Shown: positions 1-64,000 of the stretch, piece after piece
Layout of the letters: every line of letters begins with the position of its first letter
How positions within the stretch are numbered: position 1 is the first letter of the stretch
NCBI RefSeq assembly: GCF_003814915.1
Contig: NZ_RKQK01000001.1
Coordinates: 1,132,031-1,196,030, forward strand
DNA from: Pacificibacter maritimus
Lineage (GTDB): Bacteria; Pseudomonadota; Alphaproteobacteria; Rhodobacterales; Rhodobacteraceae
Reading direction: 5' to 3'
DNA: 64,000 nt
Made by a program: the position numbers and the translations under genes
Notes under the pieces: model-generated
Databases searched by the model: none
Told to the model about the DNA's origin: nothing
What the model saw: the letters and a program-made list of their open reading frames with translations, nothing else

Positions 1-498
1 CGCTACCGTATTTTGCCGATTGCAGGCACCACGGTGTCCATTCTCGGGGCTTTGATCCTGACACAGATCGCGCCTGACATGAATATGACAGTGTTTTACT
101 TAAGCCTTGTGCTGTTTGGCCTTGGTCTTGGTCTGAGTTTTCCTGTCTTCACCACAGCCGTGCAAAACACTGTACCGCGTGGTGATTTGGGGGCTGCAAC
201 AGCTGCGGGCGTATTGTTTCGCCAAATCGGTGGCGCTGTGGCCGTCGCCCTGTTTGGTGCGATTTTCGCCTCTGGCATGGCGCGCGCAATGGGCGGACAA
301 CAAATCGAAGGCATGGCATCCGTGTCAGAACTTGGACCACAGATTTTGGCTGAGCTTTCTCCCGAGATGCAAAACCAAATTGGTCAGTCTGTCGCGCAGG
401 CGGTTCAGCCTATTTACTGGGTCGTTGCTGTGCTTGCAGTGCTTGCCTTGATCGTTGCGCTTTTCTTGAAAGAACAAGAATTACAAGGCCGCGACTGA
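1..498 (+). CDS. MFS drug exporter, DHA2 (EmrB/QacA-like) family, 3' part
   Basis: The 5' end lies outside the window; the frame is open from base 1 and ends in TGA at 496-498, leaving about 165 residues. What is visible is the last third of a 14-helix major facilitator: an RYR-x-LPIAG entry into a helix, several hydrophobic segments, and a conserved loop (SFPVFTTAVQNTVP, then a Gly/Ala-rich helix with VLFRQIGGAVAVALFG) typical of proton-driven DHA2 multidrug exporters. A short polar periplasmic-type stretch rich in Q and M follows and a last helix ends in KEQELQGRD. The substrate cannot be told. A strong terminator follows, so it is the last gene of its unit. Confidence 0.8.
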   Translation, partial: RYRILPIAGTTVSILGALILTQIAPDMNMTVFYLSLVLFGLGLGLSFPVFTTAVQNTVPRGDLGAATAAGVLFRQIGGAVAVALFGAIFASGMARAMGGQQIEGMASVSELGPQILAELSPEMQNQIGQSVAQAVQPIYWVVAVLAVLALIVALFLKEQELQGRD

Positions 499-526
499 CC
501 TATCGTCAAGACACAAGCTTTTTTGA

Positions 527-571
527 ATGGGTGTTTGTTGTGCGATCCCGCCAGCAAGCACCCATTTTTTT
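527..571 (+). terminator. Intrinsic terminator after the MFS gene
   Basis: An 11-bp stem (527-537 with 555-565, one G-U pair) closes a 17-base loop and is followed by seven T. It separates the exporter gene from pyc. Confidence 0.85.
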
Positions 572-682
572 GCAAAATTAATATTCTGTTTGCGCTAACA
601 TTAGCTCTAGACAAAATATGAAACATTGTGTTTGCTGCATCGCAGAATTCACATTAGCTTCAAAATGTCGCAGACGAACTGC

Positions 683-688
683 AAAGGA
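683..688 (+). promoter_or_regulatory. Ribosome binding site of pyc
   Basis: AAAGGA ends 10 bases before the ATG at 699. It supports the chosen start of pyruvate carboxylase. Confidence 0.6.
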
Positions 689-698
689 CTAAAAAATC

Positions 699-3600
699 AT
701 GACCGAGTTTAAAAAGATTCTCATCGCAAACCGTGGCGAAATTGCAATCCGAGTGATGCGCGCTGCAAACGAGATGGGCAAACGAACGGTCGCGATCTAC
801 GCAGAAGAAGACAAACTATCCCTACACCGATTCAAAGCTGACGAAGCCTATAAAATTGGCGAAGGCATGGGCCCTGTTGCGGCGTATCTGTCGATTGAAG
901 AAATCATTCGCGTGGCCAAACTGTCGGGCGCAGACGCCATTCACCCAGGCTACGGGCTTTTGTCCGAGAACCCGGAATTTGTCGACGCCTGTTCTGAGGC
1001 AGGCATCACGTTCATCGGCCCCAAAGCGGAAACCATGCGCAAACTGGGCGACAAAGCATCCGCGCGCAAAGTGGCGATGGAAGCAGGCGTGCCAGTTATT
1101 CCCGCCACAGAAGTCTTGGGCGATGATTTTGATGCGATCCGCGCTGAGGCCACTAAAGTTGGTTTTCCGTTGATGTTGAAAGCCTCTTGGGGCGGCGGCG
1201 GTCGTGGTATGCGCCCCGTGAACAACGCAGAAGAATTGGAAGAAAAGGTCAAAGAAGGCCGCCGCGAAGCCGAAGCAGCCTTTGGGAATGGCGAAGGCTA
1301 CCTTGAAAAAATGATCGTGCGCGCACGCCACGTCGAGGTGCAAATCTTGGGCGACAGCCACGGCAATATCTATCACCTATATGAACGCGATTGTTCCGTG
1401 CAGCGCCGCAACCAAAAAGTGGTTGAACGCGCCCCTGCCCCCTATCTGTCGGAAACCCAACGCGAAGAAATCTGTGCTTTGGGCAAAAAGATCTGTGAAC
1501 ACGTCAATTACGAATGTGCTGGCACGGTCGAATTCTTGATGGATATGGAAACGGGCAAATTCTACTTCATCGAAGTGAACCCACGCGTGCAGGTCGAACA
1601 TACTGTGACAGAAGAAGTCACAGGCATCGACATCGTGCGCGCGCAGATTTTGATCGCAGAAGGCAAATCTTTGACAGCCGCGACGGGTGTGGCCAGCCAA
1701 TATGACGTGAAACTCGACGGGCATGCGCTGCAATGTCGTGTGACCACAGAAGATCCCGCAAATAACTTTATCCCTGATTACGGTCGCATCAGCACCTATC
1801 GTTCGGCCACGGGGATGGGCATTCGTCTAGACGGCGGCACCGCCTATTCTGGCGCTGTGATCACACGCTACTACGACAGTCTTTTGACCAAAGTAACGGC
1901 TTGGGCGCGCACGCCAGAGGCGGCGATTGCACGCATGGATCGGGCTTTGCGCGAATTCCGTATTCGTGGTGTGTCGACAAACATTGCTTTCGTAGAAAAC
2001 CTGCTGAAACACCCGACCTTTTTGTCCTACGACTATTCCACAAAATTCATCGACACCACGCCTGAGCTGTTTGATTTCAAACCGCGCCGTGACCGTGCGA
2101 CGAAAATTTTGACATATCTCGCGGATATTTCGGTGAATGGCCATCCTGAAACCGCAGGACGCCCCTTGCCCGCAGCCGAGGCGCGCACCCCCGTGCCGCC
2201 CCTGCCGCATAGCGAAAAAATCCAAGCAGGCACACGCCAACTGTTAGAAGACAAAGGCCCACAAGCTGTCGCCGATTGGATGCAGGCGCAAAAGCAATTG
2301 TTGATTACAGACACAACCATGCGCGATGGCCACCAGTCTTTGCTGGCCACACGGATGCGTTCAATCGATATGATCAACGCAGCCCCCGCCTATGCCGCCA
2401 ATCTACCGCAACTGTTTTCGGTTGAATGTTGGGGCGGTGCGACCTTTGATGTGGCATACCGCTTCTTGCAAGAATGCCCATGGCAGCGTCTGCGCGACAT
2501 CCGCGCGAAGATGCCGAACATCATGACACAAATGTTGCTGCGCGCGTCAAACGGTGTGGGCTATACCAATTACCCTGACAACGTGGTGCAGTCTTTCGTC
2601 AAACAAGCGGCTGAGACTGGTGTTGACGTCTTCCGCGTGTTCGACAGTTTGAACTGGGTTGAAAACATGCGCGTTGCGATGGATGCGGTGATCGACAGCG
2701 GCAAAATTTGTGAAGGCACGATTTGTTACACGGGCGATCTTTTGGACCCCACACGTCCAAAATACGACCTAAAATACTACGTCCAAATGGGCAAAGATTT
2801 GAAAGCCGCAGGCGCACATATCTTGGGTCTAAAAGACATGGCAGGCCTTTTGAAACCAGCCCAAGCCAGCCTTTTGATCAAAGCCCTTAAAGAAGAAGTC
2901 GGCCTACCGATCCATTTCCACACCCATGACACATCGGGCATCGCTGCTGCGACCATTTTGGCCGCAAGTGACGCAGGCGTTGATGCGGTCGACGTGGCGA
3001 TGGATGCCTTTTCAGGCGGCACATCGCAGCCCTGTTTGGGTTCAATCGTCGAAGCAACACGTTTTTCAGAGCGCAACACAGGTTTGGATATCAACGCTAT
3101 CCGCGAGATGTCGATCTATTGGGAAGCGGTGCGCGGTCAATACGCCGCCTTTGAAAGCGGCCTAGAAGCGCCCGCATCAGAAGTTTACTTGCACGAAATG
3201 CCTGGCGGACAATTCACCAACCTAAAAGCCCAAGCACGCAGCCTTGGCTTGGAAGATCGTTGGCATGAAGTGGCGCAAACCTATGCGGATGTGAATATGA
3301 TGTTCGGCGATATCGTCAAAGTGACGCCTTCGTCTAAAGTGGTCGGAGACATGGCTTTGATGATGGTGTCGCAAGGCATTACACGTGCCCAAGTCGAAGA
3401 TCCCGCCAGCGAAGTGTCTTTCCCTGACTCTGTGATTGATATGATGCGCGGCAACCTAGGTCAGCCGCCAGCTGGTTTCCCGCAAACCATATTGAACAAG
3501 GTCTTGGGCGATGAGAAACCCAACTTGGAACGCCCCGGCAAGCACCTAAAACCCGTTGATCTGGAAGCTGCCCGCGCAGAGGCTGCCAGCATCATCGGCG

Positions 3601-4139
3601 ATGATCTGGATGACGAGGATCTCAACGGTTATTTGATGTACCCCAAAGTGTTTACAGATTACCGCAGCCGTCATGACTTATACGGCCCTGTGCGTGCCCT
3701 TCCGACCCGCAACTTCTTTTACGGGATGGAACCAAACGAACAGATTTCTGTTTCCATTGAAGCTGGTGTCACCTTGGAAGTGCGGTGTTCAGCCCTGTCT
3801 GAGCCAAATGAAGAAGGCGAAGTTAAAGTGTTCTTCGAACTCAACGGCCAGCCACGCACCGTGCGCGTCAAGGACCGTTCTGTGACGGCAAGTGTTATTG
3901 CGCGCACCAAGGCCGACCCTGCAAATGCCCTACAAGTTGGCGCCCCTATGCCAGGTGTTGTGGCGACAGTTTTGGCAAAAGCTGGCCAGAAAATCCAAAA
4001 AGGCGATGGGCTTTTGACGATTGAGGCGATGAAGATGGAAACCTCGATCACCGCCGATCAAGACGGTGTGGTGAAAGAGGTCTACGTGACACCTGGCGCA
4101 CAGATCGACGCCAAGGATTTGCTGGTCGAATTCGAATAA
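699..4139 (+). CDS. pyc: Pyruvate carboxylase
   Basis: This 1,146-residue cytoplasmic enzyme carboxylates pyruvate to oxaloacetate with ATP and bicarbonate, an anaplerotic step. The domain order is that of the single-chain (alpha4) enzymes: biotin carboxylase at about 1-455 (KILIANRGEIA start, Gly-rich ATP loop GGGGRGM, EVNPRVQVEHTVTE); carboxyltransferase TIM barrel at about 530-800 (DTTMRDGHQSL, HFHTHDTSG metal-site His pair); the PYC central domain; and a C-terminal biotinyl domain with EAMKMET, the biotinylated lysine being K1112. Length and all key residues are normal. It stands alone between two terminators, so it is likely monocistronic. Long open frames on the opposite strand are codon-bias shadows. 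Confidence 0.98.
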   Translation: MTEFKKILIANRGEIAIRVMRAANEMGKRTVAIYAEEDKLSLHRFKADEAYKIGEGMGPVAAYLSIEEIIRVAKLSGADAIHPGYGLLSENPEFVDACSEAGITFIGPKAETMRKLGDKASARKVAMEAGVPVIPATEVLGDDFDAIRAEATKVGFPLMLKASWGGGGRGMRPVNNAEELEEKVKEGRREAEAAFGNGEGYLEKMIVRARHVEVQILGDSHGNIYHLYERDCSVQRRNQKVVERAPAPYLSETQREEICALGKKICEHVNYECAGTVEFLMDMETGKFYFIEVNPRVQVEHTVTEEVTGIDIVRAQILIAEGKSLTAATGVASQYDVKLDGHALQCRVTTEDPANNFIPDYGRISTYRSATGMGIRLDGGTAYSGAVITRYYDSLLTKVTAWARTPEAAIARMDRALREFRIRGVSTNIAFVENLLKHPTFLSYDYSTKFIDTTPELFDFKPRRDRATKILTYLADISVNGHPETAGRPLPAAEARTPVPPLPHSEKIQAGTRQLLEDKGPQAVADWMQAQKQLLITDTTMRDGHQSLLATRMRSIDMINAAPAYAANLPQLFSVECWGGATFDVAYRFLQECPWQRLRDIRAKMPNIMTQMLLRASNGVGYTNYPDNVVQSFVKQAAETGVDVFRVFDSLNWVENMRVAMDAVIDSGKICEGTICYTGDLLDPTRPKYDLKYYVQMGKDLKAAGAHILGLKDMAGLLKPAQASLLIKALKEEVGLPIHFHTHDTSGIAAATILAASDAGVDAVDVAMDAFSGGTSQPCLGSIVEATRFSERNTGLDINAIREMSIYWEAVRGQYAAFESGLEAPASEVYLHEMPGGQFTNLKAQARSLGLEDRWHEVAQTYADVNMMFGDIVKVTPSSKVVGDMALMMVSQGITRAQVEDPASEVSFPDSVIDMMRGNLGQPPAGFPQTILNKVLGDEKPNLERPGKHLKPVDLEAARAEAASIIGDDLDDEDLNGYLMYPKVFTDYRSRHDLYGPVRALPTRNFFYGMEPNEQISVSIEAGVTLEVRCSALSEPNEEGEVKVFFELNGQPRTVRVKDRSVTASVIARTKADPANALQVGAPMPGVVATVLAKAGQKIQKGDGLLTIEAMKMETSITADQDGVVKEVYVTPGAQIDAKDLLVEFE

Positions 4140-4164
4140 GCCACTGTGGTTTTCGCAAAAATTC

Positions 4165-4198
4165 GCCCCGTGCAGCATATGCCTGCGCGGGGCTTTTT
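4165..4198 (+). terminator. Intrinsic terminator after pyc
   Basis: An 11-bp GC-rich stem (GCCCCGTGCAG with CTGCGCGGGGC, one G-U pair) closes a short loop and is followed by five T. Confidence 0.85.
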
Positions 4199-4277
4199 CA
4201 TGGCTCGACTGTTTTGCATCAGCGCTTTAGGTTGACCCCGAGCTGATCCGCGAACCTTACCTATGTCAGGACAAACC

Positions 4278-4613
4278 ATGCTGAAGTACTACATTTTTTT
4301 GCTGATCGCGATCATATCAGAAGTCATCGCCACAACCGCGTTGGCCCGTACTGAGAGTTTCACCCGTCTGGTCCCCAGCGTCATCACCGTGGTCGGATAT
4401 GCCTGTGCTTTTTGGTGTCTTTCAATCACCTTGCGCGTGATGCCAACAGGATTGGTTTATGCAATTTGGTCGGGTATGGGCATTGTCTTCATCAGCGCCA
4501 TCGCTTGGATTTGGTTTCATGAAAAGCTTGATTTTGCAGCCCTTTTGGGAATGGGATTTATCGTGACGGGCGTTTTGATTGTGAACTTGTTTTCAAAATC
4601 CATGCCGCATTAG
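4278..4613 (+). CDS. Small multidrug resistance (SMR/EmrE-like) exporter
   Basis: A 111-residue inner-membrane protein with four predicted helices, the size of EmrE/QacE proteins that swap protons for cationic drugs as dimers. The membrane-embedded glutamate equivalent to EmrE Glu14 is E15 (AIISEVIATT), and the helix-3 signature GLVYAIWSGMG is present, followed by FHEKL. An in-frame ATG lies 15 bases upstream at 4263, but only the 4278 start has a good ribosome site (AGGA, 8 bases before the ATG) and gives the normal N-terminus. Some SMR relatives export guanidinium or polyamines, so the true substrate is open. Confidence 0.9.
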   Translation: MLKYYIFLLIAIISEVIATTALARTESFTRLVPSVITVVGYACAFWCLSITLRVMPTGLVYAIWSGMGIVFISAIAWIWFHEKLDFAALLGMGFIVTGVLIVNLFSKSMPH

Positions 4614-4641
4614 CTGCGCTCAAAAACCGCCATCACCAGCG

Positions 4642-5715
4642 TTAGATGCGCACCAAATGGTTGTCCCAAGCACGGTCATGCACCGCCAAGGGCCGCAATT
4701 TACCTGCTTTGCTTTCCAGCACGCCCCCCAAACCATCGGTTACATAAAACCCATTTTGACTGGCGCTGATGCCGCAAACATCTGCACGGGGCAGAAATTC
4801 AGGATCTTGCCCCGCCAGATCAAAACTGACCATCACTCCGCCACGCGGACATGTGATTGCAACGCGGGTTTCATCCCCTGAAAACGCGATGCTGGCGGCA
4901 TAGTTTTTCAAACGGGGTGCAAGATAATCAGGCAGGCTGATCAAAACGACAGCGTCGCCCTGTTTGTGCACCCCCAAAAGCGGAGGCATGATCGCAGGAT
5001 CGCCTTCCCATTGCATCGCAAATCCAACAAGTCCGTCAGAGGTCACACTGAGGTGTCGAATTGAGTTTTGATGCCAATGTGATGGCAGCTCCACCCTCTC
5101 TAAAACATCTCCATCTGAGCTGAGATAAGTCAAGTTGGGCGCCATTGTATTGATGTTCAGCTTGCTACGATCATCATCAAGAGCGGTCACAATCCCCCCA
5201 TTGGCCACCACAATCGTATCACTGTCGGGCAGACGCAAAATTTCATGTGGACCAAGCCCGCCCGAGGCGAATTCCCCAACGCGCTCATAGCCGTTTTCAA
5301 CATCCCAAAGCCCAATTTGCCCCTGACCATCGGCATTGGAAATCTCACTGGTGAACAGCGTGGTCCCATCACGACTATAGGTGCCATGGCCGCTGAAATG
5401 TGCCCCCTCAGGCGCGGTCAAATCATGCGACACCCGACCAAAAGCGCAATCAATCACATAAGCAAAGGTGCCAGGCCTACGGGCGAAAACCACAGCTTCG
5501 GGCCGCTTTGGGTGCCCTGCCCCCGCATGACCGCGCGCAGGCAATGACACATGAAAAGCCTCCGCCCCCTCACGCGTCAGACCGATCAAGCTAAACTGGC
5601 CCGAAGGGTCTTTTGCAGCCGCCAGATAGGACGGCCCGCCCGCGTCAGCCCAAGTCAGGCGTGGCAGGCTGGCTGTTGCCAGCAACGAGACCAAGAAACT
5701 ACGCCGCGTCGTCAT
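4642..5715 (-). CDS. DUF1513 protein, Tat-exported, last gene of the imelysin operon
   Basis: About 357 residues with a twin-arginine signal at the very start (TTRRSFLVSLL, then Ala-rich, cut near TWADA), so the folded protein is probably exported to the periplasm. The rest looks like a beta-propeller of about seven blades: repeated short strands with HFSGHGTYSRDG, GPHEI and WHQNSIRHL motifs, as in the DUF1513 family. The chosen ATG at 5715 follows the stop of the imelysin gene by one base (TGATATG), a translational-coupling arrangement; an ATG 21 bases upstream would lengthen the N-terminus and bury the Tat motif. The family has no known reaction; its constant company of imelysins points to iron or metal handling. 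Confidence 0.85.
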   Translation of the reverse strand: MTTRRSFLVSLLATASLPRLTWADAGGPSYLAAAKDPSGQFSLIGLTREGAEAFHVSLPARGHAGAGHPKRPEAVVFARRPGTFAYVIDCAFGRVSHDLTAPEGAHFSGHGTYSRDGTTLFTSEISNADGQGQIGLWDVENGYERVGEFASGGLGPHEILRLPDSDTIVVANGGIVTALDDDRSKLNINTMAPNLTYLSSDGDVLERVELPSHWHQNSIRHLSVTSDGLVGFAMQWEGDPAIMPPLLGVHKQGDAVVLISLPDYLAPRLKNYAASIAFSGDETRVAITCPRGGVMVSFDLAGQDPEFLPRADVCGISASQNGFYVTDGLGGVLESKAGKLRPLAVHDRAWDNHLVRI

Positions 5716-5716
5716 A

Positions 5717-6700
5717 TCAATCGCCATCTGCGGCATTGAACCCCGCCTCGACGCCTAAAAGCGCGCTGAGTTCCACTTCCGCAGCCTCTTTGATTGATTT
5801 CACCGCTTGCTGAAGCACTTCAATTTTCAAGCGCGATTGTGGATCAGCCACGCCTGCAAGCACGGGATCATCCAATTGCGCAATCAAAGTAAAAGCCCGC
5901 TCAAACCCCGCATCTGTCACGGGTGTTTCCAAATCTGACAGGGTATTTTTCAACGCCTGAAGCCCCTGTAAAGACAAAGACACATTGCGCAAGCTGCGCC
6001 CCGAACGCCAGCTTTCAGCCCGCTTAGGACGCGGGTTTTCGAAGCTGCCCAAAGGCCGCCCAAGCCGCGTGTCAGCGGTAAATTCCAAGCCTGCCAGAAG
6101 CGAGGTGAATAGAATTTGAATGCCCTCACGTTCACTCAAAAAGGTCTCATTGCCCGTGGCCCCAGCACTGCGCAGACTCTCTGCATAGCCCGTCATCCAT
6201 GCGTCTTCGATATCTGCACTCATGTGCGCCAGATCGGCAGTCACCGCACGGATCAAATCACAGCTATAGGCGGTGGTGTCGACAAATTGCGCATCAAACA
6301 AAAGATGTTCCAAAGCATAAAATCCACGCGCGGCAGCCGACAGCTTGGCCGTGCCTTCTGCCGTCGAGATTATGGGATCTTCTTCAGCGATAAGGCGCGC
6401 CAAAGCCCGTGGCCCAGCGCTGCGCCCATCGGGCCAAAACGCGATAATCACAGCGCGACCATCTTGTTCGACAGGGCCAAAATGAATTGGGCTGACGTGC
6501 AACCAATCATCAAAAGCTGCGTTCCATGCGGGGCGCACAGCAGCTGGAGCACAATCAACGCCCGCTTGATCGCGCAGACGCGCGGTACTTTCGGCCAATG
6601 CCGCATAGCTGGGCAAAATATAGGTATCAACGCTGCGCGCGACATCGGCCACAACAGGGGCAGCCCATAGAGCCGCGATCAAGGCAATTGCGTGTTTCAT
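5717..6700 (-). CDS. Imelysin-family periplasmic protein (second copy)
   Basis: About 327 residues, with a signal peptide (MKHAIALIAALWAAPVVA, cut before DVARS). The body is all-helical, matching the peptidase M75/imelysin fold known from EfeO/EfeM-like and IrpA proteins. The start at 6700 overlaps the stop of the di-haem gene as ATGA, so the two are translationally coupled; an upstream in-frame ATG at 6793 is buried in that gene. The imelysin signature GxHxxE is changed here: the segment reads GFYALEHLL, with Tyr in place of the His. It may therefore not bind metal as the first copy does. Role: probably periplasmic iron uptake, by family and context. Confidence 0.88.
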   Translation of the reverse strand: MKHAIALIAALWAAPVVADVARSVDTYILPSYAALAESTARLRDQAGVDCAPAAVRPAWNAAFDDWLHVSPIHFGPVEQDGRAVIIAFWPDGRSAGPRALARLIAEEDPIISTAEGTAKLSAAARGFYALEHLLFDAQFVDTTAYSCDLIRAVTADLAHMSADIEDAWMTGYAESLRSAGATGNETFLSEREGIQILFTSLLAGLEFTADTRLGRPLGSFENPRPKRAESWRSGRSLRNVSLSLQGLQALKNTLSDLETPVTDAGFERAFTLIAQLDDPVLAGVADPQSRLKIEVLQQAVKSIKEAAEVELSALLGVEAGFNAADGD

Positions 6701-8277
6701 AGGCTTTCCAAATATTTGATAAGGGCAGCGCGATCTTGTCTGGGCATTTTCGCCACTGAATCGCGCGCAGTTTGCGCTTCTCCGCCATGCCAAAGCACAG
6801 CTTCCAATAAAGACCGCGCGCGCCCGTCGTGCAAGAAATAGCTATGGCCGCTGACCCTTTCGGTCATACCAATGCCCCAAAGAGGAGGCGTGCGCCATTC
6901 TTGCCCGTTGGCCAGACCTTCAGGGCGGTTATCAGCCAGCCCCGCGCCCATGTCATGGAGCAAAAGATCGGTGTAGGGCCAAATCAGTTGAAAGCTTTGT
7001 TCAGGCTGATCAACCAAACGGTCGGTCACAAATTTCGGTACATGGCAGGAGGTGCAGCCGACTTGATAGAACAGTTCCTTGCCCCGCAGCACATCAGGGT
7101 CATCGATATCGCGCCGTGCAGGCACAGCCAGATTGCGGGCATAGAAAGTCACAAGATCAAGCCCTTGCGCGTCAATTTCAAAGGCGCCGTCACCGCCCGT
7201 TGTGCCATGGGGCGCAGTCTGGCATTTGTCTTGGGCCTGCGTGCAATCGCCTGCAGGTGACGGGAAGATCGGTGTCGAAATCCCTATGTCGCCGCTAAAG
7301 GCGGCAGCGGATTGTTCGCGTACAGTGGGTTTGCCTGCCTTATGCCCAAACCGTCCCAACATGATGCGATCAAATTCATCAGACCATACCCAGCTTGCGC
7401 GACCCGAAATACCATCACCATCGCTGTCATCTGGGTCTTCATTGGCAAGGATATCCCCCACAGGAATGGCTTCGAGCAGGCCAAGCCCGATCATCTGTTG
7501 GGTGACGCGCGGTGATAGCATGGCCCCCTCCGCCAAGGGTCCATAGCCCAGATCGGCGGCCGTATAATTTGGGCGGCGCAACTGCGCTGTTTCGCCATCC
7601 GATAAGGTGACATCAATCTCGGTATAGGTCACATCAAACCTATATTCTGCCGCATGTCCCAAGACAGCAAGGTCTTGCATCTGCCCCCCATACGTGGGCT
7701 CGGGGGCTGTGCGCTGGGTGGTGGGATCAATCGCGTGTAGATAGGTTTCAATTTCAGTCATATTTTTGGTGCCATCCACAGGCACGGAAACACGTAAGAA
7801 TATAGAAACGGCATTGTCATCTGCGTTTTCAGGCGGGTGACCACGCCCGTCTTTGATGTGACAGGTCTGGCATGAGCGCGCGTTAAACAATGGGCCGAGC
7901 CCATCTGAAACCAAAGTGGAAGATGGCGACGAAACCCAGAGCTTTTTAAACAGTCCGTTGCCGACTTTGAAATCCAATTCGCGTTCAAAACTTGCATTGG
8001 CGGAGACGGATGAAAACGCATCAGCGTTGTTTTTGGCCCTCACAGTCGTGCCGCCACCGCCGTTGGCCTCAAACCGTTCGGCTTTGGTGAAATCGGTCGT
8101 GGGCGCGGTTACTTTTTTGATGCGGTCTGTTTCATCGGCTGTGCGGGGCAAGACATTCAGATGCGGTGACAGCAGATTTGGGTTGTCTTGTGCTAAGGCT
8201 GAGGCAGATGTGAGACTGCCAAAACACGCAGCACAGGCGGTGGCGCGCAAAGTCCAATTCAGAAAAGGCAATTTCAT
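6697..8277 (-). CDS. Di-haem oxidoreductase (DHOR/DUF1111, thiol-oxidoreductase-like)
   Basis: A 526-residue periplasmic c-type cytochrome with an N-terminal signal peptide (to about residue 30, ASALAQ). It has two CxxCH haem sites: C136-H140 (CQTCH) and C408-H412 (CTSCH). An Asp/Gly-rich stretch DPDDSDGDGISGR near 281-293 looks like a calcium site, as in related MauG/CcpA-type di-haem proteins. Members of this family sit between imelysin genes in many Gram-negative bacteria, where they are taken to act in iron acquisition, perhaps by changing the redox state of iron. It lies 87 bases downstream of the first imelysin gene and overlaps the second by 4 bases. Confidence 0.92.
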   Translation of the reverse strand: MKLPFLNWTLRATACAACFGSLTSASALAQDNPNLLSPHLNVLPRTADETDRIKKVTAPTTDFTKAERFEANGGGGTTVRAKNNADAFSSVSANASFERELDFKVGNGLFKKLWVSSPSSTLVSDGLGPLFNARSCQTCHIKDGRGHPPENADDNAVSIFLRVSVPVDGTKNMTEIETYLHAIDPTTQRTAPEPTYGGQMQDLAVLGHAAEYRFDVTYTEIDVTLSDGETAQLRRPNYTAADLGYGPLAEGAMLSPRVTQQMIGLGLLEAIPVGDILANEDPDDSDGDGISGRASWVWSDEFDRIMLGRFGHKAGKPTVREQSAAAFSGDIGISTPIFPSPAGDCTQAQDKCQTAPHGTTGGDGAFEIDAQGLDLVTFYARNLAVPARRDIDDPDVLRGKELFYQVGCTSCHVPKFVTDRLVDQPEQSFQLIWPYTDLLLHDMGAGLADNRPEGLANGQEWRTPPLWGIGMTERVSGHSYFLHDGRARSLLEAVLWHGGEAQTARDSVAKMPRQDRAALIKYLESL

Positions 8278-8364
8278 ATCAGGTCACATCGCAGCATGGT
8301 GAAACGAAAACGGGTCTCAACGGGCCTTACACCCATCAAGACCCGCAATCAAATCAGGTTTTAT

Positions 8365-9627
8365 TTACTCAAACACCGCGTCAGGCGCATCCAAGCTGTC
8401 GGAGCCCTCAACAGAAACACCTTGCAAATCAAGTGCTGCAACAGCCCGCTCGATGGAACGTGTTTGCGCAACGAGAGCATCAACAGCCCCTAAGATCATT
8501 TCTTCGCCTTCAGCGTTGTCACGCGCCAGCATCATGTCATACGCCATACCGTTTTCAGAGGCTGTGACGATTTCACCAAGCTCGGCCAAAGATGTGTTGA
8601 TCTCCTGCCCCAGTTGATCGGCAACGCCCTTATCTGTTTCGGCAATCAAATCTTTCAAAGCCGCGCCAGTGACAACCGATCCGTCAATGCGGGTGTAATG
8701 GCCTAAAAACACGTTTTGAATGCCAAGCCCATCGTAATAGTGGCTGTAAGGCGTGTTATCGGAAAAGCAGTCGTGCTCTTCCTCTGGGTCGTTTAGCAAT
8801 ACGCCCAACTTCATACGCTCACCTGCCAATTCGCCATATGACAAGGACCCCATGCCTGTCAGCATCATGGAAATACCCTCTGCAGGATCAGCCAAAACGG
8901 CTTCGCGGGCTGCACCACCTTCGATCCATTGGGCGGCCATGAAATCTAGCTCATCAACCAAAAGCGCGCTGGCTGTGCGCAGGTAATCTGCGCGACGATC
9001 ACAATTGCCGTTGGTGCAGGCGTCATCGGTTGCGAAGTCGGTCCAAGCGCGCGCGCCTGCCCCAGTTCCTGTCCCGTTCAGGTCTTGGCCCCAAAGCAAA
9101 AATTCAATCGCGTGATATCCCGTGGCGACATTGGCCTCAACGCCGTCTGCTTCTTGCAAAACATCAGACAAAAGCGTTTTTGAAATCTCGGTTGCATCCA
9201 CCTTTGTGCCAGACAGGGTGAATGTCGGGTTTGCGATCACGTTAAGTGCTGCAAATGCGTTTTCATCTGTGGCACCGCCATAGGCTGTGTCCACATAATC
9301 GATCAGCCCCTCATCAAGAGGCCAAGCATTCACACGCCCTTCCCAATCGTCAACAATCGGATTGCCGAAACGATACACTTCGGTCTGCATGTAAGGCACG
9401 CGGGCCGCACGCCATGCAAGGCGCGCTGTTTCTAACGTCTCATCAGAAGGCGCGGCCAAAAATGCATTAATCGCCGCATCCAAAGTCTTGGCGCTGATCA
9501 CACTATCGGCAAATTTAGCCGCTGCGATATTGGCGTAGTTTGTCAAAACATCGGTTTTTTCAACGGCGAATGCTGGCAAAGCCGTCAATGTGCCTGCGAC
9601 CAGAGCTGTAAGGAATGTACGTGACAT
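8365..9627 (-). CDS. Imelysin-family periplasmic protein (first copy, IrpA/IcmP-like)
   Basis: A 420-residue protein with a signal peptide (MSRTFLTALVAGTLTALPAFA) and two helical halves of the imelysin fold. The metal-site signature is intact: GYHAIEFLLWGQD contains GxHxxE. Relatives include cyanobacterial IrpA and Pseudomonas IcmP, which are iron-regulated and membrane-anchored or periplasmic. It is the first gene of a minus-strand operon (imelysin, di-haem protein, imelysin, DUF1513). The ATG at 9627 is followed directly by the signal peptide. Peptidase activity claimed for some relatives is doubtful; iron binding is the better guess. Confidence 0.92.
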   Translation of the reverse strand: MSRTFLTALVAGTLTALPAFAVEKTDVLTNYANIAAAKFADSVISAKTLDAAINAFLAAPSDETLETARLAWRAARVPYMQTEVYRFGNPIVDDWEGRVNAWPLDEGLIDYVDTAYGGATDENAFAALNVIANPTFTLSGTKVDATEISKTLLSDVLQEADGVEANVATGYHAIEFLLWGQDLNGTGTGAGARAWTDFATDDACTNGNCDRRADYLRTASALLVDELDFMAAQWIEGGAAREAVLADPAEGISMMLTGMGSLSYGELAGERMKLGVLLNDPEEEHDCFSDNTPYSHYYDGLGIQNVFLGHYTRIDGSVVTGAALKDLIAETDKGVADQLGQEINTSLAELGEIVTASENGMAYDMMLARDNAEGEEMILGAVDALVAQTRSIERAVAALDLQGVSVEGSDSLDAPDAVFE

Positions 9628-9683
9628 TGGAAATCCTTCGGGTGAGTGTGCTTACAAAAGTATAAGAAAGTGGGCAAGAAAAT

Positions 9684-9711
9684 ACCTGACTAAAATACTT
9701 AACTATGTCAA
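9684..9711 (-). promoter_or_regulatory. Candidate promoter/operator upstream of the imelysin operon
   Basis: This AT-rich block lies 57-84 bases before the first imelysin start. On the minus strand it opens with TTGACA (9711-9706), and it is bounded by TGAC and GTCA arms 16 bases apart. Rhodobacteraceae control such operons by iron regulators (IscR/RirA-type, Irr, Fur/Mur), but the match to a known box is weak. The call rests on position and partial symmetry only. Confidence 0.25.
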
Positions 9712-9778
9712 CCCTGATTGCTTTCATTTAGGGAGTATGCTCTCAGGCGCCCGTCACACATGAAAAGAAAGCCTCTCT

Positions 9779-10171
9779 ATGTTGCCGATCACCTCTGTCA
9801 CCGCCAGTCTCGCTGTCGTAATTTACATTGCTCTTGCTTTTCGGATCATCGCCATCCGCCGCGCCAAACGCGTGTCTTTGGGCACGGCAGACAGCGATCT
9901 ATTGGAAACGCGCGTCCGCCAACATGGTAATTTCAATGAATATGCACCGCTCACATTACTGCTGATGGGTTTGGCAGAATTCCAAGGGGCCGCAGCGCTT
10001 TGGATTGCTGTTCTCGGAATTGGTTTCTTGGCCAGTCGTGTGCTGCATATTTTCGGGTTGGAATGGATGCACAAACCGATTGGGTTGAAATTGCGCACCT
10101 ATGGCGTGCTAAGCTGCTTTGCCATTTTGATGGCTCTTGCACTGACCCTCACGGGAATGGCGCTATTTTAA
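9779..10171 (+). CDS. MAPEG-family membrane protein
   Basis: A 130-residue protein with four hydrophobic segments and the MAPEG loop RVRQHGNFNEYAPLTLLLMGLAE between helices 1 and 2. MAPEG covers membrane glutathione transferases and eicosanoid enzymes; the bacterial members like this one are mostly uncharacterised. The glutathione-type Asn-x-x-Glu motif (NFNEY) is present. No strong ribosome site precedes the ATG. It is transcribed away from the imelysin operon, with 151 bases between the starts. Confidence 0.88.
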   Translation: MLPITSVTASLAVVIYIALAFRIIAIRRAKRVSLGTADSDLLETRVRQHGNFNEYAPLTLLLMGLAEFQGAAALWIAVLGIGFLASRVLHIFGLEWMHKPIGLKLRTYGVLSCFAILMALALTLTGMALF

Positions 10172-10261
10172 AGAGATCAGGGGAGGCAAGTGGCAAAAAA
10201 AATAAATCTAAGCGCATTTTACACTTGCAGCCTAAATCTCATCGGCCTATATCCGCCCTCA

Positions 10262-10346
10262 CCGAAGGAAGCGGGTGTAGCTCAGGGGTAGAGCATAACC
10301 TTGCCAAGGTTAGGGTCGAGCGTTCGAATCGCTTCACCCGCTCCAA
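10262..10346 (+). repeat. Tandem tRNA-Gly duplication, unit 1
   Basis: The 85 bases 10262-10346 (CCGAAGGAA leader, the whole tRNA with CCA, and one A) are repeated exactly at 10438-10522, an offset of 176 bases. The copy therefore includes 9 bases of 5' flank but almost no 3' flank. Confidence 0.9.
10271..10345 (+). tRNA. tRNA-Gly (GCC), copy 1
   Basis: A full cloverleaf of 75 bases with encoded CCA. The acceptor stem is GCGGGTG/CACCCGC. The anticodon stem TAACC/GGTTA closes the loop TTGCCAA, so the anticodon is GCC. The T-loop is TTCGAAT. Confidence 0.97.
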
Positions 10347-10437
10347 TGGTTCTTCTCACACCCATGAGAAGATTTGGTTTACCCAACCAAACGCTGAGAG
10401 CAGCGAAAAGCACAGATGATAGGGCCAAAGTTCAGGT

Positions 10438-10522
10438 CCGAAGGAAGCGGGTGTAGCTCAGGGGTAGAGCATAACCTTGCCAAGGTTAGGGTCGAGCGTT
10501 CGAATCGCTTCACCCGCTCCAA
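10438..10522 (+). repeat. Tandem tRNA-Gly duplication, unit 2
   Basis: Exact copy of 10262-10346. The sequence between the two units (10347-10437) is not repeated. Confidence 0.9.
10447..10521 (+). tRNA. tRNA-Gly (GCC), copy 2
   Basis: Identical in every base to the copy at 10271-10345, including encoded CCA. A terminator follows 18 bases downstream, so the pair is probably one transcript. Confidence 0.97.
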
Positions 10523-10539
10523 ACACAAAGAACAAAAAC

Positions 10540-10565
10540 AAGGTCACCTTCGGGTGGCCTTTTTT
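10540..10565 (+). terminator. Intrinsic terminator of the tRNA-Gly pair
   Basis: A 9-bp stem (AAGGTCACC with GGTGGCCTT, one G-U pair) around a TTCG tetraloop, followed by a T run. Confidence 0.85.
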
Positions 10566-10581
10566 GTTTCTTGGCCCAGCG

Positions 10582-11058
10582 CTATCCCTGTAGAGCTCTA
10601 GCAGGCGCAGTATGACTGCCGTAGAGAGTCTCCAAAGCATCCAAATCAGCATTTCCCTTAAATTCCGAACGCAGCCCAGACTGAAGTGGCGCCTTCGTCT
10701 TTTTTGATGCGATTTCCTCACAAATTGCGACAAGATCAGGCACAGATGTCTCAACCCCGAGGATGCAACGCAGACTGGCCAAGCGCGCGAACATATCGCC
10801 ACGCATTTCATCGGCGCGATCAGACACAAGCACAGATATAATCTGTGGTTGATGAAACTGCGCCAAAAGTGCTGTGGACAGGCAAGAATGACCATTCACA
10901 GAGACATCGAATAGCAAGAGTTCAAAACGATCTTCACGCAATTGCTGTTCGGCACTCTCGATACTGCGCGCACGGCGCACATGATGACCACGCGCCCCGA
11001 AGGCAACCTGCCAACGGGTCGTTGTTTCGATGTCACCATGAATAATCAATAGCCTCAA
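10582..11058 (-). CDS. Atypical receiver-domain (response-regulator-like) protein
   Basis: A 158-residue single-domain protein with the alternating hydrophobic strands of a CheY-like fold: MRLLIIHGD at the start, and FELLLFDVSVNG carrying D51 at the phosphorylation position. The acidic pocket is reduced to D9, and no conserved strand-5 lysine is evident, so phosphorylation is uncertain. There is no output domain, only about 45 polar residues at the end. The start codon is TTG, chosen because AAGGA lies 8 bases before it and the residues match the first receiver strand. No kinase gene is nearby, so the partner is unknown. Confidence 0.6.
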   Translation of the reverse strand: MRLLIIHGDIETTTRWQVAFGARGHHVRRARSIESAEQQLREDRFELLLFDVSVNGHSCLSTALLAQFHQPQIISVLVSDRADEMRGDMFARLASLRCILGVETSVPDLVAICEEIASKKTKAPLQSGLRSEFKGNADLDALETLYGSHTAPARALQG

Positions 11059-11165
11059 GTCGGACGTCCTTTTCTTAGCCTGTATTATAGTAAAACAGAG
11101 GTTAATTAATGTAGTCTTAACCGTAATGCTTCATTGCGGCTCCGCGATGCTTTTCCGCCCTATCT

Positions 11166-11198
11166 AAGCGTCTTTTTGCCATCGTGTTGGGGACGCTT
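11166..11198. other. Hairpin upstream of hisB
   Basis: Seven-base arms AAGCGTC and GACGCTT enclose 19 bases, followed on the plus strand by TTTACC. It may be a weak terminator or leader structure in the 243-base gap between the receiver gene and hisB. Confidence 0.3.
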
Positions 11199-11301
11199 TT
11201 ACCACCTTTCGCCCAGCGAGTTGCCGCGCGCGCGCAACAGCGCTTGGCCTAGGGGCAAATGCCGCCTATAAACGCAGCAAAAGCAAAGAGTGAGGCCCGA
11301 A

Positions 11302-11889
11302 ATGCGCATAGCGAAAATCACCCGCGACACGGCGGAAACCCAGATCAGCGTCGAGATCAATCTTGACGGCACAGGCACTTACGACAACCAGACGGGCGTT
11401 GGCTTTTTCGACCATATGCTAGATCAACTGTCGCGCCACTCTTTGATCGATATGACCGTGCGCGCCAAGGGCGACACACATATCGATGATCACCACACCG
11501 TCGAAGATGTGGGGATCGCGCTTGGCCAAGCTTTGACCAAAGCTGTGGGTGATAAAAAAGGCATGAACCGCTACGGACATTTCGCTTTGGCGATGGATGA
11601 CACGCAGGTGGCGACCGCGCTTGATCTTTCAGCGCGTCCGTTTTTGGTATGGAATGTCGATTTCCCCACCGCGAAAATCGGCACCTTTGATACAGAACTC
11701 GTGCGCGAATTTTTCCAAGGCCTCAGCACGCATGGGGGCATTACGTTGCACATTGATCGCTTGCATGGCTTTAACAGCCACCACATCGCAGAAGCGGCCT
11801 TTAAGTCTGTCGCCAAAGCTTTGCGCATGGCTGTTGAGATTGATCCACGCATGGCGGGGCAGTTGCCTTCGACCAAGGGCGCGCTGTAA
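11302..11889 (+). CDS. hisB: Imidazoleglycerol-phosphate dehydratase
   Basis: Converts imidazole-glycerol phosphate to imidazole-acetol phosphate, step six of histidine synthesis. The 195 residues are the standard length of the stand-alone enzyme. The duplicated manganese-site motifs are both present: [10 protein letters not shown] and [12 protein letters not shown], with the early GVGFFDHML loop. A GTG at 11290 would add four residues; the ATG at 11302 is preferred for its purine-rich site (GAGTGAGG) and family length. First of the his genes here; hisH follows after 78 bases. Confidence 0.97.
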
Positions 11890-11906
11890 GACCGCGACTG
11901 TAGCTT

Positions 11907-11938
11907 GTGCAAAATCACCCACAGGGTTGGTTTTGCAC
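11907..11938. other. Hairpin between hisB and hisH
   Basis: Perfect 8-base arms GTGCAAAA and TTTTGCAC are extended inward by a CCC/GGG pairing. There is no T run, so it is more likely an mRNA processing or stabilising element than a terminator. Confidence 0.4.
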
Positions 11939-11967
11939 GCCAATTCCTTTGATAACTCGAGACCCTC

Positions 11968-12606
11968 ATGCTGACAGCACTTGTAGACTACGACAGCGGC
12001 AATCTTCATTCAGCGCAAAAAGCGTTTGAACGCATGGCGCGCGAAACCAATGCGGGTGACGTTGTTGTCACCTCTGATCCTGAAGTTGTGGCAAAAGCCG
12101 ACCGCATTGTTCTGCCTGGTGATGGGGCCTTTCCAGCCTGCAAAGCGCATTTGTTTGATCACACAGGGCTTTTCGAAGCGATCGAAACCCAAGTCACGCA
12201 AAATGCGCGCCCCTTCATGGGCATCTGTATCGGCATGCAGATGATGGCCAGCACAGGTCACGAATATACGCAAACCGCAGGCTTTGACTGGATCGGCGGC
12301 GATGTGGTGCATATCGATCCCAAAGACAAAGCGCTAAAAGTGCCGCATATGGGCTGGAACGATCTAGTTATTGACAATCCGCACCCTGTTTTGGATGGCA
12401 TAACCACGGGCGAACACGCCTATTTCGTGCATTCCTATCATGTGCGTGTCACAGACACGGCACACCGCTTGGCCCATGTGGATTACGCGGGCGATATTAC
12501 GGCCATCATTGGGCGTGACAATATGATCGGCTGTCAGTTTCACCCCGAGAAAAGCCAAGCAGCAGGCCTGCGCATCATCGCGAATTTCTTATCTTGGGCG
12601 CCGTAA
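11968..12606 (+). CDS. hisH: Imidazole glycerol phosphate synthase, glutaminase subunit
   Basis: Class-I glutamine amidotransferase that frees ammonia from glutamine and passes it to HisF. The 212 residues carry the full catalytic triad: C87 in the nucleophile elbow GICIGMQM, and H192 and E194 in QFHPEKSQ. The oxyanion loop PGDGAF is also there. Its cyclase partner HisF is 2.8 kb downstream rather than adjacent. The 3' end overlaps the open frame of the glutaminase gene. Confidence 0.97.
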
Positions 12607-12611
12607 ATCCG

Positions 12612-13517
12612 ATGCAAGCTATTCTAGATCGCATTGCCAAAACCATAGGCGCATCAACTGAACGCGGTCAGGTCGCGACTTATATTCCCGATTTGGCACA
12701 GGTTGATCCAAACCAATTTGGCATCGCGGTTTGTCTGGCAAATGGGCAAGAATACTTTGCAGGCGATGCGCGCACACCGTTTTCGATTCAATCTGTGTCC
12801 AAGGTCTTTGCTGTGGCGCTCGCTCTTGGCAAAGTTGGCGATGGCTTATGGCGCTATGTGGGCCGCGAACCTTCTGGACTCGCGTTTGACAGCATCATGT
12901 TGCTCGAACGTGAACGCGGCATCCCGCGCAATCCTTTTATCAACGCAGGCGCGATTGTCACCACTGACACCTATTTGGCTGGTTCTACCCCTGCCGAAGC
13001 CTTGGGCGGGTTGTTACGCTTTGTACGAGATGCAGCCGAAGACAATGACATTCATATCAATGATGCTGTTGCACGCGGTGAAATGGACACGGCGGATCGC
13101 AACTTTGCGCTGGCCCATTACATGAAATCCCACGGCAACCTCAGTCAAGACGCTCAACACACGATGGGCACCTATTGCCACCAATGCGCCATCGATATGT
13201 CTTGCCTACAACTCGCCCGCGCGGGGCGTTTTTTGATGGGCGGCGCTGCAGGGCCACGTCTTGTCACCCCAGAACGCGCACGTCGAATCCAAGCTTTAAT
13301 GATGACATGTGGTCACTATGATGGGTCTGGCGATTTTGCTTTCCGCGTCGGCTTACCTGGTAAATCGGGGGTCGGCGGTGGTATTTTGGTGATCAATCCT
13401 GGCGTGGCGTCAATCGCAGTTTGGTCACCCGGCTTGAATGCATACGGCAATTCAAAACTGGGAACCGAAGCGATGGAAGCGCTTGCCCAAGAACTTGATT
13501 GGTCTGTTTTCAGCTAG
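12612..13517 (+). CDS. glsA: Glutaminase A
   Basis: Hydrolyses glutamine to glutamate and ammonia. The 301 residues have the serine-dependent beta-lactamase-like fold of GlsA: S61-x-x-K64 in [11 protein letters not shown]-rich loop NPFINAGAI, and the late [10 protein letters not shown] motif. The start is placed at ATG 12612, six bases after the hisH stop; a frame extension to 12594 overlapping hisH adds MGAVNP and has no ribosome site. The position directly after hisH suggests cotranscription, which is odd because hisH already has its own glutaminase activity. It ends tail to tail with the DUF2147 gene, overlapping by 4 bases. Confidence 0.95.
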
Positions 13518-13918
13518 GGCTGCGACACCCGCGTCCACGTCTGTCTTTCACAAATCGGACCTAAACAACCCGAAACAGTCAAAATATCTTCTGAAACTTG
13601 CATTTTTGATGCAAACGTCCGTTTCGTTGAGGGCTGATAAATTTTGCCATTTGTGTACCTTCCTGCGCCAGCAGGCTGCATATCCCACAGCACCTGAGTG
13701 CCAATCAATTCAGGTCCATCGGGCATGGACGCAGGTTGTCCCGCCATATCAAAGGTTTGAAGTATCGTCGCGCAAATGGCATCCCCGCAGGGCGCCATAG
13801 AGACATGTGCAAAACCAAGGCCATCAGGGGCCGTTTTCCAAACGCCAAATACAGGGTCCGCCAGAGCGGGCAGCGCAAATAGCACGCTCGCAAACACCGA
13901 ATACTTTAAAACCTTCAC
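13514..13918 (-). CDS. DUF2147 exported protein
   Basis: About 134 residues with a signal peptide ([19 protein letters not shown], cut before DPVFG) and the DUF2147 lipocalin-like barrel: GVWKT near the mature N-terminus, [13 protein letters not shown], and a final W-x-R motif (RQTWTRV). Two cysteine pairs (C..C in APCGDAIC and SGCLGPIC) fit periplasmic disulfides. The start is taken as GTG at 13918, since TGGAG lies 7 bases upstream and the signal peptide begins there; the frame is open further upstream but without such a site. Function unknown; it faces hisA divergently. Confidence 0.75.
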
Positions 13919-14041
13919 AGCGCACTCCAGAATTTTTCCCAAAAACCTTAATGCCGTTACCCCACTGTGCAAATGCTGACTTTGCATTTCCCCCGCGATC
14001 ATGGCAAAGGAACACAACAGTTATTTACAAGGACCCCAGCC

Positions 14042-14764
14042 ATGATCCTCTACCCCGCGATTGACCTTAAAGACGGCAATGCCGTGCGCCTGTACAAAGG
14101 CGAGATGGATCAAGCCACCGTGTTCAACGATAATCCTGCGGCGCAAGCGCTTGAGTTTGTCAACGCAGGCTGTGAATGGCTGCACTTGGTCGATCTGAAT
14201 GGTGCTTTTGCAGGCGAGCCAGTGAATGCCGCCCCTGTCGAAGAAATTCTGAAACAGTGCAAAGTGCCCGCACAGCTTGGCGGCGGCATCCGTGATATGG
14301 CCACAATCGAACGCTGGCTCTCCAAAGGCTTGGAGCGCGTCATCTTAGGCACTGTAGCTGTCGAAAACCCCGATCTTGTGCGCTTGGCTGCAAAAGAATT
14401 CCCTGGTCATGTGGCTGTGGGCATTGATGCGCGCAACGGCATGGTCGCCACAAAAGGCTGGGCTGAGGAAACCAATGTAAACGTGACAGATCTTGCGAAA
14501 TCATTCGAAGACGCAGGTGTCGCCGCAATCATTTATACCGACATCAACCGTGACGGCGCGATGCAAGGCCCCAATGTTGAAGCCACAGCAGCCCTTGGCA
14601 ATGCTGTGTCCATCCCTGTGATTGCATCAGGTGGCGTGTCGTCCTTGGACGATCTGCGCAACCTCAAAACCTGTGGCGCGCCTTTGAACGGTGCAATCTC
14701 AGGCCGCGCTTTGTACGATGGTGCGATTGATTTGGCTGAGGCTTTACAAGTCCTAAAAGACTAA
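14042..14764 (+). CDS. hisA: ProFAR isomerase (HisA)
   Basis: Phosphoribosylformimino-5-aminoimidazole carboxamide ribotide isomerase, step four of histidine synthesis. The 240-residue half-barrel repeat protein starts [12 protein letters not shown] with the catalytic base D8, has the first phosphate loop LGGGIRD, and the second catalytic Asp in [17 protein letters not shown] is the other phosphate loop. The ATG at 14042 has AAGGA 8-12 bases upstream; the frame is open 75 bases further but without family similarity. A strong terminator follows, so hisF is probably read from another promoter or by read-through. Confidence 0.96.
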
Positions 14765-14795
14765 ATCACGCGTTTTCGCGACACGATGACCTGTG

Positions 14796-14827
14796 ACACT
14801 GTTCCCGATTGGGGGCAGTGTTTTTTT
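14796..14827 (+). terminator. Intrinsic terminator after hisA
   Basis: An 11-bp stem (ACACTGTTCCC with GGGGGCAGTGT, two G-U pairs) with a GATT loop runs into seven T. It splits the his gene group in two. Confidence 0.85.
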
Positions 14828-14869
14828 GATGCAAACTCTCATCTAAAATCATCAGTTTCGCGAACGCCC

Positions 14870-15358
14870 ATGCCCAAAGTTATCAAAACCCCGCTGCCAA
14901 AATCTTCGCAGCTTTGGACTATGGTCCATGCGGGTGATTTCATGGATGGCTATGCCGTGCGCTGTGATCTCGCGGCAAGTGAGGCTGCGAATATCGGCCT
15001 ATCCATGCCCGTTTGGGCCGATGCATTGCTGAAGGTTCGCAATGCGATCGTCAAACCCTTTGGCCTTAAAACTGGGATGGAAGACACTTCTGAGGGCGCT
15101 ATTTTCCCGATCACCCACGAGACTGAAGACGAGATCATCCTTGGCACCGATGATCAGCACCTGAATTTTCGCATCGCCATGAAACGCGAGGGCGCGATGA
15201 TCCACATGGCGACTTGGGTGCACCGCAATAACATCTTCGGGCGCGCCTATTTGGCTGCGGTTATGCCCTTTCATATCATGATCGTGCGTGACGCGATGCG
15301 CCGCATTGCCCGCCACAATTCTGACGGACCAATTGCATCGACAGCCAAGGCGCAGTAA
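14870..15358 (+). CDS. DUF2867 protein
   Basis: A 162-residue cytoplasmic protein of the DUF2867 type: aromatic-rich SRPBCC-like core with DDQHLNFRIAMKR and the end helix FHIMIVRDAMRRIARH. No catalytic residues can be assigned. The ATG at 14870 is the first in frame after the hisA terminator that fits the domain start. It sits between hisA and hisF, 37 bases before hisF, so it is likely cotranscribed with hisF-hisE; a link to histidine synthesis is unproven. Confidence 0.75.
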   Translation: MPKVIKTPLPKSSQLWTMVHAGDFMDGYAVRCDLAASEAANIGLSMPVWADALLKVRNAIVKPFGLKTGMEDTSEGAIFPITHETEDEIILGTDDQHLNFRIAMKREGAMIHMATWVHRNNIFGRAYLAAVMPFHIMIVRDAMRRIARHNSDGPIASTAKAQ

Positions 15359-15394
15359 AGACGGGGCAACACCGCGTTCAATCGGATTTGCCCC

Positions 15395-16192
15395 ATGCTG
15401 AAAACCCGTATCATTCCATGTCTTGACGTCGCCGAAGGGCGCACTGTCAAAGGCGTCAATTTCGTTGATCTGATCGACGCGGGCGATCCTGTGGAACAGG
15501 CCATTGCTTACAATGCGGCGGGCGCGGATGAGCTGTGCTTTCTCGACATCAAAGCCACCCACGAAAATCGTGGCACCATGTTTGATCTGGCCACGCGCAC
15601 GGCCGAGCAATGTTTTATGCCGCTCACCATCGGCGGGGGCGTGCGCAAGCCCGATGATGTGCGTGATTTGCTGCTGGCGGGGGCCGATAAAGTTTCTTTC
15701 AACTCTGCTGCTGTGGCCGACCCAGATGTAATCGCGCGCTCTGCAGATCGGTTCGGATCGCAGTGTATTGTCTGCGCGATTGATGCCAAAACGATTGGCA
15801 CCGATGCAGATGGCGCGCCGAACAAATGGGGCATTTTTACCCACGGGGGCCGCAAAGCCGCCCTTGATAAAGACGGCAATCTCATTGATGCGGTCGCGTT
15901 TGCCAAATTGATCGCGGCAAAAGGCGCGGGTGAAATCCTGCTGACCTCAATGGATCGTGATGGCACGCGCGCTGGTTTCAATCTGAAAATGACCCGCGCC
16001 ATTGCCGATGCAGTGAATGTGCCGGTGATCGCCTCTGGCGGTGTGGGCAATTTGGATCATTTGGTTGAAGGCGTCACCGAAGGTCACGCCAGTGCTGTTT
16101 TGGCCGCAAGTATTTTCCACTTTGGCGATTACACCATTCAAGAGGCCAAAGAACACATGGCCGCTGCCGGCATTCCAATGCGGCTCAATTGA
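15395..16192 (+). CDS. hisF: Imidazole glycerol phosphate synthase, cyclase subunit
   Basis: TIM-barrel subunit that uses ammonia from HisH to make imidazole-glycerol phosphate and AICAR. The 265 residues show the start [12 protein letters not shown] with catalytic D11, the second Asp in [10 protein letters not shown], phosphate loops GGGVRKP and ASGGVGN, and the barrel bottom residues for the ammonia tunnel. It is slightly longer than the 253-residue norm, mainly in the [10 protein letters not shown] / DKDGNLID loops, which is usual in this bacterial group. hisE follows after 24 bases. Confidence 0.97.
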
Positions 16193-16216
16193 GCGCCTGA
16201 CCTAAGGATTGATGAG

Positions 16217-16531
16217 ATGACACACGCCATAGACCGCCTTGCCGCCACGATTGCAGATCGTAAATCCGCAGATGCGGACAGTTCTTGGACCGCGAAATTG
16301 CTGGCCAAAGGGGCAGACAAATGCGCCGAAAAGTTCGGCGAAGAAAGCATCGAGGCCATCATAGCCTGCGCCAAAGATGACCGCGAAAACCTGACATATG
16401 AAGCGGCAGATGTGATTTATCACTTGGGCGTCATGTTGGCGGCCCGTGACATCACCCTTGGCGAGGTTATGGATGAACTTGACCGCCGCGCAGGCGTGTC
16501 AGGCATCGCAGAAAAAGCGTCGCGCGGTTAA
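16217..16531 (+). CDS. hisE: Phosphoribosyl-ATP pyrophosphatase
   Basis: Removes pyrophosphate from PR-ATP, step two of histidine synthesis. The 104-residue all-alpha protein has the MazG-like metal motif KFGEESIEAIIA followed by EAADVIYHL. AAGGA lies 8 bases before the ATG. It is a separate gene, not fused to hisI, as usual in alphaproteobacteria. It ends two bases from the convergent CoA-binding gene. Confidence 0.96.
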   Translation: MTHAIDRLAATIADRKSADADSSWTAKLLAKGADKCAEKFGEESIEAIIACAKDDRENLTYEAADVIYHLGVMLAARDITLGEVMDELDRRAGVSGIAEKASRG

Positions 16532-16532
16532 G

Positions 16533-16991
16533 TTAAACCAGCGTCGTTTCGCCAACCTTATCAATGCCAAGCCGTGGGATTTCAATCGCAGGGCAACGAT
16601 CCATGACCACATCCGCCCCCTGTGCTCGCCCCAAAGCGGCAGCTTTGTCGTTGATGATGTCAAGCTGCATCCAAATGGTTTTCAGGCCCCGCAGGTGCTC
16701 CAATGCATCTTCGACCACGGGCAGAACGTCTTCGGACTTGCGAAAGATATCAACCATATCAACAGGTTCATCGATATCACGCAGACTGGCCACACAGGTT
16801 TGACCAAAAAGGGTCTTGCCCGCTTGGCCTGGATTCACAGGAATTACCTTATACCCTTGGGCTGCCAAAAAGTTCCCAACGCGGTGCGACGCACGTTCGG
16901 GGCGCGGTGAGGCACCGACCAGCGCGATCACACGTGTTTCGGTTAGAATACGTTTGATATCGGGGTCATTCAGACGATCAATATGGCTCAT
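16533..16991 (-). CDS. CoA-binding protein (YccU-like)
   Basis: A 152-residue Rossmann-fold protein of the CoA_binding_2 family: VIALVGASPRPERASHRVG nucleotide loop, then YKVIPVNPG and VDMVDIFR. Relatives bind CoA or nucleotides but have no set reaction. It lies downstream of the orphan small transcription unit at 17.1 kb, whose terminator would separate the two. Weak ribosome site. Confidence 0.9.
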   Translation of the reverse strand: MSHIDRLNDPDIKRILTETRVIALVGASPRPERASHRVGNFLAAQGYKVIPVNPGQAGKTLFGQTCVASLRDIDEPVDMVDIFRKSEDVLPVVEDALEHLRGLKTIWMQLDIINDKAAALGRAQGADVVMDRCPAIEIPRLGIDKVGETTLV

Positions 16992-17006
16992 AAATATAAG
17001 ATAGGA

Positions 17007-17135
17007 TCACAAATGCGAAAAAACACCCGTAATATGAGTGTTGTAATGATTTAGGCAGAAAAAAGCCCGCACCAGGGGAAAGGCGCGGGCAAAGTTTGGA
17101 ACGAGGGACATAGAAGGTGACAACGCGTGTTCCAT
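17007..17135 (-). CDS. Small ORF of 42 codons with strong ribosome site (uncertain)
   Basis: ATG at 17135 has AGGAG seven bases upstream, one of the best ribosome sites in the window. The frame reads MEHALSPSMSLVPNF, then runs through the terminator hairpin at 17065-17090 and stops at TGA 17007. It resembles a leader peptide or an sRNA with an embedded ORF; no family is recognised. If transcription stops at the hairpin the ORF would lack its stop codon, so the peptide may not be made as read. Confidence 0.3.
   Translation of the reverse strand: MEHALSPSMSLVPNFARAFPLVRAFFCLNHYNTHITGVFSHL
17059..17090 (-). terminator. Intrinsic terminator of the orphan 17.1-kb unit
   Basis: On the minus strand GCCCGCGCC pairs with GGTGCGGGC (one G-U) around an 8-base loop, followed by six T. 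It lies 150 bases beyond the end of rlmB. Confidence 0.8.
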
Positions 17136-17183
17136 CGCGTGTCTCCTGATTGAGATAGGATTTGGAGAGACGATGTGAAGAGG

Positions 17184-17205
17184 ATGTAATACATTCGTGA
17201 ACGAA
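17184..17205. promoter_or_regulatory. Two adjacent palindromes upstream of the small ORF
   Basis: ATGTAATACAT (17184-17194) and TTCGTGAACGAA (17194-17205) are perfect inverted repeats sharing one base. They sit 50-70 bases upstream of the small ORF, where a promoter or operator would be. Confidence 0.3.
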
Positions 17206-17241
17206 GCGTTAAATTTCGTGAAACCCCCTCAAAAACTTTGA

Positions 17242-18021
17242 TCAGCGCTTCGAGGCAGAAAAAAGCGCCACAGCCGCAGCATTGGACACGTTCAACGATC
17301 CGAAATCACGCTTGTAGGGAATTTTCACCAAGGCATCACAGGTCTCTTTGGTTTTTTGGCGCAGGCCCGGACCTTCTGCTCCCATGACTAAAGCCACAGG
17401 CATATTGGACATTTGGGTCAAAGCGTCATCCAATTCGACATCGGCTGTGCCATCAAGCCCCAGACAAACGAATCCCATCCCCTGTAACTGCACGATTGTG
17501 TCGGCCAGATTGCGCACCCGCAAATAGGGCTGGCGTTCCAACGCGCCTGATGCGGTTTTCGCCAAAGCGCCCGTTTCAGGCGCAGCATGGCGCGCTGTTG
17601 CGATCACAGCTTCGGCCCCGAAAACTTCGGCAGAGCGCAAAATAGCGCCCACATTATGCGGATCTGTCACCTGATCCAGCAAAACCACTGTGGGCATGCC
17701 CTCGCCTGCCGCCAGACAGACCTCTTCGACAGATCCCCAAGCCAAAGGTTTGACTTCCAATGCGGCCCCTTGGTGAACAGATTGCGCATCAATCGGCACA
17801 TCGAACTTGCGTGGTTCTACGATTTCGGGATCCATGCCAGATTTGGCAATGTCTTCGGCCAGTTTGTCATAGGCGTTTTTGGTCACGACAAGTTTCAACT
17901 TTTCGCGGTCAGGGTTGCGCAGCGCATCGCGCACCGCATGCAAACCGAACAGCCAAACCGTGGTGGCGGCGGCTTTGCGTTTATGTTGTTCTTTTTCGAC
18001 GACCCATTTGGGTTTTTTCAT
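17242..18021 (-). CDS. rlmB: 23S rRNA 2'-O-methyltransferase, TrmH/RlmB type
   Basis: SPOUT-class enzyme expected to methylate G2251 of 23S rRNA. About 259 residues: a basic N-terminal tail, the L30e-like substrate domain starting WLFGLHAVRDALRN, and the SPOUT knot domain with DPHNVGAILRSAEVFGA, LVMGAEGPGLR and IPYKRDFGSLNVSNAA. The ATG at 18021 (MKKPKWV) is chosen; the frame stays open upstream through the opposite strand of tRNA-Tyr, which is an artefact. Whether it is RlmB or a close TrmH-family paralogue cannot be settled from motifs alone. Confidence 0.9.
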   Translation of the reverse strand: MKKPKWVVEKEQHKRKAAATTVWLFGLHAVRDALRNPDREKLKLVVTKNAYDKLAEDIAKSGMDPEIVEPRKFDVPIDAQSVHQGAALEVKPLAWGSVEEVCLAAGEGMPTVVLLDQVTDPHNVGAILRSAEVFGAEAVIATARHAAPETGALAKTASGALERQPYLRVRNLADTIVQLQGMGFVCLGLDGTADVELDDALTQMSNMPVALVMGAEGPGLRQKTKETCDALVKIPYKRDFGSLNVSNAAAVALFSASKR

Positions 18022-18154
18022 GACCAAGTATCCCGTTTTAGCGTGCGCCCCTTCATTGCCTTGCGGTTTGTTGAGATACAAGCAATTTTCCTGTTGACGC
18101 CCCTCGCATGCACTTGTATCCACCCCGCACACAACGATGCAAACGCATCCGAGT

Positions 18155-18238
18155 GGGCGACGGGCTGCAAGGTGCGGCAGCGGATTGTAACTCCGCCGGG
18201 GAGACCCACGCCTGGTTCGATTCCAGGGTCGCCCACCA
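18155..18238 (+). tRNA. tRNA-Tyr (GTA)
   Basis: An 84-base class-II tRNA with encoded CCA. Acceptor GGGCGAC/GTCGCCC; anticodon stem GCGGA/TCCGC around TTGTAAC (anticodon GTA); long variable arm; T-stem CCTGG/CCAGG with loop TTCGATT. It is transcribed away from rlmB. Confidence 0.93.
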
Positions 18239-18394
18239 TTTTTCAAACTTACAGTTTTGGCAAATAGGTGGTGCGTGTTCAGATGAACATGCAAATTCAA
18301 GTGTACTATATCTTGATAAGTTTCAAAACTTTACACGCAATGTTTCGCCTGCCCCACGCATGATAAAGTCAGCGCGGCATCACGACAGTTTGCG

Positions 18395-19144
18395 CTAAAA
18401 TTGGCTCAGCATCCAAATCGCCATTCCCATCATCATCAGATTTTCAAGCAACGATACAAAGCCAAGCGGCACCTGACTGTCACCGCCAACGCAGGCGCAT
18501 TTCAAGCTGCGTTTATCAATATAGACCGCTTTAAAAACACTGATCGCGCCAATAGTAGAAATGATCAAGGCAGATGGCGCGGAAAGCCATGTGAACACGC
18601 CTGCCATCATCAAAAGCCCCGCGCCTGTTTCCACAAAGGGATATATATAGCTGTAGCGCACCCAGCGCCGTGCCAAAAGATCATAGCCCAAAAACATGGT
18701 GGCAAACCGATCAACGTCTTGCAGCTTTTGCAAACCAAGCAAAACCATTGAAATGGCCACAAAGAGTTCAATCAGACGCACAGAGAAGAACCCGCCAGCA
18801 GAAAGCCAAGCGACGACACATGCCATCAAAGCCGCGATCGCAAACAAGGCAATGACAGGTCGATAAGGCGTGAAGATCGTCGCAGTATCAGCCAGACCCA
18901 AATGCGCTTTGAGATCATCGAATCCACCGATACGCGTGCCGTCAATAAAAATTTGCGGCGTCGATGTGACGCTATGCGCTGCCTTAAACGCATCCACATC
19001 TGCACGCGTTGTTAAAAGGTGGTCCTCCACATCAAAGCCTTGCCGTTTCAGCAAATCTTTGGCTTTCAACCCATGTGGGCACATGCTTTTGCCGATCGCC
19101 ATACGGTGCAGAACTGCTTTTTTCAAAGGCTCATTTGGCGTCAT
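18395..19144 (-). CDS. Glutaredoxin-MauE/DoxX fusion membrane protein
   Basis: A 249-residue fusion. Residues about 10-85 form a glutaredoxin domain with active site CPHG (one cysteine, not CPYC), the cis-Pro loop TSTPQIFIDG and GGFDDLKAHLG. Residues about 95-249 hold four hydrophobic helices of the MauE/DoxX redox-membrane family, with a Cys-Ala-Cys pair (KCACVGGD) near the last helix. The ATG at 19144 has AGGAG six bases upstream. The likely role is passing electrons or thiol redox state across the inner membrane, by analogy with MauE; the real partner is unknown. Confidence 0.82.
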   Translation of the reverse strand: MTPNEPLKKAVLHRMAIGKSMCPHGLKAKDLLKRQGFDVEDHLLTTRADVDAFKAAHSVTSTPQIFIDGTRIGGFDDLKAHLGLADTATIFTPYRPVIALFAIAALMACVVAWLSAGGFFSVRLIELFVAISMVLLGLQKLQDVDRFATMFLGYDLLARRWVRYSYIYPFVETGAGLLMMAGVFTWLSAPSALIISTIGAISVFKAVYIDKRSLKCACVGGDSQVPLGFVSLLENLMMMGMAIWMLSQF

Positions 19145-19412
19145 GGTCAACTCCTAAAGGTGCAAAAGGTGCCTTTACGCTATGCTGCATTGCGACCTAA
19201 AACAACGTCCAAAAGCGCATTAAGTCCTGTGACAGATGCGCCCATTCACGACGCAATCCTCACGCCCAGACAGGCCAAAGCTTAAGCTATGGGCGAAAAG
19301 ATTCTTATCTATTTCTATTTACGAAACAATTTGATTTGATGCCTTTCGAAAACAGCCGATCCCACCTATACTCTGCGCGAATGATCAGTGGATTTGAGAG
19401 AAGTCAGTAGTT

Positions 19413-20417
19413 ATGTCAAAATCGTCGAAAACCCCCGAAACATTCAATGTTGTCGTTGTGGGACAAAACGGCCGTTTGATGTATGAAGCTTTGCTTTTTG
19501 CCTCCTCTTTGCGTGCCAACGATCCAAAATTCAAAGGGCGTCTGTTTATTGCAGAACCTCAGCCTGGCCCCAATTGGGCCAATGATCCGCGCATGAAGCA
19601 GGCCGAGCTTTTGGCTGCATTTGAACGTCTGAAAGCGGAAATCATACCGTTTGAAAACACGCATTTTGGCCAATCTTATCCCTATGGCAATAAGATCGAG
19701 GCCCTCAAAGCCCTGCCTGAAAATGAGCCTTTTGTGTTTTTCGACACAGATACGCTGATCACGGGGCCCATTTCTGAAATCCCATTCGATTTCGATCGCC
19801 CTTGTGCGTCACAAAAGGTCGAAGGCACTTGGCCCGAAATCGAACTTTACGGGCCAGGATATGGCGAGATCTGGAAATCGCTCTACGATAAATTCGGTTT
19901 GGAATTTGAAAGCACGTTAGACCTTGATCAGCCCGACGAATATTGGCGGCGCTATATGTATTTCAATGCGGGCTTTTTCTTTTACAAATGCCCCAAACTG
20001 TTTGGGGAACGCTTTACCCAATATGCAGTAGAGGTCCGCGATAATCCGCCTGAAGAAGCAGCTTTGCAAAACTATGACCCTTGGCTTGATCAAGTGGCGC
20101 TGCCTTTGGTGATCCATTCCTTTGGCGGTGCAAGACGCACGATCCCAGAGGACACGCTGGACGGGGCGATGTCGTGCCATTACCGAACGTTTCCGTTGTT
20201 ATTTGCCCGTGAAAGCGACGATGTGGTCGCAAAACTGCACAAAGCGGCAGAGCCCAACTGGATCAAGAAAGTGCTAAAGGAATTCGACCCGATCAAGCGA
20301 AACGTCTATCAAAATCGCGGACAAAAGGTGCGTGATATGTTTGATCGTGACAACCTGCCACGCCGCGAAAAGATGATCCGCAACCGCATTAAGAAAGCCA
20401 ATATGTGGATGCGCTAA
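19413..20417 (+). CDS. GT-A-fold glycosyltransferase-like protein
   Basis: A 334-residue cytoplasmic protein. A beta-alpha start (FNVVVVGQNGRLMYEALLF) leads to a DxD motif in FVFFDTDTLI (about 110-120), as used by GT-A enzymes to hold the metal and sugar nucleotide. Later NAGFFFYK and a WLDQVALPL segment match GT8-like folds, where an acidic residue and a conserved Asp lie. The C-terminal 60 residues are very basic (RKRNRIKKAN type), which could bind membrane or polymer. It lies 135 bases before the large GspL-PilP-like protein on the same strand, so a shared unit is likely. The acceptor is unknown. Confidence 0.6.
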   Translation: MSKSSKTPETFNVVVVGQNGRLMYEALLFASSLRANDPKFKGRLFIAEPQPGPNWANDPRMKQAELLAAFERLKAEIIPFENTHFGQSYPYGNKIEALKALPENEPFVFFDTDTLITGPISEIPFDFDRPCASQKVEGTWPEIELYGPGYGEIWKSLYDKFGLEFESTLDLDQPDEYWRRYMYFNAGFFFYKCPKLFGERFTQYAVEVRDNPPEEAALQNYDPWLDQVALPLVIHSFGGARRTIPEDTLDGAMSCHYRTFPLLFARESDDVVAKLHKAAEPNWIKKVLKEFDPIKRNVYQNRGQKVRDMFDRDNLPRREKMIRNRIKKANMWMR

Positions 20418-20552
20418 TATCACCCCATAAGCGTATAGTTTGCGCGTCGACCGAAAACTCGATTTCGCGCCGCACAGCTGTCGCCTTGGGGTAACTTTGA
20501 AACATATGGTCACGGCAGAACGCCGCGATCCCAGCAATTGACACGAGAGACA

Positions 20553-23500
20553 ATGAAGCCGAATTTTGCCTTAAATTTCACTCATACGGATCTGTCATTG
20601 CTCCACCGCACCTCGAATGGCTGGCATGTCATTGGCGATGTGTCCTTGGACGATCCGAATTTGGACAAGCAATTGGCAGTATTGCGCAGCACTGCCACAG
20701 CCATTGCCGCATCGGGTCTCTCGACAAAGCTGGTGCTGCCCAACAGCCAAATTCTTTACAGCAAGTTGGAAGATCAAGGCACAAGTACCGCCAAACAGCG
20801 CAAAGCCATCGAGCAATCTTTGATTGGTGCCACGCCCTATGCCTTGGATGAATTGGTCTACGATTGGACAGTGACACCGCAAGGCTTGCAGATCGCAGTC
20901 GTCGCAAAGGAAACGCTGGACGAGGCCGAAGGCTTTGCCGCCCAACACGGATTTAATCCGCTGACTTTTGTTGCTTTGCCTGAGGCGGGCGATTTTGACG
21001 GCGAGCCGTTTTTTGGACGCACCAAAGGGTGTGACGCACTTATCGGCAAGCGTACAAAAATTGAACCTGATACAGTCCCAATCAAAGTTATCAGCCCGTC
21101 TCATTCGCGCCCTTCCCCCGCAGCTTCTGCCCCTTTGATTGAACCTGAGCGGACCCCAGTGGCAGACGAGCTTCCTGCGCCAGTCACGCCTTCGGTGGCG
21201 CCTCAATCTGTCTCGCCCTCCGCTGCGGACAGCCCAGACGAAAACAAATCCGACAGGCCAACACTGACAACAGCCGTGCCAACTGTACCTGCTCCGTTGC
21301 ACCTAGATGAACCCGAAATTGAAACGTCACAACCGATTGTGGATGCGGATATTGCCACATCCGATTTTCTTGCCGCGGCTTTAGTTCCTGAACTTACCAA
21401 CGATGAGGCTGAGGCCGCTTTGGACGCGCCAGAGCCACGCACCAATCTGACCCCAGAACTGGACAGCTCTAAGGCCAAAGCCGACATGAGCGGGGCGGTT
21501 GAAAACAGCTATGAAGCCAGTGAAAACAGCGCATCCGTTTCACAGCAGAAACCAACTGATAGCACAGTTGATCCGACAGGAACGCCATCGCAAGATGCTG
21601 CGCCGTCACAGCAAGAGACGCAACAAAATCATATAGTTGCAGGCGACACATCACTGGCAAATGACGGCGAAACACCATCTGTGTCCGCACAGTCTGACAG
21701 TGAGACTACGCCAAATGCGTTTCAATCCTTACGCGCCTCTCGTGGGACCGCGCAAGATGACAACGCAGACAGTGCAGCCGCATGGCTTTCTAAAATGCCA
21801 TCTCGGGTTTTGACTGCAACGCCGCCTGCTGCAAGCGCTGCGACAGTGAAATCACCCGTCGCTGTGTCCTCCCTGAATAAGACGCCAGCCCCTGAAACCC
21901 CAGCAAGCCCCAAATCGGCTGACCAGCGTGTCACTGCGCGTCAAATTCCAGTCCCTGATCTGTCTGATCAGCCCCCCAAAGCGCCCTCTATACCCGATCC
22001 CAAAGGCGCGCAGCCGCGCGCGGCAAACGCGATTAACCCTGCGCCTGCGACATCCATGTCTGCCGAAAAATCGGCTAAAAAAAGCGCCGCAGCTGCGAAA
22101 GCGGCCCCCTTGCCAGAACCGCCAGCAATGCCCGCCCCTTTGGCTGCAAAGCGCCGCGTGGATACGCTTGAGCACAGCGAAGCCCCCGCTGAAACTGTGC
22201 GCATTGTCGCGGCAAAATCTGGGGAAACACCTGCCTCTATCACAGCACCTGCATCCCCAGCCAATCTGGATGAAAAAAGCACTCTGCTAAAGGCTGTCGC
22301 CGCCCCTAAACCTGAGACGCAATCAGAAACGACGAAGACGGCGAACACCCCAGTCAAAACAGATACATCTATTGGAAAGTCTGTCTTGGCGGCGGCCGCA
22401 GCGGGCGGAAGTACGGCTATTGCCGCGTTGAAAACCCTAAAGCGTCGCAAATCGGCAAAGCCAGAACAGACCCCCGTTGTGCAACCCAGTGGCGATGCAC
22501 CATTTGTGGACATGACCGAAGATGAAAGCACATCGCCACAACCCCTATCGGAGTCGGCTGCAGGTCTGATTGTTCACGACGACCAAACAACTGATCCGCA
22601 AACTGATATTTTCGGCGCGCGCAAAAAGCCCGCAAAGAAACGCAAACTGCCCCTTGGGTTGGTGCTGACACTGGTTCTGATTGTGTTTTTAGGCTTGGTG
22701 GCCGCTTGGGCATCCCTGTCAACGCCTGACAGCACGCAAGATCTAGACACGACACAAACCAGTGACGCACCCGAAGATACCGCCACGCAAGCGGTCGACG
22801 CGGCAATCGCCGAGGTCGAAAGTGAAATCGCAGCAGATGAAGACACCGCGATTGATGATGAATCGGTCTTGGCCTTTGAGAATGATCAAATAAATATCGA
22901 AGATATCACACGCCAGTATGTGGCGACGGGCGTTTGGACGCTTGCACCTGAAACGGGTTTAGGCGCCTCAGAAGACAGTTTGGACGATCTATATATCGCC
23001 TCGATTGATCCGAATATTTTATCGCAAGATGCTGTGGCCTTACCCCCTGCTTTGCCACAAAACCTTGATGCAACACCTGCGCCAACCGCGCGTCCTGCGC
23101 CTGCGGGAACGACTTATGAATTTGATGATCGCGGCCTCGTGCGTGCGACAGCGGATGGAGCGATCACGCCGTCAGGTGTGCTTGTTTTTGCGGGCAGACC
23201 TTCGACTATCCCTGCCCTGCGCCCCGTTGATGAAGACACAGAAACCGCACAAGTGGATGCGGCAGAAACAGTCGATCCGATTCGCGCCGCTTTGACTGGT
23301 TTTGTCCCGCGCCTGCGCCCAAGTGGTTTGGCTGAATCCAATGAATTGGCGCAATTTGGTGGACTTACACGCGCCGAATTAGGTGGGTTCCGCCCACGTC
23401 TGCGCCCCCAATCAGCCCAACAAGAAGCCCAAGCCATAGCTGAGGCCGAAGGCGCAGAGGCCCCCGCCGCAACTGCACCGATTGTAACAGTCTCACTGAC

Positions 23501-23897
23501 GCCAAAACCGCGCCCCCTGAACAGCGCCAAATTGGCCGCAGCCGCGCGCGCAGCACAGGCCGCAGTGCAACAAGCGACAGGTGAAACAAGCAACAACAGC
23601 GCGGCTGAACGTGTGACCGCATCCGTGCCCGCGCCCAGTATTCCGACAGGGCGTACCGCGACGACTGTGGCACAGGCTGCAACCGTCAAAAACGCGATCA
23701 ATCTGCGGCGCGTCAACTTGATGGGCGTTTACGGGTCTAGTTCGGATCGCCGCGCCTTGGTGCGCTTGTCCTCAGGGCGTTTGGCCAAGGTTAAAGTCGG
23801 CGATAAAGTTGATGGCGGGCGAGTGCAATCCATCGCCAACAGTTCACTGACCTATGTAAAAGGTGGCCGCTCTGTCACGCTAAATGTCGGCAGTTAA
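20553..23897 (+). CDS. Chimeric membrane protein: GspL/PilM-like head, PilP/GspC-like tail
   Basis: About 1,114 residues. Residues 1-165 resemble the cytoplasmic actin-like domain of type II secretion GspL / pilus PilM: LVLPNSQILYSK, then KQRKAIEQSL-x-x-ATPYALDELVYDW and QIAVVAKETLDEA. Residues 165-690 are a low-complexity Pro/Ala/Ser/acidic linker. One membrane helix lies near 699-721 after a KKPAKKRK positive patch, giving an N-in, C-out protein. The outer part holds the repeated motif (IPALRP, VPRLRP, FRPRLRP) and ends in a small beta domain (residues 1050-1114: NLMGVYGS..RALVRLSSGRLAKVKVGDKV) like PilP or the GspC homology region. Start ATG 20553 follows a GAGAGA site; TTG 20538 is less likely. 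Often annotated as hypothetical or wrongly as IF-2 because of the linker. Confidence 0.6.
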   Translation: MKPNFALNFTHTDLSLLHRTSNGWHVIGDVSLDDPNLDKQLAVLRSTATAIAASGLSTKLVLPNSQILYSKLEDQGTSTAKQRKAIEQSLIGATPYALDELVYDWTVTPQGLQIAVVAKETLDEAEGFAAQHGFNPLTFVALPEAGDFDGEPFFGRTKGCDALIGKRTKIEPDTVPIKVISPSHSRPSPAASAPLIEPERTPVADELPAPVTPSVAPQSVSPSAADSPDENKSDRPTLTTAVPTVPAPLHLDEPEIETSQPIVDADIATSDFLAAALVPELTNDEAEAALDAPEPRTNLTPELDSSKAKADMSGAVENSYEASENSASVSQQKPTDSTVDPTGTPSQDAAPSQQETQQNHIVAGDTSLANDGETPSVSAQSDSETTPNAFQSLRASRGTAQDDNADSAAAWLSKMPSRVLTATPPAASAATVKSPVAVSSLNKTPAPETPASPKSADQRVTARQIPVPDLSDQPPKAPSIPDPKGAQPRAANAINPAPATSMSAEKSAKKSAAAAKAAPLPEPPAMPAPLAAKRRVDTLEHSEAPAETVRIVAAKSGETPASITAPASPANLDEKSTLLKAVAAPKPETQSETTKTANTPVKTDTSIGKSVLAAAAAGGSTAIAALKTLKRRKSAKPEQTPVVQPSGDAPFVDMTEDESTSPQPLSESAAGLIVHDDQTTDPQTDIFGARKKPAKKRKLPLGLVLTLVLIVFLGLVAAWASLSTPDSTQDLDTTQTSDAPEDTATQAVDAAIAEVESEIAADEDTAIDDESVLAFENDQINIEDITRQYVATGVWTLAPETGLGASEDSLDDLYIASIDPNILSQDAVALPPALPQNLDATPAPTARPAPAGTTYEFDDRGLVRATADGAITPSGVLVFAGRPSTIPALRPVDEDTETAQVDAAETVDPIRAALTGFVPRLRPSGLAESNELAQFGGLTRAELGGFRPRLRPQSAQQEAQAIAEAEGAEAPAATAPIVTVSLTPKPRPLNSAKLAAAARAAQAAVQQATGETSNNSAAERVTASVPAPSIPTGRTATTVAQAATVKNAINLRRVNLMGVYGSSSDRRALVRLSSGRLAKVKVGDKVDGGRVQSIANSSLTYVKGGRSVTLNVGS

Positions 23898-24132
23898 GCT
23901 GTTTAGCGCATTTTGCCGTTTCAAATTTTCGTCAAAGCTGCATCACGTTCAACTTAAAGCAGCATAGTCTATCAAATCCGTGCATAGAAAGCTTTTGTGC
24001 CAGATCTGTCATTGGTATCGCCATAGATATCGTTCTAAAATCATTACCTAAACGACACCTCACTCTTGCCGTTCCGCACCATCTTGCAACACGCCCTAAC
24101 ACGGCGCATTCAACCAAAGGCCGTCCGAACCT

Positions 24133-26028
24133 ATGCTTGGCATCCTCACACCGTTTTTTGTCTACCTTTGCGCCATTGTTATTGCCGTCCCTTTGGCAAG
24201 GCGCTTGGGATTGGGATCGGTACTGGGCTATCTTTTGGCGGGCATCGTTATCGGACCGATTTTGGGCCTGATCCAGCATAATGAAAGCGAAGACTTGATG
24301 CATTTCGCCGAATTCGGCGTGGTTATGATGCTGTTTTTGATCGGGCTTGAACTTGATCCACGCGCGCTTTGGGATATGCGTCACAAACTGGTGGGACTTG
24401 GCGGCTTGCAGATCAGCCTAACAGTGGGGGCTGTCGCCTGCGCGGGGGTGTTTTTAGGGCTTGCATGGCAAACAGCACTGGCTTTGGGCATGATCCTATC
24501 CCTGTCCTCTACCGCTGTGGTATTGCAAACCTTGTCGGAAAAAAACCTGATGCAAACAGGTGGGGGGCGCGCCTCGTTTTCGGTGCTTTTAACCCAAGAT
24601 ATCGCAGTCATCCCGATGATCGCGATACTGCCCTTACTGGCGATTTCAGGTCAACTTTCTATCAACCTCGATGGGTCGATTTCGCGCCCCTCTGACATCG
24701 CCACGCAGGATTTGACATGGGTTCAAACCCTGCCAGGCTGGGGCGTGACATTGGTCACCCTTGGCTCTGTTGGTTTGATTGTTTTTGCTGGCACATTTTT
24801 GGCGCGGCCGTTTTTTCGTTTTATTCATGGGGCCAATCTACGCGAACTGCATACAGCCGTGGCGCTCTTCATCGTTGTGGGCATTGCTTTGCTCATGTCT
24901 TGGGTTGGCCTATCGCCTGCTTTGGGCACGTTCTTGGCGGGTGTTGTTTTGGCGAACACGGAGTTTCGTCATGAACTTGAAAGCTCGATTGAACCCTTCA
25001 AAGGCTTGCTCCTAGGGCTGTTCTTTATCGCAGTTGGCGCGGGTATCAACTTTTCGATCCTCTTCAGAGACCCGCTAAGTTTGATTGGTCTGACCTTGGG
25101 CTTGATGTTGCTTAAGGGCGCTATTTTACTGTTGATCGGCCGCTTGTTTTCACTGCGGACCCGTGGGCAATGGCTGTTTGCGCTGTCCTTGGCGCAAGCG
25201 GGTGAATTTGGCATGGTCCTGACCAGTTTTGCGCTGCAGCAAAATGTGATTGATATCTGGCTGGGTGAACGGCTGATGGTGATTATCGCGCTGTCATTGT
25301 TGTTCACACCCTTGTTTTTCATCTTTCAAGATTACCTGCGCGCACGTCTTTCAGCGCGACTTGATGACGGGCAAGCCGCCGATGAGATTGATGACAAACA
25401 AAAGATTATCATCGCAGGCATCGGCAGGTTTGGCCAAGTGGTCAACCGTTTGGTGCGCGCCTCTGGGTTTGAAACCACGGTGGTGGATCACGATCTGAAT
25501 ACCATTCAGGTTATGCGTAAATTCGGCATCAAGGGCTTTTTTGGAGACCCAACCCGCCCTGACCTTTTGCATGCCGCAGGCATTGACGACGCCAAAATCT
25601 TGGTCGTTGCTTTGGACGATTCAGCCGCGGCGACCAAGCTGGTGCGTTATGCACGTAAGGCAAATCCTGACCTATTTATTATCGTTCGCGCACGCGACCG
25701 CATTCACGTCTACGAGTTGTTTCAAGCTGGCGCCGATAAGATTGTACGCGAAATGTTTGACAGTTCCCTGCGCGCGGGGCGCTACGTTTTGGAACAACTT
25801 GGCCTGTCAGATTACGATGCGGCCATGAGTGAAAAAGCCTATTACCAGCACGACCGCACATCGTTGCAAGATCTTGCCAAGCTTTGGGATCCATCGGTGC
25901 CTTTGTCACAAAACGCGGCCTATGTGGAGCGGTCGAAATCTTTGGACAAAGAACTGGAATCAGCCTTGGTCGCACAAATGCACGCCAGTGATTTACCTGA
26001 CAAGCCAGACACCTCAGGCGAAAGCTAA
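24133..26028 (+). CDS. Kef-type K+/H+ antiporter (CPA2) with RCK domain
   Basis: A 631-residue inner-membrane protein. The first 385 residues form about 12-13 helices of the CPA2 exchanger family (GYLLAGIVIGP, LIGLELDPRALW, SPALGTFLAGVVLANTEF with the ion-binding region, LAQAGEFGMVL). Residues about 415-535 are a TrkA-N/RCK nucleotide-binding domain (IIIAGIGRFGQVVNRLV). The C-terminal 90 residues are polar. KefB/KefC relatives expel potassium during electrophile stress under glutathione control; whether this one is gated by glutathione or NAD(H) cannot be read here. It ends 11 bases from convergent cobT. Confidence 0.92.
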   Translation: MLGILTPFFVYLCAIVIAVPLARRLGLGSVLGYLLAGIVIGPILGLIQHNESEDLMHFAEFGVVMMLFLIGLELDPRALWDMRHKLVGLGGLQISLTVGAVACAGVFLGLAWQTALALGMILSLSSTAVVLQTLSEKNLMQTGGGRASFSVLLTQDIAVIPMIAILPLLAISGQLSINLDGSISRPSDIATQDLTWVQTLPGWGVTLVTLGSVGLIVFAGTFLARPFFRFIHGANLRELHTAVALFIVVGIALLMSWVGLSPALGTFLAGVVLANTEFRHELESSIEPFKGLLLGLFFIAVGAGINFSILFRDPLSLIGLTLGLMLLKGAILLLIGRLFSLRTRGQWLFALSLAQAGEFGMVLTSFALQQNVIDIWLGERLMVIIALSLLFTPLFFIFQDYLRARLSARLDDGQAADEIDDKQKIIIAGIGRFGQVVNRLVRASGFETTVVDHDLNTIQVMRKFGIKGFFGDPTRPDLLHAAGIDDAKILVVALDDSAAATKLVRYARKANPDLFIIVRARDRIHVYELFQAGADKIVREMFDSSLRAGRYVLEQLGLSDYDAAMSEKAYYQHDRTSLQDLAKLWDPSVPLSQNAAYVERSKSLDKELESALVAQMHASDLPDKPDTSGES

Positions 26029-26039
26029 GTCCGCAACGC

Positions 26040-27044
26040 TTAGCCTTGCGACACACCTGCCTCGGCAAAGGTCGCCATATTGGAATGGCACACAACGGCC
26101 CCACGCAGAATGGGAATAGCCAAGGCCGCCCCTGATCCTTCGCCCAAGCGCAAGGACAAATCCAATAGCGGCTCTTGCCCCAGCGCTGCAAGCAATCGGG
26201 GGTGAGCCGTTTCCGCAGACACATGGCCCGCAACACAATGATCCAAAGCGCCCGCACAAGCCTGCTCCAAACAGGCCGCAGCCGCGCAACAAATAAACCC
26301 GTCTAGAATAACGGGAATGCGCAAAGATCGCGCCCGTGCAATAGCCCCCGCCATGGCAGCAATCTCACGCCCTCCAAGGGCCGCTAAGATCTGCAAGGGC
26401 GGCAAAGCGCCAAATAGATCAACGCCTTGAGCCACGACATTTTGTTTAATCTGCAAGCTGGCGTCATCAACCCCTGTGCCACGCCCAGTCCAATCAGCCG
26501 CAGAGCCTCCAAACAAGGCGTTGCAAATCGCAGCCGCGCTGGTGGTATTGCCGATGCCCATTTCGCCGACGACTAAAAGATCTGTTTGCGCATTTACACT
26601 GTCCCACCCCGTTTTCAACGCAGCAACACATTCGGTTTCAGACATGGCTGCCTCTTTGGTGAAATCCTTGGTCGGGCGATCCAGATCAAGCGCATGCACT
26701 GACATCGACGCACCTGCTGCCTGTGACAGTTGATTGATCGCCGCCCCGCCCCGTTCAAAATTCGCCACCATCTGCGCTGTGACTTCCGCGGGAAAGGCTG
26801 ACACGCCTTTCGCCGTTACACCGTGATTGCCTGCGAAGATGATCACCTGCGGCGCAGTAATCTGGGGGCGTGCATCGTTGCGCCACGCCGCATACCACAG
26901 CGCCAATTCCTCTAAGCGCCCTAAGGAACCAGCAGGTTTGGTCAATTGCGCATTATGTGCGCCTGCGGCAGTTTTCACCGTTTCATTCACAGTTGGCGCT
27001 GCGGCCAAAATCTGCGCGAATTCGGCAAGGGTGGTGAAACGCAT
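26040..27044 (-). CDS. cobT: Nicotinate-nucleotide-dimethylbenzimidazole phosphoribosyltransferase
   Basis: Makes alpha-ribazole phosphate for the lower ligand of cobalamin. The 334 residues show the CobT signatures: [15 protein letters not shown] near the start, [31 protein letters not shown], and the late catalytic region [16 protein letters not shown] 27044 is preferred to the ATG at 27059 because GGAG lies 6 bases before the former. It is divergent from cobS with 92 bases between starts, a usual pairing in Rhodobacteraceae (called cobU in the Pseudomonas naming). Confidence 0.96.
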
Positions 27045-27136
27045 GGCAGGCTCCGTCATTGTCTTTTATGCTAGATTTGTCTATCTGCTTGGCCAGACCA
27101 ATTACAGGTTAAATTGCCCAGAGGATCGTATTTTTG

Positions 27137-27901
27137 ATGACAGGCCGCGTAAAATTCAGCCAAATGCAGACCTTTTGGCAGGATGTCAAAACCTCCATGG
27201 CGGTGCTCAGCCGCCTGCCTGTTCATGCGCGGTTTGATCGTTTGCCTTTGGCCATCTGGGCCTTTCCTGTGGTCGGACTGGTGATCAGCACAGCTTGCGT
27301 GTTGCTGTTGATGATCTGCGATTGGATCGGTCTTGGGATTGGCCTCAGCGTAGCGCTGGCCATGACGCTTGGCGTGATGATGACGGGTGCGATGCATGAA
27401 GACGGGATCGCAGATACTGCTGATGGATTTTGGGGCGGATGGACGGCTGCGCGGCGATTGGAAATCATGCGCGACAGCCAGATTGGCACCTACGGCGTTT
27501 TGGCACTTGTTTTGGTCATGCTTGCACGGTTTTCGGCCCTGAGTGCAACGGTGAACGGCTTTAACTATGGTGCTATTATTGCCGCTGCCATTCTGTCACG
27601 CGCGGCTATGCCCTATGTTATGTTACTGCTTGCGCCTGCGCGCGCTGACGGGCTTTCGGTGCAAACTGGACGCCCTGATCGCAAGGCTGTGACCCTTGGG
27701 GCTGGCGTGGCGCTTGCTCTGTCTTGGGCGCTTGTGGGGTTTGTTTCAACTGTGGTGGCTGGCTGTGTGTGCGTCGTTGTGATTGCTGGGTTCATGCGTC
27801 TGGCCAAAGCAAAGATCGGCGGGCAGACGGGTGATGTTTTAGGCGCGACACAAGTGATATGCGAACTGGCAGCCTTGGCGGTTTTCATTGCTGCGGTTTA
27901 G
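27137..27901 (+). CDS. cobS: Adenosylcobinamide-GDP ribazoletransferase (cobalamin synthase)
   Basis: The last step of cobalamin assembly, in the inner membrane. The 254-residue protein has several helices and the CobS metal motif GAMHEDGIADTADGFWGG, then IMRDSQIGTYGVLALVL. The ATG at 27137 is used; a TTG three bases earlier is also in frame. It faces cobT divergently. No cobalamin riboswitch fits in the 92-base gap. Confidence 0.96.
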   Translation: MTGRVKFSQMQTFWQDVKTSMAVLSRLPVHARFDRLPLAIWAFPVVGLVISTACVLLLMICDWIGLGIGLSVALAMTLGVMMTGAMHEDGIADTADGFWGGWTAARRLEIMRDSQIGTYGVLALVLVMLARFSALSATVNGFNYGAIIAAAILSRAAMPYVMLLLAPARADGLSVQTGRPDRKAVTLGAGVALALSWALVGFVSTVVAGCVCVVVIAGFMRLAKAKIGGQTGDVLGATQVICELAALAVFIAAV

Positions 27902-27935
27902 CGCAAGCCCCCTGAGCGCGGGGTGCGCCCCAAAT

Positions 27936-27969
27936 AAAAAGCCACCACAGATGACCCGTGGCGGCTTTT
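27936..27969 (-). terminator. Terminator between cobS and carD, best on the minus strand
   Basis: On the minus strand GCCGCCAC pairs with GTGGTGGC (G-U tolerated), flanked by A and T runs. The plus-strand version has one mismatch but also ends in TTTT, so it may serve both convergent genes. Confidence 0.7.
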
Positions 27970-27999
27970 AAAATCTTTGACGGCTTGAAGCAGCTTTTC

Positions 28000-28518
28000 T
28001 TAAGCAGCTGCAGGGGCGCGTGACATCAACACATCGTTGATTTTTTGCGCAGTTTGCGCTTCATCAGTGCCCTCAACAGCTGCAATTTCGCGTGTAAAAC
28101 GCTCTAGGGCAGCTTCGTACAACTGACGTTCAGAATAGGATTGCTCACGCTGATCATCTGTGCGGTGCAAATCGCGCACAACTTCAGCGATCGCGATCAA
28201 ATCACCAGAGTTGATCTTTTGTTCATATTCTTGCGCACGGCGTGACCACATAGCGCGCTTGACCTTGGCTTTGCCTTTGAGCGTCTTCATTGAATGCGCC
28301 ACAACATCAGGGGATGACAAAGACCGCATGCCAACTTCATCGGCTTTGTGCGTTGGAACGCGCAGGGTCATCTTATCTTTTTCGAATGCGATGACGAAAA
28401 GCTCAAGCGTGATTCCAGCGATTTCTTGTTCTTCAATCGTTACGATCTGCCCCACACCATGGGACGGGTAGACAACAAAATCATTCGGGCTGTAGTTCGG
28501 GATATTGGTCTTACTCAT
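28000..28518 (-). CDS. carD: CarD-family RNA polymerase-binding regulator
   Basis: A 172-residue protein of the CarD_CdnL_TRCF type that stabilises open promoter complexes at many promoters. The N-terminal Tudor-like RNAP-interaction domain starts FVVYPSHGVGQIVTIEEQ; the helical C-terminal domain contains KRAMWSRRAQEYEQKINSGD with the conserved Trp that wedges DNA. ATG 28518 (MSKTNIP) is chosen over an upstream ATG at 28581 that gives a non-family basic extension; GAGGAA lies 11 bases upstream. It is downstream of fdxA in the same direction, as in other Rhodobacterales. Confidence 0.95.
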   Translation of the reverse strand: MSKTNIPNYSPNDFVVYPSHGVGQIVTIEEQEIAGITLELFVIAFEKDKMTLRVPTHKADEVGMRSLSSPDVVAHSMKTLKGKAKVKRAMWSRRAQEYEQKINSGDLIAIAEVVRDLHRTDDQREQSYSERQLYEAALERFTREIAAVEGTDEAQTAQKINDVLMSRAPAAA

Positions 28519-28894
28519 ATGCAGTCTGGTTCCTCGACGGACAGGTCTAAATAAGCATCGTACAGCAGGGTTTTCCCCCAATATCTGCCTGCTATTCGGG
28601 TGAAAAGCAGGTGTTAAAAGTGCGAAAACCTCAGTCCCCAGCGAAGCAATGCAGGTGGGGGTGAGGCCGAGCTGTGCCGATGTTGATGCTTCAGTATACC
28701 AAAAAAACGGGCTATTTGAAAGCGCGCCAAGGGTCTTGGTTGCGATTTTGGCCTATTTTCAAGGCATTAAAAGGTAAATTTGCAGTGATATACGGGGTTT
28801 CATCGCATTGGGACCATGAATATGCCCGCAGTGAAAAACCGCAATTCGTTATGATTCGCACAGGTCGCGATGCAGTGCGCCAAGGGGGCTGTGT
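28519..28894. other. 376-base gap between fdxA and carD without a supported gene
   Basis: The only open frame of note is a 74-codon plus-strand frame (28674-28898) that overlaps the end of fdxA, has no ribosome site and resembles no family. The block most likely holds the carD promoter and the fdxA 3' end. Confidence 0.5.
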
Positions 28895-29233
28895 TTAGCC
28901 GCCCTCGCCAGGTGCTTCTGAGAAGTATTTCTCAAGCTTGCCTTCTTCGCCGTCTCTTTCTTCGTAGCCGGGAAGTGGGTCTTTTTTGGTCAAAATCACA
29001 GGCCACATTTCTGAATACTTGCGGTTGAATTCGACCCATTTTTCCATTTCAGGCTCAGTGTCGGGGCGAATAGCATCGGCCGGACATTCAGGTTCACAGA
29101 CACCACAATCGATACATTCATCAGGATGAATAACCAGCGTGTTTTCGCCTTCGTAGAAACAATCCACAGGACACACTTCAACACAGTCAGTGTGTTTACA
29201 AGCGATACAGTTTTCGATCACGACGTAGGTCAT
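28895..29233 (-). CDS. fdxA: Seven-iron ferredoxin (FdxA type)
   Basis: A 112-residue electron carrier with a [3Fe-4S] and a [4Fe-4S] cluster. Cysteine motifs: [14 protein letters not shown] and [12 protein letters not shown]. The C-terminal extension of about 50 residues ([16 protein letters not shown]) is standard for alphaproteobacterial FdxA. hslR and the helicase lie upstream on the same strand, and carD downstream. Confidence 0.97.
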
Positions 29234-29303
29234 TGCGCTATCCAGAATATCAAGATGGTAGAAAATCAGGTTTGTCCCTAGCTAACGCCACTTTCGGGAT
29301 CAT

Positions 29304-29690
29304 TCAAGCGCCACGAAACATATCTTTTGGGGAAAGAAGACCAGTGCGACGATCTTTCTTTGTCGGGCGACCTTTTCCCTCATATTTGGGTGATTGTGGA
29401 ACGAATTCCTTTGGCTCGGGCTTGGGGCTTAGATCTTCGTAGAGGGTTTGCGCCTCTGGTGCGGGGCCACGACGTGTACCGCAAGCAAGAATACGCACGA
29501 CTTTTATCTCTTTGGCTTGGGTAAAGGTCAGAACATCGCCCTCTCCCACCGCGATGGATGGTTTGGCGACCTTGGTGGAATTAACCCGCACAGTGCCGGC
29601 GCTGACCAGCTTGGTGGCAAGTGTGCGGGTTTTGAAAAAGCGGGCATACCAAAGCCACTTATCGAGGCGAATACTGTCCCGCTTTTCCAT
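29304..29690 (-). CDS. hslR: S4-domain RNA-binding protein (Hsp15-like)
   Basis: A 128-residue basic protein. Residues about 8-65 form the S4 domain (IRLDKWLWYARFFKTRTLATKLV, then VRVNSTKV, VGEGDVLTF), as in Hsp15, which rescues stalled 50S subunits. The tail is basic and Pro/Lys-rich. One base separates it from the helicase gene upstream, so they are cotranscribed; that pairing is common in this family. Exact role here is by analogy. Confidence 0.88.
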   Translation of the reverse strand: MEKRDSIRLDKWLWYARFFKTRTLATKLVSAGTVRVNSTKVAKPSIAVGEGDVLTFTQAKEIKVVRILACGTRRGPAPEAQTLYEDLSPKPEPKEFVPQSPKYEGKGRPTKKDRRTGLLSPKDMFRGA

Positions 29691-29691
29691 T

Positions 29692-32508
29692 TTACTTAGA
29701 GTCTTTCAATCCCATCAGCGCAGCTGCGAAGGGGTTATCAGGATCGATCGCTTTTTCTTTACGCGCAGGGCGGGCTGCAAAGGATTGTGGTTTATTGCCA
29801 CCATCGCGTTTGCCTTTGCCACCGTCACGGCGCGGTTTGCCTTTGCCTTGCGGACGACCTTTGCCTTGTGCTGCGTCACCGTCTTGACGACGCTGCCCAC
29901 GGTTGCCGCCACGATTTGCACCGCGATTGCCACCCCATTTGAAAGTGTAGAACACTTCCATTTCAGCAGGCTTTTCATCTGCAGGGGCCGCTTGTTCAGC
30001 GCTTAGTTCCGCGGTCTCCGCTTCAGTCGCATCGGATGCTTCAGCAGGCGCATCACCTGATGTGTCAGCTGACTCGGCAGGCGCCTCAGCCGCAGGGGTC
30101 GCAGCAACAGGCGCCGCTTTGACTTTAACCCGCTCACCTTTGTCTGCCGCATAGCCAAGACCGGCCATAAGATCAGCGAACTGTTCCAAGGTCATGCCTG
30201 TGATCGACAACATATCAGGGTTGGCTTCAAAGCCGCCACGGCTGTCTTGGCTGCGCAAAAGATCTGCCAAGCGTTCCAACATATCGATACGGATCGCACG
30301 CGCGCCAGCCAAACGGTAACCCGACATGGCGTAATAGCCATCAGGCGCATGCGCCATGGCTGGGATTGTCACCAAACCTGGCGGTGGGCTGTCGGGGGCC
30401 ACATCGTGTTTCGCAGCCAATGACCACAGCAACAAACGCAAACGCGTGGGCGCAGGTTTCAAAATAGCAGGCATGAAGATGGTGAATTGACCAAAGCGAA
30501 TGCCGTGTTTGCGCAGGGCACCACGGGCGTCTTGATCCAGTTCTTTCACATCATTGGCCACTGCACCGCGTTCGATCACCCCAAGGTTTTCGACCATACG
30601 GAAGGCAAAGCCACGCGCCAAACCTGTCAGTGTTTCGTCTTTCGACATCGCCAAAAGCGGCTCGAACAGAGTTGCAACTTTGCGGTCGATAAAGTGCTGC
30701 AAACGGCGCGTGACCTTATCGATCACATCTTGGCCTGCCACTTCATCAACGAAAGCCACTACACGAGGTTTCAAAGCGTCATCACCTGCCACCAATTTAC
30801 CAACAGCGTGCTCGCCCCACATAAGGCCACCCTGTTCGGTGAAATCCATTTCGGTGTCCGGTGCATTGTAGAACCGGTCAGCGCGCAAATGGAATTCAGG
30901 TGCGAGCACAGCCACGGCAGCCTGTGCCAATGTCTTTGCCTCATCTGGTGTTGCAGTCGCATCTTGACTGAAACGGAATCCTTCTAGACGGCCGATGAGT
31001 TCACCCTCAACCATCACTTCACCTTTATCGTTCACGTCGGCCACAAGGCCCTCCTTCTGCTTCAACCGCCGGAGGAGCACACTCGTCCGCCGGTCAACAA
31101 ATCTTTGCGTCAGCGCATTGTGTAACGCGTCTGACAATCGGTCTTCTACTGCACGTGTCGCGCCGCGCCAATGCTTTTCATCATCAACCCAACCCGTGCG
31201 CTGCGCAACATACGTCCAAGTGCGCACATAGGCGAGTCTTTTAGACAGAGTGTCAATATTCCCTTCGATTCTATCGATCCTCTTGATCTGAGCCGATAGA
31301 AAGTCGTCAGGAACGCGACCAACCCCATGAAGAAACTCAAAGATTCGTTCCAACAGATTGGTATGTTCGCCGTGCGAAATTCCGCGAAAATCTGGAATGC
31401 GGCAGACATCCCACAGCAGACGCACATCTTTACTACCGCGCAAACGCGGTCGCACAGTTTGCAATGTCCCCAGAGTTTTCAACGCCGCCAAATCATCCGC
31501 CTCACGCGCTTTGATCAGACTGGGATCATTGGCAGGCTGTTCCAGTGATCCGATCAGCGTATCAACCGTGCCATATTCCAACCGTGCATTGCGCCAGTTC
31601 AGTTTTTTGATCGGTGCAAACCTGTGCTCTTCGATAGCTGTGATCATTTCATCATCAAGCGGCGAGGCTTCGCCCGTCACGCCAAAAGTGCCATCGGTTT
31701 GATAGCGCCCTGCCCGCCCTGCAATCTGTGCCATTTCATTGGGCATTAAATGACGCATGCGACGCCCATCGAATTTAGTTGTGGCAGCAAAGGCCACATG
31801 GGTGACATCTAAATTCAACCCCATGCCAATGGCATCCGTGGCGACGAGATAATTGACCTCGCCGTTTTGGTACATCTCAACTTGAGCATTGCGCGTGCGC
31901 GGACTGAGCGCGCCCATAACAACCGCAGCCCCGCCTTTTTGGCGGCGCAGCAATTCGGCAATCGCATAAACATTGTCCACCGAAAACCCAACAATAGCTG
32001 CCCTTTCAGGCATACGGCTTAACTTTTTTGATCCTGAATAGGTCAGTTTAGAAAAGCGTTCGCGGCGCATAAACTGTGCCTTGGGAACCAATTCTGCGAT
32101 GACGGATTTCATGGTTTCAGCGCCCAGAAACAGGGTTTCATGGGTGCCACGCGCATTAAGCAAACGGTCGGTAAACACATGCCCGCGCTCGGGATCCGCG
32201 CAAAGCTGGATCTCATCAATCGCCAAAAAATCGGGGCCGATATCGCTTGGCATAGCTTCAACCGTGCAGACCCAATATTGGGTGCGCGGCGGCACGATGC
32301 GTTCTTCGCCTGTGACCAAAGCCACCACGGACGGCCCTCTGATCGCGACAATACGATCATAAACTTCGCGTGCCAAAAGGCGCAACGGCAGGCCGATCAC
32401 ACCAGAGCGATATGTCAACATGCGTTCAATGGCGTAATGCGTTTTGCCTGTATTGGTCGATCCCAATACGGCTGTGATGCGGGGGTTTAGCCCCATTGCG
32501 CTGCTCAT
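29692..32508 (-). CDS. SUV3-like superfamily 2 RNA/DNA helicase
   Basis: A 938-residue protein. Walker A is GSTNTGKTHYA (about 16-26), Walker B is the SUV3-type DEIQ (not DEAD/DEAH), and motif VI is QIAGRAGRYQTDG, so it belongs to the Suv3/YqhH-like class related to mitochondrial RNA degradosome helicases. A long helical middle with a C-terminal SUV3 region follows, then about 190 residues of acidic Ala/Glu-rich linker and an RGG-like basic tail (NRGGNRGQRRQDG, KGRPQGKGKPRRDGGKGKR) that should bind RNA. Target unknown. ATG 32508 is used; M5 at 32496 is also possible. Paired with hslR, it suggests rRNA or mRNA quality work. Confidence 0.88.
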   Translation of the reverse strand: MSSAMGLNPRITAVLGSTNTGKTHYAIERMLTYRSGVIGLPLRLLAREVYDRIVAIRGPSVVALVTGEERIVPPRTQYWVCTVEAMPSDIGPDFLAIDEIQLCADPERGHVFTDRLLNARGTHETLFLGAETMKSVIAELVPKAQFMRRERFSKLTYSGSKKLSRMPERAAIVGFSVDNVYAIAELLRRQKGGAAVVMGALSPRTRNAQVEMYQNGEVNYLVATDAIGMGLNLDVTHVAFAATTKFDGRRMRHLMPNEMAQIAGRAGRYQTDGTFGVTGEASPLDDEMITAIEEHRFAPIKKLNWRNARLEYGTVDTLIGSLEQPANDPSLIKAREADDLAALKTLGTLQTVRPRLRGSKDVRLLWDVCRIPDFRGISHGEHTNLLERIFEFLHGVGRVPDDFLSAQIKRIDRIEGNIDTLSKRLAYVRTWTYVAQRTGWVDDEKHWRGATRAVEDRLSDALHNALTQRFVDRRTSVLLRRLKQKEGLVADVNDKGEVMVEGELIGRLEGFRFSQDATATPDEAKTLAQAAVAVLAPEFHLRADRFYNAPDTEMDFTEQGGLMWGEHAVGKLVAGDDALKPRVVAFVDEVAGQDVIDKVTRRLQHFIDRKVATLFEPLLAMSKDETLTGLARGFAFRMVENLGVIERGAVANDVKELDQDARGALRKHGIRFGQFTIFMPAILKPAPTRLRLLLWSLAAKHDVAPDSPPPGLVTIPAMAHAPDGYYAMSGYRLAGARAIRIDMLERLADLLRSQDSRGGFEANPDMLSITGMTLEQFADLMAGLGYAADKGERVKVKAAPVAATPAAEAPAESADTSGDAPAEASDATEAETAELSAEQAAPADEKPAEMEVFYTFKWGGNRGANRGGNRGQRRQDGDAAQGKGRPQGKGKPRRDGGKGKRDGGNKPQSFAARPARKEKAIDPDNPFAAALMGLKDSK

Positions 32509-32539
32509 GGCATCTGCCTTTTTAGTCTTTGGATGTCAT

Positions 32540-33097
32540 TTACAGTGCGGTGCCTTCAAGCACCAGATCAAGCTGTTCGATACGGGCTAACAGCCCTTCC
32601 ATCTGGGGGTTAATATTTTGAATTTCAAGCAGTACATCGCGCGCTTTTGCAGGCCTGTCCAATTCGACAAAGATTTGCGCCATGCCTGATAAGGCTCCGA
32701 AATGGCGCGGCTCTAGGGTGAGGGTTTTGGCGATATCTTGCATCGATAGCCCGAAATATCCCGACATAAAATAGGCCGTCGCGCGGCTGTTATACCCTTC
32801 AGCGAAATTTGGCGCATGATCAACCAAAGCGGTCAGATGATCGATAGCCATCTGCGAATCACCCATAGCCAAGGCATCACGCCCGCGTTCAAGCAGCAAA
32901 TCCATCGCATCAGACCCAGAGCGCGCCAATTCCGCCATGATATCTTGCTCTATCACGGACACTTCATGCGGCTCGGCCTGTGATAAATCTGCGAAAAGTC
33001 GATCTAAAACCTGCTTGTCCACAGCAAAACTGGCATGCGGACCAAAAAGGCAGCACAGCATAAAGATGCATTTGAGAAACAGTCGTAATCGGTCCAT
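32540..33097 (-). CDS. Exported TPR-repeat protein
   Basis: About 185 residues with a Cys-rich signal peptide (LRLFLKCIFMLCCLFGPHASFA, cut before VDKQ). Residues 60-175 carry three to four TPR-like helix pairs (LLERGRDALAMGDSQMAIDHLTALV, AEGYNSRATAYFMSG, HFGALSGMAQIFVELDRPAKA). Such periplasmic TPR proteins act as scaffolds; the partner is not evident. ATG 33097 is the start that gives a proper signal peptide. It is divergent from the SCP2 gene and ends 31 bases before the helicase start. Confidence 0.8.
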   Translation of the reverse strand: MDRLRLFLKCIFMLCCLFGPHASFAVDKQVLDRLFADLSQAEPHEVSVIEQDIMAELARSGSDAMDLLLERGRDALAMGDSQMAIDHLTALVDHAPNFAEGYNSRATAYFMSGYFGLSMQDIAKTLTLEPRHFGALSGMAQIFVELDRPAKARDVLLEIQNINPQMEGLLARIEQLDLVLEGTAL

Positions 33098-33180
33098 AGT
33101 GACGTTAAGTGTAGCGCCTTGGAACTTCTGGGCAATGCCCCATATAAAGAACCAAGAAGTTTTGATCAAAAGGAAGACCA

Positions 33181-33471
33181 ATGAGCGATATCGTAGACCA
33201 AGCCGTTAAAGCGCTGAACGAAAAGATCGAAGGTGGCTTTGACGCAGGCAGCGCGAAATTCGTCATCACCGACGAAGGCTCTGTTGTGGTTGATGCTAAT
33301 GGTGCGCGTGAAGCCGATGTGGATGCAGATGTTACTTTGACGGCTGATCTTGAAACCTTCCAAGGCATCATCGAAGGCGACGTAAACCCAACTGCCGCAT
33401 TCATGCAAGGCAAGCTCACAGTTGAAGGCGATATGGGCATGGCGATGCAACTTGGCGCCGCTTTGGCCTAA
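33181..33471 (+). CDS. SCP2 sterol-binding-domain protein
   Basis: A 96-residue cytoplasmic lipid-binding protein: the SCP-2 fold with FVITDEGSVVVD, the acyl-pocket helix region and the closing GDMGMAMQLGAAL. AAGGAAG precedes the ATG by 5 bases. Bacterial members bind fatty acyl chains. The hydrolase gene next to it could supply or use the lipids. A perfect hairpin follows at 33499. Confidence 0.92.
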   Translation: MSDIVDQAVKALNEKIEGGFDAGSAKFVITDEGSVVVDANGAREADVDADVTLTADLETFQGIIEGDVNPTAAFMQGKLTVEGDMGMAMQLGAALA

Positions 33472-33498
33472 GCCCGTCAGCGGTTTATAATTTCTTAG

Positions 33499-33522
33499 CT
33501 TTGCCACGCCACAGTGGCAAAG
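33499..33522 (+). terminator. Hairpin after the SCP2 gene, possible terminator
   Basis: Perfect 9-base arms CTTTGCCAC and GTGGCAAAG around a 6-base loop. There is no U run, so termination would be weak or Rho-aided. Confidence 0.4.
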
Positions 33523-33565
33523 ATCAAAACACTGATGTTCAACGCACACAGGTTGAGGGCCGATC

Positions 33566-34543
33566 ATGAACCGCGCACCCTATTTTGCCGATATTTGCGA
33601 TGGCCCTGACACGGGTGCGGCCTATTGGTTGTTGACAACTGACGGGGTACAAATCCGTGCAGGCGTTTGGCCCCTTGCCGCGCAGTCATCACCTGCAAAA
33701 GGCACCGTCTTCATTTTACCTGGACGATCCGAATATGTGGAAAAATACGGCCGTTCGGCGCGGGATTTGGCGGATCGGGGCTTTGCCTCGGTGGCGATAG
33801 ATTGGCGTGGTCAGGGTATCGCTGACCGGCTTTTGCCAGATGCCGCCATTGGCCATGTTGAGGTCTTCGAAGACTATCAAGTCGACTTGGCCGCAGTCTT
33901 AAACATGGCGCGCGATTTGGACTTGCCAAAACCGTGGTTTATGATCGGGCATTCCATGGGCGGCGCGATTGGTTTGCGCGCATTGCTTGAAGGTGCCCCC
34001 TTTGATGCAGCTTCGTTTTCTGCGCCCATGTGGGGCATCGGTTTAACATCCATTCAAAAGACCATGCTCAAAGGGTTTGCCCCGCTTTTAAGCCTGTTCA
34101 ACCTAGATCGCGGCCATGCACCAGGCACCACGAGCGACAGTTACATTTTGACGCAAGCCTTTGATAATAATAGCTTAACCACAGATCATGACATGTATGA
34201 ATACATGCGCAATCAGCTTGTGGCCCAGCCTGATTTGTCCCTTGGTGGTCCGTCAACCCATTGGGTCCGCGAAGCCATGGCAGAAAATGCCTATCTGACC
34301 GCTCAACCGTCACCTGAAGTGCCCTGTCTATGCTTTTTGGGAACGGATGAAACAATCGTAAACCCTCAAGCCGTGCAAGACCGCATGGCGCGTTGGCCCA
34401 TGGGCAAGTTGATCGAAGTGCCGCAAGCGCGCCACGAAATTCCAATGGAAATCCCCCAGACGCGCAAAGTTTTTTTCGATCAAAGCTGCGCCTTGTTTGC
34501 AGCTCAGTCTGGGCATGTCACAAAGGCGGCGCAAACCGCCTAA
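33566..34543 (+). CDS. Alpha/beta hydrolase, lysophospholipase/monoglyceride-lipase type
   Basis: A 325-residue Hydrolase_4-type enzyme. The nucleophile is S130 in GHSMGG; the oxyanion region is VFILPGRSEYVEKYG, typical of PldB-like proteins; the acid lies in LCFLGTDETIV and the His in QARHEIPME. The W-x-G-Q motif WRGQGIADRL is also family-typical. No signal peptide, so cytoplasmic. It would cleave lysophospholipids or monoacylglycerols, probably in lipid turnover. Confidence 0.9.
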   Translation: MNRAPYFADICDGPDTGAAYWLLTTDGVQIRAGVWPLAAQSSPAKGTVFILPGRSEYVEKYGRSARDLADRGFASVAIDWRGQGIADRLLPDAAIGHVEVFEDYQVDLAAVLNMARDLDLPKPWFMIGHSMGGAIGLRALLEGAPFDAASFSAPMWGIGLTSIQKTMLKGFAPLLSLFNLDRGHAPGTTSDSYILTQAFDNNSLTTDHDMYEYMRNQLVAQPDLSLGGPSTHWVREAMAENAYLTAQPSPEVPCLCFLGTDETIVNPQAVQDRMARWPMGKLIEVPQARHEIPMEIPQTRKVFFDQSCALFAAQSGHVTKAAQTA

Positions 34544-34636
34544 ACTTAGTGTGAAACCACCCTTTTCGCCGCCCTATGGGTTGCAAAGCCGCCCTGCGCG
34601 CTCCTAAGTGTAAGTCACACGAATAGGAGAGTTTTC

Positions 34637-36499
34637 ATGCGTTTCAATTTCACATCTGCTTTTGGCCCTCAAACGTTTGACACCCGTGCCTTTGACGCCC
34701 GCGTGCATCAAGCCGACGGCGGTGCATCGGCAGGCGACTTTGGCGACTTGCCTGAATGGGATCTGAGCGATCTTTACACAGGCATGGACGCGCCCGAAGT
34801 GAAACGCGATCTGGACTGGCTCGAAGGGGCCTGCGTCTCTTTTGCCGAAGATTTCGAAGGCAAGCTGGCCGATCTTGATGGCGCGGGCATGTATGATTGC
34901 ATCTTGCGCAATGAACGGATCAGCCAAGTGGCGGGGCGCCTTGGGTCTTTCGCGGGGCTTTTGTATTACCAAAACACCGTCGATGGCACGCGCGCGAAAT
35001 TCTTTTCGGATATCCAAGATAAGATCACCAGTTTCACCGCGCCTTTGGTGTTTTTCTCGCTTGAAGTGAACCGCATCCCTGATGATGTGATCGAAGATAT
35101 GCTGCAAGATGTCGATCTTGCCCGCTACCGTCCGATCTTTGAACGCATGCGTAAAATGCGCCCTTATCAATTGTCCGACGAACTTGAACGCTACGAACAT
35201 GACATGTCTGTCGTCGGTGCTTCAGCTTGGAACAAACTGTTTGATGAAACCGTCGCGGATTTGAAATTCAACGTTGAGGGCAAGGAACTGGGGCTTGAGG
35301 CCGCAGCGACATTGATGTCTGATCAAAACCGCGCCACGCGCGAAGCCTCTGCGCGTGAGGTGGCCAATGTGTTGGGCAAAAATATCAAAACATTCACCCG
35401 CGTGCACAATACTTTGGCCAAGATGGGCGATATCGAAGACAGATGGCGCGGCATGCCGACCCCGCAAACCAGCCGCCACCTGTCAAACGATGTGGAACCC
35501 GAGGTGGTAGAAGCGCTGCGTGACGCTGTTGTCGCCGCCTACCCCAAGTTGTCGCACCGCTATTACGAATTGAAACGCGGCTGGTTGGGTTTGGACAAAC
35601 TGCAAGTTTGGGATCGCAATGCGCCTTTACCGCTTGAAGATGACAAGGCCGTCCAATGGGACGCGGCGCGTGAAACCGTGATGGAAGCCTACGCAGGATT
35701 CCATCCGCGGATGGCTGAATTGGCGGAACCGTTTTTCACCAAGGGTTGGATTGATGCAGGCGTGAAAGATGGCAAAGCGCCCGGAGCCTTTGCCCACCCG
35801 ACGGTGACAGATGCGCACCCCTATGTGATGCTAAACTACTTGGGAAAACAACGCGATGTGATGACTTTAGCCCATGAGCTTGGCCACGGCGTTCACCAAG
35901 TTTTGGCCGCAGACCAAGGTGAGTTGCTTTCAAGCACGCCTTTGACTTTGGCTGAAACTGCATCCGTTTTTGGGGAGATGCTGACATTTCAAAGGATGCT
36001 ATCACAGGCCAAAACCAAAGAAGAGCGCAAGATCCTATTGGCAGGCAAAGTCGAGGATTCGATCAATACGCTGGTGCGCCAGATCGCCTTTTATGATTTC
36101 GAATGCAAATTGCATGAGGCGCGCAAAGGCGGCGAATTGACATCGGAAACCATCAACGGCTTGTGGATGTCTGTGCAAGGCGAAAGCCTTGGGCCTGCGT
36201 TTGAATTCATGGATGGATATGAAACATTCTGGTCCTACATCCCGCACTTCGTGCACTCGCCGTTCTATGTCTACGCCTATGCCTTTGGCGACGGCCTTGT
36301 GAACGCGCTCTATGCGGCCTATTTGGAATCTCCCGAAGGCTTTGAAGACAAGTATTTCGACATGTTGAAAGCGGGCGGGTCGAAACACCACTCAGACCTT
36401 TTGGCCCCCTTCGGTCTTGATGCCGCTGACCCTAAATTCTGGGACAAAGGCCTATCGATGATCTCAGCGATGATCGATGAACTTGAGGCGATGGACTAA
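34637..36499 (+). CDS. pepF: M3-family oligoendopeptidase F
   Basis: A 620-residue cytoplasmic zinc peptidase that trims short peptides. The HExxH site is H413-E414-L-G-H417 (MTLAHELGHGVHQ), the third ligand lies in TLAETASVFGEM, and the PepF-type substrate motif FSYIPHFVHSPFYVYAYAFG is near the end. The start has AGGAG 8 bases upstream. The first 50 residues are extra and low in homology. An HNH gene follows almost at once, five bases after the stop if read from GTG 36504. Confidence 0.95.
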   Translation: MRFNFTSAFGPQTFDTRAFDARVHQADGGASAGDFGDLPEWDLSDLYTGMDAPEVKRDLDWLEGACVSFAEDFEGKLADLDGAGMYDCILRNERISQVAGRLGSFAGLLYYQNTVDGTRAKFFSDIQDKITSFTAPLVFFSLEVNRIPDDVIEDMLQDVDLARYRPIFERMRKMRPYQLSDELERYEHDMSVVGASAWNKLFDETVADLKFNVEGKELGLEAAATLMSDQNRATREASAREVANVLGKNIKTFTRVHNTLAKMGDIEDRWRGMPTPQTSRHLSNDVEPEVVEALRDAVVAAYPKLSHRYYELKRGWLGLDKLQVWDRNAPLPLEDDKAVQWDAARETVMEAYAGFHPRMAELAEPFFTKGWIDAGVKDGKAPGAFAHPTVTDAHPYVMLNYLGKQRDVMTLAHELGHGVHQVLAADQGELLSSTPLTLAETASVFGEMLTFQRMLSQAKTKEERKILLAGKVEDSINTLVRQIAFYDFECKLHEARKGGELTSETINGLWMSVQGESLGPAFEFMDGYETFWSYIPHFVHSPFYVYAYAFGDGLVNALYAAYLESPEGFEDKYFDMLKAGGSKHHSDLLAPFGLDAADPKFWDKGLSMISAMIDELEAMD

Positions 36500-36503
36500 A
36501 CAC

Positions 36504-37079
36504 GTGAAGGGGAATCCTTCTAAACAAGACATCTTGGATGCCATGAAGCAGATTGATCTTCATGGCATTCCCGATGGATTTGATAAATCCCGTTGGTATT
36601 ATCTGGTTCATCCGATCACTCAAAAAACATACCCACCCAAAGCAGTTTGGGGCATCGCGACGGGGCGTAAGGATTTCAACGCACAATCGGCAAAGCGTTG
36701 GCTTGAGGCCAAATCGTTTTTTGTACATGATATTCGTCTTGAACAGGACGGCACAGGGTTTCAAACACAAGTCGCCACAGCTTTGCAAGATCATGAAAAG
36801 CGACGCGCCCGTCTGAAGACAGCTTCACCGCAAGCAGAGGCATTTCAAAAAATCACAACGGGATACAAACGCAATCCTGATGTGGTGGCAGAAAGGCTAT
36901 ATTTAGCCAAGGGCATCTGTGAGGGGTGTCAAACCCCTGCCCCCTTTAAGCGCAAGAAAAATGGCACACCCTATTTAGAGGTGCACCATGTTATTTTTCT
37001 AACTGACAGCGGGGAGGACACGGTTGAAAACACCCGTGCGTTATGCCCCAATTGCCATCGCCAAGCGCATCACGGATAG
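36504..37079 (+). CDS. HNH endonuclease with ScoMcrA-like N-terminal domain
   Basis: About 191 residues. The N-terminal 70 residues (SKQDILDAMKQIDLHGIP, WYYLV, YPPKAVWGIATGRKDF) match the small head domain seen in ScoMcrA-type modification-dependent nucleases. The C-terminal HNH site is C-x-x-C (EGCQTPAPF), LEVHHVIFL, and NTRALCPNCHRQAHH, with a zinc-binding Cys set. The start codon is uncertain: GTG 36504 is used, but ATG 36477 inside pepF and ATG 36543 are in frame. It probably cuts DNA carrying a modification, as a type IV restriction enzyme; no methylase or other restriction gene is near, which fits type IV. Confidence 0.72.
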   Translation: MKGNPSKQDILDAMKQIDLHGIPDGFDKSRWYYLVHPITQKTYPPKAVWGIATGRKDFNAQSAKRWLEAKSFFVHDIRLEQDGTGFQTQVATALQDHEKRRARLKTASPQAEAFQKITTGYKRNPDVVAERLYLAKGICEGCQTPAPFKRKKNGTPYLEVHHVIFLTDSGEDTVENTRALCPNCHRQAHHG

Positions 37080-37089
37080 GCGTTTTCGC

Positions 37090-37407
37090 TTAATCCAGCT
37101 CTGTCCATGGCCAAGGTTTAACCTCGCTTGCTGCCGTTTGATAGCGAATGGCTTTGGCCATCCAAATACCAAAATCTGTGCCAAGTTCGGCCAAGCGTTC
37201 ATTGGGTTTGCCTTTGCCCAACACGATAAAGACCAACTGCAACAAAGACATGAGTGTTAAAAGCGTCTTGGACAGGATGATCATGATCGCGATTAAAATC
37301 ATGAAAAACACACGGTGAAAGATGTTTTCTTCCAGCGATTCAGGTGGTGTGGGCGTCATGTTTCCCAAATCAGGCATCACATGGTCAAATTCGTTCGGGT
37401 CAGCCAT
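37090..37407 (-). CDS. DUF4389 membrane protein
   Basis: A 105-residue protein with a polar Pro/Glu-rich start, two long hydrophobic segments (FMILIAIMIILSKTLLTLMSLLQLVFIVL) and the DUF4389 end (FGIWMAKAIRYQTAASEVKPWPWTELD). AAGGA lies 8 bases before the ATG. It is the second gene after the Gfo/Idh/MocA gene, 24 bases apart, on the same strand. Function unknown. Confidence 0.88.
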   Translation of the reverse strand: MADPNEFDHVMPDLGNMTPTPPESLEENIFHRVFFMILIAIMIILSKTLLTLMSLLQLVFIVLGKGKPNERLAELGTDFGIWMAKAIRYQTAASEVKPWPWTELD

Positions 37408-37431
37408 TCGTAAATCCTTATGCGCGTCGCG

Positions 37432-38415
37432 CTAACGTTTATCTGTCGTAAATATACGGTCAATCATACTTTGGGTGCCGCGCGCATTTTCAAGTGTCCA
37501 AGGATAGTCGGCATGGGCCTCCTGCCCAGACACCACTGCGGCACAGAAATTTTCAACTTGCAAAACATACTGGTTCACATCGCCGAAATATTCAACTGTT
37601 TCGCGCCCTTTTGCATCAATCAGATGCATCTGGGTTGGACCGAAAAGTTCGGCATTGAAAGGCGCATCCATGCGCAACACACCCGCATCGCCATAAAAAG
37701 TGATGGATTGAGAAATGTTGATCCGCATCGACGTGATGGCGTGGTAGGAAAAGCTTTCGAAATTCGCGTTCACTTCTGCAAAGACATCCACATCGTTTTC
37801 ATACCGTATATTGGTATGCGTGATCTCACGAGGCTCTTGCCCTGTGGCCCAACGCGTGCTGCCATAGGTGTAAACGCCGATATCGCGAATAGAGCCGCCC
37901 CCTGTTTCAGGGCGGTTGCGGATATTCCCCATCTCGGGGTTGTTGTAGCTGAAAAATGTATCCACATGGGCCAGTTCGCCAAGGCGACCGCCTGATAGTA
38001 TTTCTTTGGCCCGCGCCCATTGCGGATGATGCACGATCATATAGGCCTCAGCGCAAAGCAGGCCTGTGTCGTCGCGGAGTGCAATCAGTTCGTCGATTTC
38101 TTCGGCCGCCATGGCAACCGGTTTTTCCACCAAAACATGTTTGCCCGCTTTCATCGCTTTGATCGCCCAAGGCACATGCAGGTGATTTGGCAAAGGGATA
38201 TAAACCGCATCAATATCATCGCGCGCCAAAAGTGCATCGTAATCTGTCATAACATCAAGCTCTGGGCAAAATGCCTGAAACCCTTCTGCTTTTTCACGAC
38301 TTGAGGTTGCCAAAGCGACAAGCTTTGCGCCCTTAGCGGCATGAATAGCAGGTGCCATGCTTGTTTTTGCAAAATTCGCGGCGCCTAAAATTCCCCAACG
38401 GATTGTCTTACCCAT
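37432..38415 (-). CDS. Gfo/Idh/MocA-family NAD(P)-dependent oxidoreductase
   Basis: A 327-residue enzyme. Rossmann start WGILGAANFAKTSMAPAI, then the EKPVAM motif (VLVEKPVAMAAEE) with the catalytic lysine, and the substrate-domain motif GGSIRDIGVYT where the usual catalytic D-x-x-x-H is partly kept. AGGGAGGAA gives a very strong ribosome site. Substrates in this family are sugars, inositols or their dehydro forms. A LacI-like palindrome upstream hints at sugar-linked control. Confidence 0.93.
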   Translation of the reverse strand: MGKTIRWGILGAANFAKTSMAPAIHAAKGAKLVALATSSREKAEGFQAFCPELDVMTDYDALLARDDIDAVYIPLPNHLHVPWAIKAMKAGKHVLVEKPVAMAAEEIDELIALRDDTGLLCAEAYMIVHHPQWARAKEILSGGRLGELAHVDTFFSYNNPEMGNIRNRPETGGGSIRDIGVYTYGSTRWATGQEPREITHTNIRYENDVDVFAEVNANFESFSYHAITSMRINISQSITFYGDAGVLRMDAPFNAELFGPTQMHLIDAKGRETVEYFGDVNQYVLQVENFCAAVVSGQEAHADYPWTLENARGTQSMIDRIFTTDKR

Positions 38416-38456
38416 GTCAATTCCTCCCTAAATGTTTAGCGTGATCATGGCAAAGC

Positions 38457-38466
38457 TTAGCGCTAA
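38457..38466. promoter_or_regulatory. Candidate LacI-family operator upstream of the Gfo/Idh/MocA gene
   Basis: TTAGCGCTAA is a perfect 10-base palindrome with a central CG step, as LacI-type regulators prefer. It lies about 42 bases before the oxidoreductase start. No LacI gene is in the window. Confidence 0.35.
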
Positions 38467-38622
38467 CACAAGGGGGCAAGTCTGACATTAAGGCTGCATC
38501 GTGTATTTTCTTTTGAGGCGCTGTTTGCAGCACAGTTTTCTGCACAATACAGATGCGACTTTCCAAAACGCCAATCAATCATCCCCCCCCCGCGCATGAT
38601 TGGCGACACATGCTATAGGCAC

Positions 38623-38653
38623 AAAAAAGGGGCAGCCTAAGCCACCCCTTTTT
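38623..38653 (-). terminator. Intrinsic terminator of rpoH
   Basis: On the minus strand GGGGTGGC pairs with GCTGCCCC (two G-U), with a TTAG loop and a six-T tail. Confidence 0.8.
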
Positions 38654-38675
38654 GATTTTCTCAATCGGTCGTAAA

Positions 38676-39572
38676 TTAAACGTCGTCGAAAACGCCTGAC
38701 TCGACCGCCAATTCTTTCATGCGAGCTTGCAACTTTTCAAAAGCACGCACTTCGATCTGGCGGATACGCTCGCGTGACACATCGTATTGTTCTGACAAAG
38801 CCTCAAGTGTGGCGGGCTTATCTTCCAAGCGACGCTGCATCAAAATGTCTTTTTCGCGCTCATTCAAGCTGTCCATCGCTTGCATCAACAAGGCGCGGCG
38901 GCTTTCCAATTCGTCGCGTGCCTCGTAATCGCCCGCTTGGTCAGCGTTTTCATCTTCCAGCCAATCTTGCCATTGCGCGGTTGATCCATCTTCAGACCCA
39001 ACTGTCGCATTCAAAGACGCATCGCCCCCAGACATGCGGCGGTTCATCGACACAACCTCTGCTTCGGTCACGCCCAAATCAGTGGCGATCCGTTGGACGT
39101 TTTCGGGGCGCAAATCGCCCTCTTCCAAAGCGCCGATACGGTTTTTGGCTTTGCGCAGGTTGAAAAACAATTTCTTTTGACCAGAAGTGGTGCCCAATTT
39201 CACAAGGCTCCATGAGCGCAAAATATACTCTTGGATCGACGCACGTATCCACCACATCGCATATGTGGACAGGCGGAATCCTTTATCGGGATCAAAGCGT
39301 TTGACCGCCTGCATCAGGCCTACGTTGGCCTCTGACACGACTTCTGCTTGGGGCAAGCCGTAGCCGCGATACCCCATCGCGATTTTGGCCGCCAAACGCA
39401 GGTGAGATGTCACCAGTTTGTGGGCTGCACCTGAGTCTTCGTGATCGACCCAGCGTTTGGCCAGCATGTATTCTTCTTCGTGTTCCAACATGGGGAACTT
39501 ACGAATTTCTTGCATATAGCGATTCAGACCCTGTTCGGGGCTCGGGGCTGGCAGATTATTATAATTGCTCAT
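38676..39572 (-). CDS. rpoH: RNA polymerase sigma-32 (heat-shock) factor
   Basis: A 298-residue group-3-like sigma70 protein. Region 1.2/2 includes MLEHEEEYMLAKRW; region 2.3-2.4 is FRLSTYAMWWIRASIQEYILRSW; the RpoH box is QKKLFFNLRKAKNRI; region 4.2 is LSEQYDVSRERIRQIEVRAFEKLQ. Rhodobacteraceae often have two rpoH genes; this could be RpoH-I or RpoH-II. GGAGAG precedes the ATG. A sigma70-like promoter lies about 50-75 bases upstream. Confidence 0.96.
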   Translation of the reverse strand: MSNYNNLPAPSPEQGLNRYMQEIRKFPMLEHEEEYMLAKRWVDHEDSGAAHKLVTSHLRLAAKIAMGYRGYGLPQAEVVSEANVGLMQAVKRFDPDKGFRLSTYAMWWIRASIQEYILRSWSLVKLGTTSGQKKLFFNLRKAKNRIGALEEGDLRPENVQRIATDLGVTEAEVVSMNRRMSGGDASLNATVGSEDGSTAQWQDWLEDENADQAGDYEARDELESRRALLMQAMDSLNEREKDILMQRRLEDKPATLEALSEQYDVSRERIRQIEVRAFEKLQARMKELAVESGVFDDV

Positions 39573-39620
39573 TTCGGGTCTCTCCCATGTCCTGACCTGA
39601 TGTAACAGGTGTTAACATGT

Positions 39621-39648
39621 AAAATAGGATCTTCGTCATACGGTTCAA
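39621..39648 (-). promoter_or_regulatory. Predicted sigma70-type promoter of rpoH
   Basis: On the minus strand TTGAAC (39648-39643) and TATTTT (39626-39621) stand 16 bases apart, at the right distance upstream of rpoH. Confidence 0.5.
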
Positions 39649-39803
39649 GGGGCAGCGCATAAATAGGCGTATTATCGCGCGGCCATCACTCTTTATACGA
39701 ATGATGACCCCCATTCCGTCGGTGGTCTAGAATGAAATAGCAGGATCACGCATATGTGCGCAATTGACATAAATATACCCAAACCGCGCAGCGGCTGTGC
39801 AAA

Positions 39804-40841
39804 TTAGCGCAAAAGCTCGATCAGATCAGCCATATCGGCTGGCAAAGGTGCTTCAAACCGAATGTCCTCGCCCGTGACAGGATGCACAAACCCCAAAACC
39901 GCAGCATGCAAAGCCTGACGTGGAAAAGCTGCCACAGCTTCGCGCGCAGCATCGCTCACGCCCGCTTTATGCGACAGTTTGCGCTTGCCGCCATAGGTCT
40001 GATCGCCAATCAAACCATGGCCTGCATGGGTCATATGCACGCGGATCTGATGGGTGCGTCCCGTTTCCAACCAACATTCCACCAAGGATAATTGCACAGG
40101 GGTGCCGAATGTATCGACCACACGCGCGCGGGTGATCGCATGCCGCCCCTCAGTAAAGGAGACGGCTTGTTTTTGACGATCATGCTTGTGACGCCCCAAC
40201 ATCGTGGTGATGCGCAGAATGTTTGAGCCTTCAAAGCTGACCCCCTTCACACCGCGCAAGCGCGGGTCCATGATGTCCGGCATACTGTAAACCAGCGCCG
40301 TGTATTTGCGCTCTACTGTGTGCTTTTCAAACTGCTTGGCCAGACTTTGATGTGCCACATCACTTTTGGCCACAACCAAAAGCCCCGATGTGTCTTTATC
40401 AATGCGGTGGACAATACCAGGGCGCTTTTCACCGCCAATTCCAGACAGGCTGTCACCACAATGATGCATTAAAGCATTGACCAAAGTGCCGCTCGGCGAA
40501 CCAGGTGCAGGATGGACAACCATGCCCACAGGCTTGTTCACCACGATGAGATCATCATCTTCATAGATCACATCGAGCGGTATATCCTCAGCCACCAAGT
40601 GACTTTCAGTGGGCTGTTCGACCGTGATTATCACCTGCGCGCCCTCGGCAATCTTGGCTTTTTGATCCAGCGCAGGCTTGCCATTGACCACAACCGCACC
40701 TTCGGCGATCAATTTCGCCAAACGAGACCGAGAGAGCAAAGCCTCGGCTGGTACATCGCGCGCAATCGCTTTATCAAGACGATTAGGCGGGTTTTCCGCG
40801 ATGGTAAATTCGACTGTGACGACAGGAGCGCTGAGAGACAT
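39804..40841 (-). CDS. RluA-family 23S rRNA pseudouridine synthase (RluD-like)
   Basis: A 345-residue enzyme. The N-terminal S4 domain (RLDKAIARDVPAEALLSRSRLAKLI) is followed by the RluA catalytic domain with the HRIDKDTSGLLVVAK motif that holds the catalytic Asp, and ETGRTHQIRVHM. That build fits RluD/RluC. The start MSLSAPVV at 40841 is used; the open frame further upstream runs over the DUF6476 gene. Its ATG shares bases with the ATG of that divergent gene (CATG). Confidence 0.9.
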   Translation of the reverse strand: MSLSAPVVTVEFTIAENPPNRLDKAIARDVPAEALLSRSRLAKLIAEGAVVVNGKPALDQKAKIAEGAQVIITVEQPTESHLVAEDIPLDVIYEDDDLIVVNKPVGMVVHPAPGSPSGTLVNALMHHCGDSLSGIGGEKRPGIVHRIDKDTSGLLVVAKSDVAHQSLAKQFEKHTVERKYTALVYSMPDIMDPRLRGVKGVSFEGSNILRITTMLGRHKHDRQKQAVSFTEGRHAITRARVVDTFGTPVQLSLVECWLETGRTHQIRVHMTHAGHGLIGDQTYGGKRKLSHKAGVSDAAREAVAAFPRQALHAAVLGFVHPVTGEDIRFEAPLPADMADLIELLR

Positions 40842-41190
40842 GACTGATCCGGTAAAAGGCGATCTTGCGACCGAAAACAATTGGGGTGATCCGAAAGCGA
40901 TGGCGGGGCTGACTTTAATGCGCCGTTTGGTGACATCGCTTTTGGTCGTGATGATTTTGGGGTTCCTACTCCTGATCGGGCTGCTTGTCACCCGTTTCCC
41001 CACGTTGAACGCCCCTGTAAGCTATGATTTCCCTGAAAATATCACTTTGCCTGCGGGCATTTCAGCGCAAAACTTTACCCGTGGCCCTGATTGGGTTGGC
41101 ATCGTCACCGATAAAAACGCTTTTCTGATCTTTGATGCGACCACTGGCGAGCTGCGTCAAACTGTCGAAATCCAATCAGCCACGCAATAG
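40840..41190 (+). CDS. DUF6476 membrane protein
   Basis: A 116-residue protein with one hydrophobic helix (about 28-52: LVTSLLVVMILGFLLLIGLLV) and a short periplasmic beta domain (FPENITLPAGISA, DWVGIVTDKNAFLIFD, TGELRQTVEI). AGGAG lies upstream of the ATG. The gene and the RluA-family synthase are divergent with overlapping starts. Function unknown; found across Rhodobacteraceae next to rluA-type genes. Confidence 0.85.
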   Translation: MTDPVKGDLATENNWGDPKAMAGLTLMRRLVTSLLVVMILGFLLLIGLLVTRFPTLNAPVSYDFPENITLPAGISAQNFTRGPDWVGIVTDKNAFLIFDATTGELRQTVEIQSATQ

Positions 41191-41283
41191 AATTGCCGAT
41201 CCAACATTGATTTAACCAAAAGACTTGGAAAATTCGCCTGCGTTTCGTAAACTTAACGTCCGCGAAATCGAAAGGTATAGTCA

Positions 41284-41805
41284 ATGTCCTCTTCAGAACC
41301 CACCTCACGCCGTATCGTTTCTTCACGCCACTTGGCCGATGGCGAAAATTGGGAAGCTTCAGAAGTCGAATACGGCATGATCATTGCCTATAATGCTTTC
41401 TCACGCTGGATGACCCGTTGCATGTCTGCGGCGGGCAATACCGATTTGACACCTTTGGAAATTCTCGTCTTGCACAATTCGAACCATCGTGCCCGCGACA
41501 AGCGTTTGACTGACATCTGTTTTCTTTTGAACATCGAAGATACGCATACGGTGAATTATGCCCTGCGCAAACTCTTGAAGATGGAACTTTTGACATCGGA
41601 AAAGCGCGGCAAGGAAGTCTTTTACAGCGCCTCGGAAAAGGGAAAAGAACTGTGCCAAGCCTACCGCACTGTGCGGGAAGGGTGCTTTTTGGATGGCCTG
41701 TCGCGCGTCGGACTAACAGGGGAAGAAATGCGCGAACTCGCGGCCAACTTGCGTGCCCTGTCAGGGCACTATGAACAAGCCAGCCGCGCAGCTGCTTCGC
41801 TTTAA
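41284..41805 (+). CDS. Winged-helix (MarR-like) transcription regulator
   Basis: A 173-residue protein. The helix-turn-helix core is TDLTPLEILVLHNSNHRARDKRLTDIC, with the recognition helix in DTHTVNYALRKLLKMELL and a wing EKRGKEVFYSASEKGKEL. Long flanking helices fit dimerisation. AAAGG is 8 bases before the ATG. It ends convergently with dctM, overlapping by 4 bases. Its target is not known; the TRAP operon next to it faces the other way. Confidence 0.85.
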   Translation: MSSSEPTSRRIVSSRHLADGENWEASEVEYGMIIAYNAFSRWMTRCMSAAGNTDLTPLEILVLHNSNHRARDKRLTDICFLLNIEDTHTVNYALRKLLKMELLTSEKRGKEVFYSASEKGKELCQAYRTVREGCFLDGLSRVGLTGEEMRELAANLRALSGHYEQASRAAASL

Positions 41806-43103
41806 TTGCCCATCATATTCGGCAAAACTGTAACGATTTGCGGGAAAATGCAGATCAAAACAACGCCCAATAAGAGCAATAGGAAAAACGGGAATGCGGC
41901 TTTTGCGATGCGCAAAATGTCGATTCCCGTGAGCCCTTGGATGACAAACAGATTGAACCCAACAGGCGGCGTAATCTGACTCATTTCCACCACGACCACC
42001 AAGTAAATTCCGAACCACAAGGGATCAATTCCAACGGCTGCAACCATTGGCATGATGATGGATGTGGTTAACACAATCACTGAAATACCATCCAAAAAAC
42101 ACCCAAGGATGATAAAGAAAATCGTCAAGGCGACCAATAAAGCCCCCGCTGACAGGTTCATTTCGGAAATCCAAGTCGCCAAATTACGCGGCAATCCTGT
42201 AAACCCCATCGCCACCGACAAAAACGCAGCGCCCAGCAAAATCAAGGCGATCATGCATGAGGTGCGCGTGGCTGACATCACAGCGTCAAAAAACAAACGC
42301 CACGAGAAAGCCCCCGATGCAAAGGCGAGAACCGTCGCCAGAACCACTCCCAACGCTGCGGCGTCTGTGGGCGATGCAAGCCCGCCGTAAATGGACCCGA
42401 TCACTCCGCCAATCAGCAAACCAACAGGGATTAAGCGTTTGGATGCTTTAACTTTTTCCCAGAACGAAAACTTTTCATCGATTGTTGGGATCAAAGCAGG
42501 ATTCATCCAAGCGCGTACGGCAACATAGGCCGCAAACAGACCAATCAACATAAGACCAGGCAAGATGCCCGCAACAAAAAGACGCGCAATAGACTGCTCG
42601 GTCGCCACGCCGTAAACGATCAAAATAATCGAAGGTGGGATCAAAAGCCCCAAAGTGGCTGACCCTGCAAGAGTGCCCAAAATCAAGCTTTCAGGATAAC
42701 CCCGTTTGGTCAATTCTGGCACTGACATGCGCCCGATGGTGGCCGCCGTTGCCGCAGACGATCCCGACACAGCCGCGAAAATAGCACAGCCAAAAATATT
42801 AACATGCAGCAAGCGACCAGGCGCACGGCTTAGCCATGGCACAAGGCCCGAAAACATGTCGTCGCTCATGCGTGACCTGAGCAGGATTTCTCCCATTAAT
42901 ATAAACAAGGGCAAAGCCGTCAAAGACCAACTATATGAATGCCCCCAGAATGTGGTCGCCAAGATCAAACCTGCAGGCGCATTAGAGAAAAACACCAAAG
43001 CCGAGAGACCCACCAAGGTTAAGGCGACAGCAACCCAAACGCCTGCCGCCAAAAGGCCGATCAACAAAACCAAAAGTGTAAGTGCAATAAATGGATCAGA
43101 CAT
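41802..43103 (-). CDS. dctM: TRAP transporter large permease (DctM)
   Basis: A 433-residue inner-membrane protein with about 12 helices that uses a sodium gradient to import organic acids delivered by the binding protein. Family motifs: GSSAATAATIGRMSVPEL, LLIPPSIILIVYGVATEQSIARLF, and late TPPVGFNLFVIQG. Two bases separate it from dctQ upstream. The substrate is set by DctP. Confidence 0.95.
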   Translation of the reverse strand: MSDPFIALTLLVLLIGLLAAGVWVAVALTLVGLSALVFFSNAPAGLILATTFWGHSYSWSLTALPLFILMGEILLRSRMSDDMFSGLVPWLSRAPGRLLHVNIFGCAIFAAVSGSSAATAATIGRMSVPELTKRGYPESLILGTLAGSATLGLLIPPSIILIVYGVATEQSIARLFVAGILPGLMLIGLFAAYVAVRAWMNPALIPTIDEKFSFWEKVKASKRLIPVGLLIGGVIGSIYGGLASPTDAAALGVVLATVLAFASGAFSWRLFFDAVMSATRTSCMIALILLGAAFLSVAMGFTGLPRNLATWISEMNLSAGALLVALTIFFIILGCFLDGISVIVLTTSIIMPMVAAVGIDPLWFGIYLVVVVEMSQITPPVGFNLFVIQGLTGIDILRIAKAAFPFFLLLLLGVVLICIFPQIVTVLPNMMGN

Positions 43104-43105
43104 GT

Positions 43106-43630
43106 TTACACCTCATCTGGCGTTGAAAGCACAGGCGCTTTCGCACGGATTAAATCGACGAATGTGTGAACAACTGACACCAGCAACAAGAAAGAGCCAA
43201 ATGCAGCAATGCTTTGCGGCATCCACAATGGCACGGGAATGATCCCACTGGACACGTCATTGTAATGGAAGCTTTCCAAAACCAATGCCCCCATGAACCA
43301 TGTCAGAAAACCAAGCAAGGCAATGGCAAGCAGTAGGACAAAGCCTTCAAGTACAAATTGAACATTTTGCGGCATTCGGCTGGACACAAGGTTGACCCGA
43401 ATATGCCCCCCTGCCCGCAGCGTATGCGCCATGGCGAGAAAGCTGGCCCCCGCAAGCATAAAGCCTGAAAAATCAGCATAGGACGGAATAGTTGTTGGCA
43501 AAACACCAGGGGCAAGTCGACTGGCCCCGTTCAATAAAATCTGCCCAGAGATCAGCAAACAAATGCACAAGATCAAACCACCCGACACCATGCCGCAGAC
43601 ATCGTAAAGTTTTTGAAGTTGACGGCCCAT
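43106..43630 (-). CDS. dctQ: TRAP transporter small permease (DctQ)
   Basis: A 174-residue protein with four hydrophobic helices, and the DctQ motif LAMAHTLRAGGHIRVNLV. The ATG at 43630 (MGRQLQKLYD) is preferred to an upstream in-frame ATG at 43684 for its purine-rich site GAGGGGA and family length. It lies 84 bases after dctP and two bases before dctM. Confidence 0.92.
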   Translation of the reverse strand: MGRQLQKLYDVCGMVSGGLILCICLLISGQILLNGASRLAPGVLPTTIPSYADFSGFMLAGASFLAMAHTLRAGGHIRVNLVSSRMPQNVQFVLEGFVLLLAIALLGFLTWFMGALVLESFHYNDVSSGIIPVPLWMPQSIAAFGSFLLLVSVVHTFVDLIRAKAPVLSTPDEV

Positions 43631-43714
43631 CGTCGAAATTTCCCCTCTAAAGATGCATAAAGATGCAAAAATGGTCGACAGCACTATGGCTGCCGACCAA
43701 GAAACGCTTTGGCT

Positions 43715-44674
43715 TTATTGAGCGTATGCGTCGAGGATCGCGATTGCATCTTCAGAAGCCGTCGCGCGCAGGCTTTCCAACATGGTCGCACCGATTTCTT
43801 GTAGACCAGCGGTCAATTCTGCACTGGGCTCGTAAACCGACATGCCGTTAACGTCCAATGCCTCAGTCATACTGATCGCTTCTGCTTTTGACATCTCCCA
43901 ACCGCGCGTTTGCGCTGTGGCAGCAGCGTCAAGAACTGCAGCTTGCACATCTTCATCCAAGCCATCAAAAACGCGTTTATTCACGACCACGATGTTTTTA
44001 GGCACCCAAGCGTTGATCGCAGAGTAGTGAGATACAAAATCCCAAGCGGTAGAGTTAACACCTGTTGAGGGTGACGTGATCATCGCATCGACCTGACCTG
44101 TGGAAAAGGCTTGCGGCAAGTCAGGCGCTTCGACTTGAACAGGGGCTGCACCTGCCAAAGTTGCGAATTCTTCAAGCGCTGCATTGTATGCGCGGAAACG
44201 TTTGCCGTTGAGATCTTCAACTGTTTTGATTTCGCCAGTTGTGTACAAACCCTGAGCAGGCCACGGCACTGAGAACAAAGGCATCAGGCCTTCTTGCGCC
44301 AAAAGATCTGTGACAACTGGGCTTTGAACATCCCATAATTTTTGCGCGTCCTCATAGCTGGTCGCCAAGAACGGTTGGCTATCGAGCCCATAAGCGGCAT
44401 CTTCGTTGGATAGGCGTGACAAAAAGAATTCACCGATTTGCACTTGGCGACCGCGCACTGCGGATTTGATTTCAGCGTGCGGGATCAATGAGCCTGCGGA
44501 ATGCACTGTGATGTCCAAATCGCCGTCTGTCGCTGTACGCACGTCGGTTGCGAACTGAATGATATTTTGTGTGTGAAACGTGCTGTCGCCGTAGGGGGTC
44601 GGCATGTCCCATTTGTCTGCATAGGCTGCCGTCGTCATCATCAAGGCTGCCGAGGTAAGGATAAAGTGTTTCAT
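43715..44674 (-). CDS. dctP: TRAP transporter substrate-binding protein (DctP)
   Basis: A 319-residue periplasmic binding protein with a signal peptide (MKHFILTSAALMMTTAAYA, cut before DKWDM). DctP-type motifs include VKTVEDLNGKRFRAYNAALEEF, where the conserved carboxylate-binding Arg lies, and DAMITSPSTGVNSTAWDFV. GGAGAGAC precedes the ATG. Being divergent from the oxoprolinase gene suggests that the two are regulated together, and that the ligand is an acid such as a pyroglutamate- or hydantoin-like compound; this is inference. Confidence 0.94.
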   Translation of the reverse strand: MKHFILTSAALMMTTAAYADKWDMPTPYGDSTFHTQNIIQFATDVRTATDGDLDITVHSAGSLIPHAEIKSAVRGRQVQIGEFFLSRLSNEDAAYGLDSQPFLATSYEDAQKLWDVQSPVVTDLLAQEGLMPLFSVPWPAQGLYTTGEIKTVEDLNGKRFRAYNAALEEFATLAGAAPVQVEAPDLPQAFSTGQVDAMITSPSTGVNSTAWDFVSHYSAINAWVPKNIVVVNKRVFDGLDEDVQAAVLDAAATAQTRGWEMSKAEAISMTEALDVNGMSVYEPSAELTAGLQEIGATMLESLRATASEDAIAILDAYAQ

Positions 44675-44710
44675 GTGTCTCTCCGTGTTGGTGTTGTTAA
44701 ATGCTTTGTG

Positions 44711-44722
44711 CGAATCTATTCG
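44711..44722. promoter_or_regulatory. Palindrome in the dctP-oxoprolinase divergent promoter (1)
   Basis: CGAAT, two bases, ATTCG: a perfect short inverted repeat between the two divergent genes. Confidence 0.3.
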
Positions 44723-44734
44723 ATTTCATTACAT

Positions 44735-44747
44735 TGACAATTTGTCA
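44735..44747. promoter_or_regulatory. Palindrome overlapping a -35-like box (2)
   Basis: TGACAATTTGTCA is a perfect 13-base odd palindrome. It overlaps TTGACA (44734-44739), which could be the -35 of the oxoprolinase gene, so a bound protein would block it. Confidence 0.45.
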
Positions 44748-44761
44748 GCGTTATACGCATA

Positions 44762-44780
44762 AATCAATAACGAATTGATT
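44762..44780. promoter_or_regulatory. Inverted repeat just before the oxoprolinase gene (3)
   Basis: AATCAAT and ATTGATT, seven perfect bases each around AACGA. It ends 13 bases before the start codon. Confidence 0.45.
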
Positions 44781-44793
44781 CTTGGAGATAGAG

Positions 44794-47700
44794 ATGGCTG
44801 ATACCTGCACAAAAAAATGGCAGTTCTGGGTGGATCGCGGCGGCACCTTTACAGATATCGTTGCGCGCAAGCCTGACGGCGGATTATTGACCCACAAGCT
44901 TCTGTCAGAAAATTCCGAGATTTATCCCGACGCGGCGGTCCATGGAATCAAATCACTCTTGGGTCTCGAAGGATCGCAAGATATTGAAACTGGTAAGATT
45001 TCTGCGGTGAAGATGGGAACCACCGTTGCCACAAACGCGCTTTTGGAGCGCAAAGGTGAACCCACCGTTTTGATGATCACCAAAGGCTTAAGAGACCTTT
45101 TGCGCATCGGCTATCAGAACCGCCCTGACCTGTTCGACCTCAACATTCAATTGCCTGAACTGCTGTATAAAGAGGCAATTGAAGTGAATGAACGCGTCGA
45201 TGCAGATGGGAAAATCATCACCCCTTTGGATCTCGAATCAGCACGGACAGAGTTGCAAAATGCCTATGATGCTGGTCTGCGTTCAGTCGCGATCGCGCTT
45301 ATGCATGGCTATAAATACACGGACCACGAAATAAAATTGGGCGCATTGGCACAAGACATCGGCTTTACGCAAGTTTCGCTGAGCCACAAAGCCAGCCCGC
45401 TGATCAAATTGGTCTCTCGCGGGGATACGGCCGTGGTAGATGCCTATCTTTCCCCCATTTTACGCCGCTATGTCGAACAAGTCGCCAATGCTTTGAACGC
45501 AGAAAACGGCGGCTGCGACAGCTTGATGTTCATGCAATCCAGCGGCGGTTTGACCGATGCGCGCATGTTCCAAGGCAAAGACGCCATTTTGTCAGGCCCC
45601 GCGGGTGGCGTGGTTGGGATGGTGCGCACGGCCGCCTCCCAAGGCTTTGACAAATTGATCGGCTTTGACATGGGCGGCACATCCACTGATGTCTGTCACT
45701 ATGCAGGCGAATTTGAACGCAGCTTCGAGACAGAAGTGGCGGGCGTGCGCATGCGTGCCCCGATGATGTCAATCCACACGGTCGCAGCTGGCGGCGGATC
45801 GATCCTGTCCTATAAAGATGGACGTATGCAGGTCGGCCCCGAAAGTGCTGGCGCCAACCCTGGTCCCTGCGCCTACCGCCGTGGCGGACCTTTGACTGTG
45901 ACCGATTGTAACGTGCTCTTGGGCAAATTGCAGCCCTCTGAATTCCCATCTGTCTTTGGCCCGAACGCTGACGACCCCCTTGATGCACAGGCGGTGCGGG
46001 ACAAATTTGAAGCGCTGGCCAAAGAGATCGGTGGTGGCAAATCCGTTGAAGAAATCGCAGAAGGATTCTTGCGCATCGCTGTTGAAAACATGGCGCAAGC
46101 GATCAAGAAAATCAGCGTTCAACGTGGGTATGACGTGACCAAATACACGATGAATTGCTTTGGCGGCGCGGGCGGCCAACACGCCTGTCTCGTGGCCGAT
46201 GCCTTGGGTATGGAAAGCATTTATATCCATCCCTTCGCAGGCGTTCTTTCTGCCTTTGGCATGGGGTTGGCCGATGTGCGTGCCATCCATGAATACCAAT
46301 TTGCCAAAGCTTTGACGGCCTTGGACCAAGCGCAATCAGCCGTCGACACCTTGACCCAAAAAGCGACAAAAGAAGTTACAGATCAAGGTATTGCGTCAGA
46401 TGATGTCTCCATCATTGTCAGTGCTCATATTCGCACAGACGGCGCGCATCAAACCCTTGAAGTGCCTTACGGTGACGCGGATGCGATGACCCAAGCCTTT
46501 CATGAGGCGCACCAGCAACGCTTTGGCTTTGTGCCCCAATATGACGAGCTGATCATTGATCTTTTGGTGGCCGAAGCCATCGGATCTACAGGCGAAACTG
46601 TGGTTTTGCCCGATACGATCAGTGCCGAAAACCAGCGCACTGCCAAGATGTTTAGCAAAGGCGAATGGCGTGAGGTGCCCTTGGTGAATCGCAGCAATTT
46701 GGGCTTAGGCGACAAGGTTGATGGCCCTGCGATTTTAACGGAACCGACTGGCACCAATATATTGGAAGACGGATGGCAGGCAGAATGCGCAGCAGGCGGC
46801 AATTTGATCTTGCGCCGCGTTGTGCCTTTGGCGCGCCGCGAAGCGATCGGCACATCTGTCGATCCGGTCATGCTGGAAGTGTTCAACAACCTATATATGT
46901 CCATCGCCGAACAAATGGGCGCGACCTTGGCCAACACGGCCTACTCTGTAAACATCAAAGAACGCTACGATTTTTCCTGTGCTATCTTTGATGCCAATGG
47001 CGATCTTGTAGCCAATGCGCCGCATGTGCCCGTGCACCTTGGCTCTATGTCCGATTCCGTGCGCAAAATATTAGAGCAAAACGCAGGCGATATTTGCCCC
47101 GGCGATGTGTTTATGATGAACAACCCGTTCAATGGCGGCACCCATTTGCCCGACGTGACCGTGATTACACCTGTCTTTGATGCGGCAGGCGAAAACATTA
47201 TCTACACAGTCGGATCACGTGGTCACCACGCGGATATCGGCGGCACCACACCAGGATCGGCCCCGCCCGATAGCTCACATATCGAACATGAAGGCGTGTT
47301 GATCGACAATTTCCGATTGGTAAAACAGGGTGAATTGCAACATGCTGAAACGCGTGCTCTTTTGGCGTCAGGCAAATACCCCTGCCGCAATATTGATCAA
47401 AACATGGCCGATTTGGCCGCGCAAATCGCTGCCAATGAAACTGGCGTGCAAGAGCTAACCAAGATCACCGAACAATTTGGGCTTGAAGTCGTGCATGCTT
47501 ACATGGGCCATGTTCAAGACAATGCCGAAGAAAGCGTGCGCCGCGTCTTGGATGTTTTGCATGACTGCAACTTCACCTACCCATTGGATAGCGGAGCGCA
47601 AATCCAAGTGGCCATCACGGTAGACAAAGCCAAGCGCGAGGCCATGATCGATTTCACAGGCACATCAGACCAAGACGCGCTGAATTACAACGCGCCCAAA

Positions 47701-48393
47701 TCGATCTGTAGCGCTGTCGTTCTATATGTTTTCCGCACGCTTGTTGGGTCGAATATTCCCATGAACGAAGGCTGCATGAAACCGCTTACATTGAACGTGC
47801 CCGAAGGCAGTATGATCAATCCACGCAGTCCTGCTGCGGTGATTTCAGGCAATACAGAAGTCAGCCAAGCCATCGCCGATACGCTTTACGGCGCTTTGGG
47901 CGTGATTGCAGGCAGCCAAGGCACGATGAACAATTTCGTTTACGGCAATGACACCTACCAAAACTACGAAACCATCTGTGGGGGTGCGGGTGCAGGCAAT
48001 GGGTTTGATGGCGCCAGTGCCGTGCACACCCATATGACCAACACGCGCATGACAGATCCTGAAGTCTTGGAAACGCGTTTCCCTGTGCGCGTCGATGAAT
48101 TTTCGATCCGTCAGGGCTCGGGCGGTGCGGGTCAGTGGACAGGCGGCAACGGAATTATCCGCAAATTACGCTTCCTCGAAAATATGACGGTGACGGTTTT
48201 GTCATCGCATCGCAAAATCCCGACCCAAGGGGCTGCGGGCGGCGAAACGGGTCAAGTGGGCGAAAATTCGGTGATCCGCGCCAATGGGGCCCAGCTTTCC
48301 CTTGAGGGGAATGACGCTGTGAACATGCTTGTGAATGATGTCTTTGTGCTAAAAACGCCAGGTGGTGGTGGTTACGGCCCTAAAGCCAGCTAA
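44794..48393 (+). CDS. 5-oxoprolinase / hydantoinase A+B fusion
   Basis: A 1,199-residue cytoplasmic ATP-dependent amidohydrolase. The A half (about 1-680) starts [19 protein letters not shown] with the actin-like ATP fold ([10 protein letters not shown]); the B half (about 690-1195) starts [10 protein letters not shown] and has the [10 protein letters not shown] and [16 protein letters not shown] metal motifs. Single-chain A+B proteins are typical of 5-oxoprolinases, which open 5-oxoproline to glutamate with ATP; related enzymes open hydantoins or N-methyl forms, so the substrate is not certain. ATG 44794 has GGAG 6-9 bases upstream; TTG 44782 is less likely. Confidence 0.9.
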
Positions 48394-48410
48394 AGCAGCC
48401 AAGGCAACCT

Positions 48411-48446
48411 AAAACGCCCGCGCCACATCAGGTCGCGGGCGTTTTT
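48411..48446. terminator. Bidirectional terminator between oxoprolinase and rpiR genes
   Basis: Twelve-base arms AAAACGCCCGCG and CGCGGGCGTTTT, perfect, with T runs on both strands. Confidence 0.9.
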
Positions 48447-49317
48447 ATGTGAACTTTCGAAACTGCTTGGTTTGGTCGAACATATCTTCCAAGGCCTTTA
48501 TCCTGCCTTTTGTTTCGCCCCAGGTAAGGTTTTGTACCGTCGAAATCATGGTTTCTAACAACAAAAGCGGTGTCACAGCGGAATCCCAAGCAGAGGGCAC
48601 CACAATGCGGCAACTAAAGCTGAAGTCGGCAATCTGATGGATCGGCGAACGCCACTGATCGGTGATCAAGATCACTTTAGCCCCTTTCTCATGCGCCATT
48701 TGCGCCAGTTTGAACGAATTGTTTTCATAGCGCCTCATGTCAAATATCACCAAGACATCGTCTTTTTTCATATCCAGCAAATAATGCGGCCAAGCGCTCG
48801 AGGACGATTGAATATGCGTCACCTTCGGGCGCACCACTTGCAGATGCGAAAAGAAATACTCAGCCAAAGTCTGAGTCAAACGCCCGCCCGTGATGCATAA
48901 TGAATGTTGCTTGTCCGCGATCAAAGCACAGGCTTGATCAAAGGCAACGGGATCGATGTGCGCCAAGCTTTGTCGGATATTATGGATCACCGCATCCGTA
49001 AAACTGTTGAGCACATGTTCTGTGGGCGCAGCTTCGGCCCATGTATCGTGCTTGGCAATCGGGTCTTGCACCTTGGCTTTCAGTTCTTCGCGCAATTCCG
49101 TTTGAAAATCCAAATAGCCGTTGAACCCAAGTTTTTGCACCATGCGCGCAACTGTCGGCACTGAAACTTTCGCATCCTTGGCCAAGGCACTTAAAGGGCC
49201 GAGCCCCGATGCAGGATAGTTCTCCAAAATGGAATGCGCCAGCTGACGTTCAGCCCGTGTTAGATCATCAAGATGATTTTGAATGCGGTCAGAAATGGTC
49301 AATGAATTTTGCGACAT
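48445..49317 (-). CDS. RpiR-family transcription regulator (HTH + SIS)
   Basis: A 290-residue regulator. Residues 1-75 form the HTH_6 domain (LTRAERQLAHSILENYP, VSVPTVARMVQKLGF). Residues about 115-270 form a SIS domain (SLCITGGRLTQTLAEYFF, VLVIFDMRRYENNSFKLAQMAHEKGAKVILITD). SIS domains bind phosphosugars, but RpiR-like regulators in Roseobacters often sit by amino-acid or amide catabolism genes. It is convergent to the oxoprolinase and divergent to the amidohydrolase, so it probably controls both. GAGGG lies 8 bases before ATG. Confidence 0.92.
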   Translation of the reverse strand: MSQNSLTISDRIQNHLDDLTRAERQLAHSILENYPASGLGPLSALAKDAKVSVPTVARMVQKLGFNGYLDFQTELREELKAKVQDPIAKHDTWAEAAPTEHVLNSFTDAVIHNIRQSLAHIDPVAFDQACALIADKQHSLCITGGRLTQTLAEYFFSHLQVVRPKVTHIQSSSSAWPHYLLDMKKDDVLVIFDMRRYENNSFKLAQMAHEKGAKVILITDQWRSPIHQIADFSFSCRIVVPSAWDSAVTPLLLLETMISTVQNLTWGETKGRIKALEDMFDQTKQFRKFT

Positions 49318-49333
49318 CGGCTGCGCCCTCTAA

Positions 49334-49371
49334 TTTTGATAAAATAAATAATATCGTAATTCATTTTGATA
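49334..49371. promoter_or_regulatory. Direct repeats TTTTGATA between rpiR and the amidohydrolase gene
   Basis: TTTTGATA occurs at 49334-49341 and 49364-49371, start to start exactly 30 bases (about three helix turns), in a very AT-rich block. A candidate site for the neighbouring RpiR protein. Confidence 0.35.
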
Positions 49372-49390
49372 TATTTTTATCATATTTGTG

Positions 49391-49420
49391 TTGACAGTCT
49401 GCAGTATTGGCAAGAGATTT
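49391..49420 (+). promoter_or_regulatory. Predicted promoter of the amidohydrolase-ALDH-ADH gene row
   Basis: TTGACA at 49391-49396 and an AGATTT box at 49415-49420 with an 18-base gap, 20 bases upstream of the gene start. The -10 is imperfect. Confidence 0.35.
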
Positions 49421-49440
49421 ATTCAACTGGAGACACATTC

Positions 49441-50247
49441 ATGCCAACGCATAGCACTGACCATTCCCCATTGGATTTCGTTTTGAACGCAACAGGCAGA
49501 TCGTCAATCCTATTGGTTTGCGAACATGCAACACCATATATTCCACTTACTTTCAATGGTTTGGGCCTATCTGAGCTAGATCAAAAAAGCCACGCAGCAT
49601 GGGATATCGGCGCGATAGGTCTTACAAAATATCTATCGCAACACTTGAATGCAGTCGCAATTGTAGGGGCCGTGTCGCGGCTTGTCTATGACTGCAACCG
49701 TCCGCCCTATGCGCCTGATGCTATGCCTGAGCGCAGCGAAATCATCGACATTCCAGGCAATAAAAATCTCAGCCAAGCAGATCGCGATGCGCGCATCACC
49801 ACCTACTACACCCCGTTTCACGCGGCAGTTTCTGCGCAGGTAGCGAAAACCAGATGTCCTATTATCGTCACTATTCACAGCTTTACCCCAGTGTATCACG
49901 GCCAAAAACGCGATCTGGAGATAGGCATTTTACATGATACAGACAGCCGTTTGGCCGATGCCATGCTGGAGAGCGCGACGCATTTTTACCCAGGCACTGT
50001 GCAACGCAATGCGCCCTACGGCCCAGAAGATGGCGTCACCCATACCTTACAAACCCATGCCCTGCCCGCAGGTTTGCCCAACGTGATGCTAGAAATTCGC
50101 AACGACCTGATCACAACCGACCAGCAGCAAAAAGACATGGCCCAGCTCTTGGCGCAATGGATCGCGCAATCTTGTGCAAATCTTGCACAAGCAACACGAG
50201 CGATCGATGACACGCCCCCTGCCCCCCAGCACTGCAGAACGGTATGA
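49441..50247 (+). CDS. N-formylglutamate amidohydrolase-family protein
   Basis: A 268-residue zinc hydrolase of the FGase (PF05013) type: ILLVCEHATPYIPLTF, AAWDIGAIGLTKYLS, RLVYDCNRPP and TIHSFTPVYHG. HutG-type members free formate or a similar acyl group from N-acyl amino acids; members outside hut operons, like this one, are mostly uncharacterised. ATG 49441 has GGAG 9-12 bases upstream. First gene of the plus-strand row leading to the alcohol dehydrogenase. Confidence 0.88.
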   Translation: MPTHSTDHSPLDFVLNATGRSSILLVCEHATPYIPLTFNGLGLSELDQKSHAAWDIGAIGLTKYLSQHLNAVAIVGAVSRLVYDCNRPPYAPDAMPERSEIIDIPGNKNLSQADRDARITTYYTPFHAAVSAQVAKTRCPIIVTIHSFTPVYHGQKRDLEIGILHDTDSRLADAMLESATHFYPGTVQRNAPYGPEDGVTHTLQTHALPAGLPNVMLEIRNDLITTDQQQKDMAQLLAQWIAQSCANLAQATRAIDDTPPAPQHCRTV

Positions 50248-50373
50248 GGCAACCAAGACCGCCACGCAAAGCTTCCTGCGAAATCGCTTTTTGTCGCTCA
50301 AGAAATAGGTCATCATTCGACCAAATTCACCTCAACATCGCGTTGTCATCGCCACGCTTGAAAGTACCGAAAT

Positions 50374-51924
50374 ATGCCCCCCGCTAAACCCAAATCCACT
50401 GTCGTTGTTCGCAATCTCACCCATCAAGACATTCCCAGCGTCAGATCACTGGTCGAACGCGTCTACCCCGACGAAGATACATACACGATCAGTATGATGG
50501 TCGGACAGATCAACAGGTTCCCTGAAGGTCAATTTGTGGTGCTGATTGATGGCGATATAGTGGGCTATGCCGCGACCTTTCGCATCACTGAATCCCAAGC
50601 CTTTAAACCCCATGATTGGGTGGGGATCACGGGCAACGGGCATCTATCGCGTCATGATGAAAACGGCGATTGGCTCTACGGGATGGAGGTCTGCGTTGAC
50701 CCCAACAGGCGCCGCTTGAAGATTGGCAACAGGCTGTACAATGCACGGATGCAACTGTGTCAAGAGCTTCAATTAAAAGGGATTTTATTTGGCGGGCGCA
50801 TGCCTGGCTATGATCGAAAACGCAAACTTTACCCCAATCCCGCGGACTATTTGCAAGCCGTCATCGACAATAAAATCAAGGATTCCGTGATCTCATTTCA
50901 CCGCCGTATGGGGTTCGAACCCTCTGGCGTGTTGGAAAACTATTCACCAACAGATACGCCTTCTGGCGGGCATGCGACCTTGATGGTTTGGAAAAACCAC
51001 GACTATACAGAGCCTGAAGCATCGGGGGTGATTGGCCGCGTGAACCGCGATCTTGTCCGCATCGTTTCGGTGCAAAAACAGGCGCGCACCATTACCCATG
51101 TCGATGAATTTTTCTCTGCACTCGATTATTTTGTCGGCGTGGCAGCAGATTACAAAGGCGACTTTGTGCTCTTCCCCGAATTGTTCAGCCTTGAACTTTT
51201 ATCATGCGAAGCTGAGGTCGCCCCCGATGTGGCGATTGCGCGCATGACCGAATACACGGACCGCTTTGTGCAGCATATGTCGCAACTGGCGGTGCGCTGC
51301 AATATTAACATCATTGGCGGGTCACACCCAACGAAAACGGACGACGGCGATATTCAAAACGTCGGCTATGTGTTCTTGCGGGATGGGTCTGTGCAAATGC
51401 AAGAAAAGCTGCACCCGACCCCTGATGAAAAATACTGGTGGAGCATCCAAGGTGGCGATGAAATCAATGTAATCCAAACCGATTGTGGCCCGATTGGCGT
51501 GATGATTTGCTACGATAGTGAATTCCCTGAAATCGGTCGCAGATTGGCAGATCAAGGCGCACAGATCCTCTTTGTGCCCTATTGCACAGACACGCGCCAA
51601 GGCCATTTGCGGGTGAAATATTGCTGTCAGGCCAGAGCGATTGAAAACCAGCTTTTTGTCGCGACCTCAGGCATGGTGGGCAACTTGAAAAACGTGGCCA
51701 ATATCGACATCAACTATGCGCAATCTGCGATCTACACGCCCAGCGATTTCACATTTGCCCGCGACGGCATCGCAGCAGAAGCAACAGAAAACGCCGAAAT
51801 GGTGATCGTCGCCGATGTGGACCTGTCCAACCTGCGCCACGCCCGCGCCCAAGGCGAGGTGCGCAATCTCAAAGACCGTAGGCTCGACCTGTATAACGTG
51901 AAATGGAAAGAGCCGCGTAAATAG
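50374..51924 (+). CDS. GNAT acetyltransferase-nitrilase (carbon-nitrogen hydrolase) fusion
   Basis: A 516-residue two-domain protein. The N-terminal GNAT domain (about 10-215) has VRNLTHQDIPSVRSLVERVYP and the acyl-CoA loop DPNRRRLKIGNRLYNA. The C-terminal nitrilase-type domain (about 225-505) has the full triad E269 (LFPELF), K345 (EKLHPTP) and C379 (MICYDSEFP). Such fusions are known in many bacteria but without a set reaction; the hydrolase would cleave an amide or omega-amide and the GNAT acylate an amine. Here it stands between a deacylase and an aldehyde dehydrogenase. Confidence 0.92.
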   Translation: MPPAKPKSTVVVRNLTHQDIPSVRSLVERVYPDEDTYTISMMVGQINRFPEGQFVVLIDGDIVGYAATFRITESQAFKPHDWVGITGNGHLSRHDENGDWLYGMEVCVDPNRRRLKIGNRLYNARMQLCQELQLKGILFGGRMPGYDRKRKLYPNPADYLQAVIDNKIKDSVISFHRRMGFEPSGVLENYSPTDTPSGGHATLMVWKNHDYTEPEASGVIGRVNRDLVRIVSVQKQARTITHVDEFFSALDYFVGVAADYKGDFVLFPELFSLELLSCEAEVAPDVAIARMTEYTDRFVQHMSQLAVRCNINIIGGSHPTKTDDGDIQNVGYVFLRDGSVQMQEKLHPTPDEKYWWSIQGGDEINVIQTDCGPIGVMICYDSEFPEIGRRLADQGAQILFVPYCTDTRQGHLRVKYCCQARAIENQLFVATSGMVGNLKNVANIDINYAQSAIYTPSDFTFARDGIAAEATENAEMVIVADVDLSNLRHARAQGEVRNLKDRRLDLYNVKWKEPRK

Positions 51925-51991
51925 CGCGGCCTTTCAAACGGTTCCCCAAACATCCCCAAAGCGCGGGTCAGCGCAGTTTTTCGAGGCCCCT

Positions 51992-53374
51992 ATGACACCG
52001 ACCGACTTGATTTGCACCTCTCCGATTGATGGGTCGGTCTACGCCACCCGCAAAGCCCTGAGCCGCGCGGCCGCCATAAGTGCCGTGGAGGATGCTCGCG
52101 CCGCGCAAAAAGCATGGGCCGCCCGCCCGCTGGATGAGCGCATAGCCCTTGTGCGTGCGGGCGTGGCTGCAATCGGCGCTATGAATGATGAAATCGTGCC
52201 AGAACTGGCGCATCAAATGGGGCGCCCTGTGCGCTACGGCGGGGAATTTGGCGGCTTTGAACAACGCGCCAGCCATATGGCTGATATCGCAACCGAGGCG
52301 CTTGCCCCCATCGAAGTGGAAGACAGTGCTGACTTTCGCCGTGTGATCAAACGCGTGCCGCATGGCGTTATCTTGGTCGTGGCCCCGTGGAATTACCCTT
52401 ACATGACGGCGATCAACTCTGTGGCCCCTGCATTGATTGCGGGCAATGCTGTGATGTTGAAACATGCCTCGCAAACGCTCTTGGTGGGCGAACGCTTGGC
52501 GCAGGCCTTTCACAGCGTTGGCATTCCTGAAGCCGTGTTTCAAAACGTGTTTCTCGATCACCAAACCACATCTGATTTGATTGCTGCGCGTCACTTTGAT
52601 TTTGTGAATTTCACGGGGTCTGTTGCAGGCGGCAAAGCTATGGAAGCCGCAGCCAGCGGAACCTTTACAGGTTTAGGGTTGGAACTGGGCGGCAAAGACC
52701 CCGCCTATGTGATGGAAGACGCGGATCTCGATGCAGCGGTGGAGACCTTGATGGATGGGGCGATGTTCAATTCTGGGCAATGCTGTTGCGGCATCGAACG
52801 CATCTATGTGCATGACAGCCTGTTTGACGCCTTCGTGGAAAAAGCAGTGACCATCGTCAAAAATTACAAGCTGGGCAATCCATTGGACGCAGCCACGACC
52901 CTTGGCCCGATGGCCCATGTGCGCTTTGCCGATGAGGTTCGCGCGCAGACAGCCGATGCGATTGCCAAGGGCGCTAAAGCACATATTGACCCCGCAGATT
53001 TCCCTCAAGATGGCGGCGCTTATCTGATGCCGCAAATCTTGACCAATGTGCGCCACGACATGCGCGTGATGCGCGAGGAAAGCTTTGGCCCTGTCGTGGG
53101 CATCATGCCTGTAAAATCTGATTCTGAGGCCATCCGCCTAATGAATGACAGCGATTTCGGCCTGACCGCATCCCTTTGGACCAAAGACATAGACCGCGCA
53201 GAATTTATTGCCGATCAAATCGAAACAGGCACCGTGTTTATGAACCGCGCAGATTACCTTGATCCTGCCCTCTGCTGGACAGGCTGCAAAGACACTGGGC
53301 GCGGCGGTGGATTGTCTGTCATCGGTTATCACAATCTGACCCGCCCCAAATCCTACCACCTGAAAAAGGCCTAA
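51992..53374 (+). CDS. NAD(P)-dependent aldehyde dehydrogenase
   Basis: A 460-residue enzyme. Cofactor region PWNYPYMTAINSVAPALIAGN and FTGSVAGG; general base in LELGGKDPAYV; catalytic cysteine C265 in FNSGQCCCGIE; C-terminal RADYLDPALCWTGCKDTGRG, the last part typical of gamma-aminobutyraldehyde or acetaldehyde/glyceraldehyde-like ALDHs. GAGG precedes the ATG. Five bases separate it from the alcohol dehydrogenase gene, so the pair likely oxidises an alcohol to an acid in series. Confidence 0.93.
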   Translation: MTPTDLICTSPIDGSVYATRKALSRAAAISAVEDARAAQKAWAARPLDERIALVRAGVAAIGAMNDEIVPELAHQMGRPVRYGGEFGGFEQRASHMADIATEALAPIEVEDSADFRRVIKRVPHGVILVVAPWNYPYMTAINSVAPALIAGNAVMLKHASQTLLVGERLAQAFHSVGIPEAVFQNVFLDHQTTSDLIAARHFDFVNFTGSVAGGKAMEAAASGTFTGLGLELGGKDPAYVMEDADLDAAVETLMDGAMFNSGQCCCGIERIYVHDSLFDAFVEKAVTIVKNYKLGNPLDAATTLGPMAHVRFADEVRAQTADAIAKGAKAHIDPADFPQDGGAYLMPQILTNVRHDMRVMREESFGPVVGIMPVKSDSEAIRLMNDSDFGLTASLWTKDIDRAEFIADQIETGTVFMNRADYLDPALCWTGCKDTGRGGGLSVIGYHNLTRPKSYHLKKA

Positions 53375-53378
53375 GCCC

Positions 53379-54524
53379 ATGAATATGATCGCAAATTGGT
53401 CTTACCCGACTGCAATTCGTTTTGGCGCAGGGCGCATATCGGAAATCGGTGAGGCCTGTAAAAGCGCAGGGATCACCCGCCCACTTTTGATCACAGATCG
53501 CGGGTTAGGCGCGATGCAGATCACCAAAGATACTCTGACATTGCTTGAGGCTGCGGGCCTCGGGGCGGCGCTATTTTGTGATGTCGATCCCAACCCTAAC
53601 GAAAAAAACGTCACCGCAGGCCTCGTGGCCTATAAAGACGGCGGCCATGACGGGGTGATCGCCTTTGGCGGTGGTTCAGGTTTGGATCTGGGCAAGGTGG
53701 TGGCCTTTATGGCAGGGCAAAGCCGCCCATTGTGGGATTTCGAAGACATAGGCGATTGGTGGACCCGCGCCGATGCAGATGCGATCGCGCCGATCATCGC
53801 TGTGCCCACCACCGCTGGCACAGGCTCAGAAGTGGGGCGCGCTTCAGTCATCACCAATTCAGAAACGGCGGAAAAGAAAATCATCTTTCACCCCAAGATT
53901 TTGCCCACAATCGTGATTTGCGATCCTGAATTGACCGTAGGTATGCCCAATTTCATCACGGCAGGCACGGGGCTTGATGCTTTCGCCCATTGCGTCGAAG
54001 CCTATTGTTCACCCCATTACCACCCCATGTCGCAGGGCATCGCGCTGGAAGGCATGCGTTTGGTCAAAGACCACCTGCCCCGCGCTTATAATGATGGCAC
54101 AGATTTAGAGGCCCGCGCCCATATGATGTCTGCGGCTTTGATGGGCGCCACGGGGTTTCAAAAGGGCTTGGGCGCGATCCATGCGCTGTCGCATCCCATT
54201 GGCGCGATCTATCACAGCCATCACGGCACCACCAATGCGGTCTGCATGCCTGCGGTTTTGCAATTTAACAAACCTGCGATCACTGGCGTGATTGAACAGG
54301 CCGCGCGCTATCTTGATATTTCAGGCGGCTTTGACGGGTTTTGTGCCTATGTGGCAGACCTGAATGCATCGCTGGGCATTCCCAAAACCCTGTCAGGTCT
54401 GGGCATCGAAAATCCTGACATAGACCGCATTGTGGCTGGCGCTTTGAAAGATCCAAGCACGGGCGGCAATCCGATTGAGATGACGCCCGAGAACACGCGC
54501 GCCTTATTGTTGAACATCATCTAA
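53379..54524 (+). CDS. Iron-containing (group III) alcohol dehydrogenase
   Basis: A 381-residue enzyme. The NAD-binding GGGSGLDLGKVVA loop and PTTAGTGSEVGRASVI are present; metal ligands lie in GLDAFAHCVEAYCSPHYHP, HALSHPIGAIYHSHHGT. AAGG before the ATG overlaps the end of the aldehyde dehydrogenase gene. Likely partner of that enzyme. A terminator follows, closing the operon. The alcohol substrate is unknown; the family covers 1,3-propanediol, ethanol, hydroxybutyrate and others. Confidence 0.93.
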   Translation: MNMIANWSYPTAIRFGAGRISEIGEACKSAGITRPLLITDRGLGAMQITKDTLTLLEAAGLGAALFCDVDPNPNEKNVTAGLVAYKDGGHDGVIAFGGGSGLDLGKVVAFMAGQSRPLWDFEDIGDWWTRADADAIAPIIAVPTTAGTGSEVGRASVITNSETAEKKIIFHPKILPTIVICDPELTVGMPNFITAGTGLDAFAHCVEAYCSPHYHPMSQGIALEGMRLVKDHLPRAYNDGTDLEARAHMMSAALMGATGFQKGLGAIHALSHPIGAIYHSHHGTTNAVCMPAVLQFNKPAITGVIEQAARYLDISGGFDGFCAYVADLNASLGIPKTLSGLGIENPDIDRIVAGALKDPSTGGNPIEMTPENTRALLLNII

Positions 54525-54540
54525 GGGAAAAGCAGGTCAG

Positions 54541-54576
54541 AAAAAAAGGGCGCAGGCATCAGCTTTGCGCCTTTTT
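54541..54576 (+). terminator. Intrinsic terminator after the alcohol dehydrogenase
   Basis: GGCGCA and TGCGCC arms around an 11-base loop, with A runs before and five T after. Confidence 0.8.
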
Positions 54577-54686
54577 CATGATGCTTATGCGATGACTGTC
54601 CAGCGCGTTATGACAGGGCCCGCGCAAAAGGCCAAACACAGGCAGGCCGTTAAAGCATATAAAACTGTCTGTATATGTAGGGGGAA

Positions 54687-54763
54687 TGGTACCACCTCCT
54701 GGTCTCGAACCAGGGACCTCCTGATCCACAATCAGGCGCTCTAACCAACTGAGCTAAGGCGGC
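54687..54763 (-). tRNA. tRNA-His (GTG), alphaproteobacterial form
   Basis: 77 bases with encoded CCA. Anticodon stem CCTGA/TCAGG closes TTGTGGA, so the anticodon is GTG. Acceptor GCCGCCT pairs with AGGTGGT, giving G1-U72; base 73 is A and there is no G at -1 paired to C73. T-arm CCTGG/CCAGG. Confidence 0.95.
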
Positions 54764-54952
54764 ACGCTGGGGGTGATTTACGGAAGGTGCTGGGTGAATG
54801 CAAGAGCAAGATTGTGCAATTTGGTGATTTTTTTCACCGCAACCAATCTACAGCAATCGGATGACACCTTTCGATCGCCCAACCCGCCCAAAGCCCACCC
54901 TTGCACAGCACAGGATTTGGGCCTATTTCAAAAGCTAATCCAAAGGAGCAAG

Positions 54953-55144
54953 ATGATGAGCATCAATAAAGAAAGCGATATCGAAGCCAACATCCAAATC
55001 GGCCCCACCACGCTTGGCATGGTGCGCATCTATATCGAAGGCGAGGGTTTGGAAATTCCGATGGATTTCGACCCTGAGGAAGCTGAAGAAATCGCCGAAG
55101 AAATTCGCGCTGCCGCCGCACAAGCGCGCACAATGGCAAAATAA
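54953..55144 (+). CDS. DUF6324 small protein
   Basis: A 63-residue acidic protein (MMSINKESDIEANIQIGP, then MVRIYIEGEGLEIPMDFDP and a Glu/Ala-rich helix), known only as DUF6324. AAAGGAG lies 5 bases before two in-frame ATGs (54953, 54956); the first is used. The frame is open to 54773 but that part is not family-like. No function known. Confidence 0.8.
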   Translation: MMSINKESDIEANIQIGPTTLGMVRIYIEGEGLEIPMDFDPEEAEEIAEEIRAAAAQARTMAK

Positions 55145-55216
55145 TCATTTGCCCTCGGGCGCCGTTTTTTAAGCGCATCCCACGTATCGTATTTGCGCCA
55201 GAAAAAGGACGCCCCA

Positions 55217-55639
55217 ATGACTGATAATACCCTTAGAAAATCCATCTACGTCAAAGCATCACGTGCACAGGTTTGGGGCTATTTGACAGACCCTGAATTG
55301 TTGAAGACATGGTTCCATGCCCCCAAAGCGCCATTGGCCTTGGGCGAGCACTTTGAAATGTCAGGCCGTGACAACGGTGAGAAACTGGTTTGGGGGCGTG
55401 TGCGTGATTTTTCTGAAGACGAGCGCTTGGAATACACCTTTACGATTTCGCAGCTTGATGGCGTCAAATCCAAAGTCATTTGGACCTTGAAAGACGCAGA
55501 GCCAGGCACACGCGTGTCACTGGTGCATTCTGGCCTGCCGCGTGGCGCGAAAGACTTTGATTTGCTTTTGGCGCTTGATAAGGGGTGGGATGGGCATCTT
55601 GCAGATCTACGCGCGCAATTGATTGCGCTGACCGCCTGA
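55217..55639 (+). CDS. SRPBCC / AHA1-type domain protein
   Basis: A 140-residue protein of the activator-of-Hsp90-like SRPBCC fold: LRKSIYVKASRAQVWGYLTDPELLKTWF at the start, and GWDGHLADLRAQL at the end. It has a deep hydrophobic pocket in relatives. AAAGGA precedes ATG 55217. Likely cytoplasmic; ligand unknown. Confidence 0.88.
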   Translation: MTDNTLRKSIYVKASRAQVWGYLTDPELLKTWFHAPKAPLALGEHFEMSGRDNGEKLVWGRVRDFSEDERLEYTFTISQLDGVKSKVIWTLKDAEPGTRVSLVHSGLPRGAKDFDLLLALDKGWDGHLADLRAQLIALTA

Positions 55640-56023
55640 TCGCGGCGCGACATCGCTGATGAGATTGACGCAAATCCGCCGATCTCATCGCCATCATCCA
55701 ACTAAAGCACCAAGCCCCTTGCAAGCCCTGTGCACAAGCACTAGCTAGGTCAGTGGCGGGATCTGCTCGGTCCGTACATATGGGCGCAAGACTCCGGTGG
55801 CCTTAAGCAACCGAAAGGGAGCTGGCTCTGTCTGGATCCTGGTCCAATTACCTGGCGCCCACCTGATAATATCAGGCTTCGGGAGCAACGCGCTGCTACG
55901 GCTGCTGCGGTCCCCCGCCACTTTTTCACTGTACAATTTGATCAAGCGCAGTACGGCATTCACATGCATGCCCCTGTCCGCTTGTGCCTGCGGAGCGGTT
56001 AGAATTACCGATCCAAACATGAG
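55640..56023. other. 384-base unexplained segment before the porin terminator
   Basis: No RNA gene or recognised protein. A minus-strand frame (open to 55745) would read MFGSVILTAPQAQADRGM from 56020 and run 91 codons, with AGG arginine codons that the neighbours rarely use; a plus-strand frame (55797-56087) overlaps it. Both run into or over the porin terminator. A 15-base palindrome CCTGATAATATCAGG lies at 55862-55876. It may be a decayed gene or a regulatory RNA region; nothing decides. Confidence 0.4.
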
Positions 56024-56053
56024 AAAGGCCGACCCCCACGAGAAGGTCGGCCT
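56024..56053 (-). terminator. Intrinsic terminator of the porin gene
   Basis: Perfect 9-base arms AGGCCGACC and GGTCGGCCT around a 10-base loop. The tail on the minus strand is TTCTC, a weak run. Confidence 0.7.
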
Positions 56054-56076
56054 AACTGATGCATTCAATTGGCGAT

Positions 56077-57135
56077 TTAGAACGTGAGTTTCAAACCGAT
56101 TTCGAATGCTTCATCACGCGCAGGTGCTGACGCGGGCGGTGAAGCAGCTGGATCATGGCCATCACCAATGAAGCCAGTATTTTCATATCCGCTGTCGTAG
56201 CCAGCAAGCAGGCTCAAAGAGTCCGTGATCTGGTATCCGGCTTCAAGCGCGTAATCGCCATCGCTATCGGCTGCGACTTTAAGATTCCACTTATCACCAC
56301 CCCAGTTGGTGCTCAAAATAGTTTTGTTGTTGTCGTCCTGATCGAAACCATGAGTTAGGAAGACGCCTTTGAATGCGCCCATGTTCTTGGCTCGGTAGAT
56401 ACCAGTCAAACGTGTGCGTGTGCGATCTGACTCACCGTGCCATTCATGGTTGGCGATAAGGGTGACACCCGCTTTTGGTAGTGGCAAAACAACCTGCGCG
56501 CGGACATCTTTGATGTCGTTGGCTTCGATGCTGTAGATACCGAATTCAGTTGGGTATGTCAGTTTGATTTCAGATGTTGGAATTTCATCGTCATCCAAAT
56601 CAGTTGTGGACCCGAATGTACGTGTTGGATCTGTGATCAATTCAAAGCCAAGTTTCCCAAAGCGGTTCTCGTATTTGAACATCATCTCGCGATCTGTCAC
56701 AACGCCGCCGATTGTCGCTGTGTCAAACACAGGCTGGTAGGCTTTGCGCACAGTTGGGAACACAGCATATGATCCGCGGTCTTTGATCTCACCCGTTGCC
56801 CAAGGGTATCCGCTCTCGTTAAAAGTGGTGAATGACAACTTACCAGCTGATTGCATATCCAAAGACATGCTGAGGTCGATATTGTCGTCGTCCAGGCCGC
56901 CGATTTCAGATTGATGTGAGCGCAAAGTTGCCTCTGCCTTGAACTCAAGAACAAAGCCGTTGTCGAGCGTGTGATCGCCTGCGACAAAGGTGCTGACTTC
57001 GCTAAGTATCCCATCCCCTTGGATGCCGAGGTTACCATAGCCAAGGTACACTTCTCCTCCCGTAGTCACATCCGCGAAGGATGCTGCAGGTAGTGCCAAT
57101 GCGGCGACTGCGCATGTCGTCAAAAATTTAGTCAT
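56077..57135 (-). CDS. Outer-membrane porin (general porin-like, 16-strand type)
   Basis: A 352-residue protein with signal peptide MTKFLTTCAVAALALPAASFA, cut before DVTTG. The mature part opens with an alternating strand GEVYLGYGNLG, continues with many aromatic beta strands and short loops, and ends in FEIGLKLTF with a terminal Phe, the mark for outer-membrane insertion. The length is that of Rhodobacter-type porins. AGGGAGAG precedes the ATG. Selectivity cannot be read. The gene is followed by its own terminator, so it is probably monocistronic. Confidence 0.92.
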   Translation of the reverse strand: MTKFLTTCAVAALALPAASFADVTTGGEVYLGYGNLGIQGDGILSEVSTFVAGDHTLDNGFVLEFKAEATLRSHQSEIGGLDDDNIDLSMSLDMQSAGKLSFTTFNESGYPWATGEIKDRGSYAVFPTVRKAYQPVFDTATIGGVVTDREMMFKYENRFGKLGFELITDPTRTFGSTTDLDDDEIPTSEIKLTYPTEFGIYSIEANDIKDVRAQVVLPLPKAGVTLIANHEWHGESDRTRTRLTGIYRAKNMGAFKGVFLTHGFDQDDNNKTILSTNWGGDKWNLKVAADSDGDYALEAGYQITDSLSLLAGYDSGYENTGFIGDGHDPAASPPASAPARDEAFEIGLKLTF

Positions 57136-57472
57136 ATTTCTCTCCCTAGTGTGCTGTGACACTACGGCACAGAGCGCAAGTTTGAGAGACCAGTCGATAA
57201 AGGCAACGCATTGACAAATTCAATACAAAGGCGAGCCTGAATTTATTAAGGAAATAAATTTTAGGTAGTGAGAAGATCAATAGAAACATAATATCAGTAA
57301 CTTAAATGATTCACCTGTGCTGTTTCGCACAGAAAACCGCCCTCACATGACTGTGATTAAAGCGTGATAAAATGGTGATCAACACCCCTGCAAAGACAAG
57401 AAAAGCGTGACGAAATCGCCACGCTTTGAATGTTTTTAAATCTGTTTTTAGGGTGCAAAGTCGCGTTCGACT
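57136..57472. other. 337-base gap between porin and nusB
   Basis: AT-rich porin upstream region. A hairpin CTGTGC/GCACAG lies at 57315-57332 and the nusB terminator hairpin at 57402-57427. No ORF is supported. Confidence 0.5.
57402..57427 (-). terminator. Probable terminator of the ribE-ribH-nusB operon
   Basis: AAAGCGTG pairs with CACGCTTT on the minus strand, 10-base loop, then TCTTG: a short, imperfect U tract. Confidence 0.5.
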
Positions 57473-57958
57473 TTAAAACGACTCAGGGCGTGCCTCGCGC
57501 GCCATGTGATCCAGAACTGCATTTACAAATTTTGGCTCTTTTCCGTCGGGGTAGAATGCCTTGGCAACATCAACAAATTCGGTAATCACGACCTTTGGTG
57601 GTGTGTTGCCTTTCAAAAGCTCACCCCCTGCCGCACGCAACAAAGCGCGCAACGTGCTGTCGATGCGACCCAATGGCCATTTCGCGACCAAAGCGCGATC
57701 TGTCATTTGGTCGATTTTCACCTGCTCGTTCACAGCCGTTTCAGTAATCTCGTGAAACAGATCCGCATTGCCATCAATAAACTGACCTTCTTCAAGTGTT
57801 TCCAAACCGAAGAAGTGGTCATAAAACTGACGGCGCACTTTATCCACCGTCATGTCCGAGGCTTCCATTTGGAACAGCGCCTGCACCGCGTAAAGACGTG
57901 CGGCGGATTTCATGTCGCGCTTTGAAGGCGGCTTTAAGTGTGCGTGGTCATCGGTCAT
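57473..57958 (-). CDS. nusB: Transcription antitermination factor NusB
   Basis: A 161-residue all-helical RNA-binding protein that with NusE binds boxA RNA in rRNA operons. Motifs: KRDMKSAARLYAVQALFQMEASD at the start and RALLRAAGGELLKGNTPPKVVITEFVDVAKAFYP. It overlaps ribH by 4 bases (ATGA), a classic Rhodobacterales arrangement. Confidence 0.96.
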   Translation of the reverse strand: MTDDHAHLKPPSKRDMKSAARLYAVQALFQMEASDMTVDKVRRQFYDHFFGLETLEEGQFIDGNADLFHEITETAVNEQVKIDQMTDRALVAKWPLGRIDSTLRALLRAAGGELLKGNTPPKVVITEFVDVAKAFYPDGKEPKFVNAVLDHMAREARPESF

Positions 57959-58500
57959 GCGATATTTGGTCCTGTGTCTTTGCCTGCAAGGCGGATCGCG
58001 CCAGTATTAAAGCCAACGCCCTTGCTCGGACGGGACCATTTGCGGGAAAGCGCGACAAGATGCAAGGCCGCAGCGGCCGCTTGCCCCCCTTTATTCGCGC
58101 CTTTTATCGTTGCACGGGCTTTCGCTTGCGATTTTTCGTCGACAGCCAGTACTCCGTTGCCGATACATAGCCCAGACAGGCCCATCATCTGCAAAGCATG
58201 TGACGAATCATGAGAGGCGGTATCAAACAGGCTGGTTTCGCCGCGTACCAAACAGCCCAGCGCCACGTAGCCATCGAAATTCGACATCCGTTCCGCGATA
58301 GAAATGGCTGTGGGCAGCTCTGCGACGCTGGGCATTTCTATCACGTCGTAGCCCGCACCAACCTGATCCAATGTCGCCTTAGCCCCAGCCAAAAGATCAT
58401 CAGCGATGTCTTTAAAATAGGGGGCGACCACAATCAGAAGTTTCACAGGATCATCAAAGCTGGGCAGATCCAAAATATGTGGCGTGGATGAATCGCTCAT
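57955..58500 (-). CDS. ribH: 6,7-Dimethyl-8-ribityllumazine synthase
   Basis: A 181-residue riboflavin-pathway enzyme that forms icosahedral or smaller assemblies. Motifs: IVVAPYFKDIADDLLAGA, the substrate-loop region VPSVAELPTAI (shifted), YVALGCLVRGETSLFD and GVLAVDEKSQAKAR. The AH/NAK variants are usual. It lies three bases after ribE and overlaps nusB. Confidence 0.95.
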   Translation of the reverse strand: MSDSSTPHILDLPSFDDPVKLLIVVAPYFKDIADDLLAGAKATLDQVGAGYDVIEMPSVAELPTAISIAERMSNFDGYVALGCLVRGETSLFDTASHDSSHALQMMGLSGLCIGNGVLAVDEKSQAKARATIKGANKGGQAAAAALHLVALSRKWSRPSKGVGFNTGAIRLAGKDTGPNIA

Positions 58501-58503
58501 GAT

Positions 58504-59115
58504 TTAGCTGCCCCAATCTTGCAAGCGCGCCACATAGCGCGCCACTGTGTCGATTTCCAAATTAATCTTATCGCCCGTTTTGACAGCGCCCCATGTGGTC
58601 ACCTCTTGGGTGTGCGGAATCACGTTAATGCCGAAAGTACAGTGATCAACTTTATTCACGGTTAAAGATGTGCCGTTGAGCACGACAGAGCCTTTGGGCG
58701 CTATGAATTTGGCCAAATGTTCAGGCGCGCGGAATGTCATGCGGGTGCTGTCACCTTCAGTTTGCATTTCGATCAAATCCGCCAGACCATCCACATGGCC
58801 AGACACGATATGTCCGCCCAATTCGTCCCCGACTTTCAAAGCGCGCTCCAAGTTGATTTTCGTGCCAACGGCCCATGTGGCGATATTGGTCAGCCCAATG
58901 CTTTCGGCTGAAATTTGCACATCAAACCAGTTTTGCGCTGTACCATTCCATGTGTCGCCAAGGGCAATCACAGTCAGGCACACACCATCGCACGCGATAG
59001 ATGCCCCAATGTCGATGCCATCGACATCATAGGCGCACCCTATCTTTGCCCGCAGGTCGCCCTCAAACTTCATATCCAACACCTGACCGATGTCTGTAAT
59101 GATCCCTGTAAACAT
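58504..59115 (-). CDS. ribE: Riboflavin synthase, alpha chain
   Basis: A 203-residue trimeric enzyme that makes riboflavin from two lumazines. The duplicated barrel starts MFTGIITDIGQV and repeats at about residue 100 (GGHIVSGHVDGLADL); SIACDGVCLTVI and GTSLTVNKVD are the two active-site repeats. GGAG lies before the ATG. ribD and ribBA are not upstream in this window, unlike many Roseobacter operons, and no FMN riboswitch is seen in the gap to kpsS. Confidence 0.96.
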   Translation of the reverse strand: MFTGIITDIGQVLDMKFEGDLRAKIGCAYDVDGIDIGASIACDGVCLTVIALGDTWNGTAQNWFDVQISAESIGLTNIATWAVGTKINLERALKVGDELGGHIVSGHVDGLADLIEMQTEGDSTRMTFRAPEHLAKFIAPKGSVVLNGTSLTVNKVDHCTFGINVIPHTQEVTTWGAVKTGDKINLEIDTVARYVARLQDWGS

Positions 59116-59288
59116 GGCGCGTCTCCGTGACTAAATTTGACTTAGACCTATCCCTGTGCCCCCTCGCTTTCAAGCCCAGTGCCGCGCTTCAGCCTCGCCT
59201 TTGTTTCCTTGGCGTCATAAATCTGCCCAATTTACAAAGCATTGGTCTTTCATTAGAAAAATTTAACTTAAATTTCGTATTGAGCAGA

Positions 59289-60581
59289 ATGACGCAAAGC
59301 AAATCAGACACACGTATTTTCCTTATGCTTCAAGGCCCGCATGGACCTTTCTTTTGGAAGCTTGGAAAAATGCTGCGCGCAGCGGGCGCGCAAACATGGC
59401 GTGTCGGCTTTAACGCGGGGGATCGCGCATTTTGGTTTTCCACCAAAAGTTTCATTCCTTTTACAAGCAAACCTGAAGACTGGCCCGACACATTTGAAGC
59501 TTTGGTGCGAGACAAAGGTGTGACTGACATCGTTCTATACGGCGATACACGCCCGATGCATGCCATGGCTGTCGAGCGCGCTAAATCCTTGGGCCTTGTC
59601 ATTCATGTCTTCGAAGAAGGTTACCTGCGCCCCTTTTGGTGCACCTATGAACGCGGCGGATCAAACGGCAATTCCGACCTGATGAAACTAAGCGTCGATG
59701 ATATGCGCACCGCTTTGGCCAATACAGACCGTGATAATATCGAAGCGCCCGCCCATTGGGGTGATATGAAACATCATATCTTTTATGGCGCTTTATATCA
59801 TTGGTTCGTCATGTTTCGAAATGGCGCCTTTAAGCATTTCAAACGTCATCGTGAATTGTCGGTCTTTCGTGAATTCTATCTGTACTTCAAACGCTTGATT
59901 TTGATGCCCAGTCACTTTTTGCGCCGCGCGTGGTCAACTCGAAGGATCATAAATGGCGGCTACCCCTATCACATCGCGCTTTTGCAGCTTGAACATGACA
60001 CAAGCTTTCAGGTGCATTCGCCCTATGAGACCATGCCAGAATTCATTTCCGATGTGATCGACGGTTTTTCAGCAGGCGCCCCCAGCCACCACCACTTAGT
60101 GTTTAAAGCGCATCCCTTGGAAACCGACAGGCGCAATTTGAAATCCGAGGTGCGCCGCATCGCAAAACAAAGAGGCGTGGGAAATCGCGTGCATTACGTG
60201 CGGGGGGGGAAACTCGCCGGCTTGCTCAATTTTGCCCGCTCGGCTGTCACCGTGAATTCCACCGCAGGCCAACAGGTCTTGTGGCGCGGTCTGCCGCTTA
60301 AGGTCTTTGGCGTCGCCGTTTATGACAAACCAGAATTCGTCTCACGCCAACCTTTGGATGCCTTTTTCAAGCAAGCCGTCCGCCCCAATAAGCGCGCTTA
60401 CGGTCTCTATCGCCAGTTTTTATTGGAAACCAGCCAAGTGCCTGGCGGCTATTATTCAGCCGCGGGTCGCAGGCAACTTTTGCGCCTTGTTGTCGATATG
60501 ATGCTGGCCGAAGACGCCCCCTATGAGGCGCTGGTGTCAGGCAAAGCGCCACCCCGCCTACCTTTGCAAGTGTCAAAATAG
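59289..60581 (+). CDS. KpsS-like capsule polysaccharide Kdo transferase
   Basis: A 430-residue cytoplasmic protein of the Capsule_synth (PF05159) family. It starts IFLMLQGPHGPFFWKLGKML, then has an EEGYLRPFW motif and the late APSHHHLVFKAHPLE and STAGQQVLWRGLPLKVFG signature. KpsS adds the first Kdo to a phosphatidylglycerol acceptor in group 2/3 capsule systems. The ATG at 59289 is used; the open frame before it has no homology. A KpsC-like gene and an OPX gene follow. Confidence 0.85.
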   Translation: MTQSKSDTRIFLMLQGPHGPFFWKLGKMLRAAGAQTWRVGFNAGDRAFWFSTKSFIPFTSKPEDWPDTFEALVRDKGVTDIVLYGDTRPMHAMAVERAKSLGLVIHVFEEGYLRPFWCTYERGGSNGNSDLMKLSVDDMRTALANTDRDNIEAPAHWGDMKHHIFYGALYHWFVMFRNGAFKHFKRHRELSVFREFYLYFKRLILMPSHFLRRAWSTRRIINGGYPYHIALLQLEHDTSFQVHSPYETMPEFISDVIDGFSAGAPSHHHLVFKAHPLETDRRNLKSEVRRIAKQRGVGNRVHYVRGGKLAGLLNFARSAVTVNSTAGQQVLWRGLPLKVFGVAVYDKPEFVSRQPLDAFFKQAVRPNKRAYGLYRQFLLETSQVPGGYYSAAGRRQLLRLVVDMMLAEDAPYEALVSGKAPPRLPLQVSK

Positions 60582-60759
60582 CCACTACATATTGCCGAAA
60601 AAGACACAATCACCACATTCCCTGCGCTATCGCAGCAGCCCTGCAACACATTCTTAACTCTGGAAAAATCCCGTTCAGCTTCACTAGATTTTCAACCGAA
60701 ACACAGGTAAAGTGCTGACAAAAGAAGAGCAATTATATCGCTCATAAGGAGACCGAGCA

Positions 60760-61890
60760 GTGAACATATTTACGTCGCGCACCCTGCGCGCCACAGCGAT
60801 TTTCTGCATTGTGGCAAGCTTATCCGCCTGTGGATTGCCTCGCTCTGGTCCCAACAAAAAAGAAATCTTTTCAGGCTCTGTTCTTGAACAAGGCGATTCG
60901 TTTGTTGTGTCTGTCACTGACCGCGTGAACCAAGCGGCAGGTGTTGCTCCATCTCTAGGCTTCTCATCAGATTTCACAGGCGCAGCCAGCGTTGGGTCTG
61001 ACACCATTCGCGCAGGCGATGTTCTGTCTTTGACAATCTGGGAAAACGTGGATGACGGCCTATTGGCGGGCCAAGGGGCGAATGCGACAGTTCTAAGCGA
61101 AGTCCAAGTGGATGGCGCGGGCTTTATCTTTGTGCCATACGCGGGCCGCATTAAAGCTGCGGACAACAGCCCTGAAGCAATTCGCCGCATCATCACCGAA
61201 AAACTTGACGCGCAAACCCCTGATCCACAGGTCATGGTCACACGCGCAGCGGGTGACGGCGCGACAGTTTCTATCACTGGTAAAATCAACGGCCAAGGCG
61301 TTTACGCAATCGAACGCCCAACACGCACATTAACTGCGATGCTCGCCCAAGCAGGCGGTGTGTCGGTTGAGCCATCCTTGGCACAGGTTAAAGTGATCCG
61401 TGGCGGCAAAACAGGGTCCGTCTGGTTTGACGATCTGTTCCAATACCCGCGCTATGACATTGCTCTGCGCAATGGCGACCGCATTTTGGTTGAAGCGGAC
61501 CAACGGTCCTTTACAGCTCTCGGTGCCACAGGTGCGCAAAGCCGTGTTCCCTTTGAAACACGTACATTGTCCGCGCTTGAAGCCATTGCCCAAGTGGGTG
61601 GTTTGCAAACCAATAGCGCCGATCCGACAGGTGTATTTGTCTTGCGCAACGAAACTGATGAAATCGCGAAACAGGTCATGGGCCGCGACGATTTGATCGG
61701 CACCCAGCGCTTGATTTATGTGTTGAACTTGACCGAACCAAACGGGCTATTCTTGGCACGTGATTTCTTGATCCGAGATGGCGATACTGTGTACGTGACC
61801 GAAGCGCCATTCGTTCAATGGAGCAAAACACTCAGCGCAATTACGGGTACGATTGGCACAGCAGACAGCTTGCGTGACCTCGGCCAATAA
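60760..61890 (+). CDS. Outer-membrane polysaccharide export (OPX/Wza/KpsD-like) lipoprotein
   Basis: A 376-residue lipoprotein starting with GTG (AAGGAG 10-15 bases upstream). Lipobox LSAC with C24. PES-type domain DTIRAGDVLSLTIWEN, then SLBB-like repeats (GKINGQGVYAIERPTRTLTAML, TLSALEAIAQVGGL). It would form the outer-membrane channel for the capsule or linker polymer. Nine bases separate it from the KpsC-like gene. Confidence 0.92.
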   Translation: MNIFTSRTLRATAIFCIVASLSACGLPRSGPNKKEIFSGSVLEQGDSFVVSVTDRVNQAAGVAPSLGFSSDFTGAASVGSDTIRAGDVLSLTIWENVDDGLLAGQGANATVLSEVQVDGAGFIFVPYAGRIKAADNSPEAIRRIITEKLDAQTPDPQVMVTRAAGDGATVSITGKINGQGVYAIERPTRTLTAMLAQAGGVSVEPSLAQVKVIRGGKTGSVWFDDLFQYPRYDIALRNGDRILVEADQRSFTALGATGAQSRVPFETRTLSALEAIAQVGGLQTNSADPTGVFVLRNETDEIAKQVMGRDDLIGTQRLIYVLNLTEPNGLFLARDFLIRDGDTVYVTEAPFVQWSKTLSAITGTIGTADSLRDLGQ

Positions 61891-61899
61891 GCGCGACAG

Positions 61900-63891
61900 A
61901 TGAACATTGATGATCTACATTCCTCCGTCCAGGCCCATCAGCCTGGGCGGGTTTTGCTATCAAACCCCTCGATTGCGCGTATTCCCAAGATCAAACAGAT
62001 CTTGAGCGCCGCAGGATGGACCCCTCACCGTAAAACGCCAGAGCGGGATGACGCGCTGGCCCTGATTGAAGTGGCCCCACCGCAAGACGAAAAAGGTCTG
62101 TGGATTGGTGCTGCCTTTATCCCCGATCAGCCCTGCCCCCAAGTGGTGCGCCCTGCCCCTTTGGGCATTACAATTGATACCCGTGGCTCTGTTCATAATG
62201 CGGATCACCCCAGTGATCTTGAGCTCATCCTTGCGACAACCCCTTTAGATAATGCGGCGATCTTGCAGCGTGCACGCAATCTGGCTGAACACCTCCGTAT
62301 GTTGCAATTGTGTAAGAATCCCGTTCAAGCCGCCGATATTGAGACCCCAAAGGTTCCATTTGTGCTGGTCTTGGACCAACCTCAAAACGACCCATGCCTG
62401 CCGCCAGAACCGCAAGCGACGGATCAATTGCGTGAAATGTTGGTCTTGGCACATGAGGCACACCCCCATGCCGACATCATCGTCTTCACCCCCAATCAGG
62501 ATGAAAATGGCGCGATCACAGGCCATTTCGAAGGTGCGGATTCTTCGCCCAATGTCACTTTGTTTACGCAGCCTGCGAACCCGTGGCACTTGTTTGAATT
62601 CGCCACTGCCGTGTACACGGTGTCCTCTCCTTTAGGGTTTGATGCCATTTTGGCAGGTCACAAACCTCATGTGTTTGGCCGACCTTGGTATGCGGGCTGG
62701 GGGCTGACGCAGGATCACACCCCGATTGCACGCCGATCGCGCAGTTTGACGCGGGCACAATTGGTCGCGGGCGCAATGTACTATTACTGTAAGTGGTTTG
62801 ACCCCAACACAAAATCACTGTGCAGCCCAGAATCCGCCCTTGCCCGTGCTGACGCCAGACACCGCGCCGCAATGGAAGATCGCCACGGCTATGTCGCCTC
62901 AAATATGTTGTTTTGGAAAAGGCGGCACCTGCGCCGTTTTTTCGGCAGTCATGCAATCACATTCACCAATTCCGACAGCAAAATTCAAAACATGCGCAAT
63001 CAAGGCGCGCGGCATATGACATGGGGCGCGCGAACAGACGCGACGGTTGATCTGCGTGTCGAAGATGGTTTTCTGCGCTCGCGTGGCTTAGGCGCTGCGC
63101 TGGTGCGCCCTTTGTCCTTGATCTGTGATGATTTGGGCCAGTATTTTGACCCCACACATGCCTCACGCCTTGAGGCACTGGTCCATCAATCTTGTACGCT
63201 TGCGCCCCATGCAAAGCAGCGTATCGACGCGTTAATCAATCGACTTATTCACCTGAGACTGAGCAAATATAACGTTGAATCTCAAACCATTACTCTGCCT
63301 AAGGGCTATAAAGTGTTGGTCGCGGGGCAGGTTGAAAACGATGCCTCGATCCTTTTGGCGGCCGGCAGTCTTTGCACCAACTTGGGACTGTTGCAAGCCG
63401 CAAGGGCCGCACATCCACAGGCTGTGATCGTGTTTAAACCCCACCCTGATGTTGAGGCGCGCCTGCGCCGTGGCAAGGTCGAAAACGCCACTGAATACGC
63501 CGATGTGGTCGCCCATGATGCAGATCCGATAGCGCTGATTGAGGCCTGTGATGAAGTCTGGACGATGACGTCTTTGATCGGATTTGAAGCCCTGATACGC
63601 GGTAAGCCCGTCACCTGCACAGGCGCGCCTTTCTACGCAGGTTGGGGGCTCACAACGGATCTGGGAACAGTGCCTGCACGACGCGGGGCGCGCCCCAGTG
63701 TTTTGGGCTTGGCCCATGCCGCTTTGATTGATTATCCGCGCTATTTTGATCCCGCTACGGGGGCGGCAATTTCAGTGGAAGACGCCGTGGAACTCTTAGC
63801 TTCAGGGCCAATGGGGCGCAGCAAATGGGCGCAAAATGCCCTGTCAAAACTACGACAGTTCAGAGCGCGTTTTTTAGGATTGGATCGGTAA
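61900..63891 (+). CDS. KpsC-like beta-Kdo transferase
   Basis: A 663-residue double-domain enzyme of the Capsule_synth family. Two related halves each end in the same block: AGHKPHVFGRPWYAGWGLT (about 250) and RGKPVTCTGAPFYAGWGLT (about 570), showing an internal duplication. KpsC alternates two Kdo linkages to build the linker on the lipid. Together with KpsS and the OPX protein this is a capsule export set, though the ABC transporter and KpsE are not in the window. Confidence 0.9.
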   Translation: MNIDDLHSSVQAHQPGRVLLSNPSIARIPKIKQILSAAGWTPHRKTPERDDALALIEVAPPQDEKGLWIGAAFIPDQPCPQVVRPAPLGITIDTRGSVHNADHPSDLELILATTPLDNAAILQRARNLAEHLRMLQLCKNPVQAADIETPKVPFVLVLDQPQNDPCLPPEPQATDQLREMLVLAHEAHPHADIIVFTPNQDENGAITGHFEGADSSPNVTLFTQPANPWHLFEFATAVYTVSSPLGFDAILAGHKPHVFGRPWYAGWGLTQDHTPIARRSRSLTRAQLVAGAMYYYCKWFDPNTKSLCSPESALARADARHRAAMEDRHGYVASNMLFWKRRHLRRFFGSHAITFTNSDSKIQNMRNQGARHMTWGARTDATVDLRVEDGFLRSRGLGAALVRPLSLICDDLGQYFDPTHASRLEALVHQSCTLAPHAKQRIDALINRLIHLRLSKYNVESQTITLPKGYKVLVAGQVENDASILLAAGSLCTNLGLLQAARAAHPQAVIVFKPHPDVEARLRRGKVENATEYADVVAHDADPIALIEACDEVWTMTSLIGFEALIRGKPVTCTGAPFYAGWGLTTDLGTVPARRGARPSVLGLAHAALIDYPRYFDPATGAAISVEDAVELLASGPMGRSKWAQNALSKLRQFRARFLGLDR

Positions 63892-64000
63892 TTATGCGCG
63901 TTGCCAAAGGGTGAAAACATCAGCGCCAAGCTGTTCACAGCTTTGCGGTACAAAGCGCGGCACCTGTGCGAGACGTGTCACGCCTAAGGATCCAAGCCCC
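63892..64000 (-). CDS. 3' end of a convergent gene cut by the window edge
   Basis: On the minus strand a frame is open from the window end to TAA at 63892-63894, giving about 35 residues that end in GADVFTLWQRA. Its stop abuts the KpsC-like stop with no gap. It is too short to place in a family; in capsule surroundings a glycosyltransferase is a reasonable guess. Confidence 0.45.
   Translation of the reverse strand, partial: GLGSLGVTRLAQVPRFVPQSCEQLGADVFTLWQRA

Follow-up and report, generated by a model that had tools for sequence, protein, structure and literature searches.

In the 64-kb stretch of DNA analysed here (the window), one gene was found to encode a single chain with a GspL/PilM-type head at its N end and a GspC/PilP-type HR domain at its C end, and this protein is probably the remnant of a C-L-M platform of the type II secretion system (T2SS), fused into a secretin-independent scaffold that crosses the inner membrane. 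The folds of both ends, the loss of domains, the neighbourhood held in common with separate L-M-C genes and the persistence of the gene without a detectable secretin were supported by the data. The gene is widespread in Rhodobacteraceae, with one match per genome, and no name was found for it.

Domain architecture of the fused protein

The ATG of the ORF was used as the start of the gene; a TTG at 20538 was the earliest possible start in a mechanical ORF call, and the stretch MKPNFAL read from the ATG was found to be kept in close relatives. The preliminary description had proposed one 1,114-residue chain with a GspL/PilM-like and a PilP/GspC-like end, and on this the profile comparison with decoys and the AlphaFold2 and PDB searches agree. 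The likeness at both ends very probably reflects homology. In an alignment of the window protein with 19 relatives (n=20), both ends and scattered short motifs were found to be conserved and the linker was not.

Table 1. Coordinates in the window of the fused gene and of its parts.
Feature	Position	Strand	Description
Whole gene	20553..23897	+	1,114 aa; fused GspL-head/GspC-HR protein; single match in its own genome
GspL/PilM-type head	20553..21062	+	Residues 1-170; hhalign, AlphaFold2 and fold searches; presumably cytoplasmic
Long linker, Ala/Pro/Ser/Thr-rich	21048..22637	+	Residues 166-695; length varies in relatives
Single membrane helix	22647..22715	+	Residues about 699-721; hydropathy
Tether with [LP]RP motifs	22719..23642	+	Residues 723-1030; near-constant length in the family; presumably periplasmic
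PALRP, PRLRP, PRLRP, PKPRP stretch	23211..23516	+	Residues 887-988
GspC/PilP-type HR domain, six strands	23706..23891	+	Residues 1052-1113

Both ends of the protein match subunits of one machine

The fused head was found to match the alphaproteobacterial GspL profile at P 98.1 and E 1.4e-13 (hhalign). Head and tail each matched their own T2SS subunit at P 98.1, and the 12 other pairings, which were crossed head/tail pairs and decoys from neighbouring genes, gave 0.9 at most. The similarity of the N end was invisible with the single sequence and emerged only with a family profile or by fold comparison. The AlphaFold2 model of the head was found to match EpsL and PilM chains in the PDB; at 170 residues it is shorter than the EpsL chain (238) and PilM (about 350), and it aligned inside residues 10-176 of several PilM chains and over a wider span in EpsL and other PilM chains. 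The head may accordingly be read as the first lobe of the GspL/PilM fold.

Eight of the ten GspL ORFs of other alphaproteobacteria were found to have 366-392 residues with a helix at about 206-247, and six of these eight can be read as carrying an N-terminal extension, followed by a true head of about 160-195 residues. The short head of the fused protein therefore looks like the local type of GspL and not like a fresh truncation. The loci used for the alphaproteobacterial GspL and GspC profiles had been located by matches to HR or T2SSL, which enriches the 1,141 ORFs surveyed for GspL and GspC. At E<=0.01 the head profile of the other alphaproteobacteria recovered the window protein, 34/56 fused proteins, 3/5 orphan GspL (those of separate L-M-C sets) and 1/4 GspL of Rhodobacteraceae T2SS loci.

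The C end, taken as a single sequence, was found to match TIGR03021 at E 1e-5 with 26.6 bits, below the cut-off of 34.65, and the tail alone matched the Pfam PilP family at E 0.004. The AlphaFold2 model of this end and the PDB search gave the GspC/PilP-type HR fold.

The two folds could have been recruited independently by domain shuffling, with a likeness to the T2SS that is one of folds alone. The ends lie far apart in the chain and the linkers are uncovered by any GspL, GspM or GspC profile, as such an origin would have it, but both ends match L and C of one machine, the family has separate L-M-C sets of which one shares its neighbourhood with fused copies, and no closer relatives of head or tail were found in unrelated proteins. 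This origin is highly improbable.

Linker, helix and tether

A linker of more than 500 residues and a single membrane helix had been claimed for the protein, and both measurements agree with this: the linker between head and helix was found to contain about 530 residues (17% Ala, 13% Pro), and one hydrophobic segment rose above the hydropathy threshold, with its best values at residues 699-717. The tether beyond the helix, which judging from the helix would be periplasmic, contained the motifs PALRP at residue 887, PRLRP at 919 and 948 and PKPRP at 984. The [LP]RP motif occurred four times in the periplasmic stretch, against 0.23 in composition shuffles (p 0.0002), and was not present in the cytoplasmic linker. 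Across 56 family members, which are related and so not independent, 137 motifs were counted against 35.1 in shuffled sequences (about fourfold), and 51/56 members exceeded the shuffled mean. Repeated P-x-LRP motifs on the outer side had been noticed before; the [LP]RP motifs, PALRP and the two PRLRP copies among them, are enriched over shuffles, with the side taken from the helix, and are putative binding sites.

In the 56 relatives that have head, HR domain and a distinct helix, the gap between head and helix had a median of 275 residues (IQR 118-355), and in the architecture survey it ranged from none to 519. The gap between helix and HR domain was steadier, with a median of 337 (IQR 320-357) in the same 56 relatives and a few outliers in the architecture survey. 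Members with almost no linker (e.g. those of loci L050, L109, L105, L104 and L106) were found to group with the orphan and T2SS heads (support 82/98), which fits a later growth of the cytoplasmic linker.

Distribution and state of the gene

The head profile was found to match 136 of 149 Rhodobacteraceae genomes, with one match apiece, and the names read for related loci were Rhodobacteraceae or unplaced alphaproteobacterial assemblies, with Celeribacter nearest. Rhodobacter capsulatus also has a homologue (L236). The HR domain was present in 11 of the 13 genomes missed by the head profile, and the other two are 74% and 76% complete. These 11 comprised four with the full architecture and a diverged head (G125, G165, G136 and G118), two with separate L-M-C genes (G089 and G052, the L gene of G052 being cut by a contig end), two with only an HR protein (G050 and G064), one truncated where its contig stops (G130) and two whose contigs are short (G063 and G153). 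Across the whole class, 14/240 genomes matched the HR profile, namely three Rhodobacteraceae and 11 others, and several of the 10 non-family loci inspected can be read as T2SS operons with GspL adjoining the HR protein. No second HR-profile match was found in the genome of the window beyond the reported gene.

A decaying relic without function is a highly improbable account of the gene. Two genomes (G050 and G064) carry the HR part only, and the copies of L033, L034, L113, L117 and L136 are divided between two ORFs or two frames, as decay would leave them; against this, the head was found in 136/149 genomes and the HR domain in 11 of the other 13, and within the genus of the window the heads are 55-72% and the tails 74-85% identical to those of the window protein despite the drift of the linker. 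The split copies lie at L033:8870-12336, L034:8119-11188, L136:7094-9993, L113:9115-10388 and L117:9860-11343, and each may reflect sequencing error, a true split or decay.

Some proteins carry the HR domain alone. In two genomes an HR protein with no recognisable head was found with metY nearby (L269:7051-7722 and L271:7450-7815), and that of L269 carries six [LP]RP motifs. Short HR-like proteins without a head match were found in several Rhodobacteraceae, at L051:8845-9690, L052:9166-9486, L275:7719-8015 and L276:7021-7365; their genes adjoin a short-chain dehydrogenase and, in three of the four, also a purF-like gene.

Separate L-M-C genes and the gene neighbourhood

Three adjacent genes of genome G089 were found to encode a GspL of 343 aa (head profile E 5.8e-28), a GspM-like protein of 183 aa and a GspC-like protein of 203 aa, and a different contig of G089 carries T2SS genes that include a second L, M and C. 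With the GspM of G089 as query, 6/394 family genomes matched, and L-like and C-like ORFs were present in all six; they were adjacent in G089, G622, G643 and G451, and the sets were incomplete in G043 (L on another contig) and G052 (L partial at the contig end). At these orphan loci no GspD, GspE or GspF match was found by tblastn with query proteins taken from two T2SS loci, which did recover 4/4 T2SS control loci; the GspG and GspK queries also found nothing there and missed some of the T2SS control loci. In G052, G451 and G622 the T2SSF matches occurred only as pairs in different frames, the arrangement of Tad loci, and a two-domain GspF was also present in G089, G643 and G043. A fused copy in addition to the L-M-C set was not detected in G089 and G052 (head and HR search) or in G043 (head search).

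The profile of the GspL periplasmic domain, at E<=0.01, matched none of 57 fused proteins (best E 0.13; window protein 6.9), 4/5 orphan GspL and 4/4 GspL of family T2SS loci. The fifth orphan GspL (L298) gave E 0.17, and only 109 bases separate its end from that of the contig.

The orphan locus L296 (G451) was found to contain, in order, metY, SIMPL, L-M-C, MoeA, XdhC, vWA, MoxR and MgtE. The seven neighbours of this set were present in identical order and orientation at the fused loci L104 and L105, and six of them, two inverted, at the fused locus L050. In 69 fused loci the counts were metY 39, SIMPL 34, MoeA 6, XdhC 6, vWA 5, MoxR 4 and MgtE 7; in 80 named fused loci with flanks of at most 5 kb they were metY 66 and SIMPL 55, and zero for MoeA, XdhC, vWA, MoxR and MgtE. 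None of the seven was found in any of 10 family T2SS loci. The other orphan loci contained none of the tested neighbours (L294 and L297) or one only (SIMPL in L295, metY in L298, MgtE in L272). The neighbour names rest on a reading of the sequences, except for SIMPL and the Cys/Met enzyme (metY), of which one member each was confirmed by Pfam.

Among the neighbours of the fused gene, an upstream gene for a 334-residue protein (window 19413-20417) was considered as an operon partner and rejected. It is co-directional with the fused gene at 41/42 loci and close (121-196 bases) at only 20/42, of which 19 belong to the window genus and one is L130; elsewhere the distance is 0.6-4.6 kb. The protein, although conserved in the vicinity of the fused gene, had no Pfam match and no PDB match, and its FFDTDT stretch resembles a glycosyltransferase DXD motif. 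The genes for a Na/H-exchanger (KefC-like), metY and SIMPL were likewise set aside as partners, being conserved neighbours whose role is unrelated or unassigned.

Secretion and pilus genes in the same genomes

It had been stated that no secretin or ATPase gene is close, and this holds, with no match to the GspD and GspE queries in the window. With the proteins of two Rhodobacteraceae T2SS loci, no GspD, GspE, GspF, GspK or GspL match, and with the GspG of one such locus no match to it, was found in the 64 kb (tblastn, E<=1e-4), the G, K and L queries being ones that also missed some T2SS control loci. In the survey of gene neighbours across Rhodobacteraceae, metY and SIMPL were recurrent and the 145 loci searched showed no T2SS gene close to the fused gene, some of the queries possibly being wrong-frame ORFs; two queries matched, and both were read as flanking ORFs of the query loci. 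In the genome of the window the sole secretin match and two T2SSF matches sit together on another contig, like a Tad locus, the T2SSF genes are single-domain only, and no T2SSL match and no PilN (PF05137) match was found.

In 44 hand-chosen, mostly near-complete genomes, a secretin match was found in 38 and a T2SSF match in 38, and the six that lack the one are the six that lack the other. All six carry the fused gene as a single open frame (L115, L114, L103, L159, L160 and L265). In the 38 secretin-bearing genomes a role in a Tad system or T2SS may exist, and the fused protein could be the inner-membrane alignment part of such a co-resident filament machine, with its HR domain docked on the secretin. 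The HR domains of GspC are reported to bind secretin N0 domains (PMC3169554), and the fused protein could serve a T2SS, because GspL and/or GspC went unrecognised by profile at 5 of the 10 T2SS loci of the family; the other five, however, have their own GspL and their own GspC, the fused gene is retained in 6/6 genomes without a secretin match, and no T2SS gene was detected near it in the 145 loci. The STN/N0 profile PF07660, which would miss a diverged N0, matched 0/11 genomes, the six secretin-free ones and that of the window among them. A filament-machine part is on balance quite unlikely.

The head could instead dock an MshEN protein other than GspE, such as an NfrB-like MshEN glycosyltransferase of the same genome, and tie c-di-GMP-controlled polysaccharide synthesis to the outer envelope. 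GspE is described as docking through its N1 domain onto the cytoplasmic domain of GspL (PMC10128026), and NfrB of E. coli, an MshEN glycosyltransferase, as binding c-di-GMP (PMC8669469). PF05157 matched 13/17 genomes, the genome of the window among them, and in 6/10 loci read the domain lies, by eye, on a GT2-glycosyltransferase-like protein. Such docking is nevertheless very unlikely, since no MshEN match was found in G129, G125, G451 and G622, each of which carries either the fused gene or separate L-M-C genes, three of the 13 MshEN genomes also contain a T2SS, and the MshEN gene and the fused gene are about 72 kb apart in the genome of the window.

The MshEN domain of that genome was observed outside the window at C1:1080756-1081001 (L309), on an apparent GT2 glycosyltransferase that is NfrB-like, and an NfrB-like MshEN protein occurs in some secretin-free relatives too.

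Proposed origin and function

The orphan set of L296 and the fused genes of L104 and L105 share one neighbourhood, no gene of which was found at the 10 family T2SS loci. The most likely origin of the fused protein is therefore an orphan C-L-M platform at this very site, which lost GspM and the periplasmic domain of GspL. In the trees the T2SS GspL heads stood apart from the fused and orphan heads, with long branches, and fused copies were found in more than one place; they allow a single fused clade but do not demonstrate it (p-AU 0.312), and fusion may have occurred once or several times. On these trees the separate L-M-C sets might conceivably be secondary.

For the topology, the partners, the course of evolution and the scaffold function the following is proposed. 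The C-L-M sub-complex of a T2SS would have become separated from the other parts of its machine in an ancestor of Rhodobacteraceae, and GspL and GspC would then have been joined into one chain at the orphan site. The GspL head and membrane helix and the GspC linker and HR domain would have been kept, and the periplasmic ferredoxin-like domain of GspL, GspM and the membrane helix of GspC dropped; the long disordered linker between head and helix may have grown later in many lineages. The head would recruit a cytoplasmic partner, the helix would anchor the protein in the inner membrane, and the tether of about 330 residues with its Pro/Arg motifs would give the HR domain access to a partner in the periplasm or the outer membrane. 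With two docking ends and the anchor kept and the middle dropped, the protein is most economically read as a recruiter that spans the inner membrane and has two working ends. The gene is present in genomes without a detected T2SS, and it therefore looks like a platform reused as a one-piece link of the envelope. The earlier suggestion of a one-protein inner-membrane platform or an envelope scaffold is supported in this sense, and the best reading is an exapted, secretin-independent, envelope-spanning scaffold.

A bolder version, which is rather doubtful, is that C-L-M became an independent machine in Rhodobacteraceae and then a single protein, which would function with no secretin, pilus or secretion ATPase and would link a cytoplasmic client, perhaps an MshEN glycosyltransferase, to a partner across the periplasm. 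If true, this would be a new kind of trans-envelope device built from secretion parts.

For a part leaving its machine a series becomes readable, from T2SS operon to orphan L-M-C set, L-C fusion and linker growth. The fused protein offers a way to test what a C-L-M platform can do without a secretin, and its persistence where none is detectable is an unusual and testable case of the reuse of a machine part. No description of a GspL-GspC fusion or of an orphan L-M-C set was found in searches of open-licence PMC papers.

Comparison with known systems

The fused protein has the short actin-like head and the single membrane helix in common with GspL/EpsL of the T2SS in its alphaproteobacterial type, but it lacks the periplasmic ferredoxin-like domain, no GspM or GspE gene was found alongside, and it has a long linker between head and helix, of about 530 residues in the window copy. 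Like the GspC HR domain and PilP, it ends in a six-stranded HR fold on a tether; unlike in GspC, this domain rides on a GspL-type chain behind the only helix of that chain, and it has neither the short cytoplasmic tail of GspC nor the membrane helix at the N end of GspC. It differs from both GspC and PilP in that it also occurs in genomes without a secretin match. The GspB/OutB scaffold of Dickeya, as described, differs in being a part of the T2SS that anchors the secretin (PMC9239104). The XpsCLM assembly-platform complex of the Xanthomonas T2SS has subunits of the same kinds and is reported to form independently of the secretin (PMC11981180); as presented there, XpsCLM consists of three proteins that serve secretion, whereas in the fused protein L and C are one chain and M is gone, and its gene persists where no T2SS was detected.
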